Origin: Planctomycetota bacterium | GTDB taxonomy: Bacteria > Planctomycetota > SZUA-567 > H5-PLA8 | DNA length: 64,000 bases | NCBI GenBank assembly: GCA_016200135.1 | Contig: JACQFI010000083.1 | Location: 1 to 64,000, forward strand | Direction: 5' to 3' | Shown: piece after piece, positions 1-64,000 of the stretch | Position numbering within the stretch: position 1 is the stretch's first letter | How the letters are laid out: each line of letters opens with the position of its first letter | Program-made: the position numbers and the translations under genes | Notes under the pieces: generated by a model | The model's database searches: none | The model's input: only the letters and a program-made list of their open reading frames with translations | Told to the model about the DNA's origin: nothing

Positions 1-125
1 GAAGAATTTCAAGCCGCGCAGGTCACTGGGCCGCACTTCCGCCTGAGCCATGCCACTATCATCGTCGTGAAAAATGAACAAAAAATAAAGACCGCATTTA
101 GAATACGTGAAACAACGCAACTAGA

Positions 126-734
126 GTGCCGAACACGATTGCTACGGACCCTGAGTCCCTGCCGAAATTTGAAAAGCTTGGGTTGGCCAAGAAGATTATG
201 CGGAGCCAATGGGCTTGCAACCCATTTGATTACCAACCAGGCAACCAGCGCAAGGACATTGACGTATGCTTCATCGGGCTTCCATACGGCAATCGACCTG
301 CGTACTTGAATCATATCCGAGACCACGGGATTTCGACTCAGGTGTTTGGATCTGGCTGGAGCGACCGAGGCGAAATCGGCTTTCCTACCATGATCGGGCT
401 CCTGCAACGTTCCAAGCTAGCTCTTAATTTCTCCCGAGCCTCGCAAGGCAATCGCAACCAAATCAAGGCGCGATACTTCGAGATACCCGCGTGTGGCGCA
501 TTCATGTTGACTGAGCCGGCGGAGGGAATGGACGCCTATTTGACGCTTGGCAGGCACTACGACACCTTTGAGAGCCCCACCGAACTGCTAGAAAAAATCA
601 GATACTGGCTTGATCGCAAGGATCGAGACGCTTTAGCCCTTGAAGCCAGCGCGATAATCCGTTCGAGCCACATTTACTCCAGTCGACTCGAAGAAATTTT
701 TGAATGCATCGGACTTTACGACCGGCCTGCCTAA
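126..734 (+). pseudogene. CgeB-type glycosyltransferase, C-terminal half (probably truncated)
   Basis: This 202-residue product resembles the C-terminal half of CgeB/YkvP-like glycosyltransferases (Glyco_trans_1_2 type). Visible marks are a TDPES...QWACNPFDY stretch, the segment DVCFIGLPYGNR leading to VFGSGW, and the donor-site-like block KARYFEIPACGAFMLTEP near residues 115-135. Family members are usually 330-400 residues, so about half is missing. The only start is a GTG at 126 with no Shine-Dalgarno sequence, and an in-frame TGA lies at 108-110. I therefore think it is a truncated gene or a frameshifted remnant whose N-terminal part is lost or lies left of the window. Bases 1-125 hold no convincing gene. 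Base composition is AT-richer than genes beyond 4.6 kb, as in the next gene. It could still be expressed as a short protein. Confidence 0.6.
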
Positions 735-791
735 GATTGGCGTGGTTCGGGATCTGTTGCTTTCGAGGCGCTGCTGACCGAGGGTATTCTC

Positions 792-3700
792 TTGGCTAAA
801 GAATTCATAATTAAAGTCAATTTCGGCGGACTTGGCGATCACCTCTTTTACAGTCACCTGCCACGCATTGCCAAGACCTGCGGCGGCTACGACAAGGTTC
901 TTATATCAACCAAGTCGACCCTTCGCGACAAGTCCTACGGGCAGTTGATTTGGGACCGGAATCCATTTGTGGACGACTACACCGAAAAAGAAGCGCCCTA
1001 CCCTCTGTTTTCCAAGATTCCAGAAGCCATGAACCTCTTGGACAAGATCATGCTCGAACGCGGATTGGACGATGGACTGCGGTACCATGAGCCCGAGATT
1101 TACTACGCGCCTCGGATCATTCCAGAATTGCAAGGAAGGAGGATATACGACCCGAACTACGTGACAGGCGCGGGCGCGGTCTCCTCGGAAAAACTTGCAG
1201 AATACTTTAGCACCAACGGCATGCCGGATTATCAATTCCAGTTGCGATCGAAGGCTTATCCACTGGACAAGCCTATAAGGGAATTAGTATCCGAGTCCCT
1301 ATTACAATATTGCGATATTATTCATTCATGTGGGGAATTCTTCTGTTTGACCTCTGGTGGGGCAACGCTCGCTGCGGCGCTGAAGAAGCCGGTTACCGTC
1401 TTTCATGGTATTGGGCACAACCCCATGTTTCGTCATTCCAAATTGCACAATTATGTCCAGGTTTCAAATTCCAGCGTCCAACCTCCGACTTGTCCTGCCC
1501 AAATTCCACTAGACACTTCTTTTGATATACTACCCGAAGTCACGGCTTTTCGTGATGCGCTTCGCGCCTATGTGGCAGATTCTGAAGTTAAGGTGGCACT
1601 AGATCTGGGAAGCCTCGATGGCATGGTCGCCTCTGCTTTTCGTGAATTCTTCCCTGACGCCAAGATATTCGCCTTCGAGTGCAACCCAGATTGCATCGGG
1701 CTATGTGAGCGGAATCTTTCGGAGAAAAGCGAAATCGGCCTCGTCAGAAAAGCGGTCTCAGACGTTTCCGGAATGGTCGATTTTTATGCCATTGATCCAA
1801 AGAGAACTCGAACTCCGCATAAGGACGGGAATATTGGGGCATCTTCCCTATTCCGTGCAGATCCCGCCTATCCCCATGAGCATTATGTTCAAAATATGAT
1901 TTGCGTGGAATCTACTCGCCTTGACGACTGGGCGGACAGAGAAGGGATCAATCAAATTGATTTAATTTGGATGGATCTGCAAGGTGCCGAATTAATTGCG
2001 CTTAAAGGTTTGGGGAAACTCCTCAACACAGTGAAAGCCATTTACTCCGAAGTCTCTTTCCTTCCGACTTATCTTGATCAACCCTATGCTAGCACCGTGG
2101 ACGCATTTTTAAGGGACCATGGATTCTCTCTGTGCAAAATCCTCTACCAAGATCCCTGGCTGGGAAACGTTTTATATGTTCGGAGCGAAAGTATTAGGCA
2201 CCTCGCTACGGGCTTTCAATCCAACGACTTAGTTCCAATTCAAACTAACGGTAATAATCCATCACACGTTGCGGATCTCTCCGACACGATTAAAGCTGGC
2301 CAAAACCAACTCCGAAAACTGGCAGATATTCAATCACTGGTTCCTGCAACAAAAGAGAGCCGACCCGAGAAAATCTCTGCGACAGAAACGATGTTCCCGA
2401 TTTCATTTCCGTCACCAATGGTGACGATTTGCATCATCACAAATTCGGGTCTCCAAGGGCAGGAGCATCGGAAGAAGTACCTCAGCCGGCTTCTAAAGAG
2501 CATCGAAATGGCCGGGTTCCCAAATGGAAATCCTGAGATTATTGTTGCAGGCGCCGTGGACGGGAACATACCGTGCGCCAAGGTATTAGCGTTGAACCAT
2601 TTGGCGGCCACAGGCCAACTTTGCACCATTAGGAATGCGGCTTGGCAGGCAGCGAACACCGACATCGTCATACAATGCGATGACGATGTGGTATTCACCA
2701 AAGGCTATTGGAACGGAGTGTCCAAATCCCTTCGCGACAACTGGGATATTCTTTGTACTCGGCTGCTAAACCCCAATGGAACTCGTAATTGGGACTGGGC
2801 GGCGTTCTACCCAGAAAGGGGGCAAACGCTGCTGCCATATGGAGTCAATGATCCCAATGTTTACGCGACTGGAGGGCACGCCATTTTCAGAAAGCGCGTG
2901 ACTAAAAACATTAAATGGGATGAGAGTCTCCGGTATGGCACCAGCGAGGAGTTCAGCTTTGCAGCTATGGCCCGTAGCCTCGGGTACAAGTTTGCCTTTT
3001 GTCCTGAAGCGACCGTTTTCCTTCAGTATCCACATTGCGACGCCTATTCGGCCGTAACAGGCTCAGCGCCGAAACCACCAGACTCCTATTGCCAGGAATT
3101 CCAAAACCTGATCCAGACTCTCGATTTGCCCACGGTTCCAATTGAAGCAAGCTCGGATCGTGTTCTCAGAGATCGATTGGTACATAAACTGGACGGGGTC
3201 ATGAATGGCAGGGACGAGAAAATAGATGTTTCCATTCTCGTTTGTTGCCACAGATACTTGCAGCGGTTCCGGATATTCGCGCAATCCATTTGCCGGCAAG
3301 AGTTCGACTTATCACGTGTAGAGGTGGTAGTCGCCAATCCACACTCACCCGACGGGGTTTCATCGTTCCTAGAAACGATCAGAAGTGCACTTGAGACCCA
3401 AGATACTGGCCCTTTCTTTCGAGAAGTTTTGATCGACCCAAAACATTATCGAAACAGGGGACTTCAGATCCAAGCAGCCTTTAAAACGTCTTCAGGTACG
3501 GTTGCCATAGGAATGGACTGCGACTTAGTCTTGCCTCCCGATTTCTTGCGACGTGTAGTAAGATCCGTTAATGAACATTCGAATAGTGTTATTGGCGTTT
3601 ATCGCAGATTCCTGACCCCAGGAACAACTGAAAAGATTTTAGCTGGTTTGGTCGACCCTTTTGGCTCATTTCAGCAGGTTGCGATGGAGGATGAAGAAGA

Positions 3701-3923
3701 AAACCAAGGCTATCGAGGTGTCCTTGGATATTGCCAGGCCATTAAACGCCATCACTGGGAGAAGGTCGGATATCCGGAAGAGTTCGACAATATCGCGAAG
3801 TCGGATGTAAGCTTTGTAGAGCGCTTAGCAGGCGTGGGCGTTTCGCCGCTATTCTTGAGAGATGTATATGTCTTGCACTTGCATCATCCAAGGAACTGGG
3901 ATGGAACAAAGGATTACCTCTGA
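792..3923 (+). CDS. Four-domain protein: GT9-like + FkbM methyltransferase + two GT2-like glycosyltransferase domains
   Basis: Starts at TTG 792 with a CGAGGG Shine-Dalgarno seven bases upstream; 1043 residues. Four modules can be read. Residues 1-240 resemble a heptosyltransferase/GT9-like fold, ending in the block SGGATLAAALKKPVTVFHG. Residues about 265-470 are an FkbM-type SAM methyltransferase, with ALDLGSLDGM as SAM motif and IWMDLQGAELIALKG as the FkbM signature. Residues about 540-770 are a GT-A (family 2) domain with the acidic metal motif QCDDDVVF. Residues about 810-1043 are a second GT2-like domain with GMDCDLVLP. The likely role is to build and O-methylate a surface or extracellular glycan in the cytoplasm; the substrate cannot be told. 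No signal peptide or membrane segment is seen. Composition is AT-rich compared with the rest of the window, which suggests transfer together with the preceding gene. Confidence 0.8.
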   Translation: MAKEFIIKVNFGGLGDHLFYSHLPRIAKTCGGYDKVLISTKSTLRDKSYGQLIWDRNPFVDDYTEKEAPYPLFSKIPEAMNLLDKIMLERGLDDGLRYHEPEIYYAPRIIPELQGRRIYDPNYVTGAGAVSSEKLAEYFSTNGMPDYQFQLRSKAYPLDKPIRELVSESLLQYCDIIHSCGEFFCLTSGGATLAAALKKPVTVFHGIGHNPMFRHSKLHNYVQVSNSSVQPPTCPAQIPLDTSFDILPEVTAFRDALRAYVADSEVKVALDLGSLDGMVASAFREFFPDAKIFAFECNPDCIGLCERNLSEKSEIGLVRKAVSDVSGMVDFYAIDPKRTRTPHKDGNIGASSLFRADPAYPHEHYVQNMICVESTRLDDWADREGINQIDLIWMDLQGAELIALKGLGKLLNTVKAIYSEVSFLPTYLDQPYASTVDAFLRDHGFSLCKILYQDPWLGNVLYVRSESIRHLATGFQSNDLVPIQTNGNNPSHVADLSDTIKAGQNQLRKLADIQSLVPATKESRPEKISATETMFPISFPSPMVTICIITNSGLQGQEHRKKYLSRLLKSIEMAGFPNGNPEIIVAGAVDGNIPCAKVLALNHLAATGQLCTIRNAAWQAANTDIVIQCDDDVVFTKGYWNGVSKSLRDNWDILCTRLLNPNGTRNWDWAAFYPERGQTLLPYGVNDPNVYATGGHAIFRKRVTKNIKWDESLRYGTSEEFSFAAMARSLGYKFAFCPEATVFLQYPHCDAYSAVTGSAPKPPDSYCQEFQNLIQTLDLPTVPIEASSDRVLRDRLVHKLDGVMNGRDEKIDVSILVCCHRYLQRFRIFAQSICRQEFDLSRVEVVVANPHSPDGVSSFLETIRSALETQDTGPFFREVLIDPKHYRNRGLQIQAAFKTSSGTVAIGMDCDLVLPPDFLRRVVRSVNEHSNSVIGVYRRFLTPGTTEKILAGLVDPFGSFQQVAMEDEEENQGYRGVLGYCQAIKRHHWEKVGYPEEFDNIAKSDVSFVERLAGVGVSPLFLRDVYVLHLHHPRNWDGTKDYL

Positions 3924-3938
3924 CGCGTTCATAGATAG

Positions 3939-4169
3939 GTGAAGAGGTACGAGCAGGAATCGGATTCCGTGTCGCTGGCCGACCGTGGCAGGCTTGACGC
4001 TATAAACAAGCGGATACTTGCGTTGAAGGAATCGACTCGTAGCTGGATTATGATGTTCGAGGCGAAGAAGGGTAAGGGCATGGACGACGTAGCAGACCGC
4101 CTTGCCCGTTTGGACCCGAAATCCCAGCAGGAGGTTGTACGGGCGCTTGTTGTTCAGGTCCGTGTTTAG
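3939..4169 (+). pseudogene. Possible serine-recombinase C-terminal remnant
   Basis: A 76-residue frame opens with GTG at 3939, directly after an in-frame TAG, and has no good ribosome binding site. The tail, DPKSQQEVVRALVVQVRV, resembles the helical C-terminus of large serine recombinases. The rest (residues 15-50) is charged and helical as in those coiled-coil ends. No catalytic domain is present. It lies 65 bp from the 3' end of tRNA-His, a usual place for integrase remains. The assignment rests on resemblance only; it may be a chance frame. Confidence 0.35.
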
Positions 4170-4233
4170 CGAGTCGGGTATCGACCTGGATCTTTTGGAC
4201 CCGGCGCGGGCCGGTTCGCACGGACATTCGGTA

Positions 4234-4310
4234 TGGGGTGGCTGAGCGGACTTGAACCGCCAACCTCCAGATCCACAGTCTGGCGCTCTAACCAGTTGAG
4301 CTACAGCCAC
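4234..4310 (-). tRNA. tRNA-His (anticodon GTG)
   Basis: The minus strand reads a full cloverleaf. The acceptor stem GTGGCTG pairs with CAGCCAC, the anticodon arm is CCAGA-CTGTGGA-TCTGG with anticodon GTG, and the T-arm carries GGTTCAAGTCC. The CCA end is encoded at 4234-4236 with discriminator C at 4237. The base before the acceptor stem (4311) is G on the minus strand, giving the G-1 that pairs with C73 and marks histidine tRNAs. Its 3' end faces the AT-rich glycosyltransferase block. Confidence 0.95.
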
Positions 4311-4361
4311 CATCGAACTCGGAAGGCTTCCCTACGGAGTCGCCGTCCTGGAAGGTCCTTA

Positions 4362-4390
4362 CTAGTACGCGGTTGGGCATGGCGTTTCAA
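4362..4390 (-). promoter_or_regulatory. Candidate promoter of tRNA-His
   Basis: On the minus strand TTGAAA (4385-4390) is followed by a 17-base spacer and TACTAG (4362-4367), about 50 bases before the tRNA. The -35 box is good and the -10 weak (three of six). The rest of 4311-4607 shows no other feature. Confidence 0.4.
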
Positions 4391-4607
4391 GTCGAGAAGC
4401 CGCGCCATCCATGGGCGATTTTTGAACGGCGGCAGCAGATGTGGAGTTTACGCTATCGAGTGAGCGCCGGGCGTCCTTTCAACCTCGCATGGTCATACTC
4501 CAATATGGGGTCCAGTTGCAAAATGGCATACCGACTTTCCTTTCACGTTGCCGTGGTAAGATTTGGTCGAGGTTCAAGGAACACGATTTATTCAACGAAG
4601 GCAATCC

Positions 4608-5201
4608 ATGGCGTGGATCGAGCAATTCATTTTTAATATTCCGCCGGTCCGCTGGCTCGTAAACCTGCCGTGGTCCAGGCTGCTGGGACTCTCCGTTGGA
4701 GAACAGATCGCACTGAGCGTCTTGACGCTATGCGTCCTTCTTGGCGGACTCTCGGCGCTCGATCGCATGACCTCCGACGCAAGAGACCCGGAGGCCGCCA
4801 AGCCCCGTAAGAAAAAGAGAGGCCTGGGCATCCGGATTATTGCGCTGGTGATTCTGGCTTTGCTTCCTGGCGGGTTGGTGGGTTCCGCGGCCGTGCTTAT
4901 AGTCATGGGAAAAGAGGGCTGGCGGCGCGATGCTTTCTCAATTGTCGGTCTATCCCTGGTGATCGGAGTGTTGCTGGTCTGGTATTCGTCCACGTATTTC
5001 CCCTTTTCGGCCCTGGCGAACAATTTTTATATCTCAGGTGTATTGGGCATTACCTTCGCGCTCACCCAGCTTTGGGCTACGATAAAACTTCTCCGCGAGT
5101 ACTGGGGCGAACCGATTCATAAAGTCCCTTGGTATCCTCCATTGGCGCTATTCCTACAAACTTCGGTACTCGCATTCCTAGTTTATGCGCTATTGAGCTA
5201 A
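4608..5201 (+). CDS. Hypothetical membrane protein (about 5 TM segments)
   Basis: A 197-residue protein whose ATG at 4608 follows an AAGG motif at seven bases. Hydrophobic stretches at about residues 30-46, 73-98, 109-129, 141-160 and 175-196 predict an integral inner-membrane protein. A basic, soluble loop (KPRKKKRG) near residue 65 lies on the cytoplasmic side. I do not recognise the family. It stands alone between tRNA-His and the sigma factor gene and is transcribed away from the tRNA. Confidence 0.6.
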   Translation: MAWIEQFIFNIPPVRWLVNLPWSRLLGLSVGEQIALSVLTLCVLLGGLSALDRMTSDARDPEAAKPRKKKRGLGIRIIALVILALLPGGLVGSAAVLIVMGKEGWRRDAFSIVGLSLVIGVLLVWYSSTYFPFSALANNFYISGVLGITFALTQLWATIKLLREYWGEPIHKVPWYPPLALFLQTSVLAFLVYALLS

Positions 5202-5293
5202 TCACGCACTTGTGCTCAACCCTATATTGATAAAGCCCTTACAAAAAGTTTTTATGGCTTCGTATCGAGCTTGACATAAATTTAAAAAGTATC

Positions 5294-5321
5294 GGGAACA
5301 ATCTCCCTTTTCTGACGGCTA
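5294..5321 (+). promoter_or_regulatory. Candidate ECF-type promoter (GGGAAC-N16-CGGCTA)
   Basis: GGGAAC at 5294-5299 and CGGCTA at 5316-5321 are spaced by 16 bases. An AAC-type -35 box with 16-17 spacing is the usual form of ECF sigma promoters. It lies directly before the sigma factor gene, as expected for autoregulation. If it is used, translation cannot begin at the ATG at 5321, which supports the downstream ATG at 5375. An AT-rich stretch with TTGACA lies just upstream (about 5270) but has no good -10 box. Confidence 0.45.
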
Positions 5322-5374
5322 TGGGGCGGGACAAGCAAAGGGTAGTGCGGCGTTCATTCCGATCCGGAGATCGC

Positions 5375-5977
5375 ATGCCCACGACGGCCATGATGATCGA
5401 TGCGCTGGTGGAGCTGCGCAAGGCTCCTGGCGGCGCGCCACCGGACCACTTCTGGCAACTGGTGGAACGCTTCCGCGCCGATCTGGTGAACCAGTCCCTG
5501 GCGATCCTGGGCAACCAGGCCGACGCCGAGGACGTGGCGCAGGAATCGCTCTGTCAGGCCTTCCAGGAGCTGGCGTCGCTCAAGGACCCGCAGCGTCTGG
5601 GCGTGTGGATGCGGTCGATCAACCGCTGCAACGCGCTGGACCTTCTCCGCAAGCGCTCGCGCGAGAAGGTCAAGCTCGGTGGCCAGACCGCGGCGGAGAA
5701 CGTCATGGCGCCGGAGACCACGCCCACGGGTAGCAACCTCGAGAACGTCTGCCGCGCAGGAAAAGTGGAAGTGGTCGCACGCGCGGTGGACACGCTCCCC
5801 GAACCCTTTCGAGAGGTCGTCGTTCTTCGGTATTGGGAGAAGAAATCCTACGAAGAACTGGCGCAGTGCCTCGGCGTCCCGGTAGGAACCATCAAGAGCC
5901 GTCTCGCCAGGGCCGACAGCCTGCTGGTCGCTAAGCTGCGGAAGCTCTGGGCAGAGAAAGAGGGAATCGCCCGATGA
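5375..5977 (+). CDS. ECF-family RNA polymerase sigma factor
   Basis: About 200 residues when started at ATG 5375, which follows GGAGA. An upstream in-frame ATG at 5321 has no ribosome binding site and overlaps a putative promoter. Sigma region 2 is seen around residues 35-95 (NQADAEDVAQESLCQAF, then WMRSINRCNALDLLRKR). Region 4, a helix-turn-helix, is at about 140-190 (LPEPFREVVVLRYWEKKSYEELA, GVPVGTIKSRLARA). The stop codon overlaps the start of the next gene by four bases (ATGA), so the sigma factor and its membrane anti-sigma partner are translationally coupled. Such a pair normally holds the sigma factor at the membrane until a signal releases it. Confidence 0.93.
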   Translation: MPTTAMMIDALVELRKAPGGAPPDHFWQLVERFRADLVNQSLAILGNQADAEDVAQESLCQAFQELASLKDPQRLGVWMRSINRCNALDLLRKRSREKVKLGGQTAAENVMAPETTPTGSNLENVCRAGKVEVVARAVDTLPEPFREVVVLRYWEKKSYEELAQCLGVPVGTIKSRLARADSLLVAKLRKLWAEKEGIAR

Positions 5978-8016
5978 GCCAGATGCCCCGAAAATCTTCC
6001 CGGCGCCTGCAGAGCGTGCCGGGTCCCGCGCCCGCGGTTCCTTTGGCGCCTCCGATCACTTGCCAGGAAGCGCCCGAGTACTTCCGCATTTTCCTGGAAG
6101 GCCAACTGACGCCCGAGCAGTCGCTCCAGATGCATAACCATCTGGAAGCCTGCCCCAAATGCTCGCTCGCCATTAAGGAACACAAAGAGCTGCTCACGCT
6201 CTTGAACGAGACGCTCGGCGCCAACGGGATCAACAGCGACTTCTCGGAACGCGCAGACCGACGCCTGCTCGAACGCCGCGCACTGGCCTCAGCGGGCACC
6301 ACTTCGGCTAAGGCGATCACGGCCTTGCGGCTTGGCATCACCGAAGATCTTCACGATAGCAAAGAGAATCGCGAACCCGAGGGCGCTCTTTCGAAGCTTG
6401 GAGCAATGCCGTGGTGGGGCATCTCGGTGGCGCTGCATATCCTGATGATCACGCTGGCTGGCCTGATCACCATGACCGTTGAGGGCCTCAATTCCAGCGA
6501 TGCTACCATCGTGGTGACGAGCCTGGAACGCGCGCCGACGATCTCTCCTATGGAACCCGATAAATCCCAATCCAAGCTTCGCGAGGTTCTGGAAGGCAAG
6601 CAGGAGACGCCGCCGACCGATCCGGATTCCACCGTCTCCTCGAACATTGTCGTACCGCCGGACATTCTGGCGAAAGCAGAACTGGGCGATCATTTCGAGA
6701 CCATCAATCCGGACCGGCCGGACACGCACAGTGCTTTCGGCAATCCGGAAGCGCGGATGTTCCACAGCGTACAAGGCAACGACGAACCTGAAGGCGGAGG
6801 CGGCAACGGCGGACTTTCGCTTTCCGACGATCTGATCGGCGTAGGGGGCGCGTCGAGCCCAGGGTCGGGCGGCGGTTGGGGCGGCGGTAACGGAACAGGC
6901 ACGGGCATCGGCGACGGATCGGGCCATGGGAGCTTCGGCTCGCGCACCGGCGGCGGGCGGCGCCTGATGGTTATGCGCCACGGTGGCAGCAAGGCCACGG
7001 AGTCTGCCGTCGACAAAGGCCTCGATTGGCTCGCGCGGCATCAGGAAGCCGACGGCCACTGGGATACGGCGAAGTACGGCGGGAGCATGAACTGCGATCC
7101 CGGCAACACCGGTCTGGCGCTGCTGGCGTTCCTGGGCGCGGGGCACACCGAAAAGGTCGGCAAGTACAAAGAAACCGTCAAGAAGGCCGTTGCATGGATT
7201 ATTTCCAAACAAGATCCGCAGACGGGCGAGATCGGCAAGGGCGTGAAAGAACCCTGGCACCAGAACAACGCCTACTACCATGCGATCTGCGGGCTTGCGC
7301 TTGCTGAGGCCGCGGGCATGGCGCACATCCCGGATACGATGAAGGCAGCACAACTGGCCATCAAGCATTCCACCGAAGACCGCCAGGCCGGCGACAAGTC
7401 CGACAAGGGCGCGTGGCGCTACGATCCCAAGAAGGACGCGGACTGCTCCGTATCCGGTTGGTACGTGATGCAACTCAAGAGCGCCCGCATCGCGGGGCTC
7501 CAGGTCGATCCCGCCAGCTTCGACGGCGCGCTCAAGTTCTACGACGAGATGGAAGTGAAGGACGCGAACAACAACAGCGGCTACCCCGGCGGCAAGTTCC
7601 GCTACGTGAAGGGCGGCGCCGTGACGCTGAACACCTCCGCCATCGGCATGCTCTGCAACCTGTTCCTGGGCCGCAAAGCAACGGAACTGCAGGGCGGCGC
7701 GGACTATCTTGTTCAGAATCTTCCGACGTGGGCCGCGCACACCGGCGAAGGCCAGGGCAACCACCACTTCCCGATGTACTACACGTACTACGGCACGCTG
7801 ACGATGTTCCAGATGGGCGGCGATCACTGGAAACGCTGGAACGAGGCCCTCAAGGCCATGCTCGTACCCAAGCAGCGCGTCGGCGGCGATGAAGACGGCT
7901 CCTGGGACCCTGTCGGCGGCGACGACGACAAGTTCGCCGGCCGCGTGTACATGACCGCGATGGGTTCGCTGAGCCTCGAGGTCTACTACCGCTACCTGCC
8001 GATCGTGAAGCACTAA
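5974..8016 (+). CDS. Anti-sigma factor fused to a terpene-cyclase-like (prenyltransferase/squalene oxidase repeat) domain
   Basis: 680 residues. The N-terminus has a zinc-binding anti-sigma (zf-HC2/ZAS) motif, C30, H56, C60 and C63 (HNHLEACPKC). One transmembrane helix lies at about 147-169. A low-complexity Gly/Ser-rich linker covers about 265-330. From about 340 to the end there is an alpha/alpha-toroid with squalene-hopene-cyclase/prenyltransferase repeats (GLDWLARHQEADGHW, NTGLALLAFLGAGHT). The expected topology puts the sigma-binding part in the cytoplasm and the toroid outside, as a sensor or an enzyme. I see no DxDD-type catalytic motif of true squalene-hopene cyclases, so a ligand- or protein-binding role is more likely. 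Four-base overlap with the sigma gene. Confidence 0.85.
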   Translation: MSQMPRKSSRRLQSVPGPAPAVPLAPPITCQEAPEYFRIFLEGQLTPEQSLQMHNHLEACPKCSLAIKEHKELLTLLNETLGANGINSDFSERADRRLLERRALASAGTTSAKAITALRLGITEDLHDSKENREPEGALSKLGAMPWWGISVALHILMITLAGLITMTVEGLNSSDATIVVTSLERAPTISPMEPDKSQSKLREVLEGKQETPPTDPDSTVSSNIVVPPDILAKAELGDHFETINPDRPDTHSAFGNPEARMFHSVQGNDEPEGGGGNGGLSLSDDLIGVGGASSPGSGGGWGGGNGTGTGIGDGSGHGSFGSRTGGGRRLMVMRHGGSKATESAVDKGLDWLARHQEADGHWDTAKYGGSMNCDPGNTGLALLAFLGAGHTEKVGKYKETVKKAVAWIISKQDPQTGEIGKGVKEPWHQNNAYYHAICGLALAEAAGMAHIPDTMKAAQLAIKHSTEDRQAGDKSDKGAWRYDPKKDADCSVSGWYVMQLKSARIAGLQVDPASFDGALKFYDEMEVKDANNNSGYPGGKFRYVKGGAVTLNTSAIGMLCNLFLGRKATELQGGADYLVQNLPTWAAHTGEGQGNHHFPMYYTYYGTLTMFQMGGDHWKRWNEALKAMLVPKQRVGGDEDGSWDPVGGDDDKFAGRVYMTAMGSLSLEVYYRYLPIVKH

Positions 8017-8145
8017 CGCGGCAAGCGGGTAGGGTCACGTGTTGTCGCACCAAGCCCGCACTGGCGAAAGTTGACCTTCCCCTCTCTTGTGAATCCGCTA
8101 TCCTGCGTCATTCTCATTTGCTGAAAGCGAGGCGCGGAGCCGCTC

Positions 8146-8982
8146 ATGTCCAAATCCAACGGTAAAACGGCCGGCAAGAAAATTTACATCTCGGTCGATT
8201 TCGAAGGCGCGGCCTGCGTGATCGGCTTTCCAAGCAAGCCCATGGAGACGCTCGGCAGCGGCCTCGAGACCAACACGGCCGTCTTCAAGCAGGCGCAGCG
8301 GCTCGTCACGGCCGAAACCAACTCCGCGATCCGCGGGGCGCTCGCGGCGGGCGCGACCGAGATCATCGTCGAGGACAACCACGGCTCGGGGCACAACCTG
8401 CTCTACGAGGAACTGCATCCCGAGGCGAAAGTCATTATGGGCGGTCCAAGGCCCAAACGGTTCTGCCTGCTCGATAAGAGCTGCGACGGCCTGATCCTGC
8501 TTTGCCACCACGCCATGGCCGGAGCGCAAGGCGGCATCCTCGCACACAGCTACTCCTCGGTGTCCGTGCATCGCATGATCTTGAACGGCCGCCCAATCGG
8601 CGAGATCGGGTTCGACGCCGCCATCGCCGGCGAGCGGGGCGTACCGGTGATCTTCGTCAGTTCCGACGACGCCGGATGCGCCGAGGCGAAAAAGTTCCTC
8701 GGCCAGGACTTGGTGACGGTGTCCACGAAGAAGGGTCTGGGACGAAACTGCGCGCTTTCGCTTTCACCCAAGAAGGCGCAAGAGTTGACCGAAACGGGCG
8801 TCAAGCGCGCCGTGCAGAATAGCCCGGCTCGGAAACCGTATGCACTTAAAGGGCCGTTCACGCTCGAACATGTGTATAAGTGGGAATCTCAGGCGGATGC
8901 CGCGGCAGGAGCGCGCGGCGCCGAGCGCCTCGACGCGTACCGCATTCGCCGCCGCGGCAAGACCGTCTCCGAGCTCCTGTGA
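8146..8982 (+). CDS. D-aminopeptidase, M55 (DppA) family
   Basis: 278 residues, close to the usual DppA length of about 270. The zinc-ligand motifs are all visible: SVDFEGA near the N-terminus (Asp and Glu), VEDNHGSGHN, LLCHHAMAGA and GEIGFDA. Members hydrolyse D-amino-acid peptides such as D-Ala-D-Ala and form decameric cytoplasmic rings. CGGAG lies before the ATG. Its TGA overlaps the GTG start candidate of the esterase gene (GTGA, 8979-8982), so the two are probably co-transcribed and coupled. The upstream 129 bases (8017-8145) show no clear promoter. Confidence 0.9.
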   Translation: MSKSNGKTAGKKIYISVDFEGAACVIGFPSKPMETLGSGLETNTAVFKQAQRLVTAETNSAIRGALAAGATEIIVEDNHGSGHNLLYEELHPEAKVIMGGPRPKRFCLLDKSCDGLILLCHHAMAGAQGGILAHSYSSVSVHRMILNGRPIGEIGFDAAIAGERGVPVIFVSSDDAGCAEAKKFLGQDLVTVSTKKGLGRNCALSLSPKKAQELTETGVKRAVQNSPARKPYALKGPFTLEHVYKWESQADAAAGARGAERLDAYRIRRRGKTVSELL

Positions 8983-10010
8983 GCCCTGCGCGAATGCAGA
9001 GCGAGCCGCGAGTTATCGTCACGCGTGAGCGCGCCGATCTTCCGCACCATCTTACAGTGAATCCCACCTGCGGGTATGCGCTCGCGGAGCTGCTAAAGGT
9101 CCGCGCCCCCGAAAATCCGCCCGCGGATTTCGAGACCTTCTGGCGCGCGACCTACGCGCAAGCGCGCGCGGAAGAAGACCGCCTCGATGTTGCGCGCCGG
9201 TTGGCCTCCCAAACCATTGACGGCGTTCGTGTCTCGGAGATGGAGTACACATCCTGGGATAAGGTGCGCGTCGGTGGATGGCTGGTGGAGCCGCCGCCCG
9301 GAACGCCGCTCCGCGGTCTGCTCGTCGTCGGCCACGGCTATGGCGGGCGCGAAAGCCCCGAATACGGCTGGTCGCGGGAAGGATTCGCAGCGCTTTATCC
9401 CTGCGCGCGGGGCTTCCATCGCTCCGCGCGGCCGGATATTCCCAACGTGGGCACGCGCCACGTGGTTCACGGCATTTCGAGCCGCGAGACGTACGTGCTC
9501 CGCGGCTGCGTCGCGGAACTCTGGCACGCCGCCTCTATCTTGATCCGGCTCTATCCGGCGCTTGAAGAACGGCTCTATTATGTAGGCGGAAGTTTTGGCG
9601 GCGGACTGGGCGCGCTGATGTTGCCTTGGGACGCGCGCTTCAAACGCGCGCACCTCGGCGTACCCACCTTCGGCCATCATCCGCTCCGGCTCAGGTGGCC
9701 GTGCACGGGATCGGGCGAGGGCGTTCGCCACTACGCGGCAAGTCATCCCGAAGTCATCGAGGTGCTCCGGTACTACGATTCGGCCACCGCCGCCGAATCT
9801 GTACGCATCCCCACGCAAACGCACGCGGCGCTCTTCGATCCCGTCGTGATTCCGCCGGGACAGTTCGCGGTGGCCAATAGTCTGCGCGCGCCGGGCTCGG
9901 AGATCGTCGTGATCCCCAGCGCCCATTTCGATCCACAGCCTCCGGTGTTGACTCAGCAGGAGAACGAGCGGCTCAATCGCGGCATGATCGAATTCATCAA
10001 AGATGCCTGA
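8979..10010 (+). CDS. Acetyl-xylan-esterase/cephalosporin-deacetylase-like alpha/beta hydrolase
   Basis: About 343 residues. Residues after 100 form an alpha/beta hydrolase core with GHGYGGRESPEYGW (oxyanion region), the nucleophile elbow YVGGSFGGGLGA with its Ser, an Asp in ALFDPVVIPP, and the His in SAHFDPQ. The order and size fit the AXE1 (acetyl xylan esterase) family, enzymes that remove acetyl groups from sugars or cephalosporin C. No signal peptide is present, so it should act in the cytoplasm. Two starts are possible: GTG 8979, overlapping the previous stop, and ATG 8994. Overlap with the aminopeptidase gene implies an operon. The substrate is not known. Confidence 0.8.
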   Translation: MSPARMQSEPRVIVTRERADLPHHLTVNPTCGYALAELLKVRAPENPPADFETFWRATYAQARAEEDRLDVARRLASQTIDGVRVSEMEYTSWDKVRVGGWLVEPPPGTPLRGLLVVGHGYGGRESPEYGWSREGFAALYPCARGFHRSARPDIPNVGTRHVVHGISSRETYVLRGCVAELWHAASILIRLYPALEERLYYVGGSFGGGLGALMLPWDARFKRAHLGVPTFGHHPLRLRWPCTGSGEGVRHYAASHPEVIEVLRYYDSATAAESVRIPTQTHAALFDPVVIPPGQFAVANSLRAPGSEIVVIPSAHFDPQPPVLTQQENERLNRGMIEFIKDA

Positions 10011-10019
10011 ATAGCCGAA

Positions 10020-10814
10020 TTACGACAGGCCGCGAATCTTGCGGAGCTTGTTCCGGCGGTCGCGGGCGAGGTCTTCCTGCGACGGAGGAAAGTCCTCGCG
10101 GAAGCGCAGGTCCATCACCACACCCAGCGCGTGGAGGTCGGAAAGACACGTGTCCAGCGTAAGCATGCGGCCATCGGCTAAGCCCAGCGCGCCCTCGCTC
10201 GCTCCGACCGTGCCAGGCCGGACGATGCATGCCTGCTTCACGTCGTCGACCGTAAAAGTCTCATTGTGGGGGCCATAGGATAGCTGAAAAACGCCGTCCT
10301 TAAGGGTGAGTTTGAAGTCGCGCGCGCGCCAGTACGATTTGCCCTGGCGAAAAGACAGTCCGGCGAACATAGCCAGGAAAACGGCTCCTACGGCCATATA
10401 GGCAAGCCCATCGTTGACCGATTTCATTTTATGACGAGCGAGAAACTCTTTTACTCTTTCTGGATCATTTGCAATCTCAACAGGCGGATTTGGAATGATC
10501 AGACACGAAACCTTTACTCCCCCCCAACTTAAAAGCAAAAGAGATGCGAGCGAAAAGACGAAGGGGAAAACAAATCCCATCCTGCGTATATGCATTTCCA
10601 TCGGCTGATGTTGCATCGTCAGGTCCGGATGCTTCTCGATCCACGGGACAAACGGCACGCCCGTCTCCATCTCGAACGCATCCGTCGCCATGCGCTCGCA
10701 ACAAGCGGCGCAGTAGTTGCGTGCATCAGGCAATCGAACGGGCTTCTCGCCCGACAGGTCCCGCTTGCAACGCGAGCAGGTCTCGCCGGACGCGGCGGCG
10801 GAAGGTTCACTCAT
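10020..10814 (-). CDS. Hypothetical protein, N-terminal zinc ribbon and two TM segments
   Basis: 264 residues. The N-terminus has two Cys pairs (CSRCKRD at about 15, CAACCER at about 36) as in a zinc ribbon. Two hydrophobic helices follow at about 80-103 and 143-163, then a soluble C-terminal part of about 95 residues with beta strands (FKLTLKDGVFQLSYG). Both termini probably lie in the cytoplasm. I do not recognise a family. It converges with the esterase gene, nine bases apart, without a visible terminator. Confidence 0.6.
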   Translation of the reverse strand: MSEPSAAASGETCSRCKRDLSGEKPVRLPDARNYCAACCERMATDAFEMETGVPFVPWIEKHPDLTMQHQPMEMHIRRMGFVFPFVFSLASLLLLSWGGVKVSCLIIPNPPVEIANDPERVKEFLARHKMKSVNDGLAYMAVGAVFLAMFAGLSFRQGKSYWRARDFKLTLKDGVFQLSYGPHNETFTVDDVKQACIVRPGTVGASEGALGLADGRMLTLDTCLSDLHALGVVMDLRFREDFPPSQEDLARDRRNKLRKIRGLS

Positions 10815-10866
10815 GGCGCAGATACGTTACTCGCAAGCATGGACGACCTCAACCGCACCCGGAAAG

Positions 10867-12591
10867 TCATTCCCCTACCCTCTCGTAGATTACCGTTCCG
10901 TTCTCGGCCCAGCGAACCTTCCAATGCGCCGCATCCGCGGCGAGCAGTGGCTTCAGAAATCGTTCGGCCACGCGATTTTCTTCCAGCACATCTACGATGG
11001 CCCATCGGGTTCCGTTCATGGACTTAAGGCCTTCCAGCAGATTGGCGGTCCGCGGAATCTGCACGCCCTGCATCCCCGACCAGAACCAGACGAGCGAGAC
11101 CTTGGAACTCAAGACGGCGTCGCCCGGTTTTCCGTTCGCTTTGAGCCACTCAGCCGCCACGTGCATTTCCTTCCATCCCGGGCCGCTCGGCGCGGGCCGC
11201 GCGGCGCGTTCGTCGAGCACGTTCTCCCGGAGCGATCGCACTGCGCCAAGCGCAAGGAATATACACATCACGAGTGCTAATTGGGGCCGCCATATAGGCT
11301 CGCCCGGCGACATCCGCTTTACTTTCCAGACGGTCCCCGCGATCAACAGGGCAAGCCATACGCTCGCGACGATCCAATCGAGATCGACCGTGCCCTCCGC
11401 TTGGGGATTCATCCAAGAAAAGGCGACGCTCGTGAGGCTCACGGCCGGGCATAACGCCAGAACGAAGGCTGCGGCGGCGCTCACCCCTGCCGCAAAGCCG
11501 GCGGAGCGTTCAAGCATCCAGCGGCCGCCTTCAAAAAACAGCGCGAGAAAAAGCGGCAAAGTGGGCAGATAAAGTCGTGGCTCGACCCCCGGCCAGAGCA
11601 CCAAGCCGGCTTGGTAGACGAGAAAGACGGTTGGAATAAGCCAAAGCCCCCGGCGCACAAAGGAGACGGTTCCCGCGCTTGCGACCAAAATCCCAAGAAT
11701 CGGCAACGGGTAATAGGGGCCAAACCCGGGATAGGCGGCGACCTCGCCGGGTAGGAAAGTCAGATAGTATTTCGCGCTTCGCATCAAGCGTTCGATGAGG
11801 CTTCCGGAGACATCCGCCGTCGCGCCCTGGGCCGAACCCGACTCCAACATGCCCACGTATGTTCCGGATATCGAACGCGTATAGGCAAAGAGTCCCGCTG
11901 AGAGTGCTAGCATCAGGGCAGCGGCAAAGAGGAGTCTCTTGTATCCCGGTTCGCGACGTTGCGCCCAAGCTTCAACGATGAAATAAATCGCACAACCTCC
12001 CGCAATAAAGACACCGGCCGCACGGCACAGCGTTCCCACCACGAGTACCGCTACCAATGCGATGAGGCTCCAGTGCGAAGTTCGGTTTTGTGCGGAGCGG
12101 CCCGCCAGCGCCACGGCAACAAGCGCGAGAACCGTGAACGGGACATCGGAAAGGATATCGTGCGACGTGCGCAACAATGTTGGAGCAAGCGCGAACCAAA
12201 GCGCGACGCCCGCCGCCGTTTTTCCCGCTTCTTCCGCCGCTGGATTCTTGGAATCCCGCAAACCCGTCTTTATCGCCCACCATGCCGCAAAAACCGACAG
12301 CGCCGCACAGAATACCAGCAGCGCCTTCATGGCCGCGACGTTCCGGCCGCAAACCACTTCGACGCACGCAAGCATCCAAGAGAATAGCGGGGGGCGAAAC
12401 GCAGGCGGATCGCCCTGAGTGTGAATGAGCACGCGTGTGCCGCGCGTAAGCACTGCTTCGGCTTCTGCGATGTAGTCGGCGTTGTCGCCGCCGCCGGGCA
12501 GATAGGAATTGATTCCCGCAACGCCAAGCCCAAATGCCGCGGCCATGGCGCACGCGAGAATCGCTCTCTCGGAAGAAGCGTTGAAGCGCAT
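10867..12591 (-). CDS. ArnT/PMT-like membrane glycosyltransferase
   Basis: 574 residues with many hydrophobic helices (about 12). The first periplasmic loop carries the family's Asp motif (GDNADYIAEAEAVL) and RPPLFSW. A second loop has SHDILSDVPF, as in dolichyl-phosphate-mannose-protein transferases (GT39) and ArnT (GT83). These enzymes move a sugar from a polyprenyl-phosphate carrier to a protein or lipid on the outer face of the inner membrane. The soluble C-terminus (about 480-574) is periplasmic. It follows rpoN at 46 bases in the same direction; the acceptor is unknown. Confidence 0.8.
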   Translation of the reverse strand: MRFNASSERAILACAMAAAFGLGVAGINSYLPGGGDNADYIAEAEAVLTRGTRVLIHTQGDPPAFRPPLFSWMLACVEVVCGRNVAAMKALLVFCAALSVFAAWWAIKTGLRDSKNPAAEEAGKTAAGVALWFALAPTLLRTSHDILSDVPFTVLALVAVALAGRSAQNRTSHWSLIALVAVLVVGTLCRAAGVFIAGGCAIYFIVEAWAQRREPGYKRLLFAAALMLALSAGLFAYTRSISGTYVGMLESGSAQGATADVSGSLIERLMRSAKYYLTFLPGEVAAYPGFGPYYPLPILGILVASAGTVSFVRRGLWLIPTVFLVYQAGLVLWPGVEPRLYLPTLPLFLALFFEGGRWMLERSAGFAAGVSAAAAFVLALCPAVSLTSVAFSWMNPQAEGTVDLDWIVASVWLALLIAGTVWKVKRMSPGEPIWRPQLALVMCIFLALGAVRSLRENVLDERAARPAPSGPGWKEMHVAAEWLKANGKPGDAVLSSKVSLVWFWSGMQGVQIPRTANLLEGLKSMNGTRWAIVDVLEENRVAERFLKPLLAADAAHWKVRWAENGTVIYERVGE

Positions 12592-12637
12592 GAGTTCCGG
12601 ACATCCTACCGGATCTCACGCAAAAGGCGACGTGCGC

Positions 12638-14113
12638 TCAGTAGGCCCTGCGCTGCCGGCTGCTGGGAATGTTCAGCTTCTCGCGATACTTGGCGACGGT
12701 GCGCCGCGCGATGTCGATATTCTCGGACTTGAGCCGCTCGACGATCTCCTGGTCCGAGAGCGGATTGTCCTTGGTCTCCCCCTTCACCATATCCTGAATC
12801 TTGAGCATGATCGCGCGGTTCGATTCGCTTTCGCCGTCGACGGTCGAGAAGCCGCCGGTGAAGAAATACTTCATCGGAAACAGGCCCTGCGGGGTCTGCA
12901 TGTACTTGCCGGCCAGCGCGCGAGAGACCGTACTGACGTGCATTCCGATGCGTTCCGCGACTTCCTGCATCATCAGAGGTTTCAGGTGCGAAGGACCGTG
13001 TTCGAAGAACGGCCTTTGAATATCGACGATCTGCTGCGCAATCCGGTTGAGCGTATTGCGGCGCTGAATGACGGACTCCATCAGCCACACTGCGCTGCCG
13101 AGTTTGCCCATGATGTACTCGCGCACGGGCGAGTCCTTGGGCTCCTTCTTGAGCAGGTTCAGCGAGTCCGCGGAGATGCGCAGGCTCGGCAGGAAGTGTT
13201 CGTTGATCCGAATCACCAACTCACCTTCCTGCTCTTCGACGACGACATCGGGCACCACGTACTGCGGCCGTGCGCCGCCAAAGAGCCGACCGGGCTTGGG
13301 ATTCAAGTGGGCGATGCGGGCGAGGCCTTCCTTCACCCGCTCCATGCTCACGCCCATGTCTTTCGCGACTTTCGGCAGGCGGTTGTGGCTCAAATCGTCG
13401 AGGTGCTTGTCCACCAGTTGTTCTTCAAAGTTCACGTCGTCGTTTAGCCGCCGGAGTTGCAGCAGCAGGCACTCTTTCAAGTCGCGCGCACCCACGCCGG
13501 ACGGATCGAAACTCTGCACGAGCGAGAGGGCGAGCTCGGCTTCTTCTTCCGTGACCTTGTCGTCCACGACGGCGCGGCGAATGAATCCGTCGTTCTTGTA
13601 GAAGACTTCCATCAAAGGGACCTTCAGAAAACCGGATGCGTCCAGCGAGCCGACGAGGACTTCGGCGAGCTGCTTCAAGCGGGGCTCTTCCTTGGAAAGA
13701 TGAAGCTGCTGCGACAAGTGTTCTTCGAGGGTGATCGTCGGCGCCGCGGTGTTCTGCATGGCCTCCAGCTTGGCGTCCTCTTCGCCCATGCGCCGGACCA
13801 TGCCGCGTTCGCCGCGCGTCAGCGGATCGTTCCATTCTTTAAGCAGCGTCTCCATGCGTTTCAGGCGCGGATCGTTGTCGCCGTCGGCCGATTCCTGCGC
13901 GGGAGTTGCCTTGAGCGCCGGGGAGGACTGCGCGGCATCCTGCACGGCCTCGCCTTCAAGGCCTTCCAGCCACGGGTTGGCCACCAATTCCTGATTGATG
14001 TTCTGCTGGAGGTCCATGAGCGGCAGTTGCAGCATCTCGATGGACTGGATCATCTGCCGCGTCATCACCAGCTTCTGTTCCATCCGCTGGCTGAGCGATT
14101 GCGTGATCTGCAT
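12638..14113 (-). CDS. rpoN: RNA polymerase sigma-54 factor RpoN
   Basis: 491 residues, full length. Region I is Gln/Leu-rich (QSLSQRMEQKLVMTRQMIQS, then LQLPLMDLQQ). An acidic linker (about 60-110) is followed by the core-binding domain. The C-terminal RpoN box ARRTVAKYRE, within residues about 470-480, contacts the -24 element. A good Shine-Dalgarno (GGCGGAG) lies before the start. It directs transcription that depends on AAA+ enhancer-binding proteins, none of which lies in this window. Neighbours are recR upstream (81-base gap) and the ArnT-like gene downstream. Confidence 0.97.
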   Translation of the reverse strand: MQITQSLSQRMEQKLVMTRQMIQSIEMLQLPLMDLQQNINQELVANPWLEGLEGEAVQDAAQSSPALKATPAQESADGDNDPRLKRMETLLKEWNDPLTRGERGMVRRMGEEDAKLEAMQNTAAPTITLEEHLSQQLHLSKEEPRLKQLAEVLVGSLDASGFLKVPLMEVFYKNDGFIRRAVVDDKVTEEEAELALSLVQSFDPSGVGARDLKECLLLQLRRLNDDVNFEEQLVDKHLDDLSHNRLPKVAKDMGVSMERVKEGLARIAHLNPKPGRLFGGARPQYVVPDVVVEEQEGELVIRINEHFLPSLRISADSLNLLKKEPKDSPVREYIMGKLGSAVWLMESVIQRRNTLNRIAQQIVDIQRPFFEHGPSHLKPLMMQEVAERIGMHVSTVSRALAGKYMQTPQGLFPMKYFFTGGFSTVDGESESNRAIMLKIQDMVKGETKDNPLSDQEIVERLKSENIDIARRTVAKYREKLNIPSSRQRRAY

Positions 14114-14194
14114 GGCTATTTCTCCGCCTCTCGTTTCAAAAAACGTGTATGACTCGTCCGGCCGCTTTCAGCCGATAGCCGAAAGCTGCCTGGG

Positions 14195-14827
14195 TCATTT
14201 CGCTTCCTTCCGTCCCTTCAAGGCTTCTCCGATCGTTCCCGCCTGCGCAAAGCTCAGATCGCTGCCCGCGGGCAATCCCCGCGCCAAGCGCGTGATGGTG
14301 ATGCCCGGCAAACCTTCGTGCAGCCTCCGGGTTAGATACGCGGCCGTCGCATCGCCTTCGACCGTGGGGCTCGTGGCCAGCACGATCTCCCGGATCTCCC
14401 CGCCCTTCACCCGTTCAAGCAGCGCCCCGATGCGCAGGTCCTCGGGCTCTACGCCCGCAAGCGGGCTCAGCCGCCCCATCAGCACGTGGTACCGGCCGTG
14501 GAACGCGCCTGACTTCTCGATCGCGCGAACTTCGCGCGGCCATTCCACCACACAGATCGTGTCCGCCTCCCGCCGCGGATCGTCGCAGATCGCGCAGCGT
14601 TCCTTCTCCGTGAGGTCCCCGCAGACGGCGCAGGGGTGCAGATTCCGTTTCACGTCGCGCACGGCCACCGCCAGCGCCATGGCCTCTTCGGTCGAAGCCG
14701 CCAGCACGTGATAGGCGATGCGTTCGGCGGAACGCCGCCCGATGCCGGGAAGCCGCTCCAGTTCCCGGATCAGGCGCTCGAAGCTGTCCGCCGGCTGCGG
14801 CTCCTCTTCCCTCGCGCGTTTGCCCAT
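14195..14827 (-). CDS. recR: Recombination protein RecR
   Basis: 210 residues, usual length about 200. It has the N-terminal helix-hairpin-helix (LERLPGIGRRSAERIAYHVL), the zinc finger CAVCGDLTEKERCAIC with four Cys, and the Toprim domain (TICVVEWPREVRAIEKSG, ATSPTVEGDATAAYL). RecR acts with RecO and RecF to load RecA on gapped DNA. It lies five bases after ybaB and close to dnaX, the widespread dnaX-ybaB-recR arrangement, so these three probably form one operon. Confidence 0.97.
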   Translation of the reverse strand: MGKRAREEEPQPADSFERLIRELERLPGIGRRSAERIAYHVLAASTEEAMALAVAVRDVKRNLHPCAVCGDLTEKERCAICDDPRREADTICVVEWPREVRAIEKSGAFHGRYHVLMGRLSPLAGVEPEDLRIGALLERVKGGEIREIVLATSPTVEGDATAAYLTRRLHEGLPGITITRLARGLPAGSDLSFAQAGTIGEALKGRKEAK

Positions 14828-14832
14828 TTGGA

Positions 14833-15180
14833 TTACACGCCCGGAAACCCGGGCGGCAGATCGATCCCGCCCATGGCTTGGCGCGTCTCCTCCAACAGAA
14901 CTTCCTTCCCCTTGCGCAAAGCGGCATTGGCTGCAGCGGCCACGAGGGGCCCGACGGTTTCCGGATCTTTCAACACTTCCGGATCGATCTCGATCGAGAG
15001 CAACTCGCCGATGCCGTTGGCCTTCACTTTCACCATGCCTCCGCCCGCCTCGCCTTCAACCACGCGCATGGCAGCGCGCTCCTGCATCTGAGCCATGTTC
15101 TCACGGATCTTGCCGGCTTGGCCGACAAGTTTCATGAGGTCCGCGATGTTGCCCAACCCGCCCATGCTCATGCCATCCAC
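14833..15180 (-). CDS. ybaB: YbaB/EbfC-family nucleoid-associated protein
   Basis: 115 residues, a typical length. The family core is seen: LMKLVGQAGKIRENMAQMQE, then VEGEAGGGMVKVKANGIGEL and IDPEVLKDPETVGPLVAAA. The Gly/Met-rich N-terminus (MDGMSMGGLGN) is also usual. Such proteins form small dimers that bind DNA. It sits between dnaX (eight bases) and recR (five bases), the conserved order. Confidence 0.96.
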   Translation of the reverse strand: MDGMSMGGLGNIADLMKLVGQAGKIRENMAQMQERAAMRVVEGEAGGGMVKVKANGIGELLSIEIDPEVLKDPETVGPLVAAAANAALRKGKEVLLEETRQAMGGIDLPPGFPGV

Positions 15181-15188
15181 GCTCCGAA

Positions 15189-17267
15189 CTATTCCTTTCG
15201 GTCCGCTTTGCGCGCGCGCCGCTCGACGCGCCGCACTTCGCCTTCCACGCGCTCGACCAAAGCCTTGACGATCGGGTGCTCCATAATCTCTTTTTCGTTC
15301 ACCGGCTCGGAAGTCCGCGTCTCGATCGCCGCCTCTACGGACGGATCCAGACTGATCCGTTTAGCAGGTGTCGCCGGAGCATCCTCGGTATCCGCAGAAA
15401 CGAGCGCATCCGCTTCGTCTGCGGACTCCTTCGCGGGCGGCCCGTCCATGGGCAACGCGCCCTCGTCATCAAAGGCAACTTCGGCCTCCACCGCCTCATC
15501 CGCGTCCTGGTGTAGCTCTGTCGCCGGCTCCGACCGCGCGACCGCGTTGTCTTTTTCCGGCACTCGTATCGCCGCAGCCGCCGGACGCGACAACGGCTGT
15601 GTTACCCGCGCGGTCGAGGCCGCGCTTTCCTTCACGCGCGCGAACGAGACACTCAGCTTCTTGCCGTACACCTTCTCGAGCGCCTGATTCAGAACCGCGA
15701 GGCGCTCGGGATTCTCGAGCGAATCGCGGTAAAACATCTGCGCGGTCGCAAAGCCGAGTTCGATCTTCCCGGTCTCCAGTTCCAAGCGCACGCTCTGGAC
15801 ATGCCCGAGAGCGCCCGCCATGAATCCGCCGCCGGTCAAGGGCCGCACTTCCGCCAGCACATCATTCCAGCGTTCCGGCACGCCCACGGCTGCAGGCAAC
15901 GTCGCCTGCACAGGGCTCGAGCTTGCTTCCACGACCGCAGCAGGCTCGCTCGGAGTTTGGGCCGCCGGGCGGGATTCAGCGATACCCGCCGGGCGGCCGT
16001 AGGGATTTGGGCGGGGGCCCTCCCGTATGCCGCCCGAGGCTTGAGCGCTTCGCGCCGCCACGGGCGCTCCTGATTCCAATGCCGCCACCAGCTTGCCCAG
16101 GTCCACCAATTCCTTCACGCGCGCCGCTCGTACCACCGCCATCTCGAGCGGCAAGCGCGCCTGCGCGGCGTCCTTCACCTGCCGCCTCGCATTTGTAAAG
16201 AGCTGCATCAATTGCAGAATCTGGTCTTCACCTAGCTTCTGCCCGAGCTGTGCGTACGCATCCTTCAGATGCGTCTGTCCTTCCAACAACGAGCTCTCCG
16301 CGCCGCAGGTCTTGGCGATCAGCGTGCCGCGCAGGCGCTCGCAGAGTTCCACCAGCAGATCGTCGGGATCGGCACCGGCATCGATGGCCTTCCCCACGTG
16401 CCCGAGCGCGCCGCTTACCTGGCTGTCCGCGCAGGCTTGCAAGAGATCAAAGAGCAGTTCGTCGGGCGCCGCCCCCGAAATTCCGCGCACAACCTCCTCA
16501 TCGACCTTGCCTTCCCCCAAGTTCACGGCCTGATCGAGCATCCCTTCGGCGTCGCGCAGGCCGCCCTTGGAGATGCTCGCGATCCGTTCAAGCGCGCCGG
16601 TCGTGGCCTTTATATCTTCTTCGTCGCAGATCTGTTTCAGACGCTTCACGATGTCGGCCAGGCCGATGCGCCGGAGGTCGAAGCGCTGGCAGCGCGAAAG
16701 GATGGTCTCGGGAATCTTGTCGGGGTCGGTCGTGGCAAAGACGAATTTCACGTGCGCAGGCGGTTCTTCGAGCGTCTTCAGGAACGCGTTCCATGCCTCG
16801 GTGGTGAGCATGTGCACTTCGTCGACGATATAAATCTTGTAGCGCAACTGCTCCGGCGCGAGGCCCACATTTTCGCGCAATTTCTGTACGTCGCCGATGC
16901 CGCGGTTCGTAGCCGCATCCATCTCGATCACATCCAGCGCGCTGCCGTTCTGGATCGAGAGGCAGGAATCGCACTCGTTGCACGGCTCTTCGGCGACGCC
17001 TTTCACGCCGCTACCTTTCAGGCAGTTCAGCGCCTTGGCGAAGATGCGGGCGAGGCTGGTCTTACCCACCCCGCGCGGACCTGAGAACAGAAACGCTTGC
17101 GCAAGCCGGCCGGTCCGCAGCGCGTGGCGCAGCGCAGCCGTAACCGTCTCCTGGCCAACAACGTCTGCAAAAGTCTGCGGACGGAACCGCCTCGCGAAGA
17201 CGACATACGCTTCGCCGTCCGCGGTCTCTTTCTTCGCCGCTTTACCTTCGGACTTCTTGGCGGCCAT
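15189..17267 (-). CDS. dnaX: DNA polymerase III subunits gamma/tau (clamp loader)
   Basis: About 692 residues from the ATG at 17267, which follows GAGGAGAG; an upstream in-frame start at 17342 has no such signal. The AAA+ domain (residues 20-250) has Walker A GPRGVGKTS, a zinc module with Cys residues (CLKGSG...CNECDSC), DEVHML as Walker B, and LSRCQRFD. The middle domain and the longer tau-like C-terminus (about 400-692) follow; the latter includes a Pro/Ala-rich linker. I saw no clear slippery A-AAA-AAG site for making gamma by frameshift. First gene of the dnaX-ybaB-recR group. Confidence 0.97.
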   Translation of the reverse strand: MAAKKSEGKAAKKETADGEAYVVFARRFRPQTFADVVGQETVTAALRHALRTGRLAQAFLFSGPRGVGKTSLARIFAKALNCLKGSGVKGVAEEPCNECDSCLSIQNGSALDVIEMDAATNRGIGDVQKLRENVGLAPEQLRYKIYIVDEVHMLTTEAWNAFLKTLEEPPAHVKFVFATTDPDKIPETILSRCQRFDLRRIGLADIVKRLKQICDEEDIKATTGALERIASISKGGLRDAEGMLDQAVNLGEGKVDEEVVRGISGAAPDELLFDLLQACADSQVSGALGHVGKAIDAGADPDDLLVELCERLRGTLIAKTCGAESSLLEGQTHLKDAYAQLGQKLGEDQILQLMQLFTNARRQVKDAAQARLPLEMAVVRAARVKELVDLGKLVAALESGAPVAARSAQASGGIREGPRPNPYGRPAGIAESRPAAQTPSEPAAVVEASSSPVQATLPAAVGVPERWNDVLAEVRPLTGGGFMAGALGHVQSVRLELETGKIELGFATAQMFYRDSLENPERLAVLNQALEKVYGKKLSVSFARVKESAASTARVTQPLSRPAAAAIRVPEKDNAVARSEPATELHQDADEAVEAEVAFDDEGALPMDGPPAKESADEADALVSADTEDAPATPAKRISLDPSVEAAIETRTSEPVNEKEIMEHPIVKALVERVEGEVRRVERRARKADRKE

Positions 17268-17375
17268 GAACTCTCCTCGCCACTGACAAACTTGAGACAC
17301 AGCTTCTCGGTAACAAGAGGCCCTGGCCCCTTGCCGCCGCATGGTGCTCTTTTGCTGCGTCGGAGTTTACACGCT

Positions 17376-17615
17376 CAACCGAGCCGTGAGCTCGGATCCT
17401 GCATTACATGCTGCGCGGCCTTAACCCGAGGCCAGGAGACCCACGGCACTCGAGAAAAAAGACTTATGGCTGCTGCTTTCGCCCTGACCAGGTTCATCCC
17501 CTCTCGATGCATGGGGCCTGACCCCGGGCTAAGGCCGCGCTCTAGGAGAACTCCTCTCGAACTACACAACGTGGGCGCTTGGCCGAGAATTCCTGCACTC
17601 TCAAGCACCTCTTAT
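17376..17615 (-). ncRNA. ffs: Signal recognition particle RNA, large type with Alu domain
   Basis: The minus strand holds the domain IV signature GGTCAGGGCGAAAGCAGCAG: symmetric loop strands TCAGG and AGCAG around a GAAA tetraloop. A long, nearly perfect helix 5 flanks it; the arm within 17508-17540 pairs with 17413-17436, and its outer part GCGCGGCCTTA pairs fully. Upstream on the RNA is a hairpin GGTGCTTG/CAAGCGCC (17573-17608), then TGTAGT, then a second hairpin AGGAGTTCTCCT. This order (helix 3, UGUAGU, helix 4, helix 5) is that of the Alu domain in large SRP RNAs. A sigma-70 promoter precedes it. Ends are estimated: start near 17615, end near a hairpin CCGAGC/GCTCGG at 17379-17395 with a weak T run. 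Core limits 17413-17540 are secure. It accounts for most of the gap between dnaX and sbcD. Confidence 0.88.
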
Positions 17616-17622
17616 GCCAATT

Positions 17623-17651
17623 ACTGTAGCCCTTGTTTTTGTACGCGTCAA
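17623..17651 (-). promoter_or_regulatory. Sigma-70-type promoter of the SRP RNA
   Basis: On the minus strand TTGACG (17646-17651) and TACAGT (17623-17628) are separated by exactly 17 bases. Five of six and four of six positions match the consensus. It is placed about 8 bases before the inferred start of the SRP RNA. Confidence 0.65.
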
Positions 17652-17750
17652 CGGGAAGTTCCTCATTCTTAGCGATAAGTTTCACGCCCCAGGCCCTAAT
17701 GTTTTCCATCTATGGAATGCGGGCGTGAAATTACGTAGAGTAGGCGGACC

Positions 17751-19070
17751 ATGCGCATCTTGCATTGCGCCGACATCCACTTAGGCCGCAAGCGCCTCAA
17801 CGGACGCCTTCCGGACGCCGACTTCGCGGCGGCGCTCGGCCACGTTGTGTCGCGCGCGGTGGAATGGAAGGCGCACGTCTTCCTGATCGCAGGCGACCTA
17901 TACGATACGCCTCAGATTCCTCCGCCTGTGTTGCGCCAAGCCGCCGAGGCGCTCGCACCGCTGAAGAAGGCGAAGATCCCCGTCATCGCTATCGAAGGCA
18001 ACCACGACCGGCAAGGGGTCGGAACGCAGTCACCCACCTGGGTCCGCTATCTGGCGGAAGACGGTCTGCTCAAGCTGCTCACCACTCCTTTCACGGCCCA
18101 AGGTCCCGTACTCACGCCTTACGATGCCCATACGGGCATGGGCTCGCTCTTGGAACTCGGCGGCGTGCGGTTTGTCGGCGCGGGCTACCTCGGCGCGGGA
18201 ACCGAACGCAAAGCCCTCGCGATTGCCAAGGCATTGCCCGCGGATTCGAAATCCACGGTCATGCTCCTGCATGCGGGTCCCGAGTACTTCGTCGGTGAAG
18301 GCGGCGGATTCTCGAAAGAGACGCTTGCGGCCTTGCGCGAAAAGATCGGGTATCTCGCGCTGGGGCATATTCACCGCCCCATGCAGCACAACGACGAGAG
18401 CGGGCGGCCGTGGGCGATCAATCCCGGTTCGCCCGAGAACTGCCGCCTGGACGAAGCCGACATCAAAGGACCGCGCGGCTGGGCGGAGATCGACTTGGAG
18501 CCCAACGCGCTTCCGGGACTGGCCGTGCTTCACGCGGAGATCAGAGACTGCCCGCGCCGCCCGGTCGTCCGCCTGGAACTAGACGTCTCAAATTTCGGCA
18601 ACAAGCTCAAAGAGGGCGCAGAAGCAATTGCAGCGGCAGCGGTAAAATCGATTGAAGCCAAAAACGTTGCGCCGGAGAGCGCCGTGCGGCTCTTCCTTAG
18701 CGGAGATCTGAACATCGGCCGCATCTCGCTGGAACCGTTGAGCTTGGGCGCGAGCATAGCGGACAAGGCCAAGGTCGCGGGCGTTGAGATTGACTTGGGC
18801 GGATTGAAGCTCTTTACCGGCCGCCCGGGCGAGCGCCGCTCCACGGATGGGCTCTCTACGGCGGAAATCGAGCGCCTGGCGATCGAAGAAGTGCTGCGCG
18901 CCCGGCCGCCGGCGGGACTTGAAGAACACGCGGCCGATGTGGCGACGTTTTATGCGAAGTTGAAGGACCTTGTTGCGCGAGGCGCGGGACCCGATGCGGT
19001 CCTCGAACTGTTAGAGTCTTCCCATCTGCCGGCAGCGATGGCGAAGGATCTCGAGAAGAGTCTTCTTTAA
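17751..19070 (+). CDS. sbcD: Exonuclease SbcD (Mre11-like nuclease)
   Basis: 439 residues. The metallophosphoesterase motifs stand in order: HCADIHLGR (residue about 6), AGDLYD, EGNHDR, LLHAGPEY and LGHIHRP. The remaining 200 residues form the capping and SbcC-binding part. SbcD forms with SbcC the nuclease complex that opens hairpin and blocked DNA ends. Its partner gene is not adjacent but about 4.4 kb downstream on the same strand (23449), with minus-strand genes in between. The 130 bases between the SRP promoter and this gene show no clear promoter. Confidence 0.93.
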   Translation: MRILHCADIHLGRKRLNGRLPDADFAAALGHVVSRAVEWKAHVFLIAGDLYDTPQIPPPVLRQAAEALAPLKKAKIPVIAIEGNHDRQGVGTQSPTWVRYLAEDGLLKLLTTPFTAQGPVLTPYDAHTGMGSLLELGGVRFVGAGYLGAGTERKALAIAKALPADSKSTVMLLHAGPEYFVGEGGGFSKETLAALREKIGYLALGHIHRPMQHNDESGRPWAINPGSPENCRLDEADIKGPRGWAEIDLEPNALPGLAVLHAEIRDCPRRPVVRLELDVSNFGNKLKEGAEAIAAAAVKSIEAKNVAPESAVRLFLSGDLNIGRISLEPLSLGASIADKAKVAGVEIDLGGLKLFTGRPGERRSTDGLSTAEIERLAIEEVLRARPPAGLEEHAADVATFYAKLKDLVARGAGPDAVLELLESSHLPAAMAKDLEKSLL

Positions 19071-19097
19071 CGCACCGTCAACCTCGGACTACCGTGC

Positions 19098-20401
19098 TCA
19101 ATTTTTCAGGTCGTAGCACACCATCTTATCGGCGTAGCGCACGTAGACTTTTCCGTATGCCATCGCCGGCGCGGCGTAGGCAGGCGTCTCTTCCACCTTA
19201 AATACCTGCATCTCAGCGAGCTTTACGTATGCGCCGGGGGTTGCCTCCACGAGTCCAAGTTGGCCTTTGTAACTCAGGCAGAGCAAGCAGCCATCCACGA
19301 GAATCAGCGTCCCATTACCGAAAGCTCGCGTGGACCACTTTTCCGAGCCCGTCTTCAACTCGACACACTTCAAAGTCGCATTGGCGTCGTTCCCGTTCCC
19401 CGAAAAGGAATAGACGTACCCGTCTCTTACGACCGGCGAAGAAGAACAGGCGGAGATGGCCTTGCTCACGGGCAGAGCGAGACAGGCTTATCCTCTTTGA
19501 TCTCAAACGCCTGGCATCCGGTTCCATAGCCGGTCGTAAGGAACAGACTCGAGCCTTCGACCGCAGGCAAATTCGCGTGGCAATCGTATGCCGTCTTCCA
19601 GGGGATCTGCCAGAGGAACTTGCCTGTTCCGGGATCCAGGCCCCGCAGACCGTCGCTCGCCCACGCCATCAGCACGTCCTTGCCGTCCAGCTTGAGCACC
19701 GCGAGCGGCGCCCAACTGCCCGGTGCGTTGGGCGATTTCCAGTCGAGTTTGCCGGTCGCTTTATCGTAGGCCAGCACGAGGGGAGCGTTTGGACCTTGGG
19801 CATATCCTCCGACTTTCACGAGGATATCCTTGCCGTAGATCACCGGCGATCCGCAGACGCCCCAATACGGAACCTGCGTCTTGCTGTCGTCGAGCGCATT
19901 GATGAGCCACTTTTGAGCGCCGGTCTTCAGGTCCCAGCACGCGAGATGGCCGTACACGCCAAGCGTATACACGCAATCGCCCTCGATCACCAGCGTCGCC
20001 CGGGCTCCGTTGCCGATGCCGTCCCATTTCTTTACCGATTTTGCGGTAACTTCCTTCATCCAAAGCTTCGTGCCCTTTTCCGCGTCGAAGGCGAACACCA
20101 GGTCCTGCTCGTCGTTGCGGCCCATGACCACCACGGCCCCGCGCGCGATCACTGGACTGCTGGCCGAGCCGCTGAATTTCGGATCGCCCGCGGCGAGTTC
20201 GGCCGTCTCCCAAACCTTTCGCAGGCCGCCGCTCCAGTCTTTGCAAATACCGGAAGCCGCGCTCTTTCCGTCGCCCGCAACGCCCCGACCGGTGGGTCAC
20301 TCGTCGCCGGAAGTAGCACCTGAAGCGTTGGCCTGTGCAACCAAAGCGAGCAGGCAGAACAGCGCGATCCATGCGGCGGTGTGGTCCTTAGTGCGAAACA
20401 T
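19098..20401 (-). pseudogene. Secreted BamB/PQQ-like beta-propeller, inactivated by a stop codon and a frameshift
   Basis: An ATG at 20401 follows AAGGAG and starts a clear signal peptide (WIALFCLLALVAQANA). Codon 35 is TGA (20297-20299), where the family has the Trp of a (D/E)WP..RG motif: the frame reads GDE-stop-PTGRG and stays open after it. A second lesion, one base gained or lost near 19466-19470, breaks the frame between ...EIKEDKPVSL and KAISACSSSPVV. Both downstream parts keep intact propeller repeats (WDLKTGAQKW, GLDPGTGKFLW) to the end. Full length would be about 430 residues. Two lesions make it a recent pseudogene unless the sequence has errors. The same family is intact at four other places in the window. 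Confidence 0.75.
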
Positions 20402-20441
20402 GCGGCACTCCTTGCAAGAATTCCAAAGGGGAAACAAGCCG

Positions 20442-21635
20442 CTACTTGCGCACTTGCTTGTCGGTAAGCGCTTGAGGCTTTAGCGCGCCGGCGTCCTGGG
20501 GAACGCTGAAGATTTTAAAGGTCTTGGTGCTCCAGAATCCGCTGAGGTAGATCGTGTTGGTGTCCGGCGTATAGGTGAAGAACCAGGTCGGGTTGCCGCC
20601 CGCCGCCTTGCCGCCGAACGTAAGCCGGCCGGTCTCGGGGTCGCGCTTGTAATAGCCCAGGCCGGCCGCGGGTGACTCTGGCCCGCCGCAGAAATAGCCG
20701 ATCCGGCCGTCCGAGGTGAAGGCCATTCGCGCAAGACCGCCAAGCTTGCTGATCTCCATCTTCTCGGCGAAGGTCAGCGCGCCGGTATTCGCATCGCGTT
20801 TGAAGATCGCGCCGAAGCTTTTGCTGCCGCCAGGTTTCCCATAATCGTAGCGCGTGCAGAAATAGACGTGCTTGCCGTCCGGCGAGACAAACAGGTTGTT
20901 GCTGTCCGCGCTGCTCGGTAGATCGGGGATTTCAACGGACGAGGCGTACGCCAATTTTCCATCCTTATCGCTATTCAGCCAGCCGATGCCCTCCGCGCTC
21001 ACGGAATAGAAATGCATGCCGTCGGGCGAAGGCACCATTCCGCCGCCTATGCCTTTGCCAACGATCTTGTTTCCTAAAGTAGGCTTGCCGTCGGCCGGAT
21101 CGAGGTTGACCTCGATTACGCAGTGAGCAAATTGCGCGCAGAGATAGAAAAGATTGGGATTGGACGACGGCACCATGCCCGCGACGGCGATGCACGGCAA
21201 CTCGCCAAGCTTGGTAAAAGATCCGTTCTTGGGATCTACTTTGTACCACCTAAGCCCAATGCTGTGTTCGTCTCCATGGGCATGGGTCCATGCGCCCCCG
21301 ACGTACAGAATGTTCTTGTTGGATACGGTGTAATTCAGATCGACGTGGGTGCCGGTCCGCTGCAGCTCCGTCGCGACGTTTACGGAATTCAGAAACTTGA
21401 GGTCACCGGTCTTCTCGTCACGGCTGAAGCTGTTGATCGTCCCGCTGTGGTGAACCGAAAGGAAAAACATCGGCCCCGTAACGTAGGTCTGCCAGGCCCA
21501 GTCCAGTTTCAGGTCGCCTTCCTCTTTTATTTCAGTCTTCAACTTGGGCATCAGTTCGTCGACGGGCTGGCCCGCCCATGCGTGAATGGCACAGACAAGC
21601 ACCGGCGCCGCAAGCACGAGATAGATGTTTTTCAT
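20442..21635 (-). CDS. Secreted lactonase-like seven-bladed beta-propeller protein
   Basis: 397 residues from the ATG at 21635, which follows a perfect AAGGAGG. A signal peptide (YLVLAAPVLVCAIHAWA) ends near residue 21. The rest shows repeated propeller blades of the 6-phosphogluconolactonase-like family: FSRDEKTGDLKFLNSV, YKVDPKNGSFTKLGEL, FKRDANTGALTFAEKM, YKRDPETGRLTFGGKA. It should be periplasmic or exported. Enzyme activity cannot be claimed from the fold alone. It lies 134 bases after the SBP-AraC regulator gene, in the same direction, with a direct-repeat site in between, so it may be the regulator's target. Confidence 0.8.
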   Translation of the reverse strand: MKNIYLVLAAPVLVCAIHAWAGQPVDELMPKLKTEIKEEGDLKLDWAWQTYVTGPMFFLSVHHSGTINSFSRDEKTGDLKFLNSVNVATELQRTGTHVDLNYTVSNKNILYVGGAWTHAHGDEHSIGLRWYKVDPKNGSFTKLGELPCIAVAGMVPSSNPNLFYLCAQFAHCVIEVNLDPADGKPTLGNKIVGKGIGGGMVPSPDGMHFYSVSAEGIGWLNSDKDGKLAYASSVEIPDLPSSADSNNLFVSPDGKHVYFCTRYDYGKPGGSKSFGAIFKRDANTGALTFAEKMEISKLGGLARMAFTSDGRIGYFCGGPESPAAGLGYYKRDPETGRLTFGGKAAGGNPTWFFTYTPDTNTIYLSGFWSTKTFKIFSVPQDAGALKPQALTDKQVRK

Positions 21636-21731
21636 GGATGGCCTCCTTCGGTTGAACGCGGCGAATCGCCGCATCGCGGTGATACCATATACGCCGTTGC
21701 GCACGCGCATTGTCCGCGGAGGAATTGCCGC

Positions 21732-21759
21732 AATCCGACATTTGATGCCTGAATCCGAC
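21732..21759. promoter_or_regulatory. Direct repeat AATCCGAC, 20 bp apart (candidate AraC-type site)
   Basis: The octamer AATCCGAC occurs at 21732-21739 and 21752-21759, start-to-start distance 20 bp (about two helical turns). AraC-family proteins bind direct half-sites about 20-21 bp apart. The site lies between the SBP-AraC regulator gene and the lactonase-like gene. Confidence 0.4.
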
Positions 21760-21769
21760 GGCCAACGAG

Positions 21770-23302
21770 CTATCGCGGCAGTTCGCCGCGTATGCGGGCA
21801 AGTTCGCGCCGGCGCATCTGCACGGCGCTGCAGCCCCAATGCTGCTGGCAGAGCCGGCTGAAAGACGTCGCGCTTCCGACGCCGATGCGCGCGGCGATCT
21901 CCTTAAAGCTGAGCGTCACATCGCCTAGTAGGTCTTTCGCGCGTTCGATGCGCCGCTTGGCCAGATAAGCGCGGCAGGACTGGTTCAATTCGCGCTGGAA
22001 CAGCCGGTTGACGTAATCCGGGTTGCGCTTCACGGACTCGGCCACTTGCATCACGCTGTGAATTTCCGCCAAATTCTCTTCGATATAGACCGTCGCTTTC
22101 CGCACGATCTCATCCGCGACCGAGCGCAACGCGAGCTTGTGGCTCTCGGACATCAGGCGTTTGAGCCACTCCTCGCCCGAAACACCGTCCGCAAGCGCGC
22201 CGCAGAACGTCTCTTCTAGCCGGCGGAGGTCCGGATCGTAGAAGTCGGGAGCATGCGCGCGCAGGCCCCTCATCGAACCTGCCGCATCGCGATAGAAGAG
22301 CTTCTTTTCCAACACCACTGCGTCGTGCCAGATTTCCTTCTGCGCCGGGAACGCGGCGCCACCTGCGCGCTCAAGCTTGAGCGTGAACTCCGGCGCAGTG
22401 ATGGCTTGAAGGACCTCCAAGGCCACATCCAGCGAGGCCGTGTTATGTGGCACGCACCAGAGACTGCCATACATCGCGGAAACCGGCGCTTCCGCGGACG
22501 GGCCGCGCGGGAACGGCAGGATGCGGATCTTGGTGAGCAGATGGTACGGAAAGCTCTTGAGCATCGAAGGCCAGCCGAAAACATACGCGAAGCGGCCTTC
22601 GCGGAACTGGTCCATCGTCGCGTTCTTTTCGGGATACAGGTCGGCGGGATAATTCAGCAACCGCTGCGCGCATAAGCGCTGCGCCCAACCGTACGCTTGC
22701 AGGAGCCGCGTCCGGTCCTGCACGATCCGTTCCAGGCCTCCGCCCACATCTACGCCGTTGGATCCCAATAAGGAGACGAAAAATCCATACCGGTGCGTGG
22801 GCCCGCCCTCTTGCGCCCTCAAAAGCTGCCCGCGATCATGCACGGCAAACCAGTTGAGCTGGCGCTCTAATTCCGCCCAAGTCGCAGGCGGCTGGAACCG
22901 GTTGCGCTGGAGCACGTCGGTCCGGACCATGAGCGAGTAAGGGGTCACATCTTCAGGAAGGGCGAATAGAGAACCGTTTCGCGAACCGAGGTCCAGCGCG
23001 CCCAAGGCGAATCGCGAGCGCGCGCGCGGCGGAAAGGCCGCATCCAAGCAGCGCAGCCAGCCGTGCCTCAAGAATGCATTGAGTTCCCTCGAGCGCAGGG
23101 GGAAGACGCACAGTGAAGTCCACGGCGCGTTCATCTCTCGCGAGAGCAACGTGACGAGGTTGCCGTCCAGTTTGGAGACGCTTCGAATATCCCATTCGTG
23201 CTCGGGATAGCGCCGCTTTAGCGGCTCAAATGCGTCCTCAAAGCTTACGGCATCATAGACCCAGGCCGTGAGACGCCGCTTTCGATTTGCCGTTCGCGCC
23301 AT
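21770..23302 (-). CDS. Fusion regulator: solute-binding-protein domain + AraC-type DNA-binding domain
   Basis: 510 residues. Residues 1 to about 370 look like a type 1/8 extracellular solute-binding protein of sugar ABC importers: LPEDVTPYSLMVRTDVL, PPATWAELERQLNWF, MDQFREGRFAYVFGWPSM, CVPHNTASLDVALEVLQAIT. No signal peptide or lipobox is present (it starts MARTANRKRRL). The last 100 residues are an AraC/XylS HTH domain: VAESVKRNPDYVNRLFQREL, RRIERAKDLLGDVTLSFKEI, GVGSATSFSRLCQQHWGCS. I infer a cytoplasmic regulator that senses a sugar-like ligand through a periplasmic-protein fold. The most likely target is the lactonase-like gene just downstream. The substrate is unknown. Confidence 0.85.
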   Translation of the reverse strand: MARTANRKRRLTAWVYDAVSFEDAFEPLKRRYPEHEWDIRSVSKLDGNLVTLLSREMNAPWTSLCVFPLRSRELNAFLRHGWLRCLDAAFPPRARSRFALGALDLGSRNGSLFALPEDVTPYSLMVRTDVLQRNRFQPPATWAELERQLNWFAVHDRGQLLRAQEGGPTHRYGFFVSLLGSNGVDVGGGLERIVQDRTRLLQAYGWAQRLCAQRLLNYPADLYPEKNATMDQFREGRFAYVFGWPSMLKSFPYHLLTKIRILPFPRGPSAEAPVSAMYGSLWCVPHNTASLDVALEVLQAITAPEFTLKLERAGGAAFPAQKEIWHDAVVLEKKLFYRDAAGSMRGLRAHAPDFYDPDLRRLEETFCGALADGVSGEEWLKRLMSESHKLALRSVADEIVRKATVYIEENLAEIHSVMQVAESVKRNPDYVNRLFQRELNQSCRAYLAKRRIERAKDLLGDVTLSFKEIAARIGVGSATSFSRLCQQHWGCSAVQMRRRELARIRGELPR

Positions 23303-23448
23303 GCCGTCGCAGTCTCCGGGATAGATTCAAAACTATAGGCTGCGGCTCGGCGCTTACAAAGACAGGCCGCCGCGCCGGCCGGCGGACTTTTTTCTTCTTG
23401 GCAAGCTCTCAGGCAGGTTAACATCGGCACCGCACGGACGGAGAGCTC

Positions 23449-26433
23449 ATGCTGATTCGCTCGATTCGCTTGCTGAACATCAAATCCTTCGGGACCGGCG
23501 GCGACGGCAGCGGCGTGCTTGTCTCCTTTGAGCGCGGCCTGAACCGGCTCGCAGGGCCTAACGGTGCGGGTAAGTCCACGGTCATCGAGGCCCTCGGATA
23601 CGTGCTGTTCGGCCACGAGCCCGACACCGGCGCGCGCCTGGACCTCGAAACGCTTCTGCTCCGCAACGGCGCGCGCGAAGGCGAGATCGAGGCCGAGATC
23701 GAGACCGCGGACGGCCGCTTTCTGGTCAAACGCGGTGTCGGCAAACAGTCGAAGACGCGCTGGATCGTGCGCGATCCCGCCGGCTTTGTCACCCATGAGA
23801 CCGAGGACGAAGTCCGACGCTTCCTGGCTGCCGCAGCAGGCCTGCCCCATCCCGATGGGCTTTCCGATCTCTACCGCAAACTGGTCGGCGTCCGGCAGGG
23901 CCGCTTGATCGATCCGTTCGAAGTCACGCCGGCCGAAGCGCGAAGGCATTTCGCGCCGATTCTCGATGTCGAGATCTTTCAGCGCTGCTTCGGCGATTTA
24001 CTTGAGCCCGTGCGCCTGTTGGAACGCGAGACGGGCGAGGAACTCCGCAAGCGGGATACGGCTCGCGCCCAGGCCGAACTGCTTGCGAGCGCGCCCGAAG
24101 AAGCCGAACGGCTTGCCGAACGGCTCGCGAAAGCGGAGTCCTCTATCGAAGCGGCGCGCGGCGAACTGGCCAAGGTACGCGAAGGCTTGGCCGTTCATGA
24201 GGCCAAGGAGCGGTCCATTCCCGCCGCGCGAGCGGCCCTGGAAGCCGCGCGAAAGGACGTCGAGAACGCGGATAAGAGTTTGATGGGACGGCGGGAGCTC
24301 CTGCAGCGCGCCGAACAGGCACGCAAGGTTCTCGAAGAAAATCTCGAGCCCCACCAGGCGTACCTGAAAGCCCACGAAGATTTCACGGCGGCCTCGGCCG
24401 GACGCGGCAAGTTCGACGGCGTGCGCGAGCGCTGCGCGGCGGTGAAACAGCAACTCGCTGCATCGCAGGCCCAGGCGCAGGAGACCGACCGCCAGGCGCG
24501 AGAGTCCATGAGCGCGATCGAGAAACGCAAGGCGGACCTGGCCGCCATGCACGCCGCCATCGAGCGGAAGCGCAAGCACAACGAGGCCGCGGCAAACGGC
24601 GCCCTCGAACCCTTGAACCCGGCCACACTTTCCGCGGCGCGCGAAGCCCTCTTTGCCGCGGAACGCTGGGCGGCCGATCTCAATGCGGCAAGCAAGAGCG
24701 CGAGACAGGCGGGTCTGGATGCTTCGGAGGCCAACCGCAAGCTGGCGCATTTTGACCCGCAGACCGTCCAGCGCGCGAACGCCGCCCGCGACGCCGCGCG
24801 ACAGGCGCTTGAGGCCAAGCGGACCGAGGTCACGGAGTTGGATGCGCGGCGCAAGTCACGGCGCGAGATGTCCCGCGTGTTGGAACAATCGCAACATTGC
24901 CCACTGATGGCCGAACGCTGCAAACAATTCGACTCGGGCAAGCTGGTACTCTCCGAGGTCCAGCTTGACGAGACGCTCGACGACCTCCGCAAGGAGTCCG
25001 TCGCGGCCGAGGCCTCATTCAAACGCTTTGAGGAAGCCGCCCAGGCCGCGCAGAAAGAAGTCGAGGCGACGCAAGAGACGCGAATCCATGCCAACCGTGC
25101 GCTGATCGATCTCGGCCGCCACCAGGACTTAGCGCTGAATGACGAACCCCGGCAGGCTTGGGCAGTCGCCGCCAAGTCGTTCGCGCCGCCGGGCAGAGAT
25201 CCCCTGCCGCTGCCCGATTTGCTCGCGCTGCCCAACCCCGGCATGGAGCCTTGGAAGGCGCTCGAGACGGCCGGCGCCGCCGCGGATTCCTTCTGCGCAT
25301 TCGCAAAATCGGTCGGAGAAGCCGTGGCCCGCTGGCGCACAAGCCTGGACGAGCGCCTCCAAGCCAGCCAGGAGCGGCAACTGCGGAAGGAGCAGGAGCG
25401 CCACGATCTCGACGCGGAGGCCCAGCGCATCGCGGAGCGCGAGGAAGAACTCAAGCGGATGGAAGCCGCGCACGCCAAATTGGTCGAACGCACGCGGGAG
25501 GCGCTCACCACCGCGGAGGGACTCGCCAAGTCGCTGGAAACGGTGGCGGCCAAGCAGGTGGAACTGGAGGCGCTGGAATCTCGTGCCGCCCAAGCCGAGC
25601 AGCAGCGTTCGACGCATGCGGATGCGCACCAGAAATATGTGGCCGCCGAAGCCGATGCCCGGAGGCTCGATCAGGTCCGCGCAGACGTTGCTTTAGGTCT
25701 GGGCGATCTGGAGCGCGCACGAGCCTCCGCCCACGCGGCCCTCGAAGCGCGCGACCGCGCCATCACCGCCTACAATGCCCAGGCGCACGCGGATGCCCGG
25801 AAGGAACTGGAGGCGTCCGCCGGCAAAGTCATGGCACTGGAACGAGATCTCATGCGCGACCGCGAGCAGTTCGAAGGCGCGCAGCGGCGCGCCCGGCAAC
25901 TCATGGCCGCGCGGGAGGCGTGGAACGCGAGCGAGGCCAGGCGCGCGCTTTTGGATGCGCGCCGGGAACTCCTGGAACATGCGCGCAAAACGCTGCGCGA
26001 TGCGGGGCCAAAAGTCGCCGAGCATCTCGTACACGCGGTCAATGCCCGGGCACAGCGCATCTATACGGCGCTCTCGCCAAACGATCCGGGCCAGCTCGAC
26101 TGGCAGACCGACTACGAACTCCGTGTGGCCACGTCCAACGGCACGCGCCGGTTTGCGATGCTTTCCGGCGGGCAGAAGGTTAAAGCGGCCCTCGCGATCC
26201 AGATTGCGCTCGTCCAGCAATTCAGCGCAGCGGGGTTATGCGTATTCGACGAGCCAACCTACGCGCTGGACGCCGAGTCCCGCGGACTGCTTGCGGAAGC
26301 GATCGCGGAGGCGCAGGCCGTCACGAAGTTCGAGCAGCTCTTCGTAGTCTCCCACGACGATGCGTTCGACGGCCACGTCGAGCACACAGTCTCCTTGAAG
26401 TACGCTCCCGCCACGGGATCCCTCATCGAATAA
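23449..26433 (+). CDS. sbcC: Exonuclease subunit SbcC (Rad50-like SMC ATPase)
   Basis: 994 residues. The Walker A GPNGAGKST is at residues 36-44. Long Ala/Glu/Arg-rich coiled coils follow on both sides of a central pair of Cys (484 and 491, HCPLMAERCK). The ABC signature LSGGQKVKAAL is at about 905, and Walker B CVFDEPTYALDAES at about 930. It is the ATPase partner of SbcD in the double-strand-end nuclease. The central hook has six residues between the cysteines rather than the usual CxxC of Rad50/SbcC. It has its own Shine-Dalgarno (CGGAGAG). A terminator hairpin follows six bases after the stop. Confidence 0.93.
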   Translation: MLIRSIRLLNIKSFGTGGDGSGVLVSFERGLNRLAGPNGAGKSTVIEALGYVLFGHEPDTGARLDLETLLLRNGAREGEIEAEIETADGRFLVKRGVGKQSKTRWIVRDPAGFVTHETEDEVRRFLAAAAGLPHPDGLSDLYRKLVGVRQGRLIDPFEVTPAEARRHFAPILDVEIFQRCFGDLLEPVRLLERETGEELRKRDTARAQAELLASAPEEAERLAERLAKAESSIEAARGELAKVREGLAVHEAKERSIPAARAALEAARKDVENADKSLMGRRELLQRAEQARKVLEENLEPHQAYLKAHEDFTAASAGRGKFDGVRERCAAVKQQLAASQAQAQETDRQARESMSAIEKRKADLAAMHAAIERKRKHNEAAANGALEPLNPATLSAAREALFAAERWAADLNAASKSARQAGLDASEANRKLAHFDPQTVQRANAARDAARQALEAKRTEVTELDARRKSRREMSRVLEQSQHCPLMAERCKQFDSGKLVLSEVQLDETLDDLRKESVAAEASFKRFEEAAQAAQKEVEATQETRIHANRALIDLGRHQDLALNDEPRQAWAVAAKSFAPPGRDPLPLPDLLALPNPGMEPWKALETAGAAADSFCAFAKSVGEAVARWRTSLDERLQASQERQLRKEQERHDLDAEAQRIAEREEELKRMEAAHAKLVERTREALTTAEGLAKSLETVAAKQVELEALESRAAQAEQQRSTHADAHQKYVAAEADARRLDQVRADVALGLGDLERARASAHAALEARDRAITAYNAQAHADARKELEASAGKVMALERDLMRDREQFEGAQRRARQLMAAREAWNASEARRALLDARRELLEHARKTLRDAGPKVAEHLVHAVNARAQRIYTALSPNDPGQLDWQTDYELRVATSNGTRRFAMLSGGQKVKAALAIQIALVQQFSAAGLCVFDEPTYALDAESRGLLAEAIAEAQAVTKFEQLFVVSHDDAFDGHVEHTVSLKYAPATGSLIE

Positions 26434-26462
26434 AAAAAAGCGCGGAGTTATCCGCGCCTTTC
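26432..26462. terminator. Bidirectional intrinsic terminator
   Basis: A 7-bp stem GCGCGGA/TCCGCGC (26440-26446 and 26451-26457) with a four-base loop. Eight A's lie on its left, giving a T8 tract for minus-strand transcription (end of the Gfo/Idh gene). CTTTCG lies on its right, for plus-strand transcription (end of sbcC). It is strong for the minus strand. Confidence 0.85.
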
Positions 26463-26486
26463 GAACTCTTCCAAGAGCAAACGGTA

Positions 26487-27518
26487 TTACTTCGGCAGAC
26501 CTTCGAGCTTGTTCACCAAATCGTCCGAGAAATCCTGCGGAAGCTTGACCTTGCCGCCACCCAGCGCGGAAGCGTACACGGCCATCATCAGATCGCTGTT
26601 GATCGACGCCAGTTCCACGCGGGTCGGGAATTCCTTCCAACGGTTCTGCTTGAGGTGATCGCGGATGTCCGCGTACATCGCGCATTGAGACAGCCCGTCG
26701 TCCCGCGGCCACGCCGTCGAGCCGGTCTCGAACTTGCCGTCCAACCAGAGCGTCCAGCCTTGGTTGAGCGTCACCCAGATGCGGCCCTTGCTGCCGACGA
26801 TATCAACCTGGATGTGGTACCACTTCACGGTCTCGCCGGGCACATCGGGCGCGACGTCGCCGAAATTCATGAACAACCGTGCCGGCCCAAGGCCCGCCGT
26901 CGCCGAGGTATCGGAAGGCACGGGGAACTTCCCGAAGCGTTCGATGCCGTGTGCGTTGCCCAGCACCCATTCGGGCTCGGGCAGGCCGGAGATGCGCGCG
27001 GCCTTCATCGAGAGATCGAGCACGTGCGGGCCCTGCTCCAGGATGTTCGCGCGCGTGCTGCAGCGGATATAGCGGATCTCGCCCAGGGCTTTCTCCTTGA
27101 GCATGCCCCAGAAGCGCTGCCAGTGCGGCATCCACTGGTACTGCGTGTTGACTGCGATCAGGCGGCTCTTACCCAGTTCCGCGAGTTTGCGGGACTCCGA
27201 CGGCGTCAGCGCGATCGGCTTCTCGATCAGAATCGCGGGCGCGCCGGCCTTGATGGCGGGTTCCACAATGCTCGTGCGGATGGTCGGAGGCGTGCAGATG
27301 TCCACGAACTCCGGCTTCTCCTTCTGGATCATCTCCTCCATATTCTTGTAGGTCTTCGCCACCTTGAACTTTTCGGCGGCGGCCTTCAACTTGGGTTCGT
27401 CGATATCGCAGATGGCCACCAGGTCGATGGCGCCGCTCTTGATCATGCTGTCCATGTGCGTCTGCGCACGGCCGCCGCAGCCGATCTGCACAGCCCTTAA
27501 CTTCCCATTTGCGCTCAT
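26487..27518 (-). CDS. Gfo/Idh/MocA-family NAD(P)-dependent oxidoreductase
   Basis: 343 residues from the ATG at 27518, which follows GAGGAA. The N-terminal Rossmann fold has VQIGCGGRAQTHMDSM and AICDIDEPKL. The family's catalytic EKPIAL motif (with Lys) stands near residue 97, and the C-terminal alpha/beta domain follows. Members oxidise or reduce sugars, inositols or their derivatives with a bound nicotinamide cofactor. No signal peptide. It is probably a single-gene transcript, ending at the shared terminator. Upstream of it is an AT-rich stretch with TTGACT on the minus strand (27602-27607), a possible -35 box with no convincing -10 at the right distance. Confidence 0.9.
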   Translation of the reverse strand: MSANGKLRAVQIGCGGRAQTHMDSMIKSGAIDLVAICDIDEPKLKAAAEKFKVAKTYKNMEEMIQKEKPEFVDICTPPTIRTSIVEPAIKAGAPAILIEKPIALTPSESRKLAELGKSRLIAVNTQYQWMPHWQRFWGMLKEKALGEIRYIRCSTRANILEQGPHVLDLSMKAARISGLPEPEWVLGNAHGIERFGKFPVPSDTSATAGLGPARLFMNFGDVAPDVPGETVKWYHIQVDIVGSKGRIWVTLNQGWTLWLDGKFETGSTAWPRDDGLSQCAMYADIRDHLKQNRWKEFPTRVELASINSDLMMAVYASALGGGKVKLPQDFSDDLVNKLEGLPK

Positions 27519-27640
27519 GTGGTAATTCCTCGTGGGGGATCGTCCGGCTCCCGGTCCGGACAAACTTCACAAAATATCACATTATTTAACAATAGATCAC
27601 AAGTCAAGGATTTTCAGGCGGGCTCGCGCAAGTGCTTGCT

Positions 27641-30178
27641 CTATTGAGACTTCTTGATTTCCGCGCGCCACTTGACAGGGTCTTCGCCCATACTTTTACC
27701 GGTAATCGCCGAAAGCGCGCCCGCGGCTTCGGCTTTCAATTCCTTGTCATCGCCGGCGCGTTCGAGCGTGTCCACCAGGGCCGGGCATGCGAGCGGGCTG
27801 CCGAGTTGCCCGAGCGCCCAAGCCGCTTTGCGCTTGGCCGCAGGCGCGCCGTCCGAGAGCAGCGCAAGCAGCGCGCCGCCGGCCTTGGGGCTTCTTACTC
27901 GTCCCATCGCCATGGCGATCTCCGCCTGAACGCTCGCGTCCCGTTCTCTCGGAAGCGCCGCGGCCATGGCTGCGCCGTCGTTCAACGGCTTAGCCAAACC
28001 CAGCGCCCGCGCCGCGGCGCGGCGCGTTCCCGGAGCATTGTTCGCCAAATGGGCCTCGATGCCCTTGGTGTCTTTTATCGCAGGCAACTTTCCGAGCGCG
28101 TCTGCCGCCGCAAGTGAGACATCGGCATCCTGGTCCAGCAGCGCGGCAACCAAGCGCGGTTCGGCGCGCGAATCGGCGAGCACGCCCAGGTCGTACGCCG
28201 CTTGAAGGCGCTCTTCCGGCGAGCCCTTGAGCACCTTGTCCGCGGCAATCTCGAACGGCTCGGGCTTTCGCTCTTTCGGCTTCCCTTCCCCATCCAATTC
28301 GCCCATCGCGTCTTCGAGTTGCTTGTTGTAGTCGCCGGTCTGGACGATCACCTTTCCCAACGCCTGCGCAGCGGCGTTGCCACGACCGCCTGCGTATACG
28401 GTCAGAATCGAATCGGCCTTTCGGAGTTCGCTCAGTTTCTGCCGAGCCGCGGAGGCCAGCGCGGGCGGCTCAGCACGCGTGGCCAGTTTCACCAGATATA
28501 ACGTGATCGTTGGATCGGGCAGATCGTTGAGCGACTCGATCGCCGTGATGCGCACGCTTTCGTCGGGATCGTTTTTCAATGCCTGAAAGAGAAGTACGCC
28601 CGTATCTATAGGATGGATGCGCGCATATCCGATAAGCGCCGCTTTGCGGACCGGCACCGGCCGATCCGACACCGCCTGTGCTTTGATCGCCGGCGTCACG
28701 CGCGCGTCTTTCGTCTCCGCCAAAGCCTCGATCGCCGCAACCGCTACCGCTCCGCTGGGATCCGAATCCTCCGCCGCAAGTTCGAGCGCCTTGCGGGCAT
28801 CGGCAGCCTCGGGCGAACCGGCCACGATGCGGCCTTCACGCAGGTCTGCGGCCAAGGTCTTTACATGCAGCAACCGCGTCTCGGCGGAGCCTTGCGTCAG
28901 AGCCGCACGAAGTTCGTCGGCCTTCGATTTTCCCGGCCGCAGCCAGCCGGCGGAGATACCCACCGCCAGCAACACTACGGCTGCGGCAGCGACCGCCAGG
29001 CCCACGCCTAAGGATTTGTGCGTGCGCCACCAGTCGCCCGCGCGCTCAAGCAACGAAGGACCACTCGCGGATATGGAACGGCTCTCAAGAAAGGCCGAAA
29101 GGTCCGCGAGGAATTCGTCCATCGACGCATACCGCCGGGGCGGATTCTTCTCCATGGCCTTGGCGCAAATGCGCTCCAGGCTAACGGGAATACGCGCATC
29201 GACCTCCCGCAGCGGTTGCGCCCGATCGTGAACAACCTGGTAGATTGTCGCAACGACCGTCTTCCCTTCAAAAGGCGCGCGGTGCGCCAACACTTCGTAC
29301 ATCACCGCGCCCAGGCTGTACACGTCGCTGCGCTCGTCCAGCGTCATGCCCTGCGCCTGCTCGGGGCTCATGTACGACGGCGTGCCCATCACGCTGCCGG
29401 TCATAGAGAGCTTGACGCTCTCGGACGCATAGTCCTTCGCGAGCCCGAAGTCCATCACGACGGGCTCGCCGTTATGCCGCACCATGATGTTCTCGGGCTT
29501 GATGTCGCGATGAATCACGCCCTGCGCATGCGCGAAGGAGAGCGCCCGCGCGACCTTCTCGATCAACTCGACGCCCTGCCGGTGCCCCAACTTGTCGCCC
29601 GCGATGAACTCGGAGAGCATCCGGCCCTCGACGTACTCCATGCTGAGGTACGGCATGCCGTCCACCGAGCCGACGCCGTAAATCTCCACGATGTTCGGGT
29701 GTTTGAGCTTCGCGATCGCGCGCGCCTCGCGCAGAAAACGCTGCGCCGCGTCCGGAACGAGGGACTCCGCGCCGGGCAGCATGATCTTGATTGCCGCCTT
29801 GCGCCGCAGTTCGAGCTGATCGGCAAGCAAGACGGCGCCCATCCCGCCGCGACCAAGCTCTTTGACGATTCGGTAGCCATCGAAGATCTCGGGAAGCAAC
29901 TTCTTCAAGTCCGCAGGCGCCGCAGCGCCCTGGATCTGCAGTTCGAGTTCGTCCTCGGGAGCGCCCACCGTCGATATGCCGGGGACCTGCGGCGGCGGCA
30001 CCAGCACCGTCGCGGGCGACAGGCTGCTCTCGGCCCCCGCCTCAGGCGACAGAACGGCGCGGCAGTCTTTGCAAAGATATTTCTTATCCGGCTGGGCGTT
30101 GCGAATCCGGTACGCCTTGCGGCATGCCGGGCAGGTGTACCCATGGAGTACGGCGTCTTGCGGCTGCGCGGCGTCCAT
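27641..30178 (-). CDS. Membrane Ser/Thr protein kinase with C-terminal HEAT-like repeats
   Basis: About 845 residues from ATG 30178, behind GGGAGG. A zinc ribbon (CPACRKAY...CKDC) is at residues 16-41. The Hanks kinase domain (about 85-350) has the ELGRGGMGAVLLAD loop, HRDIKPENIM with catalytic Asp, DFGLAKDY and YMSPEQAQG. One TM helix lies at about 395-415 (LGVGLAVAAAAVVLLAVGIS). The outer part (450-845) is built of HEAT/PBS-type repeats, for example PDESVRITAIESLNDLPDP and DADVSLAAADALGKLP. All usual catalytic residues are present, so it is probably active, with the repeats sensing something outside. It lies 76 bases after the FtsX-like permease, perhaps as the last gene of that operon. Confidence 0.92.
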   Translation of the reverse strand: MDAAQPQDAVLHGYTCPACRKAYRIRNAQPDKKYLCKDCRAVLSPEAGAESSLSPATVLVPPPQVPGISTVGAPEDELELQIQGAAAPADLKKLLPEIFDGYRIVKELGRGGMGAVLLADQLELRRKAAIKIMLPGAESLVPDAAQRFLREARAIAKLKHPNIVEIYGVGSVDGMPYLSMEYVEGRMLSEFIAGDKLGHRQGVELIEKVARALSFAHAQGVIHRDIKPENIMVRHNGEPVVMDFGLAKDYASESVKLSMTGSVMGTPSYMSPEQAQGMTLDERSDVYSLGAVMYEVLAHRAPFEGKTVVATIYQVVHDRAQPLREVDARIPVSLERICAKAMEKNPPRRYASMDEFLADLSAFLESRSISASGPSLLERAGDWWRTHKSLGVGLAVAAAAVVLLAVGISAGWLRPGKSKADELRAALTQGSAETRLLHVKTLAADLREGRIVAGSPEAADARKALELAAEDSDPSGAVAVAAIEALAETKDARVTPAIKAQAVSDRPVPVRKAALIGYARIHPIDTGVLLFQALKNDPDESVRITAIESLNDLPDPTITLYLVKLATRAEPPALASAARQKLSELRKADSILTVYAGGRGNAAAQALGKVIVQTGDYNKQLEDAMGELDGEGKPKERKPEPFEIAADKVLKGSPEERLQAAYDLGVLADSRAEPRLVAALLDQDADVSLAAADALGKLPAIKDTKGIEAHLANNAPGTRRAAARALGLAKPLNDGAAMAAALPRERDASVQAEIAMAMGRVRSPKAGGALLALLSDGAPAAKRKAAWALGQLGSPLACPALVDTLERAGDDKELKAEAAGALSAITGKSMGEDPVKWRAEIKKSQ

Positions 30179-30254
30179 CCGTCGGCCTCCCGGCGGCGCT
30201 ACCACCACAACTTAACCGAGGCGGACCGCGGGCGGAAACCTATTCCCGGCCGGC

Positions 30255-33200
30255 TTACGCGCCTTCGGAGCGCAATCCGTCGAGCAGATTACCGCGCAGG
30301 GCCAAGAGCACGGCCAGCCAAGTCCAGACCAAGCCGCTCACCAGCACGCCGGCCATGGTCCATCCCAGCGATTCGTACGGGATATCCGCGCCGGGACTTC
30401 GCAGCGCCGGCACCACGGCCACCGCGGCGGCAATGAGTCCGCACAGAAGCCCGGCCAGAAGCAGAACGCCGTGCTCTCCGGCCACCAGCCAGCGCAGCGT
30501 GCTCTTCTTAAATCCCACCGCGCGCAGCAGCGCGAGTTCCCCGCGGCGCTCAAGCACATTCCGCAGGACCACGACGCCCATGCCGATGCTGCCCAATAGG
30601 AGCCCCAGCCCACCCAGCACCTGGAACGTGGAGAGGTACGTGTTCTCGACCGCGCTGAACTCCGCGAGACGCCGTGAAGCATCGCTCGCTTCGAGCCCGA
30701 AATCTTCCAGCCGCTCGCTCACGTAAGCCGTGACTTCCACCGCGCGCTCCGGCGGCGCGTCGATCAGGAACATCTTGTAGCCGCTCTCCGAGGGGAAGCG
30801 CTCGATGAACCGGTCCTCGTCGATCAGCAGTCCGCCTTGCAGGATGGACGTCGCAAGAGTCGCCACGATGCGAACCTTGAACGCCTTCCCGCGTTCGTCC
30901 ACGAAGTCCAGCGTATCGCCGGCCTCTTTGCCCAAGGCCCAGGTGACGGAATTCGCATCGCCGATCGCCGGCACGGCTCCATCGGTCTCGGTTTTTTTCA
31001 ACAGGAGCCACGGATTGGCCTTGTCGGCGTGCCCGTCCGCAAAAGACGAAAAGGAGAACGCGCTCCGGTCCGCCAGCGCTTCGGGCCGGATACCCCAAAG
31101 CTGCGGCGTCTGCGCCCGGTTGAGGTTCAGGCAACTCGCCTCGTCACCGGCATGCAGGCGCAGTTGAACGAACGAGACGCCATCCAGATCTTTCTTGGTC
31201 ATGGTGTACGCATCGCGCCCCGCGGGGCTGTTCAGGTCGTGCATCAGGGGCAGCGCGGACTGCGCGAAGAGCGCGAATCCGCCCGTGCCGGACGTTCTCT
31301 GCATGGCGCCTTCCTTCGGGTCCATGCGATTCGCACCGACCGCCGCGACCAGAAAGACGCCGCTCGCGAGCAGACCCAGCGTCGCCAGACTCCGGCCCCG
31401 CCGCCTGGCCATGTTGCGAACACTTAGCGCCGCCGCCGAGAGTTGCGGCGACTGCGCGCGACCCAAGTGGGCAAGCAGGGCGGCGCCCAGCGTGAGCGCC
31501 GCCGTGAGCAGCAGGAAACCGGCTCCAAAGAACGCACCCGCGGCGGCTTCATCCCGCCGAGGACCTGCCCAGGCAACCAGCGCCACGGCAAGTACGATGC
31601 ACGCGATGCCGGTCCAGGTGGACCATATCGCTTTCGCCGGAGCGGACGCCGCTTCGCTCCCGACGCCCGTGCCCACGCCGAGCAGTTCACGGGCGGGACG
31701 CCTGGCCTGACTACGTACGCCGAACCAGATCGTGAACATCACTATGATCACACTCGAGCAAAGGCCGATCGCCAGGGTGGCGGGCTCCGCGTGAAAGAAG
31801 AGCGCCGAGGTGCCCACCGCGTCGTGCCAAGCCGTGGAGAGTCCATAGAGCATGGCGCGTGCATAGTAGATCCCGCAACCGACACCGAGTGCTCCGCCGA
31901 CCAGGGCGAGGCCCATTCCTTCCAGCAACAATACACGGCGCACGAGTTTGGGAGTGAAACCAACCGCGAGCAGCGTGCCGATCTCGGAGGCCCGGCGTTC
32001 GATGCTGAACCGGAAGAGGAGCCCCATCAGAATCAGCGCGGCGAGGATGAGGAAGAAACTGAAGCCGATGAACAATTGGCCGAAGTCCTGCGCCTGGTCG
32101 CCCGCTTTGAGCGCTTGGTCGCGGACGGGCATGAAGACAAGCCCGGCGAGTTTGGGGTCCAGGTTCTTGCGGAGTTCCGCCGTCAGTTTCTCCTTCGCGC
32201 CCGCTTCAAACGGATAACGGATGGCCGTGTAATCGCCGAAGCGGTTCTTCCAGATCGAGAGACCTTCCTTCAGCGAGACGAACGCCTTGGGCGTGCCGCG
32301 GTAGTCCTTCCAATATTTCTCGTCCTGGTCGCGGATCTTGTTGGTATCGATCTTGAAGCCCGGGTCCCAATCCTTGCAGTTCTGCGCGTCCTTCAACCCG
32401 GGGAAATCCGGCATCAGCTCCTTGTCGGCGGCTTCCTTCTCGATGGGAAGCACCTTCTTGATTTGAAAGGTGCTCGACTGCTCCTCCAGTTTTCGCATGG
32501 GGCCCATGACGTAGTACTTCACCGTGATTCGGTCGCCGGCCTTCGTTTTCAGGTCGTCGGCCAGCCATTGATTGATGACGATCTCGCCGTCCTTCGTATC
32601 CTCGGGAACGAGCGGCGGCCCCAACGCGGCCACGATGGAATAAGGCGTGGTCTGCTCGCCCGCCTTAAACTCATTGACGAAATACCCGAGAATGCCCCGT
32701 GCGCCGGGCGCGGCATTCAGCGCCTGCTCCGCGACAAAGCCGTCGAGGAAGACCCGGCGTGTCCGCAGTTCGAGGGCTTTTCCCGCCGCAGGAATCTCGA
32801 CCTCCCGAATTTCCAGCTCCGCGTCTTCTAGCGTCCAGGTTTTCTTCAACGCCTCTTCCGCTTGCTCAAGCGCCACCGCTTCGCCGCCGCCCAGGAGCAG
32901 CACGTTTGCGCGCGGACCCACGGAGACCGCCTTCTGCAAGGCTTTCAGCGACACGAAGGCATTAAACGGCGGCACCTGATTGGCCTGCAGCCCGAACCGG
33001 CCGAATCCCAGGTCCGACGCGATGGCGGAAACGGTCAAGCGGATGCGGATCGTGGCATCGTCTTCGGTCGAGAGCGGCGCGTCGCGCGAGAGGCCGCTGG
33101 GCTTATTGACCTTCAGCACCACGCTGTCGCCGAACTTGGCAGCGAGTTGCGCTGCGAGCCGTTCGTTCAGAATCACTTCGCCCGGACCCGGCACGAGGGC

Positions 33201-33566
33201 TTCGCCGTCGCCCAACTTTCCAAAACGCCCATCCACGCCCAGCACCTGGACGTTGTTCGCGCGCGCGGCACGGTCGCTGCGCACGACGCTGCCCGGAAGC
33301 TGCAGCACCGGCGCGGCGAGCGCTTGCACGGCTTCCGCTAAATCGTCGGCCAGCTTATCGCGAAAGAGCCGCTCGCCCGACGCCACCGCGTAACGCACCT
33401 GGCCGAGCCGCATCAGTGCCATGCGGTGCAGGGTATAGCGGACCGAATCGCCCACCACCAAGGCGCCGACGAGCACCGCGCTTCCGACTGCGGCGCCCAG
33501 CAGCACGCCCAAATGGGAGCGCCAATGGAAGGTTAGCCCGCGCAGGGCTAGCGAGGCCGGCGTCAT
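30255..33566 (-). CDS. FtsX-like ABC transporter permease (MacB/LolC type, 1103 aa)
   Basis: 1103 residues. It starts with a TM helix (LGVLLGAAVGSAVLVGALVVGD) and a long MacB-like periplasmic domain. Blocks of helices follow in the middle (FGQLFIGFSFFLILAALILM, RRVLLLEGMGLALVGGALGV) and at the C-terminus (LGLLLGSIGMGVVVLRNVLE), so about ten TM segments in two FtsX repeats. This is the duplicated-permease form. Such transporters move lipids, peptides or small molecules from the periplasmic side, or work mechanically across the envelope. The ATG overlaps the stop of the ATPase gene by four bases (33563-33566). Confidence 0.88.
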   Translation of the reverse strand: MTPASLALRGLTFHWRSHLGVLLGAAVGSAVLVGALVVGDSVRYTLHRMALMRLGQVRYAVASGERLFRDKLADDLAEAVQALAAPVLQLPGSVVRSDRAARANNVQVLGVDGRFGKLGDGEALVPGPGEVILNERLAAQLAAKFGDSVVLKVNKPSGLSRDAPLSTEDDATIRIRLTVSAIASDLGFGRFGLQANQVPPFNAFVSLKALQKAVSVGPRANVLLLGGGEAVALEQAEEALKKTWTLEDAELEIREVEIPAAGKALELRTRRVFLDGFVAEQALNAAPGARGILGYFVNEFKAGEQTTPYSIVAALGPPLVPEDTKDGEIVINQWLADDLKTKAGDRITVKYYVMGPMRKLEEQSSTFQIKKVLPIEKEAADKELMPDFPGLKDAQNCKDWDPGFKIDTNKIRDQDEKYWKDYRGTPKAFVSLKEGLSIWKNRFGDYTAIRYPFEAGAKEKLTAELRKNLDPKLAGLVFMPVRDQALKAGDQAQDFGQLFIGFSFFLILAALILMGLLFRFSIERRASEIGTLLAVGFTPKLVRRVLLLEGMGLALVGGALGVGCGIYYARAMLYGLSTAWHDAVGTSALFFHAEPATLAIGLCSSVIIVMFTIWFGVRSQARRPARELLGVGTGVGSEAASAPAKAIWSTWTGIACIVLAVALVAWAGPRRDEAAAGAFFGAGFLLLTAALTLGAALLAHLGRAQSPQLSAAALSVRNMARRRGRSLATLGLLASGVFLVAAVGANRMDPKEGAMQRTSGTGGFALFAQSALPLMHDLNSPAGRDAYTMTKKDLDGVSFVQLRLHAGDEASCLNLNRAQTPQLWGIRPEALADRSAFSFSSFADGHADKANPWLLLKKTETDGAVPAIGDANSVTWALGKEAGDTLDFVDERGKAFKVRIVATLATSILQGGLLIDEDRFIERFPSESGYKMFLIDAPPERAVEVTAYVSERLEDFGLEASDASRRLAEFSAVENTYLSTFQVLGGLGLLLGSIGMGVVVLRNVLERRGELALLRAVGFKKSTLRWLVAGEHGVLLLAGLLCGLIAAAVAVVPALRSPGADIPYESLGWTMAGVLVSGLVWTWLAVLLALRGNLLDGLRSEGA

Positions 33567-34279
33567 GCGCGGGTCTCAGAGGTGGCAGGAATCAGCGCGC
33601 CATCGCGCAGTTCCAACGCCCGGTTCATGCGCGCGGAGAGCGAGAGCGCGTGCGTGACCAATATAAGGGTCACACCAAGCTCCTTATTGAGTTCCACCAG
33701 CAGATCGGCGAGTTTGTCGGACGCCGCCCGGTCGAGCGCCCCGGTCGGTTCGTCCGCCAGAAGGAGCTTGGGCTGATTGATCAGCGCACGGACTACGGCC
33801 GTTCGCTGCCGTTCGCCGCCCGAAAGCTGCGCGGGCCGATGCGTCAGGCGAGGACCCAGGCCCACGCGGTCCAGCAGTTTTCGCGCTCGCTCCTCGGCGC
33901 CCTGCTTCACGGCCGCATCCGAACTCGCCAAGGTCGGCACCAGGACGTTTTCGAGCACGCTGCATTGCGGCAGCAAATGGTGCGACTGAAAAATGAATCC
34001 GATCTTCCGGTTGCGCAACTCGGCCAGCGCCGCATCGCCGAGCGCGAGCAGATCCTGCCCGTCCAAGCGCGCCTTGCCGCCGGTCGGCCGGTCCAGCGTG
34101 CCGATGATGTTCAGCAGTGTGCTCTTGCCCGAACCCGATGGCCCGATGATCGCGAGCGACTCGCCCGCGGAGACGGTAAGATTCAATTGATTAAGCACGT
34201 AGACCGGCGCGCCGCTGTCGGGCGCATCGTATCCTTTGCTGATGCCTTCCAGTTCGATCAGGGCATGCGATTCCGGCAT
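33563..34279 (-). CDS. ABC transporter ATP-binding protein (LolD/MacB type)
   Basis: 238 residues. Walker A GPSGSGKSTLLNIIG, the Q-loop in GFIFQSHHLLP, signature LSGGERQRTAVVRAL, Walker B LLLADEPTGALD and the H-loop in LILVTHA are all present and normal. The YVLNQLNLTVSAGESLAI start is that of the MacB/LolD branch, whose partners are FtsX-like permeases, as here. It is coupled to the permease by a 4-bp overlap and lies 15 bases after the PaaK-like gene, which ties the exporter to the biosynthetic genes. Confidence 0.94.
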   Translation of the reverse strand: MPESHALIELEGISKGYDAPDSGAPVYVLNQLNLTVSAGESLAIIGPSGSGKSTLLNIIGTLDRPTGGKARLDGQDLLALGDAALAELRNRKIGFIFQSHHLLPQCSVLENVLVPTLASSDAAVKQGAEERARKLLDRVGLGPRLTHRPAQLSGGERQRTAVVRALINQPKLLLADEPTGALDRAASDKLADLLVELNKELGVTLILVTHALSLSARMNRALELRDGALIPATSETRA

Positions 34280-34294
34280 GGTTCCCCCAACGGT

Positions 34295-35596
34295 TCAGGG
34301 CTTGTCCAGACGAACCCAGCGTTTGGCTTTCATCTCGAAGCGCGGCAGCGAACCGCACGGTACGGCCTTGACAGGAACCCGCAAGGTAAGGGCCGCCTTG
34401 AGCCGCTCTTCGATCTTCCGCGCCAAGCCCGCCGCGTCGGCGCAACCCGGCACAGGCTCGATTTGAATGCGCAGCTCGGACATGTTCCGTTCGGAAAAAA
34501 GTTCCACGCGATACTCCACGGCCTCCGCGAATTCACGCACGAGTTCTTCGATGGCCGCCGGATACACGTTTACACCGCGCACGAGCACCATGTCGTCGGC
34601 GCGCCCCAGAATGCCGCCTTCCAGTTTGAAATCGAATTGGCCGCATGCGCAAGCTTGCGGCGGTCCGCGCCGCACCAGATCGCCCGTGCGGTACCGCACC
34701 AGCGGCGAGCCCGTGCGGCCCAAGGTCGTCAGCACCAGCTCGCCCGTCTGCCCTGCCGGAACGACCGTACCGGTATTCGGATCGATAACTTCCGCATAAT
34801 AAGACGAATCGATGATGTGCAAGCGGCCCGGCGTGCTGGGGCATTCGTAGCTTACGGGACCGACCTCGGTCATGCCATGGTGATCGCAGACCCGCGCGCT
34901 ACCCCAGACTTCTTCGATGCGTTTGCGCACGCCGGGAATGCTCCCGCCGGGCTCGCCCGCAACGATGATGCGCCGGATCTTCGAGCGGGCCAAGTCCACC
35001 GGCGCGGCCGGATCTTCGCTCGCAGCCCCCGCAAGCCGCAATGCGTATGTAGGCGTGCAGCATAGAACCGTCGCCGCGTTGTCCACAATGGCGCGCAAGC
35101 GCGCCGCGCTGCTCATGCCGCCCCCGGGAATGCACAGGCAGCCTCGCCGCGTCCCGGATTCATAGGCCGTCCAGAATCCAATGAAAGGGCCAAAGGAGAA
35201 GGCGAAGAAGATCCGGTCGGCGCGCGTTACACCGGCCGCGTCGTAGACCCGGTCCCAGTTCGAGAGCATCCACGCCCAGCTCTCCTCGGTATCAAGCCAG
35301 CGCAGCGGCGCGCCGGTGCTCGCGCTCGTCTGGTGATAGCGCGTGTAGCGTTCGAGAGGAAAGGTGAGGTTCGAGCCGAACGGAGGATGCGCGCGCTGGT
35401 CCTCGATCAGCTCGCTCTTGGCGGTAAACGGCGCGCGCGCCGAGAAGTCTTCCAGAGAAACGATCTTGCCGAGGCTCGACAGTTTTTTCGCATAAAAAGC
35501 GTTGGAAGACTCCAGCGCTGCCAGCAACGCACGCAACCGGGCGAACTGCCCGCGCTCTACTTCCGCTCGATCTTTCGGTTGCTCGGCCGCGGACAT
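34295..35596 (-). CDS. PaaK-like adenylate-forming ligase (phenylacetate-CoA ligase family)
   Basis: 433 residues, a common PaaK length. The ATP-binding loop is HQTSASTGAPLRW (residue about 89). Later motifs are YECPSTPGRLHIID, ELVLTTLGRTGSPLVRYRTGDLV and the C-terminal lid VRGVNVYPAAIEELV. These enzymes activate an aryl or acyl acid as the adenylate and pass it to CoA or a carrier. A phenolic or benzoic acid is a likely substrate, given the chorismate-lyase-like gene in the same operon, but that is inference. Shine-Dalgarno GGAGG. Ten bases after the EamA-like gene. Confidence 0.85.
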   Translation of the reverse strand: MSAAEQPKDRAEVERGQFARLRALLAALESSNAFYAKKLSSLGKIVSLEDFSARAPFTAKSELIEDQRAHPPFGSNLTFPLERYTRYHQTSASTGAPLRWLDTEESWAWMLSNWDRVYDAAGVTRADRIFFAFSFGPFIGFWTAYESGTRRGCLCIPGGGMSSAARLRAIVDNAATVLCCTPTYALRLAGAASEDPAAPVDLARSKIRRIIVAGEPGGSIPGVRKRIEEVWGSARVCDHHGMTEVGPVSYECPSTPGRLHIIDSSYYAEVIDPNTGTVVPAGQTGELVLTTLGRTGSPLVRYRTGDLVRRGPPQACACGQFDFKLEGGILGRADDMVLVRGVNVYPAAIEELVREFAEAVEYRVELFSERNMSELRIQIEPVPGCADAAGLARKIEERLKAALTLRVPVKAVPCGSLPRFEMKAKRWVRLDKP

Positions 35597-35606
35597 TGCG
35601 CCTCCG

Positions 35607-36194
35607 TTATGGCGACTTCGTTTCCGGCTCCACGGGGGTGCTCTTGAGCGCGTCGGTGGGCGCGACAGTTACGGCAGGCAAGGGCGCCGCCGGTTTGGAC
35701 GGATCGGGACGGTACAAGGCCACTAGGCAGCCGCCCACCGCCGCTAAGAACACTCCGGCCACGAACGGCCATTTGACTTCGGAAAAAGTGCCTTGCTTGA
35801 ACAGCACATATAGGGAAGTCACGATCGGCGCACCGGCAAAGACGATCGACATGATCACGTTCGGCGGCTGCTGGTGGCTTCCCAGCGCAAGTAGGAGCGT
35901 GAACGCGCCGACCGCACCGAGAACGCCCGCGAACAGCGACCACTTCCAGCCAGCCGGCTCGAAACTCCATTCGGTCCCGCGCATCAGCAAAAGAGCGGCC
36001 GGCGCCAGCACCGCAACCAGAAAGTAAGCGACGCCCACGAACAGGAAAGCCTTCAGGCCGCCGCTCTCTTTATCTTTCATGCCTAACTGGCCGGCCAGAA
36101 GCATCGGACCGTACAGGCCCCACGTACAGATGGTCATCCCGGCAAAGACAAGCCAGGTCATTCCCGAAGGTGCGGCATGGTCGGTCGGCGGCAT
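35607..36194 (-). CDS. EamA-like membrane protein (half-size)
   Basis: 195 residues. The ATG at 36194 is placed eight bases after AAGGAG; the TTG at 36200 is too close. About five hydrophobic helices (WLVFAGMTICTWGLYGPMLL, FLFVGVAYFLVAVLAPAALL, WSLFAGVLGAVGAFTLLLAL, NVIMSIVFAGAPIVTSLYVL, FVAGVFLAAVGGCLVALY) and a Pro-rich cytoplasmic tail. It resembles one half of an EamA/DMT-type transporter. It may help to export the pathway's product. Same operon as the genes around it. Confidence 0.65.
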   Translation of the reverse strand: MPPTDHAAPSGMTWLVFAGMTICTWGLYGPMLLAGQLGMKDKESGGLKAFLFVGVAYFLVAVLAPAALLLMRGTEWSFEPAGWKWSLFAGVLGAVGAFTLLLALGSHQQPPNVIMSIVFAGAPIVTSLYVLFKQGTFSEVKWPFVAGVFLAAVGGCLVALYRPDPSKPAAPLPAVTVAPTDALKSTPVEPETKSP

Positions 36195-36220
36195 GCTCAA
36201 ATCTCCTTGAATCCTATGGG

Positions 36221-36664
36221 TCAGGCGAGTTTTTCTTGCGGCGCGGCCTCAATCTTATCCGCGATCTCGCGCGGGATCGGAACCGCCTTCATCTTTCCGT
36301 CCGCATCCTTGCTTACACAGGCGACGACCAGGGCTCCTCGCGCCGTCTCTTCCGGTGAATGAGGTCCAAGCTTTCTAAACACAAACGCGTAGTGAATAGT
36401 GCGCTCCTTAATCTCCCGCACTAGTAACTGCACTTCAACCTCGTCCTCGAATCGGAGCGGCTTTTTGTAATCGCATTCAGCATGCACGCGCGGCCAGCCT
36501 ACCTGAGCGGCAAGCTGCGTGGTGTGAATCGAGTACCCAAGCGAGCGGAAGAACGCGTGCTCCGCCGTCTCCATGAATCGGAAGAAATTCGAAAAGTGCA
36601 TGATCCCGGCCATGTCGGTCTCGGAGAATTCCACGCGCCGTGTGATCTTGAACTCGCAGGGCAT
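36221..36664 (-). CDS. Acyl-CoA thioesterase, 4HBT/YbgC type
   Basis: 147 residues, a typical hot-dog thioesterase. The catalytic Asp region is seen in VEFSETDMAGIMHFSNFFRF, and further family features follow (CDYKKPLRFEDEVEVQLLV). It hydrolyses acyl- or aroyl-CoA thioesters such as 4-hydroxybenzoyl-CoA. Seventeen bases after the GT4 gene in the same direction. Together with the PaaK-like ligase it points to thioester intermediates. Confidence 0.88.
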   Translation of the reverse strand: MPCEFKITRRVEFSETDMAGIMHFSNFFRFMETAEHAFFRSLGYSIHTTQLAAQVGWPRVHAECDYKKPLRFEDEVEVQLLVREIKERTIHYAFVFRKLGPHSPEETARGALVVACVSKDADGKMKAVPIPREIADKIEAAPQEKLA

Positions 36665-36681
36665 GCTCGCTCCCGAAACCC

Positions 36682-38007
36682 CTACCCCGCCTTGCGCGCT
36701 GCCGGCGCGGAAGACAACCGCACCTGGACGGCGGCGGCGTAAACATCCAGAACGTTTCGCGCCATCCGCTCAACGGAAAAATGTTTCGCCACCGCTTCTC
36801 TACCGGCGTTGCCAAGCCTACGGGCTTTCTCCGTATCCAACAACAGGGCTTCCAAGCCGTCCGCTAGGGAAGCCGGATCGTCGGGTTCGCAGAGCATGCC
36901 GCCGCCCGTGGCCTCGAGCAGTTCCGGAAACGCGCCGTGTCTGGGTTGAACGACGGGAACTCCGGCCGCGAGGGCTTCAATGACATAAAGTCCAAAGGCC
37001 TCGCCGTAAGTCGCCGGCGCGGAGAAAACGGAGATCTCACGGAAGAACGCCCGCTTTTTGTCCAGGTCGACATTGGGTCTGAATTCGACATCACCGCCAT
37101 AGCCTTCTTCAATAAATTTCACTCTCAACTCGTCGACTAATTTCACGTCCGTGGGCGTCACGCTACCGCCGACCAGAAGCTTCAGGCCCGCGACGGAGCC
37201 CTTCCGCTTCAACTTCAGCCAGGCTTCCGCCAAGGCGGGCAGGCCTTTCCCAGCGCACATGCGGGCGAAGTATCCTACGGTCGGCGCTGCCGGCGGCGCC
37301 TCCGCGGGCTCGATTCCGTCCAGCCGGATGCCATTGTAGACGACCGCGACCCGCTCGGGGCTCAGTTCGAGCCGCTTCCGCATGAGTTCCGCGTAGTATT
37401 CGCTAACAGCAATCAGCCGTTCCATCTCTGCGGCGCGCAGTTTCAACTCGTTCCATGCCTCGGTCCGATGCGGTTCGGGCAAGTGGTCGAGGAACGAGTC
37501 TTCTCCCGCCAACGTGCACACAACCGGCACGTTCAGTTCGGCACGCAAGCGGCGCGCCATCCCGGCCAGCAAGGCGTTGGAGAGGACGATGACGTCGGGC
37601 TTCATGTGATTCTTCAGCCAATCGACCAGGTGCTCGAGTTCCTTCGCCTGCGCGCCGTGCTCGCCGCGCAGCATGCTCACGGTGAGCGCACCCAGTTCCG
37701 CGGGCTGCGTCTTCGCGGCAAATCCGGAGATCCAATTCAAAATGGTCGCGGAGTCAAGCACGCGGTCGAGCGCCTTCGGCGCTTTGCGGAAGATCGAACT
37801 CTTCTGCTGCAAATAGACGTTGATTCCGCCGAAGAATACCGGCGTACCTTTGCTCTCATCTGGTTCGTCGGTCTTCAGCGGAAGATACAGCGGAACCAGC
37901 AGGACATCGTGGCCTTCCTTGCGCAACTCGTGAACGAGCGCGTTGTCGCGCAGGCAGTTCCCGCAGAACATGCCGCCAGCGCCGGGCGTCAGTTGCACGA
38001 TCTTCAT
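36682..38007 (-). CDS. GT4-family glycosyltransferase
   Basis: 441 residues from ATG 38007, which overlaps the flavoprotein stop by four bases. The GT-B fold is clear: an N-terminal acceptor domain with GGMFCGNCLRDNALVHELRK, and a C-terminal donor domain with VGYFARMCAGKGLPALAEA and the E-x7-E motif in EAFGLYVIEALAAGVPVV. It transfers a sugar from a nucleotide donor in the cytoplasm. The acceptor could be the aromatic product of this operon. Confidence 0.9.
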   Translation of the reverse strand: MKIVQLTPGAGGMFCGNCLRDNALVHELRKEGHDVLLVPLYLPLKTDEPDESKGTPVFFGGINVYLQQKSSIFRKAPKALDRVLDSATILNWISGFAAKTQPAELGALTVSMLRGEHGAQAKELEHLVDWLKNHMKPDVIVLSNALLAGMARRLRAELNVPVVCTLAGEDSFLDHLPEPHRTEAWNELKLRAAEMERLIAVSEYYAELMRKRLELSPERVAVVYNGIRLDGIEPAEAPPAAPTVGYFARMCAGKGLPALAEAWLKLKRKGSVAGLKLLVGGSVTPTDVKLVDELRVKFIEEGYGGDVEFRPNVDLDKKRAFFREISVFSAPATYGEAFGLYVIEALAAGVPVVQPRHGAFPELLEATGGGMLCEPDDPASLADGLEALLLDTEKARRLGNAGREAVAKHFSVERMARNVLDVYAAAVQVRLSSAPAARKAG

Positions 38008-39269
38008 GCGCCCACCGCGATTCTCGGCCGGCCGTAGGGCAAGGGCTCGGGAAGCCGGGCGAATTCCGCGATCTTGCCGAAGAGTTCGCCGTTCGGGTTG
38101 CACGGATTTCCGCTCAAACAGCCGCGCAATTCACCGTGAATCTCGGGATATTTATTCAACAGTTCGGAGAACTGAAAATTCGCGTCGTAAAAGGCGTACG
38201 TGAGCCGGCGCATCGTCTCGGCGCCTTGGCACAATTCTTCGCCATAAGACGCGAATTGTGGCGCCGTGAAGACGCCGGATTTTATGGCTGCGTCCGCGGC
38301 GTCGGCGGCCATCGCACCGCCCTTCAAGGCAAGTAAAAGTCCGGATGAAAAAATGGGATCCAGCGATGCGAATGCATCGCCCGCTAATAAAAGTCCGTCT
38401 GCGGAGCAGAATCTCGAACGATAGGTGAAATCTCCGCTGCCGAAAAAGTGCTCGAAGGCATGGCTGCTTTCCAGGCGCGTTCGAATCCACGCGTTCTTTT
38501 CGGCCTCGCGCCAGAAGATCTCTTCGGGGTCCCGGCTGCCACGGTACAGGTAGTCCCGAGCGGCAACGATCCCAACGCTCACGGTGTCTTCCGGAAGGGG
38601 GATGTGCCAGAACCAGCCCTGCTCCGGCAGATACGCCACGGTCGTGTCGTTCAAGCCTGAGACCTTGTCGCTTCCGGCGCCCGCGAGGTAGGTCCAGAGC
38701 GCGGTCTTATTGAGGCTTGGGTCCCGCTCACGCCAGCCATTCTGCACCACGGCGAGCGCATCGCGCCCGCTACAGTCAAGCGTAATGGGCGCCCGGCACT
38801 CCTGCGCCTTGCCTTGAGCGTCTTCGATCCGCACGCCCACCGCCGCGCCGTTCTCGAAGAGAATCTCCTTAACCTCGGTCTCTTCGTGAATCTCCGCGCC
38901 GCGTTCGCGCGCAAGGTCGAGCAGCATCTTGTCGAACTCGCCTCGAAGCACGTGCCATGAGGGCGTGCCATCCGTCCCGCGCTCAGCGCTGAAATCGATG
39001 CGGGCCGATTCCGTTCCGTCCACGGATACGAAGCGCAGGCAGCGGCTGCGAGTGGCGAAGGCCGAAGACTTCAGCTTTTCGAGAAGTCCCAAGCGCTGGA
39101 GCGGCAACGCACAGCCGGGCAGCAGCGCCTCGCCCACGTGGTATCGCGGAAAAAGGTCCTTCTCGAATACAGCCACCCGATGGCGCTTTTCAGCCAAAAG
39201 GGCGGCCGCGGAGGCCCCCGCGGGCCCGCCGCCAATCACGATGGCGTCGTAGGTAGAAGCTTTGTCCAT
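38004..39269 (-). CDS. Halogenase-like FAD-dependent oxidoreductase
   Basis: 421 residues. The FAD-binding motif is VIGGGPAGASAAALLAE at the N-terminus. FPRYHVGEALLPG and GWFWHIPLP are those of the flavin-dependent halogenase / geranylgeranyl reductase group; WFWHIP fits the WxWxIP halogenase motif. LLAGDAFASLDPIFSSG is the second FAD motif. In known phenolic halogenases a Lys follows GF.. near residue 70; here that part reads AFATRSRCL, so I cannot find the catalytic Lys. It may therefore be a hydroxylase or dehydrogenase rather than a true halogenase. It lies 19 bases after the chorismate-lyase-like gene. Confidence 0.8.
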   Translation of the reverse strand: MDKASTYDAIVIGGGPAGASAAALLAEKRHRVAVFEKDLFPRYHVGEALLPGCALPLQRLGLLEKLKSSAFATRSRCLRFVSVDGTESARIDFSAERGTDGTPSWHVLRGEFDKMLLDLARERGAEIHEETEVKEILFENGAAVGVRIEDAQGKAQECRAPITLDCSGRDALAVVQNGWRERDPSLNKTALWTYLAGAGSDKVSGLNDTTVAYLPEQGWFWHIPLPEDTVSVGIVAARDYLYRGSRDPEEIFWREAEKNAWIRTRLESSHAFEHFFGSGDFTYRSRFCSADGLLLAGDAFASLDPIFSSGLLLALKGGAMAADAADAAIKSGVFTAPQFASYGEELCQGAETMRRLTYAFYDANFQFSELLNKYPEIHGELRGCLSGNPCNPNGELFGKIAEFARLPEPLPYGRPRIAVGA

Positions 39270-39288
39270 CCGTCCCTCGAAATCCGGT

Positions 39289-39837
39289 TCAGGCGGGCGG
39301 TAGAATCTCGACGATCTCCGCCAGCGGACGTTCCGCGCTGTTCCAAAGCGTGTTGCAGCGGCCGTAGAGCACGTGCCGGCCTTTAAGTCCGAACGCGCGG
39401 CGAATCGCGGCGTCCGCCTTCAGCTTGAAATAGGCTTTCGGGCTGCTGCGATGTGGCAAGTTCAGTTCGCGCAGGATTCCTCCGAGCGGCCTGCGCCCCT
39501 CGACGATTGCCTCGCGCCCGGGCGCCGGAAAGAGCGCGAGATCGATCCGGATCGCGCCGAACTCGATGGGCTTCTCGCCGTGGTCGGTCAGCAGCACAAC
39601 GTTGCGGCTGTAAGAGTCGCCGCGCACCTCGCTGTTGAGCACCCGCAGATGGATTCCATCCTTATGGTAGCGCTCGAGAGTCGGCGTCATGTCGCCCGTA
39701 TGCACCAGCAGGCCGCGGTACGGCTCGGGCATCTCCTCTCCGGAGATGACTTCAATAAGCGGCAGTTTCGCTTTCGCCTTGGCGTAGAAAGACGCCAGGG
39801 GCTGGACCGGCGCGTACGATGCGACCTTCACCGTCAT
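39289..39837 (-). CDS. Chorismate-lyase-like (UbiC/DUF98-type) protein
   Basis: 182 residues. The family pattern can be followed: LIEVISGEEMPEPYRGLLVH, SYSRNVVLLTDHGEKPIEFG, RRPLGGILRELNLP and GRCNTLWNSAERPLAEIVE. Members cut chorismate to 4-hydroxybenzoate (or 3-hydroxybenzoate in related enzymes) and pyruvate. The Arg and Glu positions seem kept, but the resemblance is distant and was judged by eye. GGAGG precedes the start. If right, it supplies the aromatic starter for the ligases, thioesterase and flavoprotein encoded around it. Confidence 0.65.
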   Translation of the reverse strand: MTVKVASYAPVQPLASFYAKAKAKLPLIEVISGEEMPEPYRGLLVHTGDMTPTLERYHKDGIHLRVLNSEVRGDSYSRNVVLLTDHGEKPIEFGAIRIDLALFPAPGREAIVEGRRPLGGILRELNLPHRSSPKAYFKLKADAAIRRAFGLKGRHVLYGRCNTLWNSAERPLAEIVEILPPA

Positions 39838-39858
39838 GGTGCGCCTCCGCCCCTCGTC

Positions 39859-41190
39859 TCAGGTGTACCTGTCGCCCAGGTGTTGCGGCAGAAAGAACGC
39901 ATGGATCAGCCGGTCCGCCTGCAACAAGGAGTCGCGATTGAAGCGCACACGGGCGCCTTCGACGCTCAGCCAGCCGTCGGCCTGGAGTTTCTTCAGCGGC
40001 TCCGCGAAACGCACAAGCGGATCGACGCCGAACTTATGCGTGAAGTCCACAGCACGGACTTCGCCCGTTTTCATCTGCAGGATCCACTCGCGAATGAGGC
40101 GCTCGTCGTTGCTAGGCGTATAGGCGCGCCAGAGCGGCAGAGCGCCTTCGTTCAGTTTTGAAAGATACGGATCGAAGTCGGCTAGATTCTGGAAATGAGT
40201 GCCGCCCACGTGCGAGAAGGAAGCGACGCCCAAACCCACCATGTCGGCGCCGCTCCAGACGCAGTCGCGGTAGACGAATTTGGTTTTGGAAGCATCGCGC
40301 ACCGCGGTGTAGGCGCTCGAAATCGCGTAACCCGCCTTCTCGAATTCCGCGAAAGCGTACTTCACCCACCCGCGCTTGGTCGGCCAGTCGGCCACGGGCG
40401 CCGCGAGTTTGCCCTGCGCCTTCATCTCCTTGTAGATCGTTGTGTTGTACGGCACCTCCATCTGATAAATCGTAACGCTGTCCGGCGCGAGGCCGATCGT
40501 CTTCTTCACGCACTCGCGCCAGTTGGGCTCGGTCTCTTCCACCATGCCCGCGATCAGGTCGATGTTGATCTGCGCAAAGTCCAGCGAGCGCGCGTACTCG
40601 TAGGCGCGCCAGATCTCCTTCGACCGGTGCGCGCGCCCGTTGATCTCGAGGATATGGTCGTCGAAGTTCTCCACGCCCAGGCTCAGCCGCGTGACGCCCA
40701 TCTCGCGGATCGCCTTGATCTTCGGCTCGGTCAGCGTTCCGGGCTCGCACTCGAAGGTCACCTCGGCGGCCTCGGTCCACGGCAGAATGCGTTTCATCTC
40801 GTCCGTAAGATGTTGAAGCTGGTCGACGGAAAGATACGACGGCGTTCCGCCGCCAAAGTAAATGAAGTGCGGCTTGCGCCCGCCTATGAACGGCCGCGCC
40901 GCGTAGAGTTCCAGTTCGCGGATGGCCGTGTTCAGGTAATTGCGTATCTGGATCGAGTCCTTGTCGGTGTAGACGCGAAAATAGCAGAAGTGGCAGCGCT
41001 TCCGGCAAAACGGAATGTGCAGGTAAATACCCAGCGGCGTGCCGGGCTGCGGCGCGCGGTTCAGCGCCGCTTCCGCCTCGCCCACTCGCTCCGGCGACCA
41101 GTACGCGAAGGGTGGATAGTTCGAGACGAAGTAATTGCCGACGGTCGTCTCTTCGGGCGGCGAAGGCGCGCGCAAGGCTTCGGTCGTCAT
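39859..41190 (-). CDS. HemN/HemW-like radical SAM enzyme
   Basis: 443 residues. The Fe-S motif CRKRCHFC (CX3CX2C) stands in YLHIPFCRKRCHFCYF, followed by FIYFGGGTPSYL and TRLSLGVENF, as in the coproporphyrinogen-oxidase-like group. The C-terminal HemN-type domain is present. The fourth Cys of true HemN (CX3CX2CXC) is replaced by Phe, so it is not a classical HemN. Relatives in natural-product clusters carry out methylation or cyclopropanation. It lies among biosynthetic genes and away from heme genes, with AGGAGG before its start and 17 bases after the propeller gene. Confidence 0.85.
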   Translation of the reverse strand: MTTEALRAPSPPEETTVGNYFVSNYPPFAYWSPERVGEAEAALNRAPQPGTPLGIYLHIPFCRKRCHFCYFRVYTDKDSIQIRNYLNTAIRELELYAARPFIGGRKPHFIYFGGGTPSYLSVDQLQHLTDEMKRILPWTEAAEVTFECEPGTLTEPKIKAIREMGVTRLSLGVENFDDHILEINGRAHRSKEIWRAYEYARSLDFAQINIDLIAGMVEETEPNWRECVKKTIGLAPDSVTIYQMEVPYNTTIYKEMKAQGKLAAPVADWPTKRGWVKYAFAEFEKAGYAISSAYTAVRDASKTKFVYRDCVWSGADMVGLGVASFSHVGGTHFQNLADFDPYLSKLNEGALPLWRAYTPSNDERLIREWILQMKTGEVRAVDFTHKFGVDPLVRFAEPLKKLQADGWLSVEGARVRFNRDSLLQADRLIHAFFLPQHLGDRYT

Positions 41191-41207
41191 GGCGGCCTCC
41201 TGTGCCG

Positions 41208-42557
41208 TTATTTCTTCTCTTCAAAGCAGTAGACGTTTCCGTCATCGGAACCGATGACCACCAAGCCATCGCCTACGGCCGGCGAGGCGGAAATCGCCCC
41301 CCCGATCTCGTACGACCACACCAGTTTGCCGTCGGCGAGTTTCAGCACGTAAAGACGGCCGTCGTCCGAACCCACCACCACTTTGTCGCCGCACACGACG
41401 GGCGAACTGTCCACCTTCTCTTTCGTCTCGAAAGTCCAGACCTGCTTGCCGGTCTCGCGCTCGATGCAATGCACGCGCTTGTCGCGCCCACCCACGACCA
41501 CGCGGTCCTTGGTGACCGCCGGCGAAGAGAAGAACGGCAGATCCTGATCGCCGTAGCTCCATACCGGTTCGCCTTTGACGATGTCCATGCAGACGAGCCG
41601 GTTCCCGTAGTGCCCAAAATACGCGCGCCCGCCGGTCAGCGCCGCGGAACCGGCGATGTACGATCCGACCGGACACGCGTTCGCTTCCTGGCCGTCCTTT
41701 ACGGTGATGACGTGCAGTACGCCGTCGCAGCCGCCGAAGACGGTCTTGCCGTCCGAGACCGCCGGCGAACCGTTAATGTAATTCCCGGTCTGGAACGACC
41801 AGACCTCCTTCCCGTCCACGGAATCGAAGCAGTGCATGGAATTGTCGTAGCTGCCGGTCAGAATCCAGGGCTGCTTGCCTTCGGGGCTGGCGGTCAAATT
41901 GGGAGAACCGAGGATCTTCGCGCCGGTCTGGGCCTTCCATTTGAGCTTTCCGGTTACGGCGTCCAGGGCGTAGAGATTGGCGTCCGCGGAACCGGCGTAG
42001 ACCACGCCCTCTAGCACCAGCGGCGACGCTTGCACAGCCGATTCGGTCTCGTACCGCCAGACTTCCTGTCCGTTACCCAGATCGATCGCGTAGACGCGGT
42101 TATCGAAGGAGCCGACGTAGACAATGTTGTTTTCGATCGCCGCCGAAGAAGACACCTGCGCTTCGGTTTTGAATGTCCAGCGGAGGGTAAGCGCGTCCGG
42201 CAGGGTCCCCTCGGCGATGCCTAGAAGTTCCGGCCCGCCGCGGTACATAGGCCACTTCGCCTTCGACTTCGGGCGTTCGATGAGCTTAGGTCTGGGCTTC
42301 GGACGTTCTTCCTTGGGACCGGTCTTTTCCTCCACAGCAAAAGGGTGAGCCTCGTGGGTTTCGGTCACCCGCGGCGGTTCAGAGGAGCTTTTGGTCTCTG
42401 CTGGCTGTAGCGTGGGAAGCGGCAGCACCGAAGGCGGAACTGGTGGCCCCGCCACGGGATCGGCGGGCTTGGGCTTGTGCGGCGCGAAGTACAGCAGCAC
42501 GCCGGCGCATGCAAAGCCCAACGCGAGGATCACCAGCACGACACGGGAGCCTTGCAT
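41208..42557 (-). CDS. Membrane-anchored BamB/PQQ-like beta-propeller protein
   Basis: 449 residues from ATG 42557 (AAGGAG seven bases before); its start overlaps the stop of the alcohol dehydrogenase gene (TGATG). An uncleaved or lipid-free signal anchor (VVLVILALGFACAGVLLYFA) is followed by a Pro-rich stretch to about 100. Then come eight or so blades with W-containing repeats: YAIDLGNGQEVWRYE, YALDAVTGKLKWKA, HCFDSVDGKEVWSF, HCIERETGKQVWTF. No PQQ-binding residues are evident; the fold is a scaffold or sensor on the outer face. A propeller between dehydrogenase and radical SAM genes is unusual. Confidence 0.85.
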   Translation of the reverse strand: MQGSRVVLVILALGFACAGVLLYFAPHKPKPADPVAGPPVPPSVLPLPTLQPAETKSSSEPPRVTETHEAHPFAVEEKTGPKEERPKPRPKLIERPKSKAKWPMYRGGPELLGIAEGTLPDALTLRWTFKTEAQVSSSAAIENNIVYVGSFDNRVYAIDLGNGQEVWRYETESAVQASPLVLEGVVYAGSADANLYALDAVTGKLKWKAQTGAKILGSPNLTASPEGKQPWILTGSYDNSMHCFDSVDGKEVWSFQTGNYINGSPAVSDGKTVFGGCDGVLHVITVKDGQEANACPVGSYIAGSAALTGGRAYFGHYGNRLVCMDIVKGEPVWSYGDQDLPFFSSPAVTKDRVVVGGRDKRVHCIERETGKQVWTFETKEKVDSSPVVCGDKVVVGSDDGRLYVLKLADGKLVWSYEIGGAISASPAVGDGLVVIGSDDGNVYCFEEKK

Positions 42558-43801
42558 CACGAAGCTCCTTCGTCATCGGAGCGTTTGCGCACGGAGACCA
42601 TCGTCTTCCCGCGGTCGCCTTCTCCGCGTGCCTCAAAGGCGGCGCCGTAAAGCTGCTCAAAGTCTTGCGCGTGCACCGGCCGCGGGTTGAAGTTCGCCGT
42701 CCACTGTTTCGCGGCTTCTTCGGACATCTGCGCGATCGCGTTCCGTTTCGCGCCGGCCTCCTCGATGGATCGCGGCATGCCCGCTTCGTTGAGCAGGAAT
42801 TCCAGGCGCGCCACGAGTGCCTGCAGGGCCACATCCTTGGGATCGCCCCGGCGGACCAGCCCGGCAGCCGCCGCCAGCTCAGCGTAGCCCGCGCGCGCCT
42901 CGGGATCTTCGCCGTTAAAGCGCACGACCAGCGGCAGCATGAGGCCCACCGCCACGCCGTGGACGATGCCGAAATGGGACGTCAGCGGATTCGCGGCCGA
43001 ATGCGCCGCGCCCAGCATGCTGTTCTCGATGGCCATGCCCGCCAGCGCGGCGGCCCAGAGCATGCGCCCGCGCGCTTCGAGGTCCGTGGGTTCTTCGAGG
43101 ACGCGCGGCAGGCCGAACGCCGCGTAGGCGAACGCGCGATGCGAAAAGAGGAGCGAGAGCGGGTTGTGCTTTTTCGTGACCGCGGTCTCGACGGCGTGCG
43201 CGATCGCGTCGATGCCCGTGCACGCCGTCACGCGGCGCGGCTGGGAGACCGTCAGTTCCGGGTCGAGAATGGCGATGCGCGCCGCGGCTTTGGGATCGCC
43301 ACAGGCCATTTTCTGATGCGTAACTTCGTCGGCGATCAGCGCAAACGACTGGCACTCGCTGCCCGTGCCCGCGGTCGTGGGAATCGCAATCAGCGGAAGC
43401 ATCGGCTTCTTGGCTTTGCCGACGCCCCAGTAGTCCTGCATGCGCCCGCCGTTGGTGAGCAGAAAGTTGCAGCCCTTGGCGGTGTCCATGCTGCTGCCGC
43501 CGCCCAGGCCGAGGATCGTGTCGATGTCCGCGGATTTCGCCACGGCCAAGCAGTCTCCGGCCTCTTTTGTGGATGGGTTTTCTTTAACCTTATCGTACAC
43601 CACCACCGTAATGCCCGCGGCTTCCAAGCACTTCTTCGTACGGCCCGCGTGCCCCGCGGCGACAATGCCCGGATCGGTGACCAGCAGCACGCACCGCGAA
43701 CCGATTTCGCGCGCCAACTCGCCCACGCGCTCGATGCTCTTCGGACCGAATACGATGCGCGTGCGCGGCTCGTAATTGAAGCTGTTGATCTCGGCTGTCA
43801 T
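42557..43801 (-). CDS. Iron-containing alcohol dehydrogenase
   Basis: 414 residues. The NAD-binding GLGGGSSMDTAKG is at about 100. Metal ligands are seen in TGIDAIAHAVET (Asp, His) and GAAHSAANPLTSHFGIVHGV (two His). The GTGSECQ block also fits group III Fe-ADHs such as butanol or lactaldehyde dehydrogenases. It interconverts an aldehyde and an alcohol with NAD(P)H. A 104-bp gap separates it from the ALDH gene upstream; a promoter there is possible, but none is clear. It is the likely last step of an acid-to-alcohol module. Confidence 0.92.
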   Translation of the reverse strand: MTAEINSFNYEPRTRIVFGPKSIERVGELAREIGSRCVLLVTDPGIVAAGHAGRTKKCLEAAGITVVVYDKVKENPSTKEAGDCLAVAKSADIDTILGLGGGSSMDTAKGCNFLLTNGGRMQDYWGVGKAKKPMLPLIAIPTTAGTGSECQSFALIADEVTHQKMACGDPKAAARIAILDPELTVSQPRRVTACTGIDAIAHAVETAVTKKHNPLSLLFSHRAFAYAAFGLPRVLEEPTDLEARGRMLWAAALAGMAIENSMLGAAHSAANPLTSHFGIVHGVAVGLMLPLVVRFNGEDPEARAGYAELAAAAGLVRRGDPKDVALQALVARLEFLLNEAGMPRSIEEAGAKRNAIAQMSEEAAKQWTANFNPRPVHAQDFEQLYGAAFEARGEGDRGKTMVSVRKRSDDEGAS

Positions 43802-43905
43802 CGTCGCGTCGTCTCCACCTCACTTATGTAAACACCGCGCCGGGTTATGTTGCACGTCTTAAAAATTGCTCACGTGCAGAAAATCGCCCGTATACCGCGC
43901 TCCTT

Positions 43906-45342
43906 TTATACCGCGGCCCGCTGAATCGCGCGCCGCACATACAGGAACTCGAACAGGTTCCCTTCATGCGGCTGGTCCCATGAGACATGGTTCGTCGGCA
44001 GCGCGCCTAAATTCAGCCGGCCAATGTGCGGCGACGCCAGCAAAGCGCGTTGAAACGCCGCGTCCTTCGTGATGCCGGTCACTACCAGCGAGGGCCCGAT
44101 CAAATCCAGCACCTGCGCCTGCGGAACCTCCACCACGCTCGCATATGGGAAGAGGAACTCGCGGTTGGCCAGCGGGTGCTGGAAGTTCTCGCACCACACG
44201 ACGGTCGGACGCAGGTAAATGCCCCCGTCCTGCACGACCTTCCGCGCGCCGTTCCGGTACTTGGCCGTAACGTCTTCCGCACCGGGCGTCTTCAGGCCTT
44301 CCTCGATGGTCCCGTCGATCCATTCGGCCATCTTCGCGTTGGCAAAGCCCGAGAGCGCCGCGGTCTCGTCAGTTGAAGACCGCACGTTCACCGGGCCCAG
44401 TTTCTGCGCGAGGGTCTCCGCGATCTCCCGTCCATGCGAAGGCACGAGCACCGCCGAGGCGTTCACGCAGCTCCGCCCGCCGTTGGCGAGGATCGACTCG
44501 ACAATCACGTCGAGATGCTTCTTCCAGTTCCCGATCTCATCTTCGCCGATGATGACCTTGCTCCGCCCCGGGCCGTGGACCTGGATCGCGGGGTTCGAGG
44601 CGTACTTGGCCGTCGTGCCTTCGTCGCCGAAGATAAGCGCGCGCCCGCACGCCTTGAGGATCGTGTCCGCGCCTTCGTGGTCCGTGGGATAGAAGCCAAA
44701 GGCTTCCGCCGGGCAGCCCGCGGCAATAAACGCCTGGATAATGCGATACGGCGTCCAGGGTTCTTCGCGGCCCGGCTTAAGCACTACCGGGATCTTCAGC
44801 GCGACGCTCGGCATCCAGAGCGAGTTCACGCCCGGCGAGTTGCTCGGGAGCACCACGCCCAGTGCCTTCGTCGCCGGGAAGTAACTCACTGGCACGCCCG
44901 CCTGTTCGCCAAAGCCTTCGTCCACGACGCGCAGGTCCATGCCGCGCGTCAAGCCTTTCAGAATGGTGTCCATCTGCGTAAATACATGGTGGACCTTGGC
45001 CATGTTCCTGCGGCACATGATATGCGGCAGGCCGCTAGTCTTGGAGAGATTCTCGACGTACTGCTGCGCCGTCTGCGTCTCGCCGGCCGTGCCGAACGGC
45101 AGCGTCCCGTTCAGGAAGAACTCGCCCGCCTTCGCGCAGATCGCGAGCATCTTCGACGTGGGAATCTTCTGCAGCGCGTCGAACGCAGCGCCGATCTTCG
45201 CGAGATCCTTGCGGATGATCCCGGAGTTGACCTGGCTGATCGAGAGCAGCTTCTCGCCCGTGCGGTGATCCGCGAGCTCGGTTTTTTCGAGGCTCTCGTA
45301 GATCCGGCCGAGTCGCAGGACTGGGAGGTGAGGGATGCCCAT
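43906..45342 (-). CDS. Aldehyde-dehydrogenase-superfamily acyl reductase (LuxC/EhpG-like)
   Basis: 478 residues. The catalytic Cys lies in NGGRSCVNASAV; the nucleotide part has VVLPSNSPGVNSLWMPSVAL and VVLKPGREEPWTPY. The C-terminal part NHVSWDQPHEGNLFEFLYVR is unlike ordinary ALDHs and more like acyl-reductases of the LuxC kind. Its start codon directly follows the stop of the LuxE/EhpF-like gene (no base between). That pairing is the one that reduces an activated acid to the aldehyde in luminescence and in griseoluteate-type phenazine pathways. Reaction direction is inferred. Confidence 0.75.
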   Translation of the reverse strand: MGIPHLPVLRLGRIYESLEKTELADHRTGEKLLSISQVNSGIIRKDLAKIGAAFDALQKIPTSKMLAICAKAGEFFLNGTLPFGTAGETQTAQQYVENLSKTSGLPHIMCRRNMAKVHHVFTQMDTILKGLTRGMDLRVVDEGFGEQAGVPVSYFPATKALGVVLPSNSPGVNSLWMPSVALKIPVVLKPGREEPWTPYRIIQAFIAAGCPAEAFGFYPTDHEGADTILKACGRALIFGDEGTTAKYASNPAIQVHGPGRSKVIIGEDEIGNWKKHLDVIVESILANGGRSCVNASAVLVPSHGREIAETLAQKLGPVNVRSSTDETAALSGFANAKMAEWIDGTIEEGLKTPGAEDVTAKYRNGARKVVQDGGIYLRPTVVWCENFQHPLANREFLFPYASVVEVPQAQVLDLIGPSLVVTGITKDAAFQRALLASPHIGRLNLGALPTNHVSWDQPHEGNLFEFLYVRRAIQRAAV

Positions 45343-46431
45343 TTAATACACCCCTTCCACGATGTTCTTTTCCATCGCCCCAAACGGCCGCACTTCGGCC
45401 ACGCCGTCCCACGCGTACGGCTCGCGCGGTTCGCGGCGGATGGCTTCGTCGCGTTCCAGGAAGCGTGGCATGAAGAATTCTTTGGTCAGCGTGGTCAGTT
45501 CCACACGGCCCCATTCGCCGTAGCCCACCACTTTCTCAGTCTGTTTCGGATCGACGATGCGCAGCACCGCACGCGGCTGCGGCGCGTAGTACGTGATCGA
45601 AAAGTTGTCCTGCGGCCGCAGCGGCACGCTCGCCGCGAGGCCCATCAGCGTGTTGCCATAGGTCGGATAGAAGCCAATCTTACCTTCGAGCACTTCCTCC
45701 ACGATAAAGCGCACGTATTGCGGCGCCATGGTCGTCCCGCCGCAGAAGACGCCGCGGATGCCCGCCTGATACAAGTCGATCTTCTCGGCGAGGGCTTCCA
45801 GCAGTTTTGGCGTCGTAAAGAGCCCGCTGACCTTGCGGTTTTTGAGGATCGTCACAGCCTGATCGACGACGTGCTCCATGTACGCCTTCGCCTGCTCGAA
45901 CTGTTTGTTGGTGATGACTTTCTTCACCCAGCGCGGATCAAGGTCGATGAAGTAGCACGAGCTTCCGCGCACGTTCGCGAGGTGTTCGATGGCCAGGCGC
46001 AGGCGCCGTGGGCCGGTCGGGCCCATCATCAGCCAGTAATGATTGCGCGGGAAGTGCGCGTCGTTGATCTTCTCGCTGAACTCCGAGTAATCGGTCTTGT
46101 AGTCGTCCCAGCCGATGCGCTGCTTGGGCATGCCGGTCGTGCCGCCGGTCTCGAAGATGTTGAACGGCCGCCCTTTGAAGGCTTGCGGCGCCCAGACTTC
46201 CGGCTGCAGGTCGCGCAGCCATTCGTCCTGGAAGTGCGGGAAGTGCATCAGGTCCTCGAAGCGCTTCACGTCCTTCGCGGGATCCCAGCCGGCTTTCTCC
46301 TTCCAGTCGAGCCAGAACGGGCTGCCGGATTCGTCCGAGAAATGCCAGCGGACGATCGTGCGCACGTGGTCGTCGAGGCTGGCCTTGGCGGCGGCGATTG
46401 CGGCATCGGGAACGATCATCGTCTTGGTCAT
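45343..46431 (-). CDS. LuxE/EhpF-like acid-activating (adenylate-forming) enzyme
   Basis: 362 residues, shorter than PaaK and close to LuxE and EhpF. The ATP loop FETGGTTGMPKQRIGWDDY is at about 92. Further motifs: YYAPQPRAVLRIVD, GYGEWGRVELTTLTKEFFMPR and ERDEAIRREPREPYAWDG. It should form an acyl-adenylate and transfer the acyl group to a thiol for the reductase encoded next. Overlaps the symporter gene by four bases (ATGA). Substrate unknown; a benzoic-type or similar acid is my guess from the operon. Confidence 0.75.
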   Translation of the reverse strand: MTKTMIVPDAAIAAAKASLDDHVRTIVRWHFSDESGSPFWLDWKEKAGWDPAKDVKRFEDLMHFPHFQDEWLRDLQPEVWAPQAFKGRPFNIFETGGTTGMPKQRIGWDDYKTDYSEFSEKINDAHFPRNHYWLMMGPTGPRRLRLAIEHLANVRGSSCYFIDLDPRWVKKVITNKQFEQAKAYMEHVVDQAVTILKNRKVSGLFTTPKLLEALAEKIDLYQAGIRGVFCGGTTMAPQYVRFIVEEVLEGKIGFYPTYGNTLMGLAASVPLRPQDNFSITYYAPQPRAVLRIVDPKQTEKVVGYGEWGRVELTTLTKEFFMPRFLERDEAIRREPREPYAWDGVAEVRPFGAMEKNIVEGVY

Positions 46432-48152
46432 CCGGCCTTCACTCCACTAGGGGCCTCGGCAGGCACGGCCTGCGCGGCGGAAAGGGTAACTTGCAAGCCC
46501 GAATCCATTGCGGGCGGAAAGTATTTATCGATGGTCGCCTGCGATGGCGGCTTTGTCAGCAGCGATGCGACGGTCACGCAGAAGGCCGAACCGAAGACCA
46601 TGGGCACCACAGGCATGAATCCGTACACGCTGAGTTTCCCCGCGGGCGAAAGGAAGAGCAGACGGACCGCCTCCCTGCCTTCGCCAAGCGCCCAGAAGAC
46701 CACACCCTTCCCCGGCTGCCAACCCGCCGAACCGGGACCATAGCGGTTCTCTAAGAACGCCACGCCGGCGACGGCCGCGCCGACGAAGAGCGTGGCCGCG
46801 AGCGCGCCGTATTTCGTGCTGCGTTTCCAGAAGAGCGCCGCCAGCATGGTCGGCGCCAGCGCTGCGAATCCGGAGAACGCATAGGTGATGGCGAGATCGA
46901 AGATGCCCGCGGGCTTGTAGATCGCGATCGCATAGGCGACCGCGTTGACCAGCAGGATGAAAGCGCGGCCGACGAAGACGGTGCCCTTCTCGCCGAACTT
47001 CTTCGTGCCGCCGTAGTAGTCGAAGACGTCCTTCGTGAACATGGTGCTGAGCGCCAGGATCTGGTGGCAGTCCGAACCCATCACCGCCGACATGATCCCC
47101 GCGCCAAGAATGCCCGCCAGCCACACCGGCGCGTGATGGGAGAGCATATCCATGAGCACACGTCCGGAGTCCCGCGCAGGATCGGCGTAGTGAATACTGA
47201 GGTCGGCGGACGCGATCGCGCCCAGGAAGACACACGGCAGCCAGAGCGCCATAATCGCGAGCGGGTACGCGACCACGGTCTTCTTGTAGGCCGTCACGTT
47301 CTTGGCCGTGAAGCACATGATCGCCATGTGCGGGAACATGATCGAAGAGAGCGGAATGAAGGTGTAGCTCCAGAAGACCGCCAGCGGCATCTTTTCCCGG
47401 GTAAGCAGCGTCGAATGGGCGTCCGCCATCTTTTCGACGACCGCGGAGAAGCCGCCCTCCAGATTCCCCCCGATCACCGCGCAGGCAATCGCGCCAAAGC
47501 ACAGGAAAAGGATGGTCTGGAAGACGTTCACCAGCACCGCGCCACGCATCCCGCCGAAGAAGACGTTGCCGATCACCACCAATGCAACAATCGCGGCGCC
47601 GACCTCGTAAGAGATGTAGTGCTGCGCCTCCATCACGACCGTGCCATCTGCGTGGACGACCTTCTCCATGACCGGCAAATGGTCCGGCCCCATAACGACG
47701 CTCAGTGCGGAGAGGATCTCGCCGCCGCCGATCACGCTGATGATGATGTAGGGCACCAGCATCGCCGCGCTGAGCGCGAAGATAACCGTCCCGATCTCCG
47801 AGCACTCCCAGCGGCTGCGGAAGAATTGCACCTGCGTCATGTGCCCGAAGCGCTTCCCGTGCGCCCACAGACGCGTACCGATGAAGAAGAGCGTAAGCGG
47901 GATCACCAGCGCCGAAGACGAGGCCATCAGCCCGAAGACCCCGATGCCCTCGTTGTACGCCTTCCCGGAACTGCCCAGGATGGCGAACGCGGTCATGTTG
48001 GTCGCGAAGAGGCTCAGGAAGAAGACGACGCCGCCCACCGAGCGGCTCGCCAGAAAGAAGTCCTCGCCCGTCGAACGGCCCTTGCGGAACGCGAAGATGC
48101 CGATGTACAGGACCACCGCCAGATAGATGAAGATGACGATGATCGGAATCAT
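46428..48152 (-). CDS. Sodium:solute symporter (SSS family)
   Basis: 574 residues, about 13 TM helices. The SSS marks are GEDFFLASRSVGGVVFFLSL and SLFATNMTAFAILGSSG near the start, and GSDCHQILALSTMFTKDVFD in the middle. It imports a small solute with Na+; the family takes sugars, carboxylates or amino acids. It is one base away from a DUF3311 gene, its usual small partner. Given the acid-activating enzyme overlapping downstream, a carboxylate is a reasonable substrate. Confidence 0.93.
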   Translation of the reverse strand: MIPIIVIFIYLAVVLYIGIFAFRKGRSTGEDFFLASRSVGGVVFFLSLFATNMTAFAILGSSGKAYNEGIGVFGLMASSSALVIPLTLFFIGTRLWAHGKRFGHMTQVQFFRSRWECSEIGTVIFALSAAMLVPYIIISVIGGGEILSALSVVMGPDHLPVMEKVVHADGTVVMEAQHYISYEVGAAIVALVVIGNVFFGGMRGAVLVNVFQTILFLCFGAIACAVIGGNLEGGFSAVVEKMADAHSTLLTREKMPLAVFWSYTFIPLSSIMFPHMAIMCFTAKNVTAYKKTVVAYPLAIMALWLPCVFLGAIASADLSIHYADPARDSGRVLMDMLSHHAPVWLAGILGAGIMSAVMGSDCHQILALSTMFTKDVFDYYGGTKKFGEKGTVFVGRAFILLVNAVAYAIAIYKPAGIFDLAITYAFSGFAALAPTMLAALFWKRSTKYGALAATLFVGAAVAGVAFLENRYGPGSAGWQPGKGVVFWALGEGREAVRLLFLSPAGKLSVYGFMPVVPMVFGSAFCVTVASLLTKPPSQATIDKYFPPAMDSGLQVTLSAAQAVPAEAPSGVKAG

Positions 48153-48153
48153 G

Positions 48154-48390
48154 CTAATGCGCCCCTTGTCCGGTATCCGGATTCAGGGGCTCCACTCGTT
48201 CCAGTTCCACGGGCCAGACCGTCTTGACCAGGAAGGCCAGCAGCAACGAGGCCACGCCGCAATACGCCGCGTGATACGCAAGGCCGACGGGAAGGAACCC
48301 GAAGACGAGCGGATGGGTTTCCTTCCAGTTCCAGTAGTCCTGGTGCGCCACGTACGTGGCGACGATCAGGAACGCGGAAAACCACTTCAT
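48154..48390 (-). CDS. DUF3311-type small membrane protein
   Basis: 78 residues, two TM helices (about 1-17 and 31-62) and a short polar tail. Small proteins of this form are often encoded next to SSS symporters, as here, and are thought to be accessory subunits. One base before the symporter gene and nine after the giant propeller gene. Confidence 0.75.
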   Translation of the reverse strand: MKWFSAFLIVATYVAHQDYWNWKETHPLVFGFLPVGLAYHAAYCGVASLLLAFLVKTVWPVELERVEPLNPDTGQGAH

Positions 48391-48399
48391 GGCCGTCTC

Positions 48400-51300
48400 C
48401 TAGCCGCGCGCCGCGGACTTCCAGGCGAATCCCGCCAGAATCAAGGCGGCAAGAGCCATCAAGGGCATGAAAGCTGTGGTCCCGGATGGTTCCGGTGCCT
48501 CGCCCGCCGCCGCGCGTTGCGTATCGTGCTTGGCCGGGATCTCCCCGCCCTTCTTATCGCCGTCGTCTTTCTTGGCGGGGGCGTCCGCGCCGCCCTTCGG
48601 CGCTGCCGCGCCGGCCTGAATCGCGTACAGGCGGTTCTCGAGTTCCACGTACATCACGCCGTTGGAGACCACCGGCGTCGAGCGGACTTTCGCGGGGAAC
48701 TTGATCTTCTTCGGCTCGTTGGCCTCCTTCTGCGCTTTGAAGACCAGCAACTCGCCCGCCTCGTTGCCTACAAAGACCTTGCCGTCCACGGCGAACGTGC
48801 CGCCCCAGATCAGCGTCCGGCAGTTGTAGTTCCAGCATTCCTTTCCGGTGTCGGCGTCCACGCAGTGGACGTTACCCGAGTGGTCGGAGATGAAGACCAG
48901 CCCGTTGTACAGCGAGGCGGTGGAGATCGTGCGCATCATCCCCTTCTCGCCTTCGCCCGGCACCTTCACGCCGTCGAAGGACCAGACCTTGCCGCTTTGC
49001 GTGACGTCCCCTTTCTTCGTCGCGTCGATGCAATGAAGCATCCCCAGGCCCGTGCCGTGCTCGGGGTCCTGTCCCACCGCGATGTAAATACGATTCTTAT
49101 AGAAGACAGGCGTGGCGATGATCTCGCTGGGGCCTTCGCGCGTCGGATAGCCGCGCTTGCGGCCGTCGGGCAGAAACTTCCGCTCCTTTGGGTTGCAGTC
49201 GTACCACCACACCTTCTTGAGCAGCATCTCGTCGCCTTCCTTCACCGGCGTCGGGTCGAAGGCGTAGACCACGCCGTTGCCCGCGCCGAAGACGAGCTGC
49301 GGTTTGCCGTTGACCGTGATGAGCGTCGGCGAGGACCACTGCCCGTGGAAGATGCTTGTCCCCACTTTGGCGTCGTCTTTGGCGACCAGTTTGCCCGTCT
49401 TCCGGTCCACGGCGATCAGGCAGGGCGCGTTGGGCGACGGGATGTTGCGGTGCGTCCAGTCCTGGCCGTTCGAAGTCCCGGTGTAAACCAGATCGCCGAG
49501 CACGATCACGCTGCAGCTCGACGCGTTGTGCGGATAGACGCCGAGCTCTTCCTTCATGTCGTAGATCCAGACGATGTCGGCGTCGAGCGGTCCCGGCTTG
49601 ACCGGCGGGCTCCCCGGACCGGCGAAGTACTGGCCCTCGTCGGTGAACGGTCCCTCGTTCTTGCCTTCGGTCATGCCCTTCGTCGTCAGGCAGACCAGTT
49701 CGCAGCGGTTGGTCACGACGTACACGCGGTCGTCCACCACGGTGGGCGACGAACAGATGCCCAGTTCTTCCCAGTCGTTGGCCTTGCCCGACGCGAGCTT
49801 GGGGCAGACGAGCTGCCACAGGAACTTGCCCGTCGCTTCGTCGAAGCACATCATCACGCCGCGGTCGCCCACGTACTTCGGATCGCGCTGGCCCTTGTTG
49901 TTCGTGCCGACGTAAATCTTCCCATTGGCGATAGTCTGGTTGCCGTAGCTCTGCGAACCCAGGTCCACGGCCCACTTGATGTTCTTCATCGTCGCCGGGT
50001 CGATCTCGTTAACGGTGCCTTCCTTCTTCTTGCCCGGATCGAAGTCGTCTGTGATGTTCTTCTCGTCGCTGGCCATGTTGCGGTCGCTGCGCCCGCCCCA
50101 CTGGTTCCAGTCGCCCACGCGCGGCTCCTGCTTCGTCTCGACGGCCGCGGGGTTGGGCGTGGCGGGGTTCACGGGCGTCTCGGCCGTCTGCGGGCCGTCG
50201 GGCGCCTTGACGGCGGCGATCTTGGTCGCCTGTGAGGCGCGTTCCTTCGGGTCGTTGGCCGTGACCGCAAGGTTGTCGATGTACACAGCCTTGTCCGCAG
50301 GGTTGAAGCCGAAGAGGCCCGGCGATCCGTTCGCATGCCCGTTCTTGTGCGCGAGCGCCAGGGTCCAGGCTTCGGGTTCGGGCTTACCCCGCTCCCAGGC
50401 TTTCGCCTGCACCCACGAGACGCCGTCCGGCAGATGTTCCACGCGGGTCTTCAGGCGGTACCATTTGCCCGACTCCCACGCGAACGGCACGGCCTCGCGC
50501 AGGCGCTCCAGGTTCGAGTTGATCTCGAGCTCCTGCGAGTTGCCTTTCAGGATGATGCAGTAGCGCTGGTTGATCAGCCCCACCTCGCTCATTTTCTGTT
50601 TGTCGCCGTCGCTCATGACGTCGGCCGCGACTGTGTAGTCCGACTTGTCGGGATGCCCGAAGAAGACAAACGAACGCTGAAAGCGCATGTTCGCGTCGAC
50701 GATCTTCGCCAGCACCTTGCTCCCGCCGACCTCGCGCACGTCCCATTTGAAGCGCGCGCCCAGCCACGGCAGCGGCGGGTACGCGAAGGGCACGCCCGGA
50801 TCGTGGAAGAGCGGCGCCTTGTCGTCGTCGGTGGCGCTGTGGAGTTTGAAGCCCTCGAAATCCTCCTTCACCGGCAGCTCCGCTACCGCGCGGCCGCGGA
50901 TGTAGCCGTCGACGCCGTCCACCGTGCACTTGTACATTCCGGCGCTCGGCTCGTTGCTCGACCCGCCGGTGATGGTCATGCCGTCTTCGGAGAAGGTCGC
51001 GTTCAGCGTCGCTTGCACTTTCGCGTAGGTTGGCACGAAGCGCTCCCACTTGGTGCCTTTGGTCTCGCCGATCAGGAAGCCGTTGGCATCCACTTCCCGC
51101 AGCGTGATAGGGAAGCTCAGGCCCGGCCGCAGCAGGACTTCGTTGGGCACGACCACGATCTGCTTCTTCGGCCCCGGCGCGGGGTCTTTTTCGATCGGCA
51201 ACGGCGCCGGAACGCCCGCGTTGTCGCCGGCCTTGCCGAAGCAGTAGAATTTCTCCGTCGTGTGCAGGTACACCTTGCCGTTCCATGCCACGGGCGCGCT

Positions 51301-52617
51301 CAGGCACTCGCCTTCCACTTCCACCTTCGAGAGTTCTTCCACGCCCGCGTCGGTCGGATTCAAAATATAGAAGAGGCCGTCCTTAAGCGGCACGTAAAGC
51401 CGGCCGTCGGCGGCCAAGAGCGAAGCGTGTTCCTGTTTGTTGGCGAGCTTCTTCTGCCAGAGCACCTTGCCCGCGTCGGGATCAATGCAGACCAGTTCGC
51501 CGTTCTCGGTGGTCTGGTAGATGCGGTTTCCAAGCAAGATGGGCGAGCTGCTGAACGAGACCAGATCGTCGATGCGCCAGGCTTCGCTGCTCTTGTTCAG
51601 CAGCACGGGGCCGGGTTCCCCCGCGGGTGGTTCCGCGCCGATCTTGACGGCCGTCATGCGGCCGTGGGTGGGCGCGTCCAGGTTCTCGAGGCCCTGGATC
51701 GCGATGACCTTATCCTTATAGAGGATCACCGACGTGTTGATGCCGCTCTGGCTGATGGGATAGCGCCACAGCGGTTCCCCGTTGCGAACGTTGAAGCAGG
51801 CGACGTCGCCGCAACCGGTCGTCACGTAGGCCACGCGCTTGCCGTTCTGCCAGGCCAGCACCGGCAGGCAGAACGAGTTGTCGTGCGGCTGCACGGCCGC
51901 GGGAGGAACCTTGGGGTTCTTGGACGGAATTAGGCTCGGAGTGCATGACCAGACGAGGCGACCCGACTTCTTTTCGAAGCCGTAGTAGCGGTCGCAGGCG
52001 GGTCCCTGAGCGCCCCAGTTGGTGGTGATGTAGTGCATGATCACGAACTCTCCGTCGACGATCGGGCTGCCGACGCGGCCATTGGGGAAAGTCATCTGGC
52101 CCAGTTCTTCCATCATGGAATGATGCCAGACTTCTTTTCCATCGGGCGTATAGCAGGCGAAGATGCCGGCCGCGCCCATGGCGTAAATGTTGCCCGTCTC
52201 GGGATCGATAGCCGGGCTGCCGATGGAATAGCGGTTGTAGATGATGTCGCTCAGGAAGTCCTCGAAGACCGCGGCCCAGATGCGTTTGCCGGTCTCCGGG
52301 TCCAGGCAGACCAACTCCTCACGCAGTTCCTCACCTTCGCCCTCGTAGGCCATCGTGTACAGCTTGCCGTTGGCGATCACCGGCGAACCACGGCCAGGCA
52401 GCGGGATGGTCCAGAGGTCGTTCTCGCCCTTAAGCGCCCACTTGGCCGGCAGACCGGTCTCGAGCGAACAGCCGTTCTGCTGGGGGCCGCGCAAGGTCAG
52501 CCAGCCCTTCACTGGGGCGGGAGGCGCCTCTTTCGGAGCCTCTTCCGCGCGCACCATCCAGGAAATCATTCCGCAGAATAACACGGCCGAGAAGAGGGCT
52601 CGGGTATGGAGATTCAT
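48400..52617 (-). CDS. Giant secreted protein with two PQQ-like propellers around a jelly-roll domain and a PEP-CTERM-like tail
   Basis: About 1405 residues from ATG 52617, behind AAGGGAG. A signal peptide (ALFSAVLFCGMISWMVRA) ends near residue 24. Propeller one (about 35-480) has repeats such as VCLDPETGKRIWA and VCIDPDAGKVLWQK. A middle domain (about 600-830) with FEGFKLHSATDD and VYIDNLAVTAND looks like a concanavalin-type (LamG or DUF1080-like) fold. Propeller two (about 870-1340) has MCFDEATGKFLWQL and HCVDADTGKECWNY. The C-terminus is APEPSGTTAF, a hydrophobic helix (MPLMALAALILAGFAW) and basic KSAARG: a PEP-CTERM-like sorting signal or simple anchor. First gene of the long operon, divergent from marR. 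Confidence 0.88.
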   Translation of the reverse strand: MNLHTRALFSAVLFCGMISWMVRAEEAPKEAPPAPVKGWLTLRGPQQNGCSLETGLPAKWALKGENDLWTIPLPGRGSPVIANGKLYTMAYEGEGEELREELVCLDPETGKRIWAAVFEDFLSDIIYNRYSIGSPAIDPETGNIYAMGAAGIFACYTPDGKEVWHHSMMEELGQMTFPNGRVGSPIVDGEFVIMHYITTNWGAQGPACDRYYGFEKKSGRLVWSCTPSLIPSKNPKVPPAAVQPHDNSFCLPVLAWQNGKRVAYVTTGCGDVACFNVRNGEPLWRYPISQSGINTSVILYKDKVIAIQGLENLDAPTHGRMTAVKIGAEPPAGEPGPVLLNKSSEAWRIDDLVSFSSSPILLGNRIYQTTENGELVCIDPDAGKVLWQKKLANKQEHASLLAADGRLYVPLKDGLFYILNPTDAGVEELSKVEVEGECLSAPVAWNGKVYLHTTEKFYCFGKAGDNAGVPAPLPIEKDPAPGPKKQIVVVPNEVLLRPGLSFPITLREVDANGFLIGETKGTKWERFVPTYAKVQATLNATFSEDGMTITGGSSNEPSAGMYKCTVDGVDGYIRGRAVAELPVKEDFEGFKLHSATDDDKAPLFHDPGVPFAYPPLPWLGARFKWDVREVGGSKVLAKIVDANMRFQRSFVFFGHPDKSDYTVAADVMSDGDKQKMSEVGLINQRYCIILKGNSQELEINSNLERLREAVPFAWESGKWYRLKTRVEHLPDGVSWVQAKAWERGKPEPEAWTLALAHKNGHANGSPGLFGFNPADKAVYIDNLAVTANDPKERASQATKIAAVKAPDGPQTAETPVNPATPNPAAVETKQEPRVGDWNQWGGRSDRNMASDEKNITDDFDPGKKKEGTVNEIDPATMKNIKWAVDLGSQSYGNQTIANGKIYVGTNNKGQRDPKYVGDRGVMMCFDEATGKFLWQLVCPKLASGKANDWEELGICSSPTVVDDRVYVVTNRCELVCLTTKGMTEGKNEGPFTDEGQYFAGPGSPPVKPGPLDADIVWIYDMKEELGVYPHNASSCSVIVLGDLVYTGTSNGQDWTHRNIPSPNAPCLIAVDRKTGKLVAKDDAKVGTSIFHGQWSSPTLITVNGKPQLVFGAGNGVVYAFDPTPVKEGDEMLLKKVWWYDCNPKERKFLPDGRKRGYPTREGPSEIIATPVFYKNRIYIAVGQDPEHGTGLGMLHCIDATKKGDVTQSGKVWSFDGVKVPGEGEKGMMRTISTASLYNGLVFISDHSGNVHCVDADTGKECWNYNCRTLIWGGTFAVDGKVFVGNEAGELLVFKAQKEANEPKKIKFPAKVRSTPVVSNGVMYVELENRLYAIQAGAAAPKGGADAPAKKDDGDKKGGEIPAKHDTQRAAAGEAPEPSGTTAFMPLMALAALILAGFAWKSAARG

Positions 52618-52701
52618 CGTGGGCTCCCTTGAACGCGCCAAACCACTGGCAGAAACACTCTAAGACGTGTAAACCCCTTGAGTTCCGAACAGCGGGGGTA
52701 A

Positions 52702-52721
52702 ATCATACTTGTACGTATGAT
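52702..52721. promoter_or_regulatory. Palindromic operator ATCATAC-N6-GTATGAT
   Basis: Perfect inverted repeat with 7-bp arms (52702-52708 and 52715-52721). It lies in the divergent region between the MarR gene (start 52754) and the giant operon (start 52617). Size and place fit a MarR dimer site. It overlaps the -35 region of the putative marR promoter. Confidence 0.65.
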
Positions 52722-52739
52722 CTAGCCGTGCGGTATACA
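52709..52739 (+). promoter_or_regulatory. Candidate marR promoter
   Basis: TTGTAC (52709-52714) and TATACA (52734-52739) with a 19-base spacer, slightly long. The palindrome covers the -35 box, so binding would block it. AGGAAAG follows as Shine-Dalgarno. No clear promoter for the divergent operon was found between 52618 and 52700. Confidence 0.4.
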
Positions 52740-52753
52740 CCAGGAAAGTTGGG

Positions 52754-53281
52754 ATGGCAACGAAAAACTCCCCGCGACCTGCTCTCGACGATCCAAGCCG
52801 GCGGCGTTTGCCGCCGCTTCTGCGCCGGACTTGGTACAGCCTCAACCAGGCGTTCCGGCGGCGGATCGCCTACAGCGGCCTGACGCCGGATCAGTTCACG
52901 ATCCTGCGCACACTCAAGGAACACGAGCCCGCGGGCCTGACGCAATTCGAACTCGCCGAGACGCTCTCGAGCGACCCCAACACGATCTCCTCGCTGCTCA
53001 AACGCATGAACCAATCGGGGCTGGTGGACCGCAAGCGCCACGAATCCGACCGGCGAGCCCTGCAGGTTCGGATCACCACCGAGGGCCTGAAGATCTTCGA
53101 GGAACTCCGCAACATCGCGCTCGATCTTCAGGCGGAGATTTACGCCTCCATCCCGGAGGACCGCCGCGAACCGTTCCTGGCGGACCTGGAAGCGCTCGCC
53201 GATGCCGCCGCGGTGCTTGCCAAGCAGAAGCCGCCCGGCGAAGCCAAAAAAGAGAAGCCCGCCAAGAAGCAGCGGGCTTGA
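52754..53281 (+). CDS. MarR-family transcriptional regulator
   Basis: 175 residues. The winged-helix core is clear: FTILRTLKEHEPAGLTQFEL, then the recognition helix region SSDPNTISSLLKRMNQSGLV and the wing RKRHESDRRALQVRITTEG. The C-terminus is Lys-rich (KKEKPAKKQRA). MarR proteins are dimers that bind palindromes and are released by phenolic or other aromatic ligands. It diverges from the long operon, with a palindrome in between, and so is the natural candidate repressor of that operon. Aromatic ligands would fit the operon's predicted chemistry. Confidence 0.93.
   Translation: MATKNSPRPALDDPSRRRLPPLLRRTWYSLNQAFRRRIAYSGLTPDQFTILRTLKEHEPAGLTQFELAETLSSDPNTISSLLKRMNQSGLVDRKRHESDRRALQVRITTEGLKIFEELRNIALDLQAEIYASIPEDRREPFLADLEALADAAAVLAKQKPPGEAKKEKPAKKQRA
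53243..53279 (-). terminator. Intrinsic terminator for the minus-strand propeller gene
   Basis: The 8-bp stem AAGCCCGC/GCGGGCTT (53255-53262 and 53272-53279) is followed on the minus strand by TCTCTTTTTTGG. It lies inside the 3' end of marR and would stop transcripts from the gene ending at 53319. Confidence 0.65.
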
Positions 53282-53318
53282 TCCACTATTTGAACCGTTT
53301 CGGACAGGCCGTGCGCGT

Positions 53319-54566
53319 CTACTTCCCGCTCAGGTCCGTGCAGACCAGATCGCCTTCCTTGTTCCGCGCGTAGAGCTTGCCTCCGGCAAACGCGGGCTGC
53401 GTCCAACAGGTCTTGTCCATGATCTTGGCGCTCGCCAGTTCCTTGTAGGCCTGGGGCGAGGGTTCCGCGACCGTCAGTTTGCCGCTCTGGCTGAGCATCA
53501 CCAGTTTGCCGTCCACCAGGATCATCGTCCCGCCCAGTCCCTGCTGCGTCCACTTCGCGGCGCCCGTGGCGATGTCCAGGCACTTGAGCTGCTGGCCGCC
53601 GTTCTGCCCGTTGAAGCCGAAGACGCAGCCGTTGACTCCGATGCAGTTGCTCCAATGGGACGCGATCTCCTTGTTCTCCCAGAGCTTCTCCGCCACAGCG
53701 CCCTTGATCTGCAACCCGGCGCAGCCGCGGCCGTAACCCGAAGAGATGAAGACCTTATCGCCCAGGAAGACCGGATCGATGGAGTTCACGTCGTAGGAAG
53801 TATCCCACGCGAAGGACCACCCCACCGCACCAGTGGCCGGATTCAGCCCGTAAAGTTTCTTGGCCCCGAAGATCGCGACGCCCTTCGCGCCGCCAATGTC
53901 GAACGGCACGGGCGTCGCATAGCCCGGAGCCCCGGCGGCGGACTTCCAGACGACGTTGCCGCTGGCCTTGTCCAGGCCCACGCCGCTCTCGTTGAGGTTG
54001 TAGACCACGACATTGCCGACGACCAAGGGCGAGCCGGAGAGATCCCAGTTCGGCGACTTGGAGCCCACCAGTTGCCGCGCGTCCTTCTGCCAGAGCACGG
54101 TGCCTTTGGCCGCATCGAGGCCGAAGAGATGGCCCTTGCGGCTCATGGTGAAGACCTTGCCGCCTTCCACCACCGGCGCCGCGCGCGGCCCGGGATATTC
54201 TTTGTCGGATGGGCACGGGTACGAGTGCTTCCAGACTTCTTTGCCCGAGTTGGCATCCAGGCACCAGACGGTATCGTTGCCGTCGGCATTCCCGAAAGCG
54301 TAGACGTGGCCACCTGCAACCGAGACGCCCGCATAACCCTCGCCGATGCTGGCCTTCCACACCTGCTTAGGACCGCCTTGCGGAAAGGGCACGGCCAAGG
54401 TCTTCTCGGTCGAGACGCCGTCATTGGTCGGGCCGCGATAGTTCGGCCATTCGCCTCCAGCCGCCACGCCGGCAAGCGCGCCCCGATTGGCCAGTGCCAT
54501 AATAAGGATAGCGCTGGCCGCCAGCCCCAATCGGAAACCTTCGCTGCGGAAAGTGCACATGGTCAC
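53319..54566 (-). CDS. Secreted BamB/PQQ-like beta-propeller protein
   Basis: 415 residues from GTG 54566, seven bases after GAGGAGG (an ATG six bases on is further from it). A signal peptide (LGLAASAILIMALANRGALA) is followed by EWPNYRGPTNDG, the usual family opening, and blades such as WCLDANSGKEVWKH, FGLDAAKGTVLWQK, GLNPATGAVGWSF and KCLDIATGAAKWTQ. Probably periplasmic, role unknown; PQQ binding not expected. It is the closest intact relative of the pseudogene at 19098-20401 (same arrangement, LWENKEIASHWS region). Single gene, with its own terminator. Confidence 0.9.
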   Translation of the reverse strand: MTMCTFRSEGFRLGLAASAILIMALANRGALAGVAAGGEWPNYRGPTNDGVSTEKTLAVPFPQGGPKQVWKASIGEGYAGVSVAGGHVYAFGNADGNDTVWCLDANSGKEVWKHSYPCPSDKEYPGPRAAPVVEGGKVFTMSRKGHLFGLDAAKGTVLWQKDARQLVGSKSPNWDLSGSPLVVGNVVVYNLNESGVGLDKASGNVVWKSAAGAPGYATPVPFDIGGAKGVAIFGAKKLYGLNPATGAVGWSFAWDTSYDVNSIDPVFLGDKVFISSGYGRGCAGLQIKGAVAEKLWENKEIASHWSNCIGVNGCVFGFNGQNGGQQLKCLDIATGAAKWTQQGLGGTMILVDGKLVMLSQSGKLTVAEPSPQAYKELASAKIMDKTCWTQPAFAGGKLYARNKEGDLVCTDLSGK

Positions 54567-54730
54567 GTTACAACCTCCTCTATTGGCCTTAACCTGTCCT
54601 TTTAGACCTCTGACTCCCTGTATGTATTCAATGCTGCCCTAACTTACAAAAAGAACCCCGGAGAGCAACCTTTAGATCGTTGCTCACGTAAAAAGATGCA
54701 CCTAGGTGCACTCGGCCTGGAAAGGCACGG

Positions 54731-55513
54731 CTATTCCTGCTTAAGGCCCGTACCTTTACAGGCGGCGCAGGGCCGTTTTCCGGCTTGGCAATCGGGGCAT
54801 TTGGGGGCGACGCCATCGGCTACCTTCTTCGCGCCTTTACATACCGCACAGGTCACCTTTCCCACTCCCTTGCAGTTCTTACAATCAATGGTGGTGGTGC
54901 CGCCGCAAGTTGGGCATTTGCCGATGTTGACGTACTTGTCCTTCTGGAACTCGATGACTTCCCCCAGATGCCGTTCGCTCCATTCGACGTACCCCCCGCC
55001 GAAGGTGAAGCGCTTCCACATCAGGTCTTCTTTGCCCTTGTACCAGGTGCCTTCGCTCAGTTTGAGACACTTGCCGGGGCACGTAATCTTCCCTTGGTTG
55101 CAGCCCTTGGTGGTGCACGGGACGAGGCCCGTCGCGGCGCACGTCTTGCAGTCGACGGTATTCTTGGCCGAGATACCGGTGCCGTTGCAGGTGGCGCAGG
55201 TGACGGTGCGCAGGCCCTGGCAGACGGTGCAGAGCTTATCCTTGTTGGTTTCGCGCCATTTCTTCTGCATCAGATCGTACGTCATGCCATTGCTGAGTTC
55301 CTCGATGCGGTCCCACGGGACCTTCATGTCGATCATGTTGCCGCCGAGGTTCACGCGCAGGACGACGTGGTCGAAGTCCTGCGACACAAGATCGCCCTGT
55401 TCCTTCTTGCCGTCCTTGTAGGTGAGCACAATCTCTTCGGCGCGAACGCTCACGTTCGGCAGCGCCCCAGCCAAGAGCAGCACGAGCAATACGAACCTCC
55501 AGCGTCGTTGCAT
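54731..55513 (-). CDS. Secreted protein with DnaJ-type zinc-finger repeats
   Basis: 260 residues from ATG 55513, with AAGGAG before it. A signal peptide (FVLLVLLLAGALPNVSVRA) is followed by an SH3-like beta region (VLTYKDGKKEQGDLVSQDF). Then come Cys-rich repeats of the DnaJ central-domain form: CTVCQGLRTVTCATCNGTG, CKTCAATGLVPC, CPTCGGTTTIDCKNCKGVG, CAVCKGAKK and CPDCQAGKRPCAACKGTG. There is no J-domain. DnaJ zinc modules normally act in the cytoplasm; an exported form suggests binding of metal or of unfolded proteins in the periplasm. No partner genes are obvious. Confidence 0.85.
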   Translation of the reverse strand: MQRRWRFVLLVLLLAGALPNVSVRAEEIVLTYKDGKKEQGDLVSQDFDHVVLRVNLGGNMIDMKVPWDRIEELSNGMTYDLMQKKWRETNKDKLCTVCQGLRTVTCATCNGTGISAKNTVDCKTCAATGLVPCTTKGCNQGKITCPGKCLKLSEGTWYKGKEDLMWKRFTFGGGYVEWSERHLGEVIEFQKDKYVNIGKCPTCGGTTTIDCKNCKGVGKVTCAVCKGAKKVADGVAPKCPDCQAGKRPCAACKGTGLKQE

Positions 55514-55590
55514 CCTTTTTTCTCCTTTTATATGAACAAGCGGCGCGGGCAGCATAGCATCGCGGGCGCGCGCGAGCAATAAGGTAGGCG

Positions 55591-55696
55591 TATTGGTTTT
55601 TGGGTTGGCTGGTTTCTTGGTTGGCTGGTTTTCTAGTTGGATGGTTCGCTGGCTACGGCGTTTGCTAGAACCAGCCATCCAGCCAACCATCTACCT
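55591..55696. repeat. TTGGCTGGTT-type tandem and inverted repeats
   Basis: Several imperfect copies of GGTTGGCTGGTT follow each other (about 55601-55650). An inverted copy (AACCAGCCATCCAGCCAACC, 55671-55690) can pair with them to form a long hairpin. It lies between two minus-strand genes, just after the FAD oxidoreductase, and may stop or stabilise its transcript. Confidence 0.6.
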
Positions 55697-55701
55697 CGCC
55701 G

Positions 55702-57054
55702 TTATGCGGAGAGGACGGCCGCGCTGCGGTCGTTGCGGTAGGGCGCGGCGGCGGAAGCTTCGGGTCCGCCTTCCACCAGATTCACGCCTTGGGCAATCAT
55801 GAGACGCTTGACCTCGCGGCCGTCGAGTTCCGCGGGACTGAGGCCGCGTTGCGCGCAGAGGGCCGCGGCGGTGCCGCAGGCCTGGCCGACGGTGCAGGCG
55901 GGCGGCATGACGCGCATCGAGGAATGGACCGCGTGATCGACGCTGATCGGCCGGCCGCCAACCAAAAGGTTCTCGCAGCCTTGCGGCACCAAACAGCCGT
56001 AGGGGATCTCGTACCAGTCGCCCTTGGGCAGGTGGACCATCTCGGTGCCGGTCCCGGTCGGGTTGTGGATATCGATCGGGTACGTCACGCGGCAGATGCC
56101 GTCTGGGAACTTCGAGCCGCGCTCGTAGTCCTTGCGCGTAAGGTAGGCGCGTCCTTTCACGCGGCGGGTCTCGCGGACGCCAATCTGCGAGCCCATCGAA
56201 TGCAGCCGCGCGTTCTCGAAGCCGGAGATCTCCGAGCGGAGGAAGGTAATAAACTGGGCTACCTGGCGCCGCCCTTCGATCTCGGCGCGGGAGAACTGGA
56301 GCGTGTCCGTGCCCTTGCAGCCGACCACGCGAGTGGTGTTAAAGTGGATGCGGTCCTCTTCGACCGTATGAAAGTAGAGCACGTTCTCGCGCGGGCAGAC
56401 GATGCGCCCTTCGGCCTTGGCCTGCTCGTACTTCTCCTGAAGAATCTTGCGGTCGGGGATGCGCTTCACCTCCACGTTCGCGAGGTCGAAGTTGGTCGTC
56501 ATCGGCTGCGCGGCGCCGTCGCCTTCGCGGCCGAACTCGAATGGGCAGCCCGCGCGCGCCGCGAGGTCCGCGTCGCCGCTGGTATCGATGAAGACCTTGG
56601 CGCGGTGCGCGGTGAGGCCGCTCTTGCCGAGCATCAGCACGCTGTCCACCTTCGCGCCGTTCAACAGCGGGCGGTCGAACATGACGTGGTAGAGGATCTC
56701 GACGCCGGCCTCGAGGCAGATCTGTTCCGCGGCGAGTTTGGCGGTCTCAGGGCAGAACTGCCGGTGCGGGAGTTTCATGCCGCCGAGTGCCTCGATGCGC
56801 TTGCACCAGTCCTGGAAGACGCCCGTATCGAGCGGCTTGCCGTCGTGGTGGTTGGGCATCCACGGATTGACGTGCCCCGCCGTCGCCATGCCGCCGAGGA
56901 ATCCGTAGCGTTCGAGCAGGACGGTCTTCGCCCCGTTACGCGCCGCGCCAACCGCAGCGCCGATGCCGCCGGGCCCGCCGCCGAGCACGATCACATCGGC
57001 CTCGTGAAGGACCGGAATCTGTTCCTGGGCGGGTCGCGTGACGGTGGCGGGCAT
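55702..57054 (-). CDS. FAD-dependent oxidoreductase (FAD_oxidored type)
   Basis: 450 residues. The FAD motif VIVLGGGPGGIGAAVGAARNG is followed by ERYGFLGGMATAGHVNPWMP, typical of this family, and by KVFIDTSGDADLAARAG. The C-terminal part has LLVGGRPISVDHAVHSSMRV and ACGTAAALCAQRG. No signal peptide. Such proteins are common in planctomycete-like genomes, and their substrates are mostly unknown. GGAGAAG precedes the start. The 265 bases upstream (57055-57319) are AT-rich, with no feature I could support. Confidence 0.87.
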   Translation of the reverse strand: MPATVTRPAQEQIPVLHEADVIVLGGGPGGIGAAVGAARNGAKTVLLERYGFLGGMATAGHVNPWMPNHHDGKPLDTGVFQDWCKRIEALGGMKLPHRQFCPETAKLAAEQICLEAGVEILYHVMFDRPLLNGAKVDSVLMLGKSGLTAHRAKVFIDTSGDADLAARAGCPFEFGREGDGAAQPMTTNFDLANVEVKRIPDRKILQEKYEQAKAEGRIVCPRENVLYFHTVEEDRIHFNTTRVVGCKGTDTLQFSRAEIEGRRQVAQFITFLRSEISGFENARLHSMGSQIGVRETRRVKGRAYLTRKDYERGSKFPDGICRVTYPIDIHNPTGTGTEMVHLPKGDWYEIPYGCLVPQGCENLLVGGRPISVDHAVHSSMRVMPPACTVGQACGTAAALCAQRGLSPAELDGREVKRLMIAQGVNLVEGGPEASAAAPYRNDRSAAVLSA

Positions 57055-57319
57055 TAGCGCTTCTCCAGTGGCCGAATCGGCTATTAATACTGTGAGATTA
57101 CAACTCTTCCTGTTAAAAATCTTCGCGTGGTACGTTACAAATATAGGGAATTACGCTAAAATGCAGAAAATCTTCTTGGGAGTCGGACAGGACAAGTAAT
57201 ACGAGATTTGCACTTTTTCCAGCGATTTCGGATCCCGAACAACACCGCTGCCAACAACTCGCAGGAACTCTTGATTTTCGCCTCAAACTTAAAGAAGATT
57301 CTGCCTAGTAGGAGGCCCC

Positions 57320-58327
57320 ATGCTTAATCGCCTTAAAGCGCCACATCCAATGTGTTTTTTGGCGCTTTTATTCTTCATTTTCACATTGGATGCGGAAGAA
57401 CCGACAACGTTCCCGCTAAAGGACAAATCGATAGAACGGATTGGAGATCGTCTAGAAGATCAGGCAGACATGGCCCAGATAGAAACAAGGCCGATTCAAT
57501 TTATTTTGAACGCGCTTGGTAAGAACACTCAGGAACAATTGGAAAAGAACATTAATGCGGGAATTGGATTCAACAACCTTATGCGCAAACCGGAGGATTA
57601 CAGAGGCAAAGTTGTTTCGCTATCCGGATATCCGGTCCTGAGCTCGGAATGTGCCTTCAAGGAAGGAAAGTCCGGCGTAAAAAGCCTATGGCATGTAATA
57701 CTGGTGATGCCTGACAGCAAATTGTGCTCCTTTCTAACGACAGAGAAACCCGTCGAGCCATTAGATGCAGAAAAACCTGTGTCAATAGTCGGCATTTTTC
57801 TAAAGCGACATGCATTCTTGAATCAAGAACAAGGCGAAAAACTTTCGCTGGCTCCTTTAGTGATTGGCAAAACCATGAAATTCGCCGCCGATCCGGCTGC
57901 GGTCGCCAAACCGAATGCCGCGCAATTGAAGATTGCGCTGACTAAACTGCCTCGTCCCGGCAAACCCGCGATTAATTGGTCTGAATTGCCTAGCGCAATT
58001 ATCGTAATCATGCATGTTGATGAGCAGGATAAATGTTGGGTAAGTGTGGATGGTAAGCGTTTTGATCTCGAAAAGGACCGCGACAAGAACAAAACTTTCG
58101 TCGACTCCCTGAAGGCAACAGCCACAACGAGAATGGAAGAAGAGCATCTTGAGCCTGCGAAGAATGGCAAATGTGCCATCCCCGTGAAACTTAGAATTCC
58201 CGAAACCGCTCCCATGTATTGGGTTGAGGTAATCGTTGTCGCAGCGGACCAAGCCGGTTTGCTAGAAATTCGATACTCGCCTGAAAAGTCAGACGAAAAG
58301 AGTCCGCAGGCGCCAACTGAGAAATAA
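57320..58327 (+). CDS. Secreted hypothetical protein with ExbD-like C-terminal region
   Basis: 335 residues. The ATG follows TAGGAGG. A signal peptide (MCFLALLFFIFTLDA) ends near residue 25. Residues 65-180 form an OB-like beta region (YRGKVVSLSGYPVL, KPVSIVGIFLKRHAF). Residues about 220-320 (AIIVIMHVDEQDKCWVSVDG, then PVKLRIPETAPMYWVEVIVV) resemble the periplasmic domain of ExbD/TolR. There is no TM anchor besides the signal. Composition is AT-rich against its neighbours, which hints at acquisition. Not in an operon. Confidence 0.65.
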   Translation: MLNRLKAPHPMCFLALLFFIFTLDAEEPTTFPLKDKSIERIGDRLEDQADMAQIETRPIQFILNALGKNTQEQLEKNINAGIGFNNLMRKPEDYRGKVVSLSGYPVLSSECAFKEGKSGVKSLWHVILVMPDSKLCSFLTTEKPVEPLDAEKPVSIVGIFLKRHAFLNQEQGEKLSLAPLVIGKTMKFAADPAAVAKPNAAQLKIALTKLPRPGKPAINWSELPSAIIVIMHVDEQDKCWVSVDGKRFDLEKDRDKNKTFVDSLKATATTRMEEEHLEPAKNGKCAIPVKLRIPETAPMYWVEVIVVAADQAGLLEIRYSPEKSDEKSPQAPTEK

Positions 58328-58365
58328 CTTGCGGACTAATCTGTCCTCTGAAAATCGGAGACAGC

Positions 58366-58421
58366 GCACGCCAACTTGACGAGGCCGCTCATTCGGCGCT
58401 TTCGGCTTGGCCTTGTCTTCG
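58366..58421. repeat. Dispersed 56-bp repeat, copy A
   Basis: Matches copy B (60387-60442) at 49 of 56 positions in the same orientation. On the minus strand it reads like the C-terminal codons of the SGNH hydrolase gene, but with AAA in place of its TAA stop. Bases 58328-58597 otherwise show nothing I can name; frames there look like chance. Confidence 0.6.
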
Positions 58422-58597
58422 CGAAGCCACTCATGGCGCGCACAGCGCGGTCAGGACGACTCGAAAGCCGACGAGCGTGCCGGCGCTTATGTAAAAGGCA
58501 CGCCAAGCGGACGTACAGTCCGTGGCGCGGTAGCGCGTAACAGCCTCCACGCAAAAATTGGGTAAAACTGCTCTTTTGAAACCTGCGAGCACGCTGC

Positions 58598-58690
58598 GAA
58601 ATTCCCCTCTTAAGTAAGGGGGGATACAGGGGGTATCTGTTTCGCTCCAGTAACCTCCCCTTACCCCTCCCTACACAAGGAGGGGATTTC
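58598..58690. mobile_element. MITE-like element with imperfect terminal inverted repeats
   Basis: About 93 bp. The left end GAAATTCCCCTCTTAAGTAA matches the reverse complement of the right end (GAAATCCCCTCCTTGTGTAG) with few changes. Inside are runs such as GGGGGATACAGGGGG and CCTCCCCTTACCCCTCC. No coding capacity. The form is that of small non-autonomous elements; no target duplication is evident. Confidence 0.5.
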
Positions 58691-58709
58691 AACCGAGCAG
58701 TAAAATGGA

Positions 58710-60176
58710 TTATTTGATCCCCAGCGAAGTCTTCGCGTCGGCGACACGGGCGGCGCCTTCCTTGGCATCCAACGCAGCCGCTTTGGCGAACTCCTCGTTG
58801 GAAAGGTCCCCGCGGCCGTCTGTCAGCGCATATACAGCCACGAGGATATGGTCGTCGAAATCGTCCTCTTTTAGAAACGCGCGAGCCACGTTGAGCCGCT
58901 CCCCCGCCGAGAGCCGGGTCCACGGAATGGGGAGGGCGTTGCCGGCCACTTCAACTTTCAGGTCCTTTTCGTCCGCGGAGACCACCTTCACGCTTTCCTC
59001 TCGCAGCCCCATCACCTTTATCCACACGGAAGGATGCTGCCCGTCTTTGCCGCCTTTCACTACGCGTGCGATCAGTTTGGCGTCCCACTTCGCCAGGGCA
59101 TGCGCGTCGATCTTCGGCGCGACCGGCGTCTCCGCGGCAGGCGATTGCGTTTTCGCCGCGACCGTCGCGACGGGGGCGACGGGCCTGGCCGGCGGCGCCT
59201 TCTTTTCCAGTGCCATCGGGCCGATATAGGATGTCGCCGCGACGACGTCATCGTACCACTTCTTGTTCTCGCGGATCGTGTTGCGACCGATGTGTAGCTC
59301 AATCTCGAAGCGATCGATCTTCAGCGTGGCCACGTCGCGAAGCCGCAAGTTGGGCCAGTCGCCCACCAGTTTTCCGTCCTGCCAGGCGGCGATACGGCCG
59401 TCCCGCTGGCCTGGGGTATTCGCCTTGAGCATGAATTCGCAGCAATACCAGCGGTCGAGTTCCTGAAGGACCTCGGGGCGCTTGACGAAGTCTTTTCCGA
59501 AGTCGAAGGCCTTCCCGCCCGCATAAGGCGTCACCTTCCCGGAAGGGAAAAAATGGTCGCCGAAGCGATCGCGCTGCTCGGGGTGATAGACGTAAATATT
59601 GAGCAGCCCAGGCGAAGGGTCGGCGGCATCGCCCCGCCAGTGCTCCAGGTTGGCCAGGAATTTGTTTTTGCCGTCGGCGGGAATGCCGGGCGTCGCCATC
59701 TTGTTGGGACCCGTGTAATAGTTCGCCGACGCGCCTACGCCGTTGTGGCTGGAGCCCACCTGGTCGAAGCCTTTCTCGAATTTGGAATAGTGGCGGATAA
59801 AGATCACGTCCGTGGGCGTTTTGATGAATTTGATCAGCGCGTTGCTCAGTTCGGTGTCCCGTTTGGGCACCGAGAACTCAAGCGACTTCTTTCCGCCATG
59901 GACATTCCCGGGCTCTTCCGCAAAGCGTATGCAATCATCGTGGAAGACGTTGTCCCAATTCTTCCGCAGGTCCGCGGGCGAGGAATACGTCTCGAAATCG
60001 TCCGCAAGGATCACCGCCGGGTCCTTGTCGATCCCCCGGTCTCCGGGATACTTCGCCGCGATCCCGTTATCCCCTTCGGGAAGCGGCGCAAGCTGCCCGG
60101 GCGTGGCTTCTTCGCCTGATAAGGAACTCACGCCAAACGGAAGGAACATCAACAGCACGACCCATAGCCAGCGCAT
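58710..60176 (-). CDS. Secreted protein with polysaccharide-lyase-14-like jelly roll
   Basis: 488 residues from ATG 60176, the methionine directly before the signal peptide (WLWVVLLMFLPFGVSSLSG); GAGGTGG lies upstream. Residues about 50-325 look like a beta jelly roll of the PL14 or cip1 kind: DDFETYSSPADLRKNWDNVF, KSLEFSVPKRDTEL, DRWYCCEFMLKAN and GRIAAWQDGKLVGDWPNL. An Ala/Pro-rich linker (335-370) leads to a C-terminal 130-residue domain (WDAKLIARVVKGGKDG...). Likely binds or cleaves a polysaccharide outside the cell; catalytic residues cannot be confirmed. Confidence 0.65.
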   Translation of the reverse strand: MRWLWVVLLMFLPFGVSSLSGEEATPGQLAPLPEGDNGIAAKYPGDRGIDKDPAVILADDFETYSSPADLRKNWDNVFHDDCIRFAEEPGNVHGGKKSLEFSVPKRDTELSNALIKFIKTPTDVIFIRHYSKFEKGFDQVGSSHNGVGASANYYTGPNKMATPGIPADGKNKFLANLEHWRGDAADPSPGLLNIYVYHPEQRDRFGDHFFPSGKVTPYAGGKAFDFGKDFVKRPEVLQELDRWYCCEFMLKANTPGQRDGRIAAWQDGKLVGDWPNLRLRDVATLKIDRFEIELHIGRNTIRENKKWYDDVVAATSYIGPMALEKKAPPARPVAPVATVAAKTQSPAAETPVAPKIDAHALAKWDAKLIARVVKGGKDGQHPSVWIKVMGLREESVKVVSADEKDLKVEVAGNALPIPWTRLSAGERLNVARAFLKEDDFDDHILVAVYALTDGRGDLSNEEFAKAAALDAKEGAARVADAKTSLGIK

Positions 60177-60386
60177 GATGGGCCACCTCGATGCCGGCAC
60201 TCTCGGCACGGACACTCGGCCGCCCGTCAGGCAGCCGCCTACCTTAACTATGCTGATTCCCAGTGTATTGTTTTATGAAATGGAAGCAATGATGTGACAT
60301 CTATTAAGGTTATACCGTTCGAAGATCGGCGCGAACAGCCGCGTTAGTAGCGTCAAATACCGGGACACAGGAAAACCACGAAAAGA

Positions 60387-60442
60387 GCACGCTAACTTGA
60401 CGAGGCCACTCATTTGGCTCTTACGGCTTGGCTTTGCCTTCG
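60387..60442. repeat. Dispersed 56-bp repeat, copy B (covers the stop of the SGNH gene)
   Basis: Direct copy of 58366-58421 with seven differences. It supplies the last codons (GKAKP) and the stop of the SGNH hydrolase gene, so the repeat overlaps coding sequence. Confidence 0.6.
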
Positions 60443-61233
60443 TGGGGCAGCGACTCCGGATAGGCCGCCTTCAGGTCTTTGACCATGCCGGCGGAGATCA
60501 CGTCCAGTCCGTGCGGGTTGAGGTGCTCGTCGTTGAACCAGGCTTTCCCGTCGGCCTTGCGCTCGGCGTCTTTGGAATCGTCGAGGATAGCTTTGTTGTA
60601 ATACTGCTGCGACAATTTCTGGCTGCGGATGCGCAGGTCCCAGTCGCTCTTTTTGAAGGCCGCCACCATGTAGGCATAGACGTCGAGCATAGGATAGCCG
60701 CGTTCTTTGGCCAGTTCGCGCGTCTTCGCGTAATACTTCGCGCTGATGGGCTCCGCGGCATCCAGGCCGCGCTCCTCCCACCATTCGCGGCTCTTGTTGC
60801 TCGTGGAGGTGCACAGCACGATCTTGACGCCCGGAAAATCTTTCAGCAACCGATCGCAGAGTCCTTCGAGGTTCTTCTTGAACTCATCGGGCGTACAGAT
60901 GTCCTCGTCGTTTCCGCCAAACTGAATGAGACACAGATCGATCTTGTGCAAGGGCTTGACCTTTGTGTCATAGGTCCCGCCTTCCGCCATGCATTTGGGA
61001 ATCGTGCCGCCGCTTTTGGCCGCGTTATGGGCTTCGAGTTTCTGCTTTGGGTAGCATTCCTGGAGCTTGCGCTGCATGACCTGGTCCAAGCGCTGCGCAG
61101 GTTCCAAATAGGTCGAGTCGGTGATGCTGTCGCCCAGAAACGCGATCTGCACGGGCTCCTCGGCATAGGTTGTACTTGCCGTCATGGCGGCAAGTGCAAG
61201 CACCAGCAGCGTAAGGACCCCTGTGCTTCGCAT
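60421..61233 (-). CDS. Secreted SGNH/GDSL-family hydrolase
   Basis: 270 residues from ATG 61233 (AAGGAG before it). A signal peptide (LTLLVLALAAMTASTTYA) ends near residue 24. Block I is AFLGDSITD with the nucleophile Ser, block II NAAKSGGTI, block III IQFGGNDEDI, block V NDEHLNPHG with Asp and His. These are the four SGNH positions. It is an esterase or deacetylase, likely acting on carbohydrates outside the cytoplasm. It is downstream of the propeller gene (61475) and a gene remnant, and upstream of the PL14-like gene, in the same direction. Confidence 0.88.
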   Translation of the reverse strand: MRSTGVLTLLVLALAAMTASTTYAEEPVQIAFLGDSITDSTYLEPAQRLDQVMQRKLQECYPKQKLEAHNAAKSGGTIPKCMAEGGTYDTKVKPLHKIDLCLIQFGGNDEDICTPDEFKKNLEGLCDRLLKDFPGVKIVLCTSTSNKSREWWEERGLDAAEPISAKYYAKTRELAKERGYPMLDVYAYMVAAFKKSDWDLRIRSQKLSQQYYNKAILDDSKDAERKADGKAWFNDEHLNPHGLDVISAGMVKDLKAAYPESLPHEGKAKP

Positions 61234-61317
61234 GCGCTCTTCTCCTTTTTGTGTGATATACACCACCCTGTCGTCCAAAGCCCTTGGAATTGTCCCACAG
61301 AATTCTTCGAACATTTG

Positions 61318-61339
61318 ATAACGTAATTAGATACGTTAT
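61318..61339. promoter_or_regulatory. Perfect inverted repeat ATAACGTA-N6-TACGTTAT
   Basis: Two 8-bp arms (61318-61325 and 61332-61339) around ATTAGA, about 85 bases upstream of the SGNH hydrolase start. AT-rich palindromes like this are typical operator sites. The GntR/LacI-like regulator at 62891 is a candidate binder. Confidence 0.5.
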
Positions 61340-61474
61340 TTCTCGGACGCAGCATTGGTGTTCCTGGCGCCGCCCACCCAAACGTCGAGAAGCCCATCAT
61401 TTTTGATATCGCAGGTCACGATGGGGTTGGCGTCCCAGCCGCCGCACCTCAGCAACTTTCGGAACTCGCCCTTA
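61336..61474 (-). pseudogene. Remnant of an FG-GAP/VCBS-like protein C-terminus
   Basis: Directly after the stop of the propeller gene, in another frame, about 45 residues read EFRKLLRCGGWDANPIVTC and DIKNDGLLDVWVGGARNT, ending with TAA at 61336. The D-x-D/N-x-D-G-x-x-D form (DIKNDGLLDVWVG) is that of FG-GAP/VCBS repeats. There is no start codon with a ribosome binding site, so this looks like the tail of a deleted gene. Confidence 0.5.
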
Positions 61475-62854
61475 CTACTTCTCGGTCAGATCCAGGCAGA
61501 CCAACTCGCTGTCCGTGCGAACGTACAGGCGCCCCTGCGCCAGCGCCGGGAACGACCACACGTTTCCCTTTTGCGCGACTACGCGGGCCCGTCCCAATTC
61601 CTTGTAGCCGTCGCGCACCGAGGCGTCGAACATGGAGAGCTCGCCGGTCTCGTGCAGTTGGAATACTTTGTTATCGGAGCCAATCATACTGTGGTGCCGC
61701 TCTTTGGCTTCCGTGTGCCAGAAGTTCGTTCCTGCCTTGGCATCATTGCAGAACAGCCGAATGCCTATGTCCTTCTTAGGGCCATGCGCGTGGAATCCCT
61801 GCCCGAAGACGGCCCCGTGGTAAATCAGGTAGTTGGACCACCGGGCGAGGTGATTCTCATCCTTCCAGAGCACGTCGGCCTTGGCGCCGCCTCCAGATGG
61901 CACGGAGAACAGGAGTGTCGGGCCGTCACCTCCCCCGCCTTCAACCGCAAGCAGCCCCTCGTTCGCGATAGGCGGCGGCGTATTGTAGTAGCTTTTGCCT
62001 GCGTTGCCGTTCCAGAGGAGTTCGCCGTTCAACGCATTAAAGCCCAGCACATCGCCATCCTTGAACAGTTTCCGGTCTACATAGGACGGTACGGCGATGG
62101 CCACATTCGTCTCGCCCATCTTCATGAAGCCGAGGGACGAACCGTAATTGCCGAAGGAAGGCGTACGCCAGACCTCCTTGCCGTCGGCCACGTTCAGCGA
62201 GAGCAGGCCGAGCGTGTCCGTGCAGACCATCACGACCACTTGATCGCCGGCGAGCAGAGGCGACGAGCAGGCCTGGAAGGTCGGTTCGGCGCCCTTCAAG
62301 GTCATCCCGAACTCGGCGGCCAGGTCCCGCTCCCAGAGGACCTTGCCCGTCTTCAGATCGAAACACCGGAGATGCCCATCGAGGAACTGGCAGATCGCCC
62401 GGTCCTTCACCGTCACCGGGGTCGCGCACGAGCCCCAGTAATATCCGTGCGGTTCCGCTTTCACTTCGCAGGGGAAGGTCGCCTTCCACAGTTCCGTGCC
62501 GTTCTTGATGTCGATGCCGCGGACCGTCTCTTCCGGAAGCTTGGGGGCGGGCGCCGCGGGATCGGCCCCGGTCTTGGCGACGGGCGCTTTCGGCCGCGGA
62601 CCGCGCTCCACAAGAATCAGAACACCGTCCTTGATGGACGGCCCCGCGAAGCCCGTCTGACAGGGTGTCTTCCACAGTACCGGCGGCCCATCGGGCCCCC
62701 AGACCTTCGCCAGTTTAGGTCCCTCGTTGATGCCATTGCGGTTGGGTCCCAGAAATTGGTTCCAATCCGCGCCGCCTTCTTCCGCCGCCAGCATTTGAAG
62801 CGCGCCTAATGCGGCTACAACAGCGGCGATGGTCTTCATTGTTGTGCACGGCAT
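61475..62854 (-). CDS. Secreted BamB/PQQ-like beta-propeller protein
   Basis: 459 residues from ATG 62854, eight bases after AAGGAGG. A signal peptide (IAAVVAALGALQMLAAEEGG) is followed by DWNQFLGPNRNGIN, the family opening. Propeller repeats: RCFDLKTGKVLWERDL, SLNVADGKEVWRTP, GFNALNGELLWNGN. Probably periplasmic. It starts 36 bases after the GntR/LacI-type regulator gene, so the two are likely co-transcribed, possibly together with the SGNH and PL14-like genes. Confidence 0.88.
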   Translation of the reverse strand: MPCTTMKTIAAVVAALGALQMLAAEEGGADWNQFLGPNRNGINEGPKLAKVWGPDGPPVLWKTPCQTGFAGPSIKDGVLILVERGPRPKAPVAKTGADPAAPAPKLPEETVRGIDIKNGTELWKATFPCEVKAEPHGYYWGSCATPVTVKDRAICQFLDGHLRCFDLKTGKVLWERDLAAEFGMTLKGAEPTFQACSSPLLAGDQVVVMVCTDTLGLLSLNVADGKEVWRTPSFGNYGSSLGFMKMGETNVAIAVPSYVDRKLFKDGDVLGFNALNGELLWNGNAGKSYYNTPPPIANEGLLAVEGGGGDGPTLLFSVPSGGGAKADVLWKDENHLARWSNYLIYHGAVFGQGFHAHGPKKDIGIRLFCNDAKAGTNFWHTEAKERHHSMIGSDNKVFQLHETGELSMFDASVRDGYKELGRARVVAQKGNVWSFPALAQGRLYVRTDSELVCLDLTEK

Positions 62855-62890
62855 AATCCGCACCTCCTTATAAAGACCCATGACTCGAGC

Positions 62891-64000
62891 CTATCGCCCC
62901 GCCCTCTGCCTGCTTGGCACAGGGCCCACCGATGCTCCGCTCACGTAACGCGCCGGTACCTCGAGCACCAGGCCGGACAAGCCGCCGTTCTTAAGGCGCT
63001 CGTGCATGCGCGTCACCGCGGCCTTGGCCATCTCGTCCCGGTCTGCCACCACCGTGGCGAGTTTGAGGCTGGCCGCGGCGTCGGGGAAATTACCGCCGCC
63101 GACCACGCTGATGTCGCCCGGCACGGAGAGCCCGCTCCGCTCCAGCGCCCGGACCACGAACTGCGCCAGTTCGTCGTTGAAAACGATCAGCGCCGTCGGC
63201 CGCACGCGGGCCGTCACCAACCGGTGAATCACCGCGTCGGCGCCTTCCTGCTGGAATGGGATCTCGAGACAGCGCTCCGGCGCTGAATCCAGGTGCGCAT
63301 CTTCCATCGCTCTGCGGAAGAACAGCGTATTGAGAAACGTGTTGTGGAGCATCGTGAACCGGATCCCGCCATCGGCGGTCTTCTGCTTGCTGAGCGCGCC
63401 GATATAGAAGATCTCGCTATGCCCAAGGGCTTTCAGGCGCTCCAGCGCCTGCCGGTAGCCGCTCAGATTGTCGACGACCACGCGGTCGGCGCGGCTCGGA
63501 ATGTCCTCGCGCATCTCGAAGACCAGCAGCGGCGCGGTGGTGTTCTCCAGCCGAGCCGCGTATTCCGGCCGGCTGGAAGGGAAGGAGATGATGCCATCCA
63601 CGCCGTTCTGCGGGAGGCGCTGGCTGGACGTGCCGGGCGCTTCGGCCTCGAGACAGACCTTGACATCCATGCCCAATCGCACGCAGTGGCGGCAGAGGTG
63701 GCCCAGCAGTTCTTCTTTGTAGGGCTCGAATTCGTCGTTCGGAATCAGAATCGAGACCACCGGCCTGCGCTGCGTCTGCACCCACTCGGAACGTTGGCAG
63801 ACCGAGGTCGGCCTGCCCCGCGCCTTTCGAACCAGACCTTCCTTTTCCAGTTCGCGAATGGCTCGCCGCAGCGTCAGCTTGTTCATCCGCAGCACTTTTG
63901 CCATCGCGCCTTCCGAAGGGAAGACCATGCCCTCCGGGTAGAGCCCGCCCATGATCCGATTGCGATACTCCGCCTGGATCTGGCGGTAGGCCGGAATCCC
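62891..64000 (-). CDS. GntR-type HTH + LacI-type sensor regulator (5' end outside window)
   Basis: The frame is open to the right edge (the first visible residues are GIPAYRQIQAEYRNRIMGGL), so the start lies beyond 64000. The N-terminal winged helix is of GntR type: FPSEGAMAKVLRMNKLTLRR and AIRELEKEGLVRKARG. The remaining 280 residues form a periplasmic-binding-protein-like LacI/PurR sensor: VSILIPNDEFEPYKEELLG, GVDGIISFPSS, ALIVFNDELAQFVVRALERSGLSVPGDISVVGGG (in parts). This GntR/LacI hybrid layout is that of AraR-like sugar regulators. It probably controls the secreted-protein genes following it. Confidence 0.9.
   Translation of the reverse strand, partial: GIPAYRQIQAEYRNRIMGGLYPEGMVFPSEGAMAKVLRMNKLTLRRAIRELEKEGLVRKARGRPTSVCQRSEWVQTQRRPVVSILIPNDEFEPYKEELLGHLCRHCVRLGMDVKVCLEAEAPGTSSQRLPQNGVDGIISFPSSRPEYAARLENTTAPLLVFEMREDIPSRADRVVVDNLSGYRQALERLKALGHSEIFYIGALSKQKTADGGIRFTMLHNTFLNTLFFRRAMEDAHLDSAPERCLEIPFQQEGADAVIHRLVTARVRPTALIVFNDELAQFVVRALERSGLSVPGDISVVGGGNFPDAAASLKLATVVADRDEMAKAAVTRMHERLKNGGLSGLVLEVPARYVSGASVGPVPSRQRAGR

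Follow-up and report, generated by a model that had tools for sequence, protein, structure and literature searches.

The gene at positions 21770–23302 on the reverse strand of the window (the whole 64,000-nucleotide stretch of planctomycete DNA analyzed here) encodes a 510-amino-acid protein in which a MalE-type solute-binding domain precedes an AraC-type DNA-binding domain (ATG start, stop codon included, as given by the open-reading-frame call and by the orthologs). In our judgment this protein is likely to be a cytosolic one-component regulator of the AraC/XylS family, with a MalE-type sensor and a dedicated regulon of beta-propeller and PhyH genes. Its two domains, the missing export signal, the conservation of the fusion, the spacing of the operator repeat to a -10-like element and the recurrence of the predicted sites at the same gene families were each established by comparison.

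The N-terminal binding domain (residues 1-372; 22187–23302, reverse strand) was assigned by Pfam, structure model, Foldseek, profile search and hydropathy, and the C-terminal double HTH domain (residues 397-510; 21773–22114, reverse strand) by Pfam, NCBIfam and a PDB sequence search; the secondary structure of the model places a helical linker region between them (residues 373-396; 22115–22186, reverse strand). At the C-terminus, HTH_18 matched residues 421-499 (E 2.9e-14, 53.5 bits versus a cut-off of 33.6) and HTH_AraC residues 464-498 (30.4 bits versus 26.6), both above the curated Pfam cut-offs, which places this part in the AraC/XylS family. SBP_bac_8 matched residues 103-315 (E 3.5e-9, 37.3 bits versus a cut-off of 27). 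When the 510-residue protein was searched against PDB sequences, the C-terminal part found AraC-type DNA-binding domains and the N-terminal part found TMBP, weakly. A profile built from the N-terminal parts of ten family members matched 44 distinct PDB sequences, nearly all of them sugar-binding proteins, the best being TMBP (1eu8, E 1.3e-14, profile positions 19-340 of 364). The AlphaFold model of the regulator (mean pLDDT 86.4, pTM 0.72) was compared with the PDB by Foldseek, and the top matches were sugar solute-binding proteins (SBPs) over about 400 columns, among them MalE3 (E 1.7e-18), TMBP and SmoF, with open, ligand-free forms fitting best (TM by target length 0.79 for apo MalE3 and 0.80 for an apo SQ-binding protein). 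Structure model and fold search gave the same outcome for a remote member of the family, which belongs to another class and is about 23% identical. Both lobes of an SBP are present in the regulator, which together with the family score makes the N-terminal half a MalE-type SBP, and the predicted structures confirm that a full MalE-type (type II) solute-binding fold is followed by an AraC HTH. The preliminary description, made from the sequence alone, had claimed a complete binding protein without signal peptide ahead of an AraC HTH, with a binding-protein fold in residues 1-370; Pfam, the PDB profile, AlphaFold, Foldseek and hydropathy all agree with it.

The ligand pocket was compared by aligning the ten members to TMBP through the N-terminal profile match to 1eu8. 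In TMBP, we take Trp257 and Trp295 to be the sugar-stacking residues, Asp70 to be the usual sugar-binding Asp and Tyr121 to be a pocket position. The position of Trp257 (244 in the regulator) holds Trp or Phe in nine of the ten members, and that of Tyr121 (the pocket-facing D118 of the regulator) holds Asp in all ten. The canonical sugar-binding Asp has been lost, the Asp70 position being variable within the family, as has the second stacking Trp, the Trp295 position being occupied by Ser, Thr or Lys. These two changes make the pocket different from those of known sugar binders and, since the pocket residues are partly kept and partly changed, the ligand is expected to be related to, yet distinct from, trehalose or maltose. 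The term "sugar-type" used for this domain in the preliminary description is right for its fold and family. It is quite possible, though on balance somewhat doubtful, that the sensor works as proposed with a ligand that is no sugar at all, such as a sugar acid, a lactone, a compatible solute or a compound that PhyH consumes or produces. MalE-type SBPs bind diverse solutes, the pocket is unlike that of TMBP, and the predicted regulon encodes lactonase-type propellers and a PhyH oxygenase, not enzymes of sugar catabolism; on the other hand, carbohydrate binders make up all the close PDB relatives, whether found by profile or by fold, and a stacking aromatic has been retained. We consider it unlikely that the domain has ceased to bind ligands and serves instead as a scaffold for dimerization or to dock a partner protein, which would make the regulator partner-responsive or constitutive. 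The two lost residues would suit such a role, as would the fact that the domain is only moderately conserved (45-60% between orthologs), but both lobes are intact and modeled with high confidence in two distant members, and the pocket keeps its invariant D118 and the aromatic at position 244.

The preferred reading of a cytosolic sensor is further consistent with the N-terminus of the protein. Within the first 45 residues, the best 12-residue hydropathy is 0.66, compared with 1.7-3.1 in exported SBPs of the phylum; a hydrophobic N-terminus was found in none of the ten members, unlike exported SBPs of Planctomycetota, and the regulator carries neither the signal peptide nor the lipobox of an importer SBP. 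No ABC permease genes were recognized among the annotated neighbors examined. The regulator therefore differs from the MalE-type SBPs of ABC importers (1eu8 TMBP, 6dtq MalE3 and SmoF), whose fold and family are those of its residues 1-372, in that it is not exported, has no partner permease in view and is fused to a DNA-binding domain. That it could be an exported importer protein with a fortuitous C-terminal extension is very improbable: the N-terminal half does belong by family to the ordinary importer-type SBPs, but none of the ten members has a hydrophobic N-terminus, no permease genes are seen nearby, the AraC domain is under constraint, and an operator and a regulon are predicted, and this reading was ruled out by signal and context. 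The constraint was estimated between the window's regulator and its ortholog from the same genus, with dN 0.34 and dS 1.28 in the SBP domain and dN 0.21 and dS 0.70 in the DNA-binding domain; these figures are rough because dS lies near or above 1, and they give a dN/dS of about 0.3, an excess of synonymous change, in both domains.

A PBP-type domain joined to an AraC HTH is already known from XylR and from proteins with Peripla_BP_2 and HTH_18, and the MalE-type version differs from these in the fold of its sensor. E. coli XylR, reportedly described by Ni et al. in 2013, is like the present regulator a cytosolic one-component protein with an N-terminal PBP-like sensor and a C-terminal AraC HTH (PDB 4fe4, 4fe7), but its sensor is a type I PBP of the LacI/GalR type, and homology is limited to the HTH. 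That the regulator is itself a misread XylR-type protein has next to no probability and was ruled out by fold. Its DNA-binding half matches XylR structures and the order is again sensor first and HTH last, but the XylR match is confined to residues 390-485 and the N-terminal half is SBP_bac_8 with the type II MalE fold, not Peripla_BP_1/3. Btr-type regulators likewise combine an importer-type substrate-binding domain with HTH_18, although theirs is a Peripla_BP_2 or FeuA-like domain of type III (siderophore) rather than a MalE-type one. Pfam gave no Peripla_BP_2 match in the regulator at E up to 10, and the NCBIfam Btr model matched it in the HTH part alone. In Btr-type proteins, the HTH comes first and the binding domain after it, an order also evident from the place of the HTH at 166-270 of 531 in the NCBIfam model. 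In siderophore clusters, 229 Peripla_BP_2 genes had a co-occurring domain, which was HTH_18 in 98.7% of them; for SBP_bac_8 (19 genes) and SBP_bac_1 (148 genes), the table with these counts lists none (PMC13293324). It has been remarked in general terms that SBP Pfam domains also serve as sensors in transcriptional regulators (PMC9602780), and one-component sensors have been built by linking soluble periplasmic binding proteins to DNA-binding domains (PMC6079105). Those chimeras are man-made and place the DNA-binding domain first, and the AraC family is missing from the table of DNA-binding domains (PMC6079105); the family described here would be their natural counterpart, with a MalE-type domain.

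Ten full-length homologs with the SBP and AraC architecture were found, in 4 of 392 Planctomycetota genomes: that of the window (G000), one of the same genus with three copies (G001), one of the same family with two (G004) and one with three (G045) that is the sole representative of its class among the 392 sampled. The orthologs of the window's regulator are 62% (G001) and 47% (G004) identical to it, and its own 6.1 Mb genome holds one further intact member, C125 (36%), plus the frameshifted C45. This third copy (G000:C45:34328-35793) carries a single frameshift near residue 188 and adjoins an intact PQQ_2 gene. Phylum-wide matches to the SBP profile outside the family, where their loci were inspected, were exported SBPs, fusions of SBPs to membrane proteins or unclear frames, none with an AraC domain. 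No SBP-AraC fusion occurs among 72,556 plasmid records, though SBPs and AraC proteins are both present there. A search for related loci with an alignment of six members matched only the planctomycete MAGs TGS_PLA7 and H5_PLA8, and a search with the single regulator sequence gave no match. The preliminary description had called such joined proteins rarely described, and this is borne out by the genome and plasmid counts, together with the lack of any earlier description of a MalE-type and AraC pairing in the literature searched, which left subscription papers mostly outside its scope. For the spread of the architecture outside Planctomycetota, the analysis covered the plasmid records and, in other phyla, one narrow DNA-pattern scan.

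In a tree with 16 non-fused SBPs of the phylum, the ten fused SBP domains form one clade with support of 100. The tree of the DNA-binding domains, which are short, does not group the ten members cleanly (3 changes), and a single origin of the fusion may also be compatible with it. As judged by these comparisons, the fusion is no annotation accident, since the same architecture recurs in ten homologs whose SBP domains form one clade apart from exported SBPs. The suggestion that such proteins represent a separate origin of sugar-sensing regulators stands in one part: the type II MalE fold and the single, fully supported clade point to an origin apart from LacI-type sensing, but the wider idea is not new, given XylR and the Peripla_BP_2 and HTH_18 proteins. 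On balance, we favor the view of a natural lineage of one-component regulators that goes back to a single recruitment of a MalE-type importer protein to cytosolic sensing, separate from the LacI/XylR- and FeuA-type sensors, and that has a dedicated regulon of secreted propellers and PhyH; a second cytosolic SBP in the same bacteria, translationally coupled to a GntR regulator, suggests that SBPs have become intracellular sensors repeatedly.

The neighborhood of the regulator is partly conserved. In the window and in G001, it lies between genes that we named sbcD- and sbcC-like from their sequences and is followed on the same strand by two propeller genes, the first of the lactonase type and the second of the PQQ_2 type. 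In G004, the context differs, with thyA/folA-like genes upstream, yet the regulator and both propeller genes are again together, with a PhyH dioxygenase gene inserted directly after the regulator. The lactonase-type gene (20442–21635, reverse strand), a predicted target, encodes a secreted seven-bladed beta-propeller (PF10282) and is the next gene in G001 too and the second gene downstream in G004. The PQQ_2 beta-propeller gene (19098–20305, reverse strand), also a predicted target, has an uncertain 5' end and is frameshifted near 19469, through either decay or an assembly error; it is intact in G001 and G004. In G000 as in G001, the regulator-propeller module stands between the sbcD- and sbcC-like genes (17751–19070 and 23449–26433 in the window); sbcD and sbcC are adjacent as a rule. 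Among the paralogs, a PQQ_2 gene comes next after each of C125, C45 and C146, and these three PQQ_2 genes share 68-78% mutual identity (78% for C45 versus C125), while one copy in G045 is followed by a Kelch gene and has a PQQ_2 gene in divergent orientation, and one in G004 is followed by a metallophosphoesterase gene. PQQ_2 (PF13360) is strongly expanded in the window's genome, with 121 matches in about 74 open frames; adjacency to a PQQ_2 gene alone is therefore weak evidence of a regulon and was set aside as sole proof.

Between the regulator and the lactonase-type propeller gene lies a predicted operator, the direct repeat GTCGGATTCAGGCA-TCAAAT-GTCGGATTGCGGCA with a 20-bp period (21726–21759, reverse strand), which starts 124 bp upstream of the propeller gene and follows the pattern GTCGGAWW-N12-GTCGGAWW. 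The pattern was derived from the gaps after the regulator in the window and in G001, which share synteny, and at up to 3 mismatches it occurs once in the window versus 0.02 expected by chance. In eight held-out intergenic regions of other members, the score for a 20-bp period was 74, compared with 59.9 +- 3.3 in dinucleotide shuffles (0 of 3000 reaching it), and of 27 periods compared 20 bp alone stands out. The signal is absent upstream of the regulators. Genome scans at up to 3 mismatches to the combined pattern gave two matches each in G000 and G001 and none with a reversed control; the site in G004 is 2 positions off the pattern, and a scan with a relaxed pattern at 2 mismatches was mostly noise. 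Further one-mismatch sites in G000, G002, G003 and G006 were discarded as lying inside long open frames. At the C125, C45 and C146 paralogs, the repeat is visible in an ambiguous register, and the paralogs show the same layout with other half-sites, mostly ahead of propeller genes. Direct-repeat half-sites about two helical turns apart, as in AraC/XylS-type operators, are thus present as a sequence pattern in six sites and in the held-out members.

Each of the six sites lies 102-133 bp ahead of a start codon, and in all six a TA falls exactly 68 nt from the first base of the site (TAT in five, TAC in one); none of 20,000 shuffles placed TA in more than four of six sites in one column. In the window, this TA belongs to the -10-like element TATATG (21686–21691, reverse strand), and at each of the six promoters transcription is predicted to begin some 6-8 nt beyond the corresponding element. 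We infer that the constant spacing may reflect an activator in contact with RNA polymerase, which would require it. A simple scan for promoter and terminator consensus sequences gave no excess over chance.

The sites recur at a small set of gene families. In each of the three genomes with a regulator ortholog, a predicted site precedes a PhyH dioxygenase gene. The second site in G000 is 133 bp before a PhyH gene whose product is 62% identical to the PhyH of the G004 regulator operon, and the G001 ortholog of this gene (85%) has a one-mismatch site 102 bp upstream; the second site in G001 is 105 bp ahead of a further gene for a lactonase-type propeller. PhyH orthologs (E up to 1e-40) occur in G000, G001 and G004, exactly the genomes with a regulator ortholog, and both genes are absent from the five relatives G002, G003, G005, G006 and G007. 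The predicted regulon is unusually well defined.

These observations suggest how the regulator could act, although the ligand, its binding, dimerization and activation are steps that we infer. First, a small molecule in the cytosol, probably a carbohydrate or carbohydrate-like compound, would enter the cleft, and the two lobes would close upon it. Second, the helical linker would bring the AraC domains of a dimeric regulator to the half-sites of the direct repeat. Finally, RNA polymerase would be recruited and transcription of the regulon activated, leading to expression of two propellers, one secreted and of the lactonase type and one of the PQQ_2 type, together with a PhyH-type Fe(II)/2-oxoglutarate dioxygenase.

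Such a protein would represent a further route from importer binding proteins to gene switches, by way of the large MalE-type family of sugar-binding proteins, the kind that protein engineers try to make into biosensors. It would also tie secreted lactonase- and PQQ-type propellers and PhyH dioxygenases, which are expanded yet functionally obscure in planctomycetes, to one predicted circuit. Ligand screening with a simple reporter is feasible now, because the operator, the promoter spacing and the target genes are predicted to the base.

Two other loci in the window's genome are of note for their SBPs. At L130:3602-5850 (G000:C115), the start of a signal-less SBP_bac_8 gene shares one base (TGATG) with the GntR/FCD regulator gene ahead of it, and SDR, epimerase and enolase-superfamily-like genes come next. 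Four relatives have this SBP at 67-75% identity, three of them with the GntR gene upstream, and the pair resembles a cytosolic SBP sensor in two-gene form. At L089 (G000:C112:52492-55749), a Ser/Thr protein kinase domain is followed by a likely transmembrane stretch and then by an SBP-type domain (SBP_bac_11/8), a further case in which this genome uses an SBP as a sensor.
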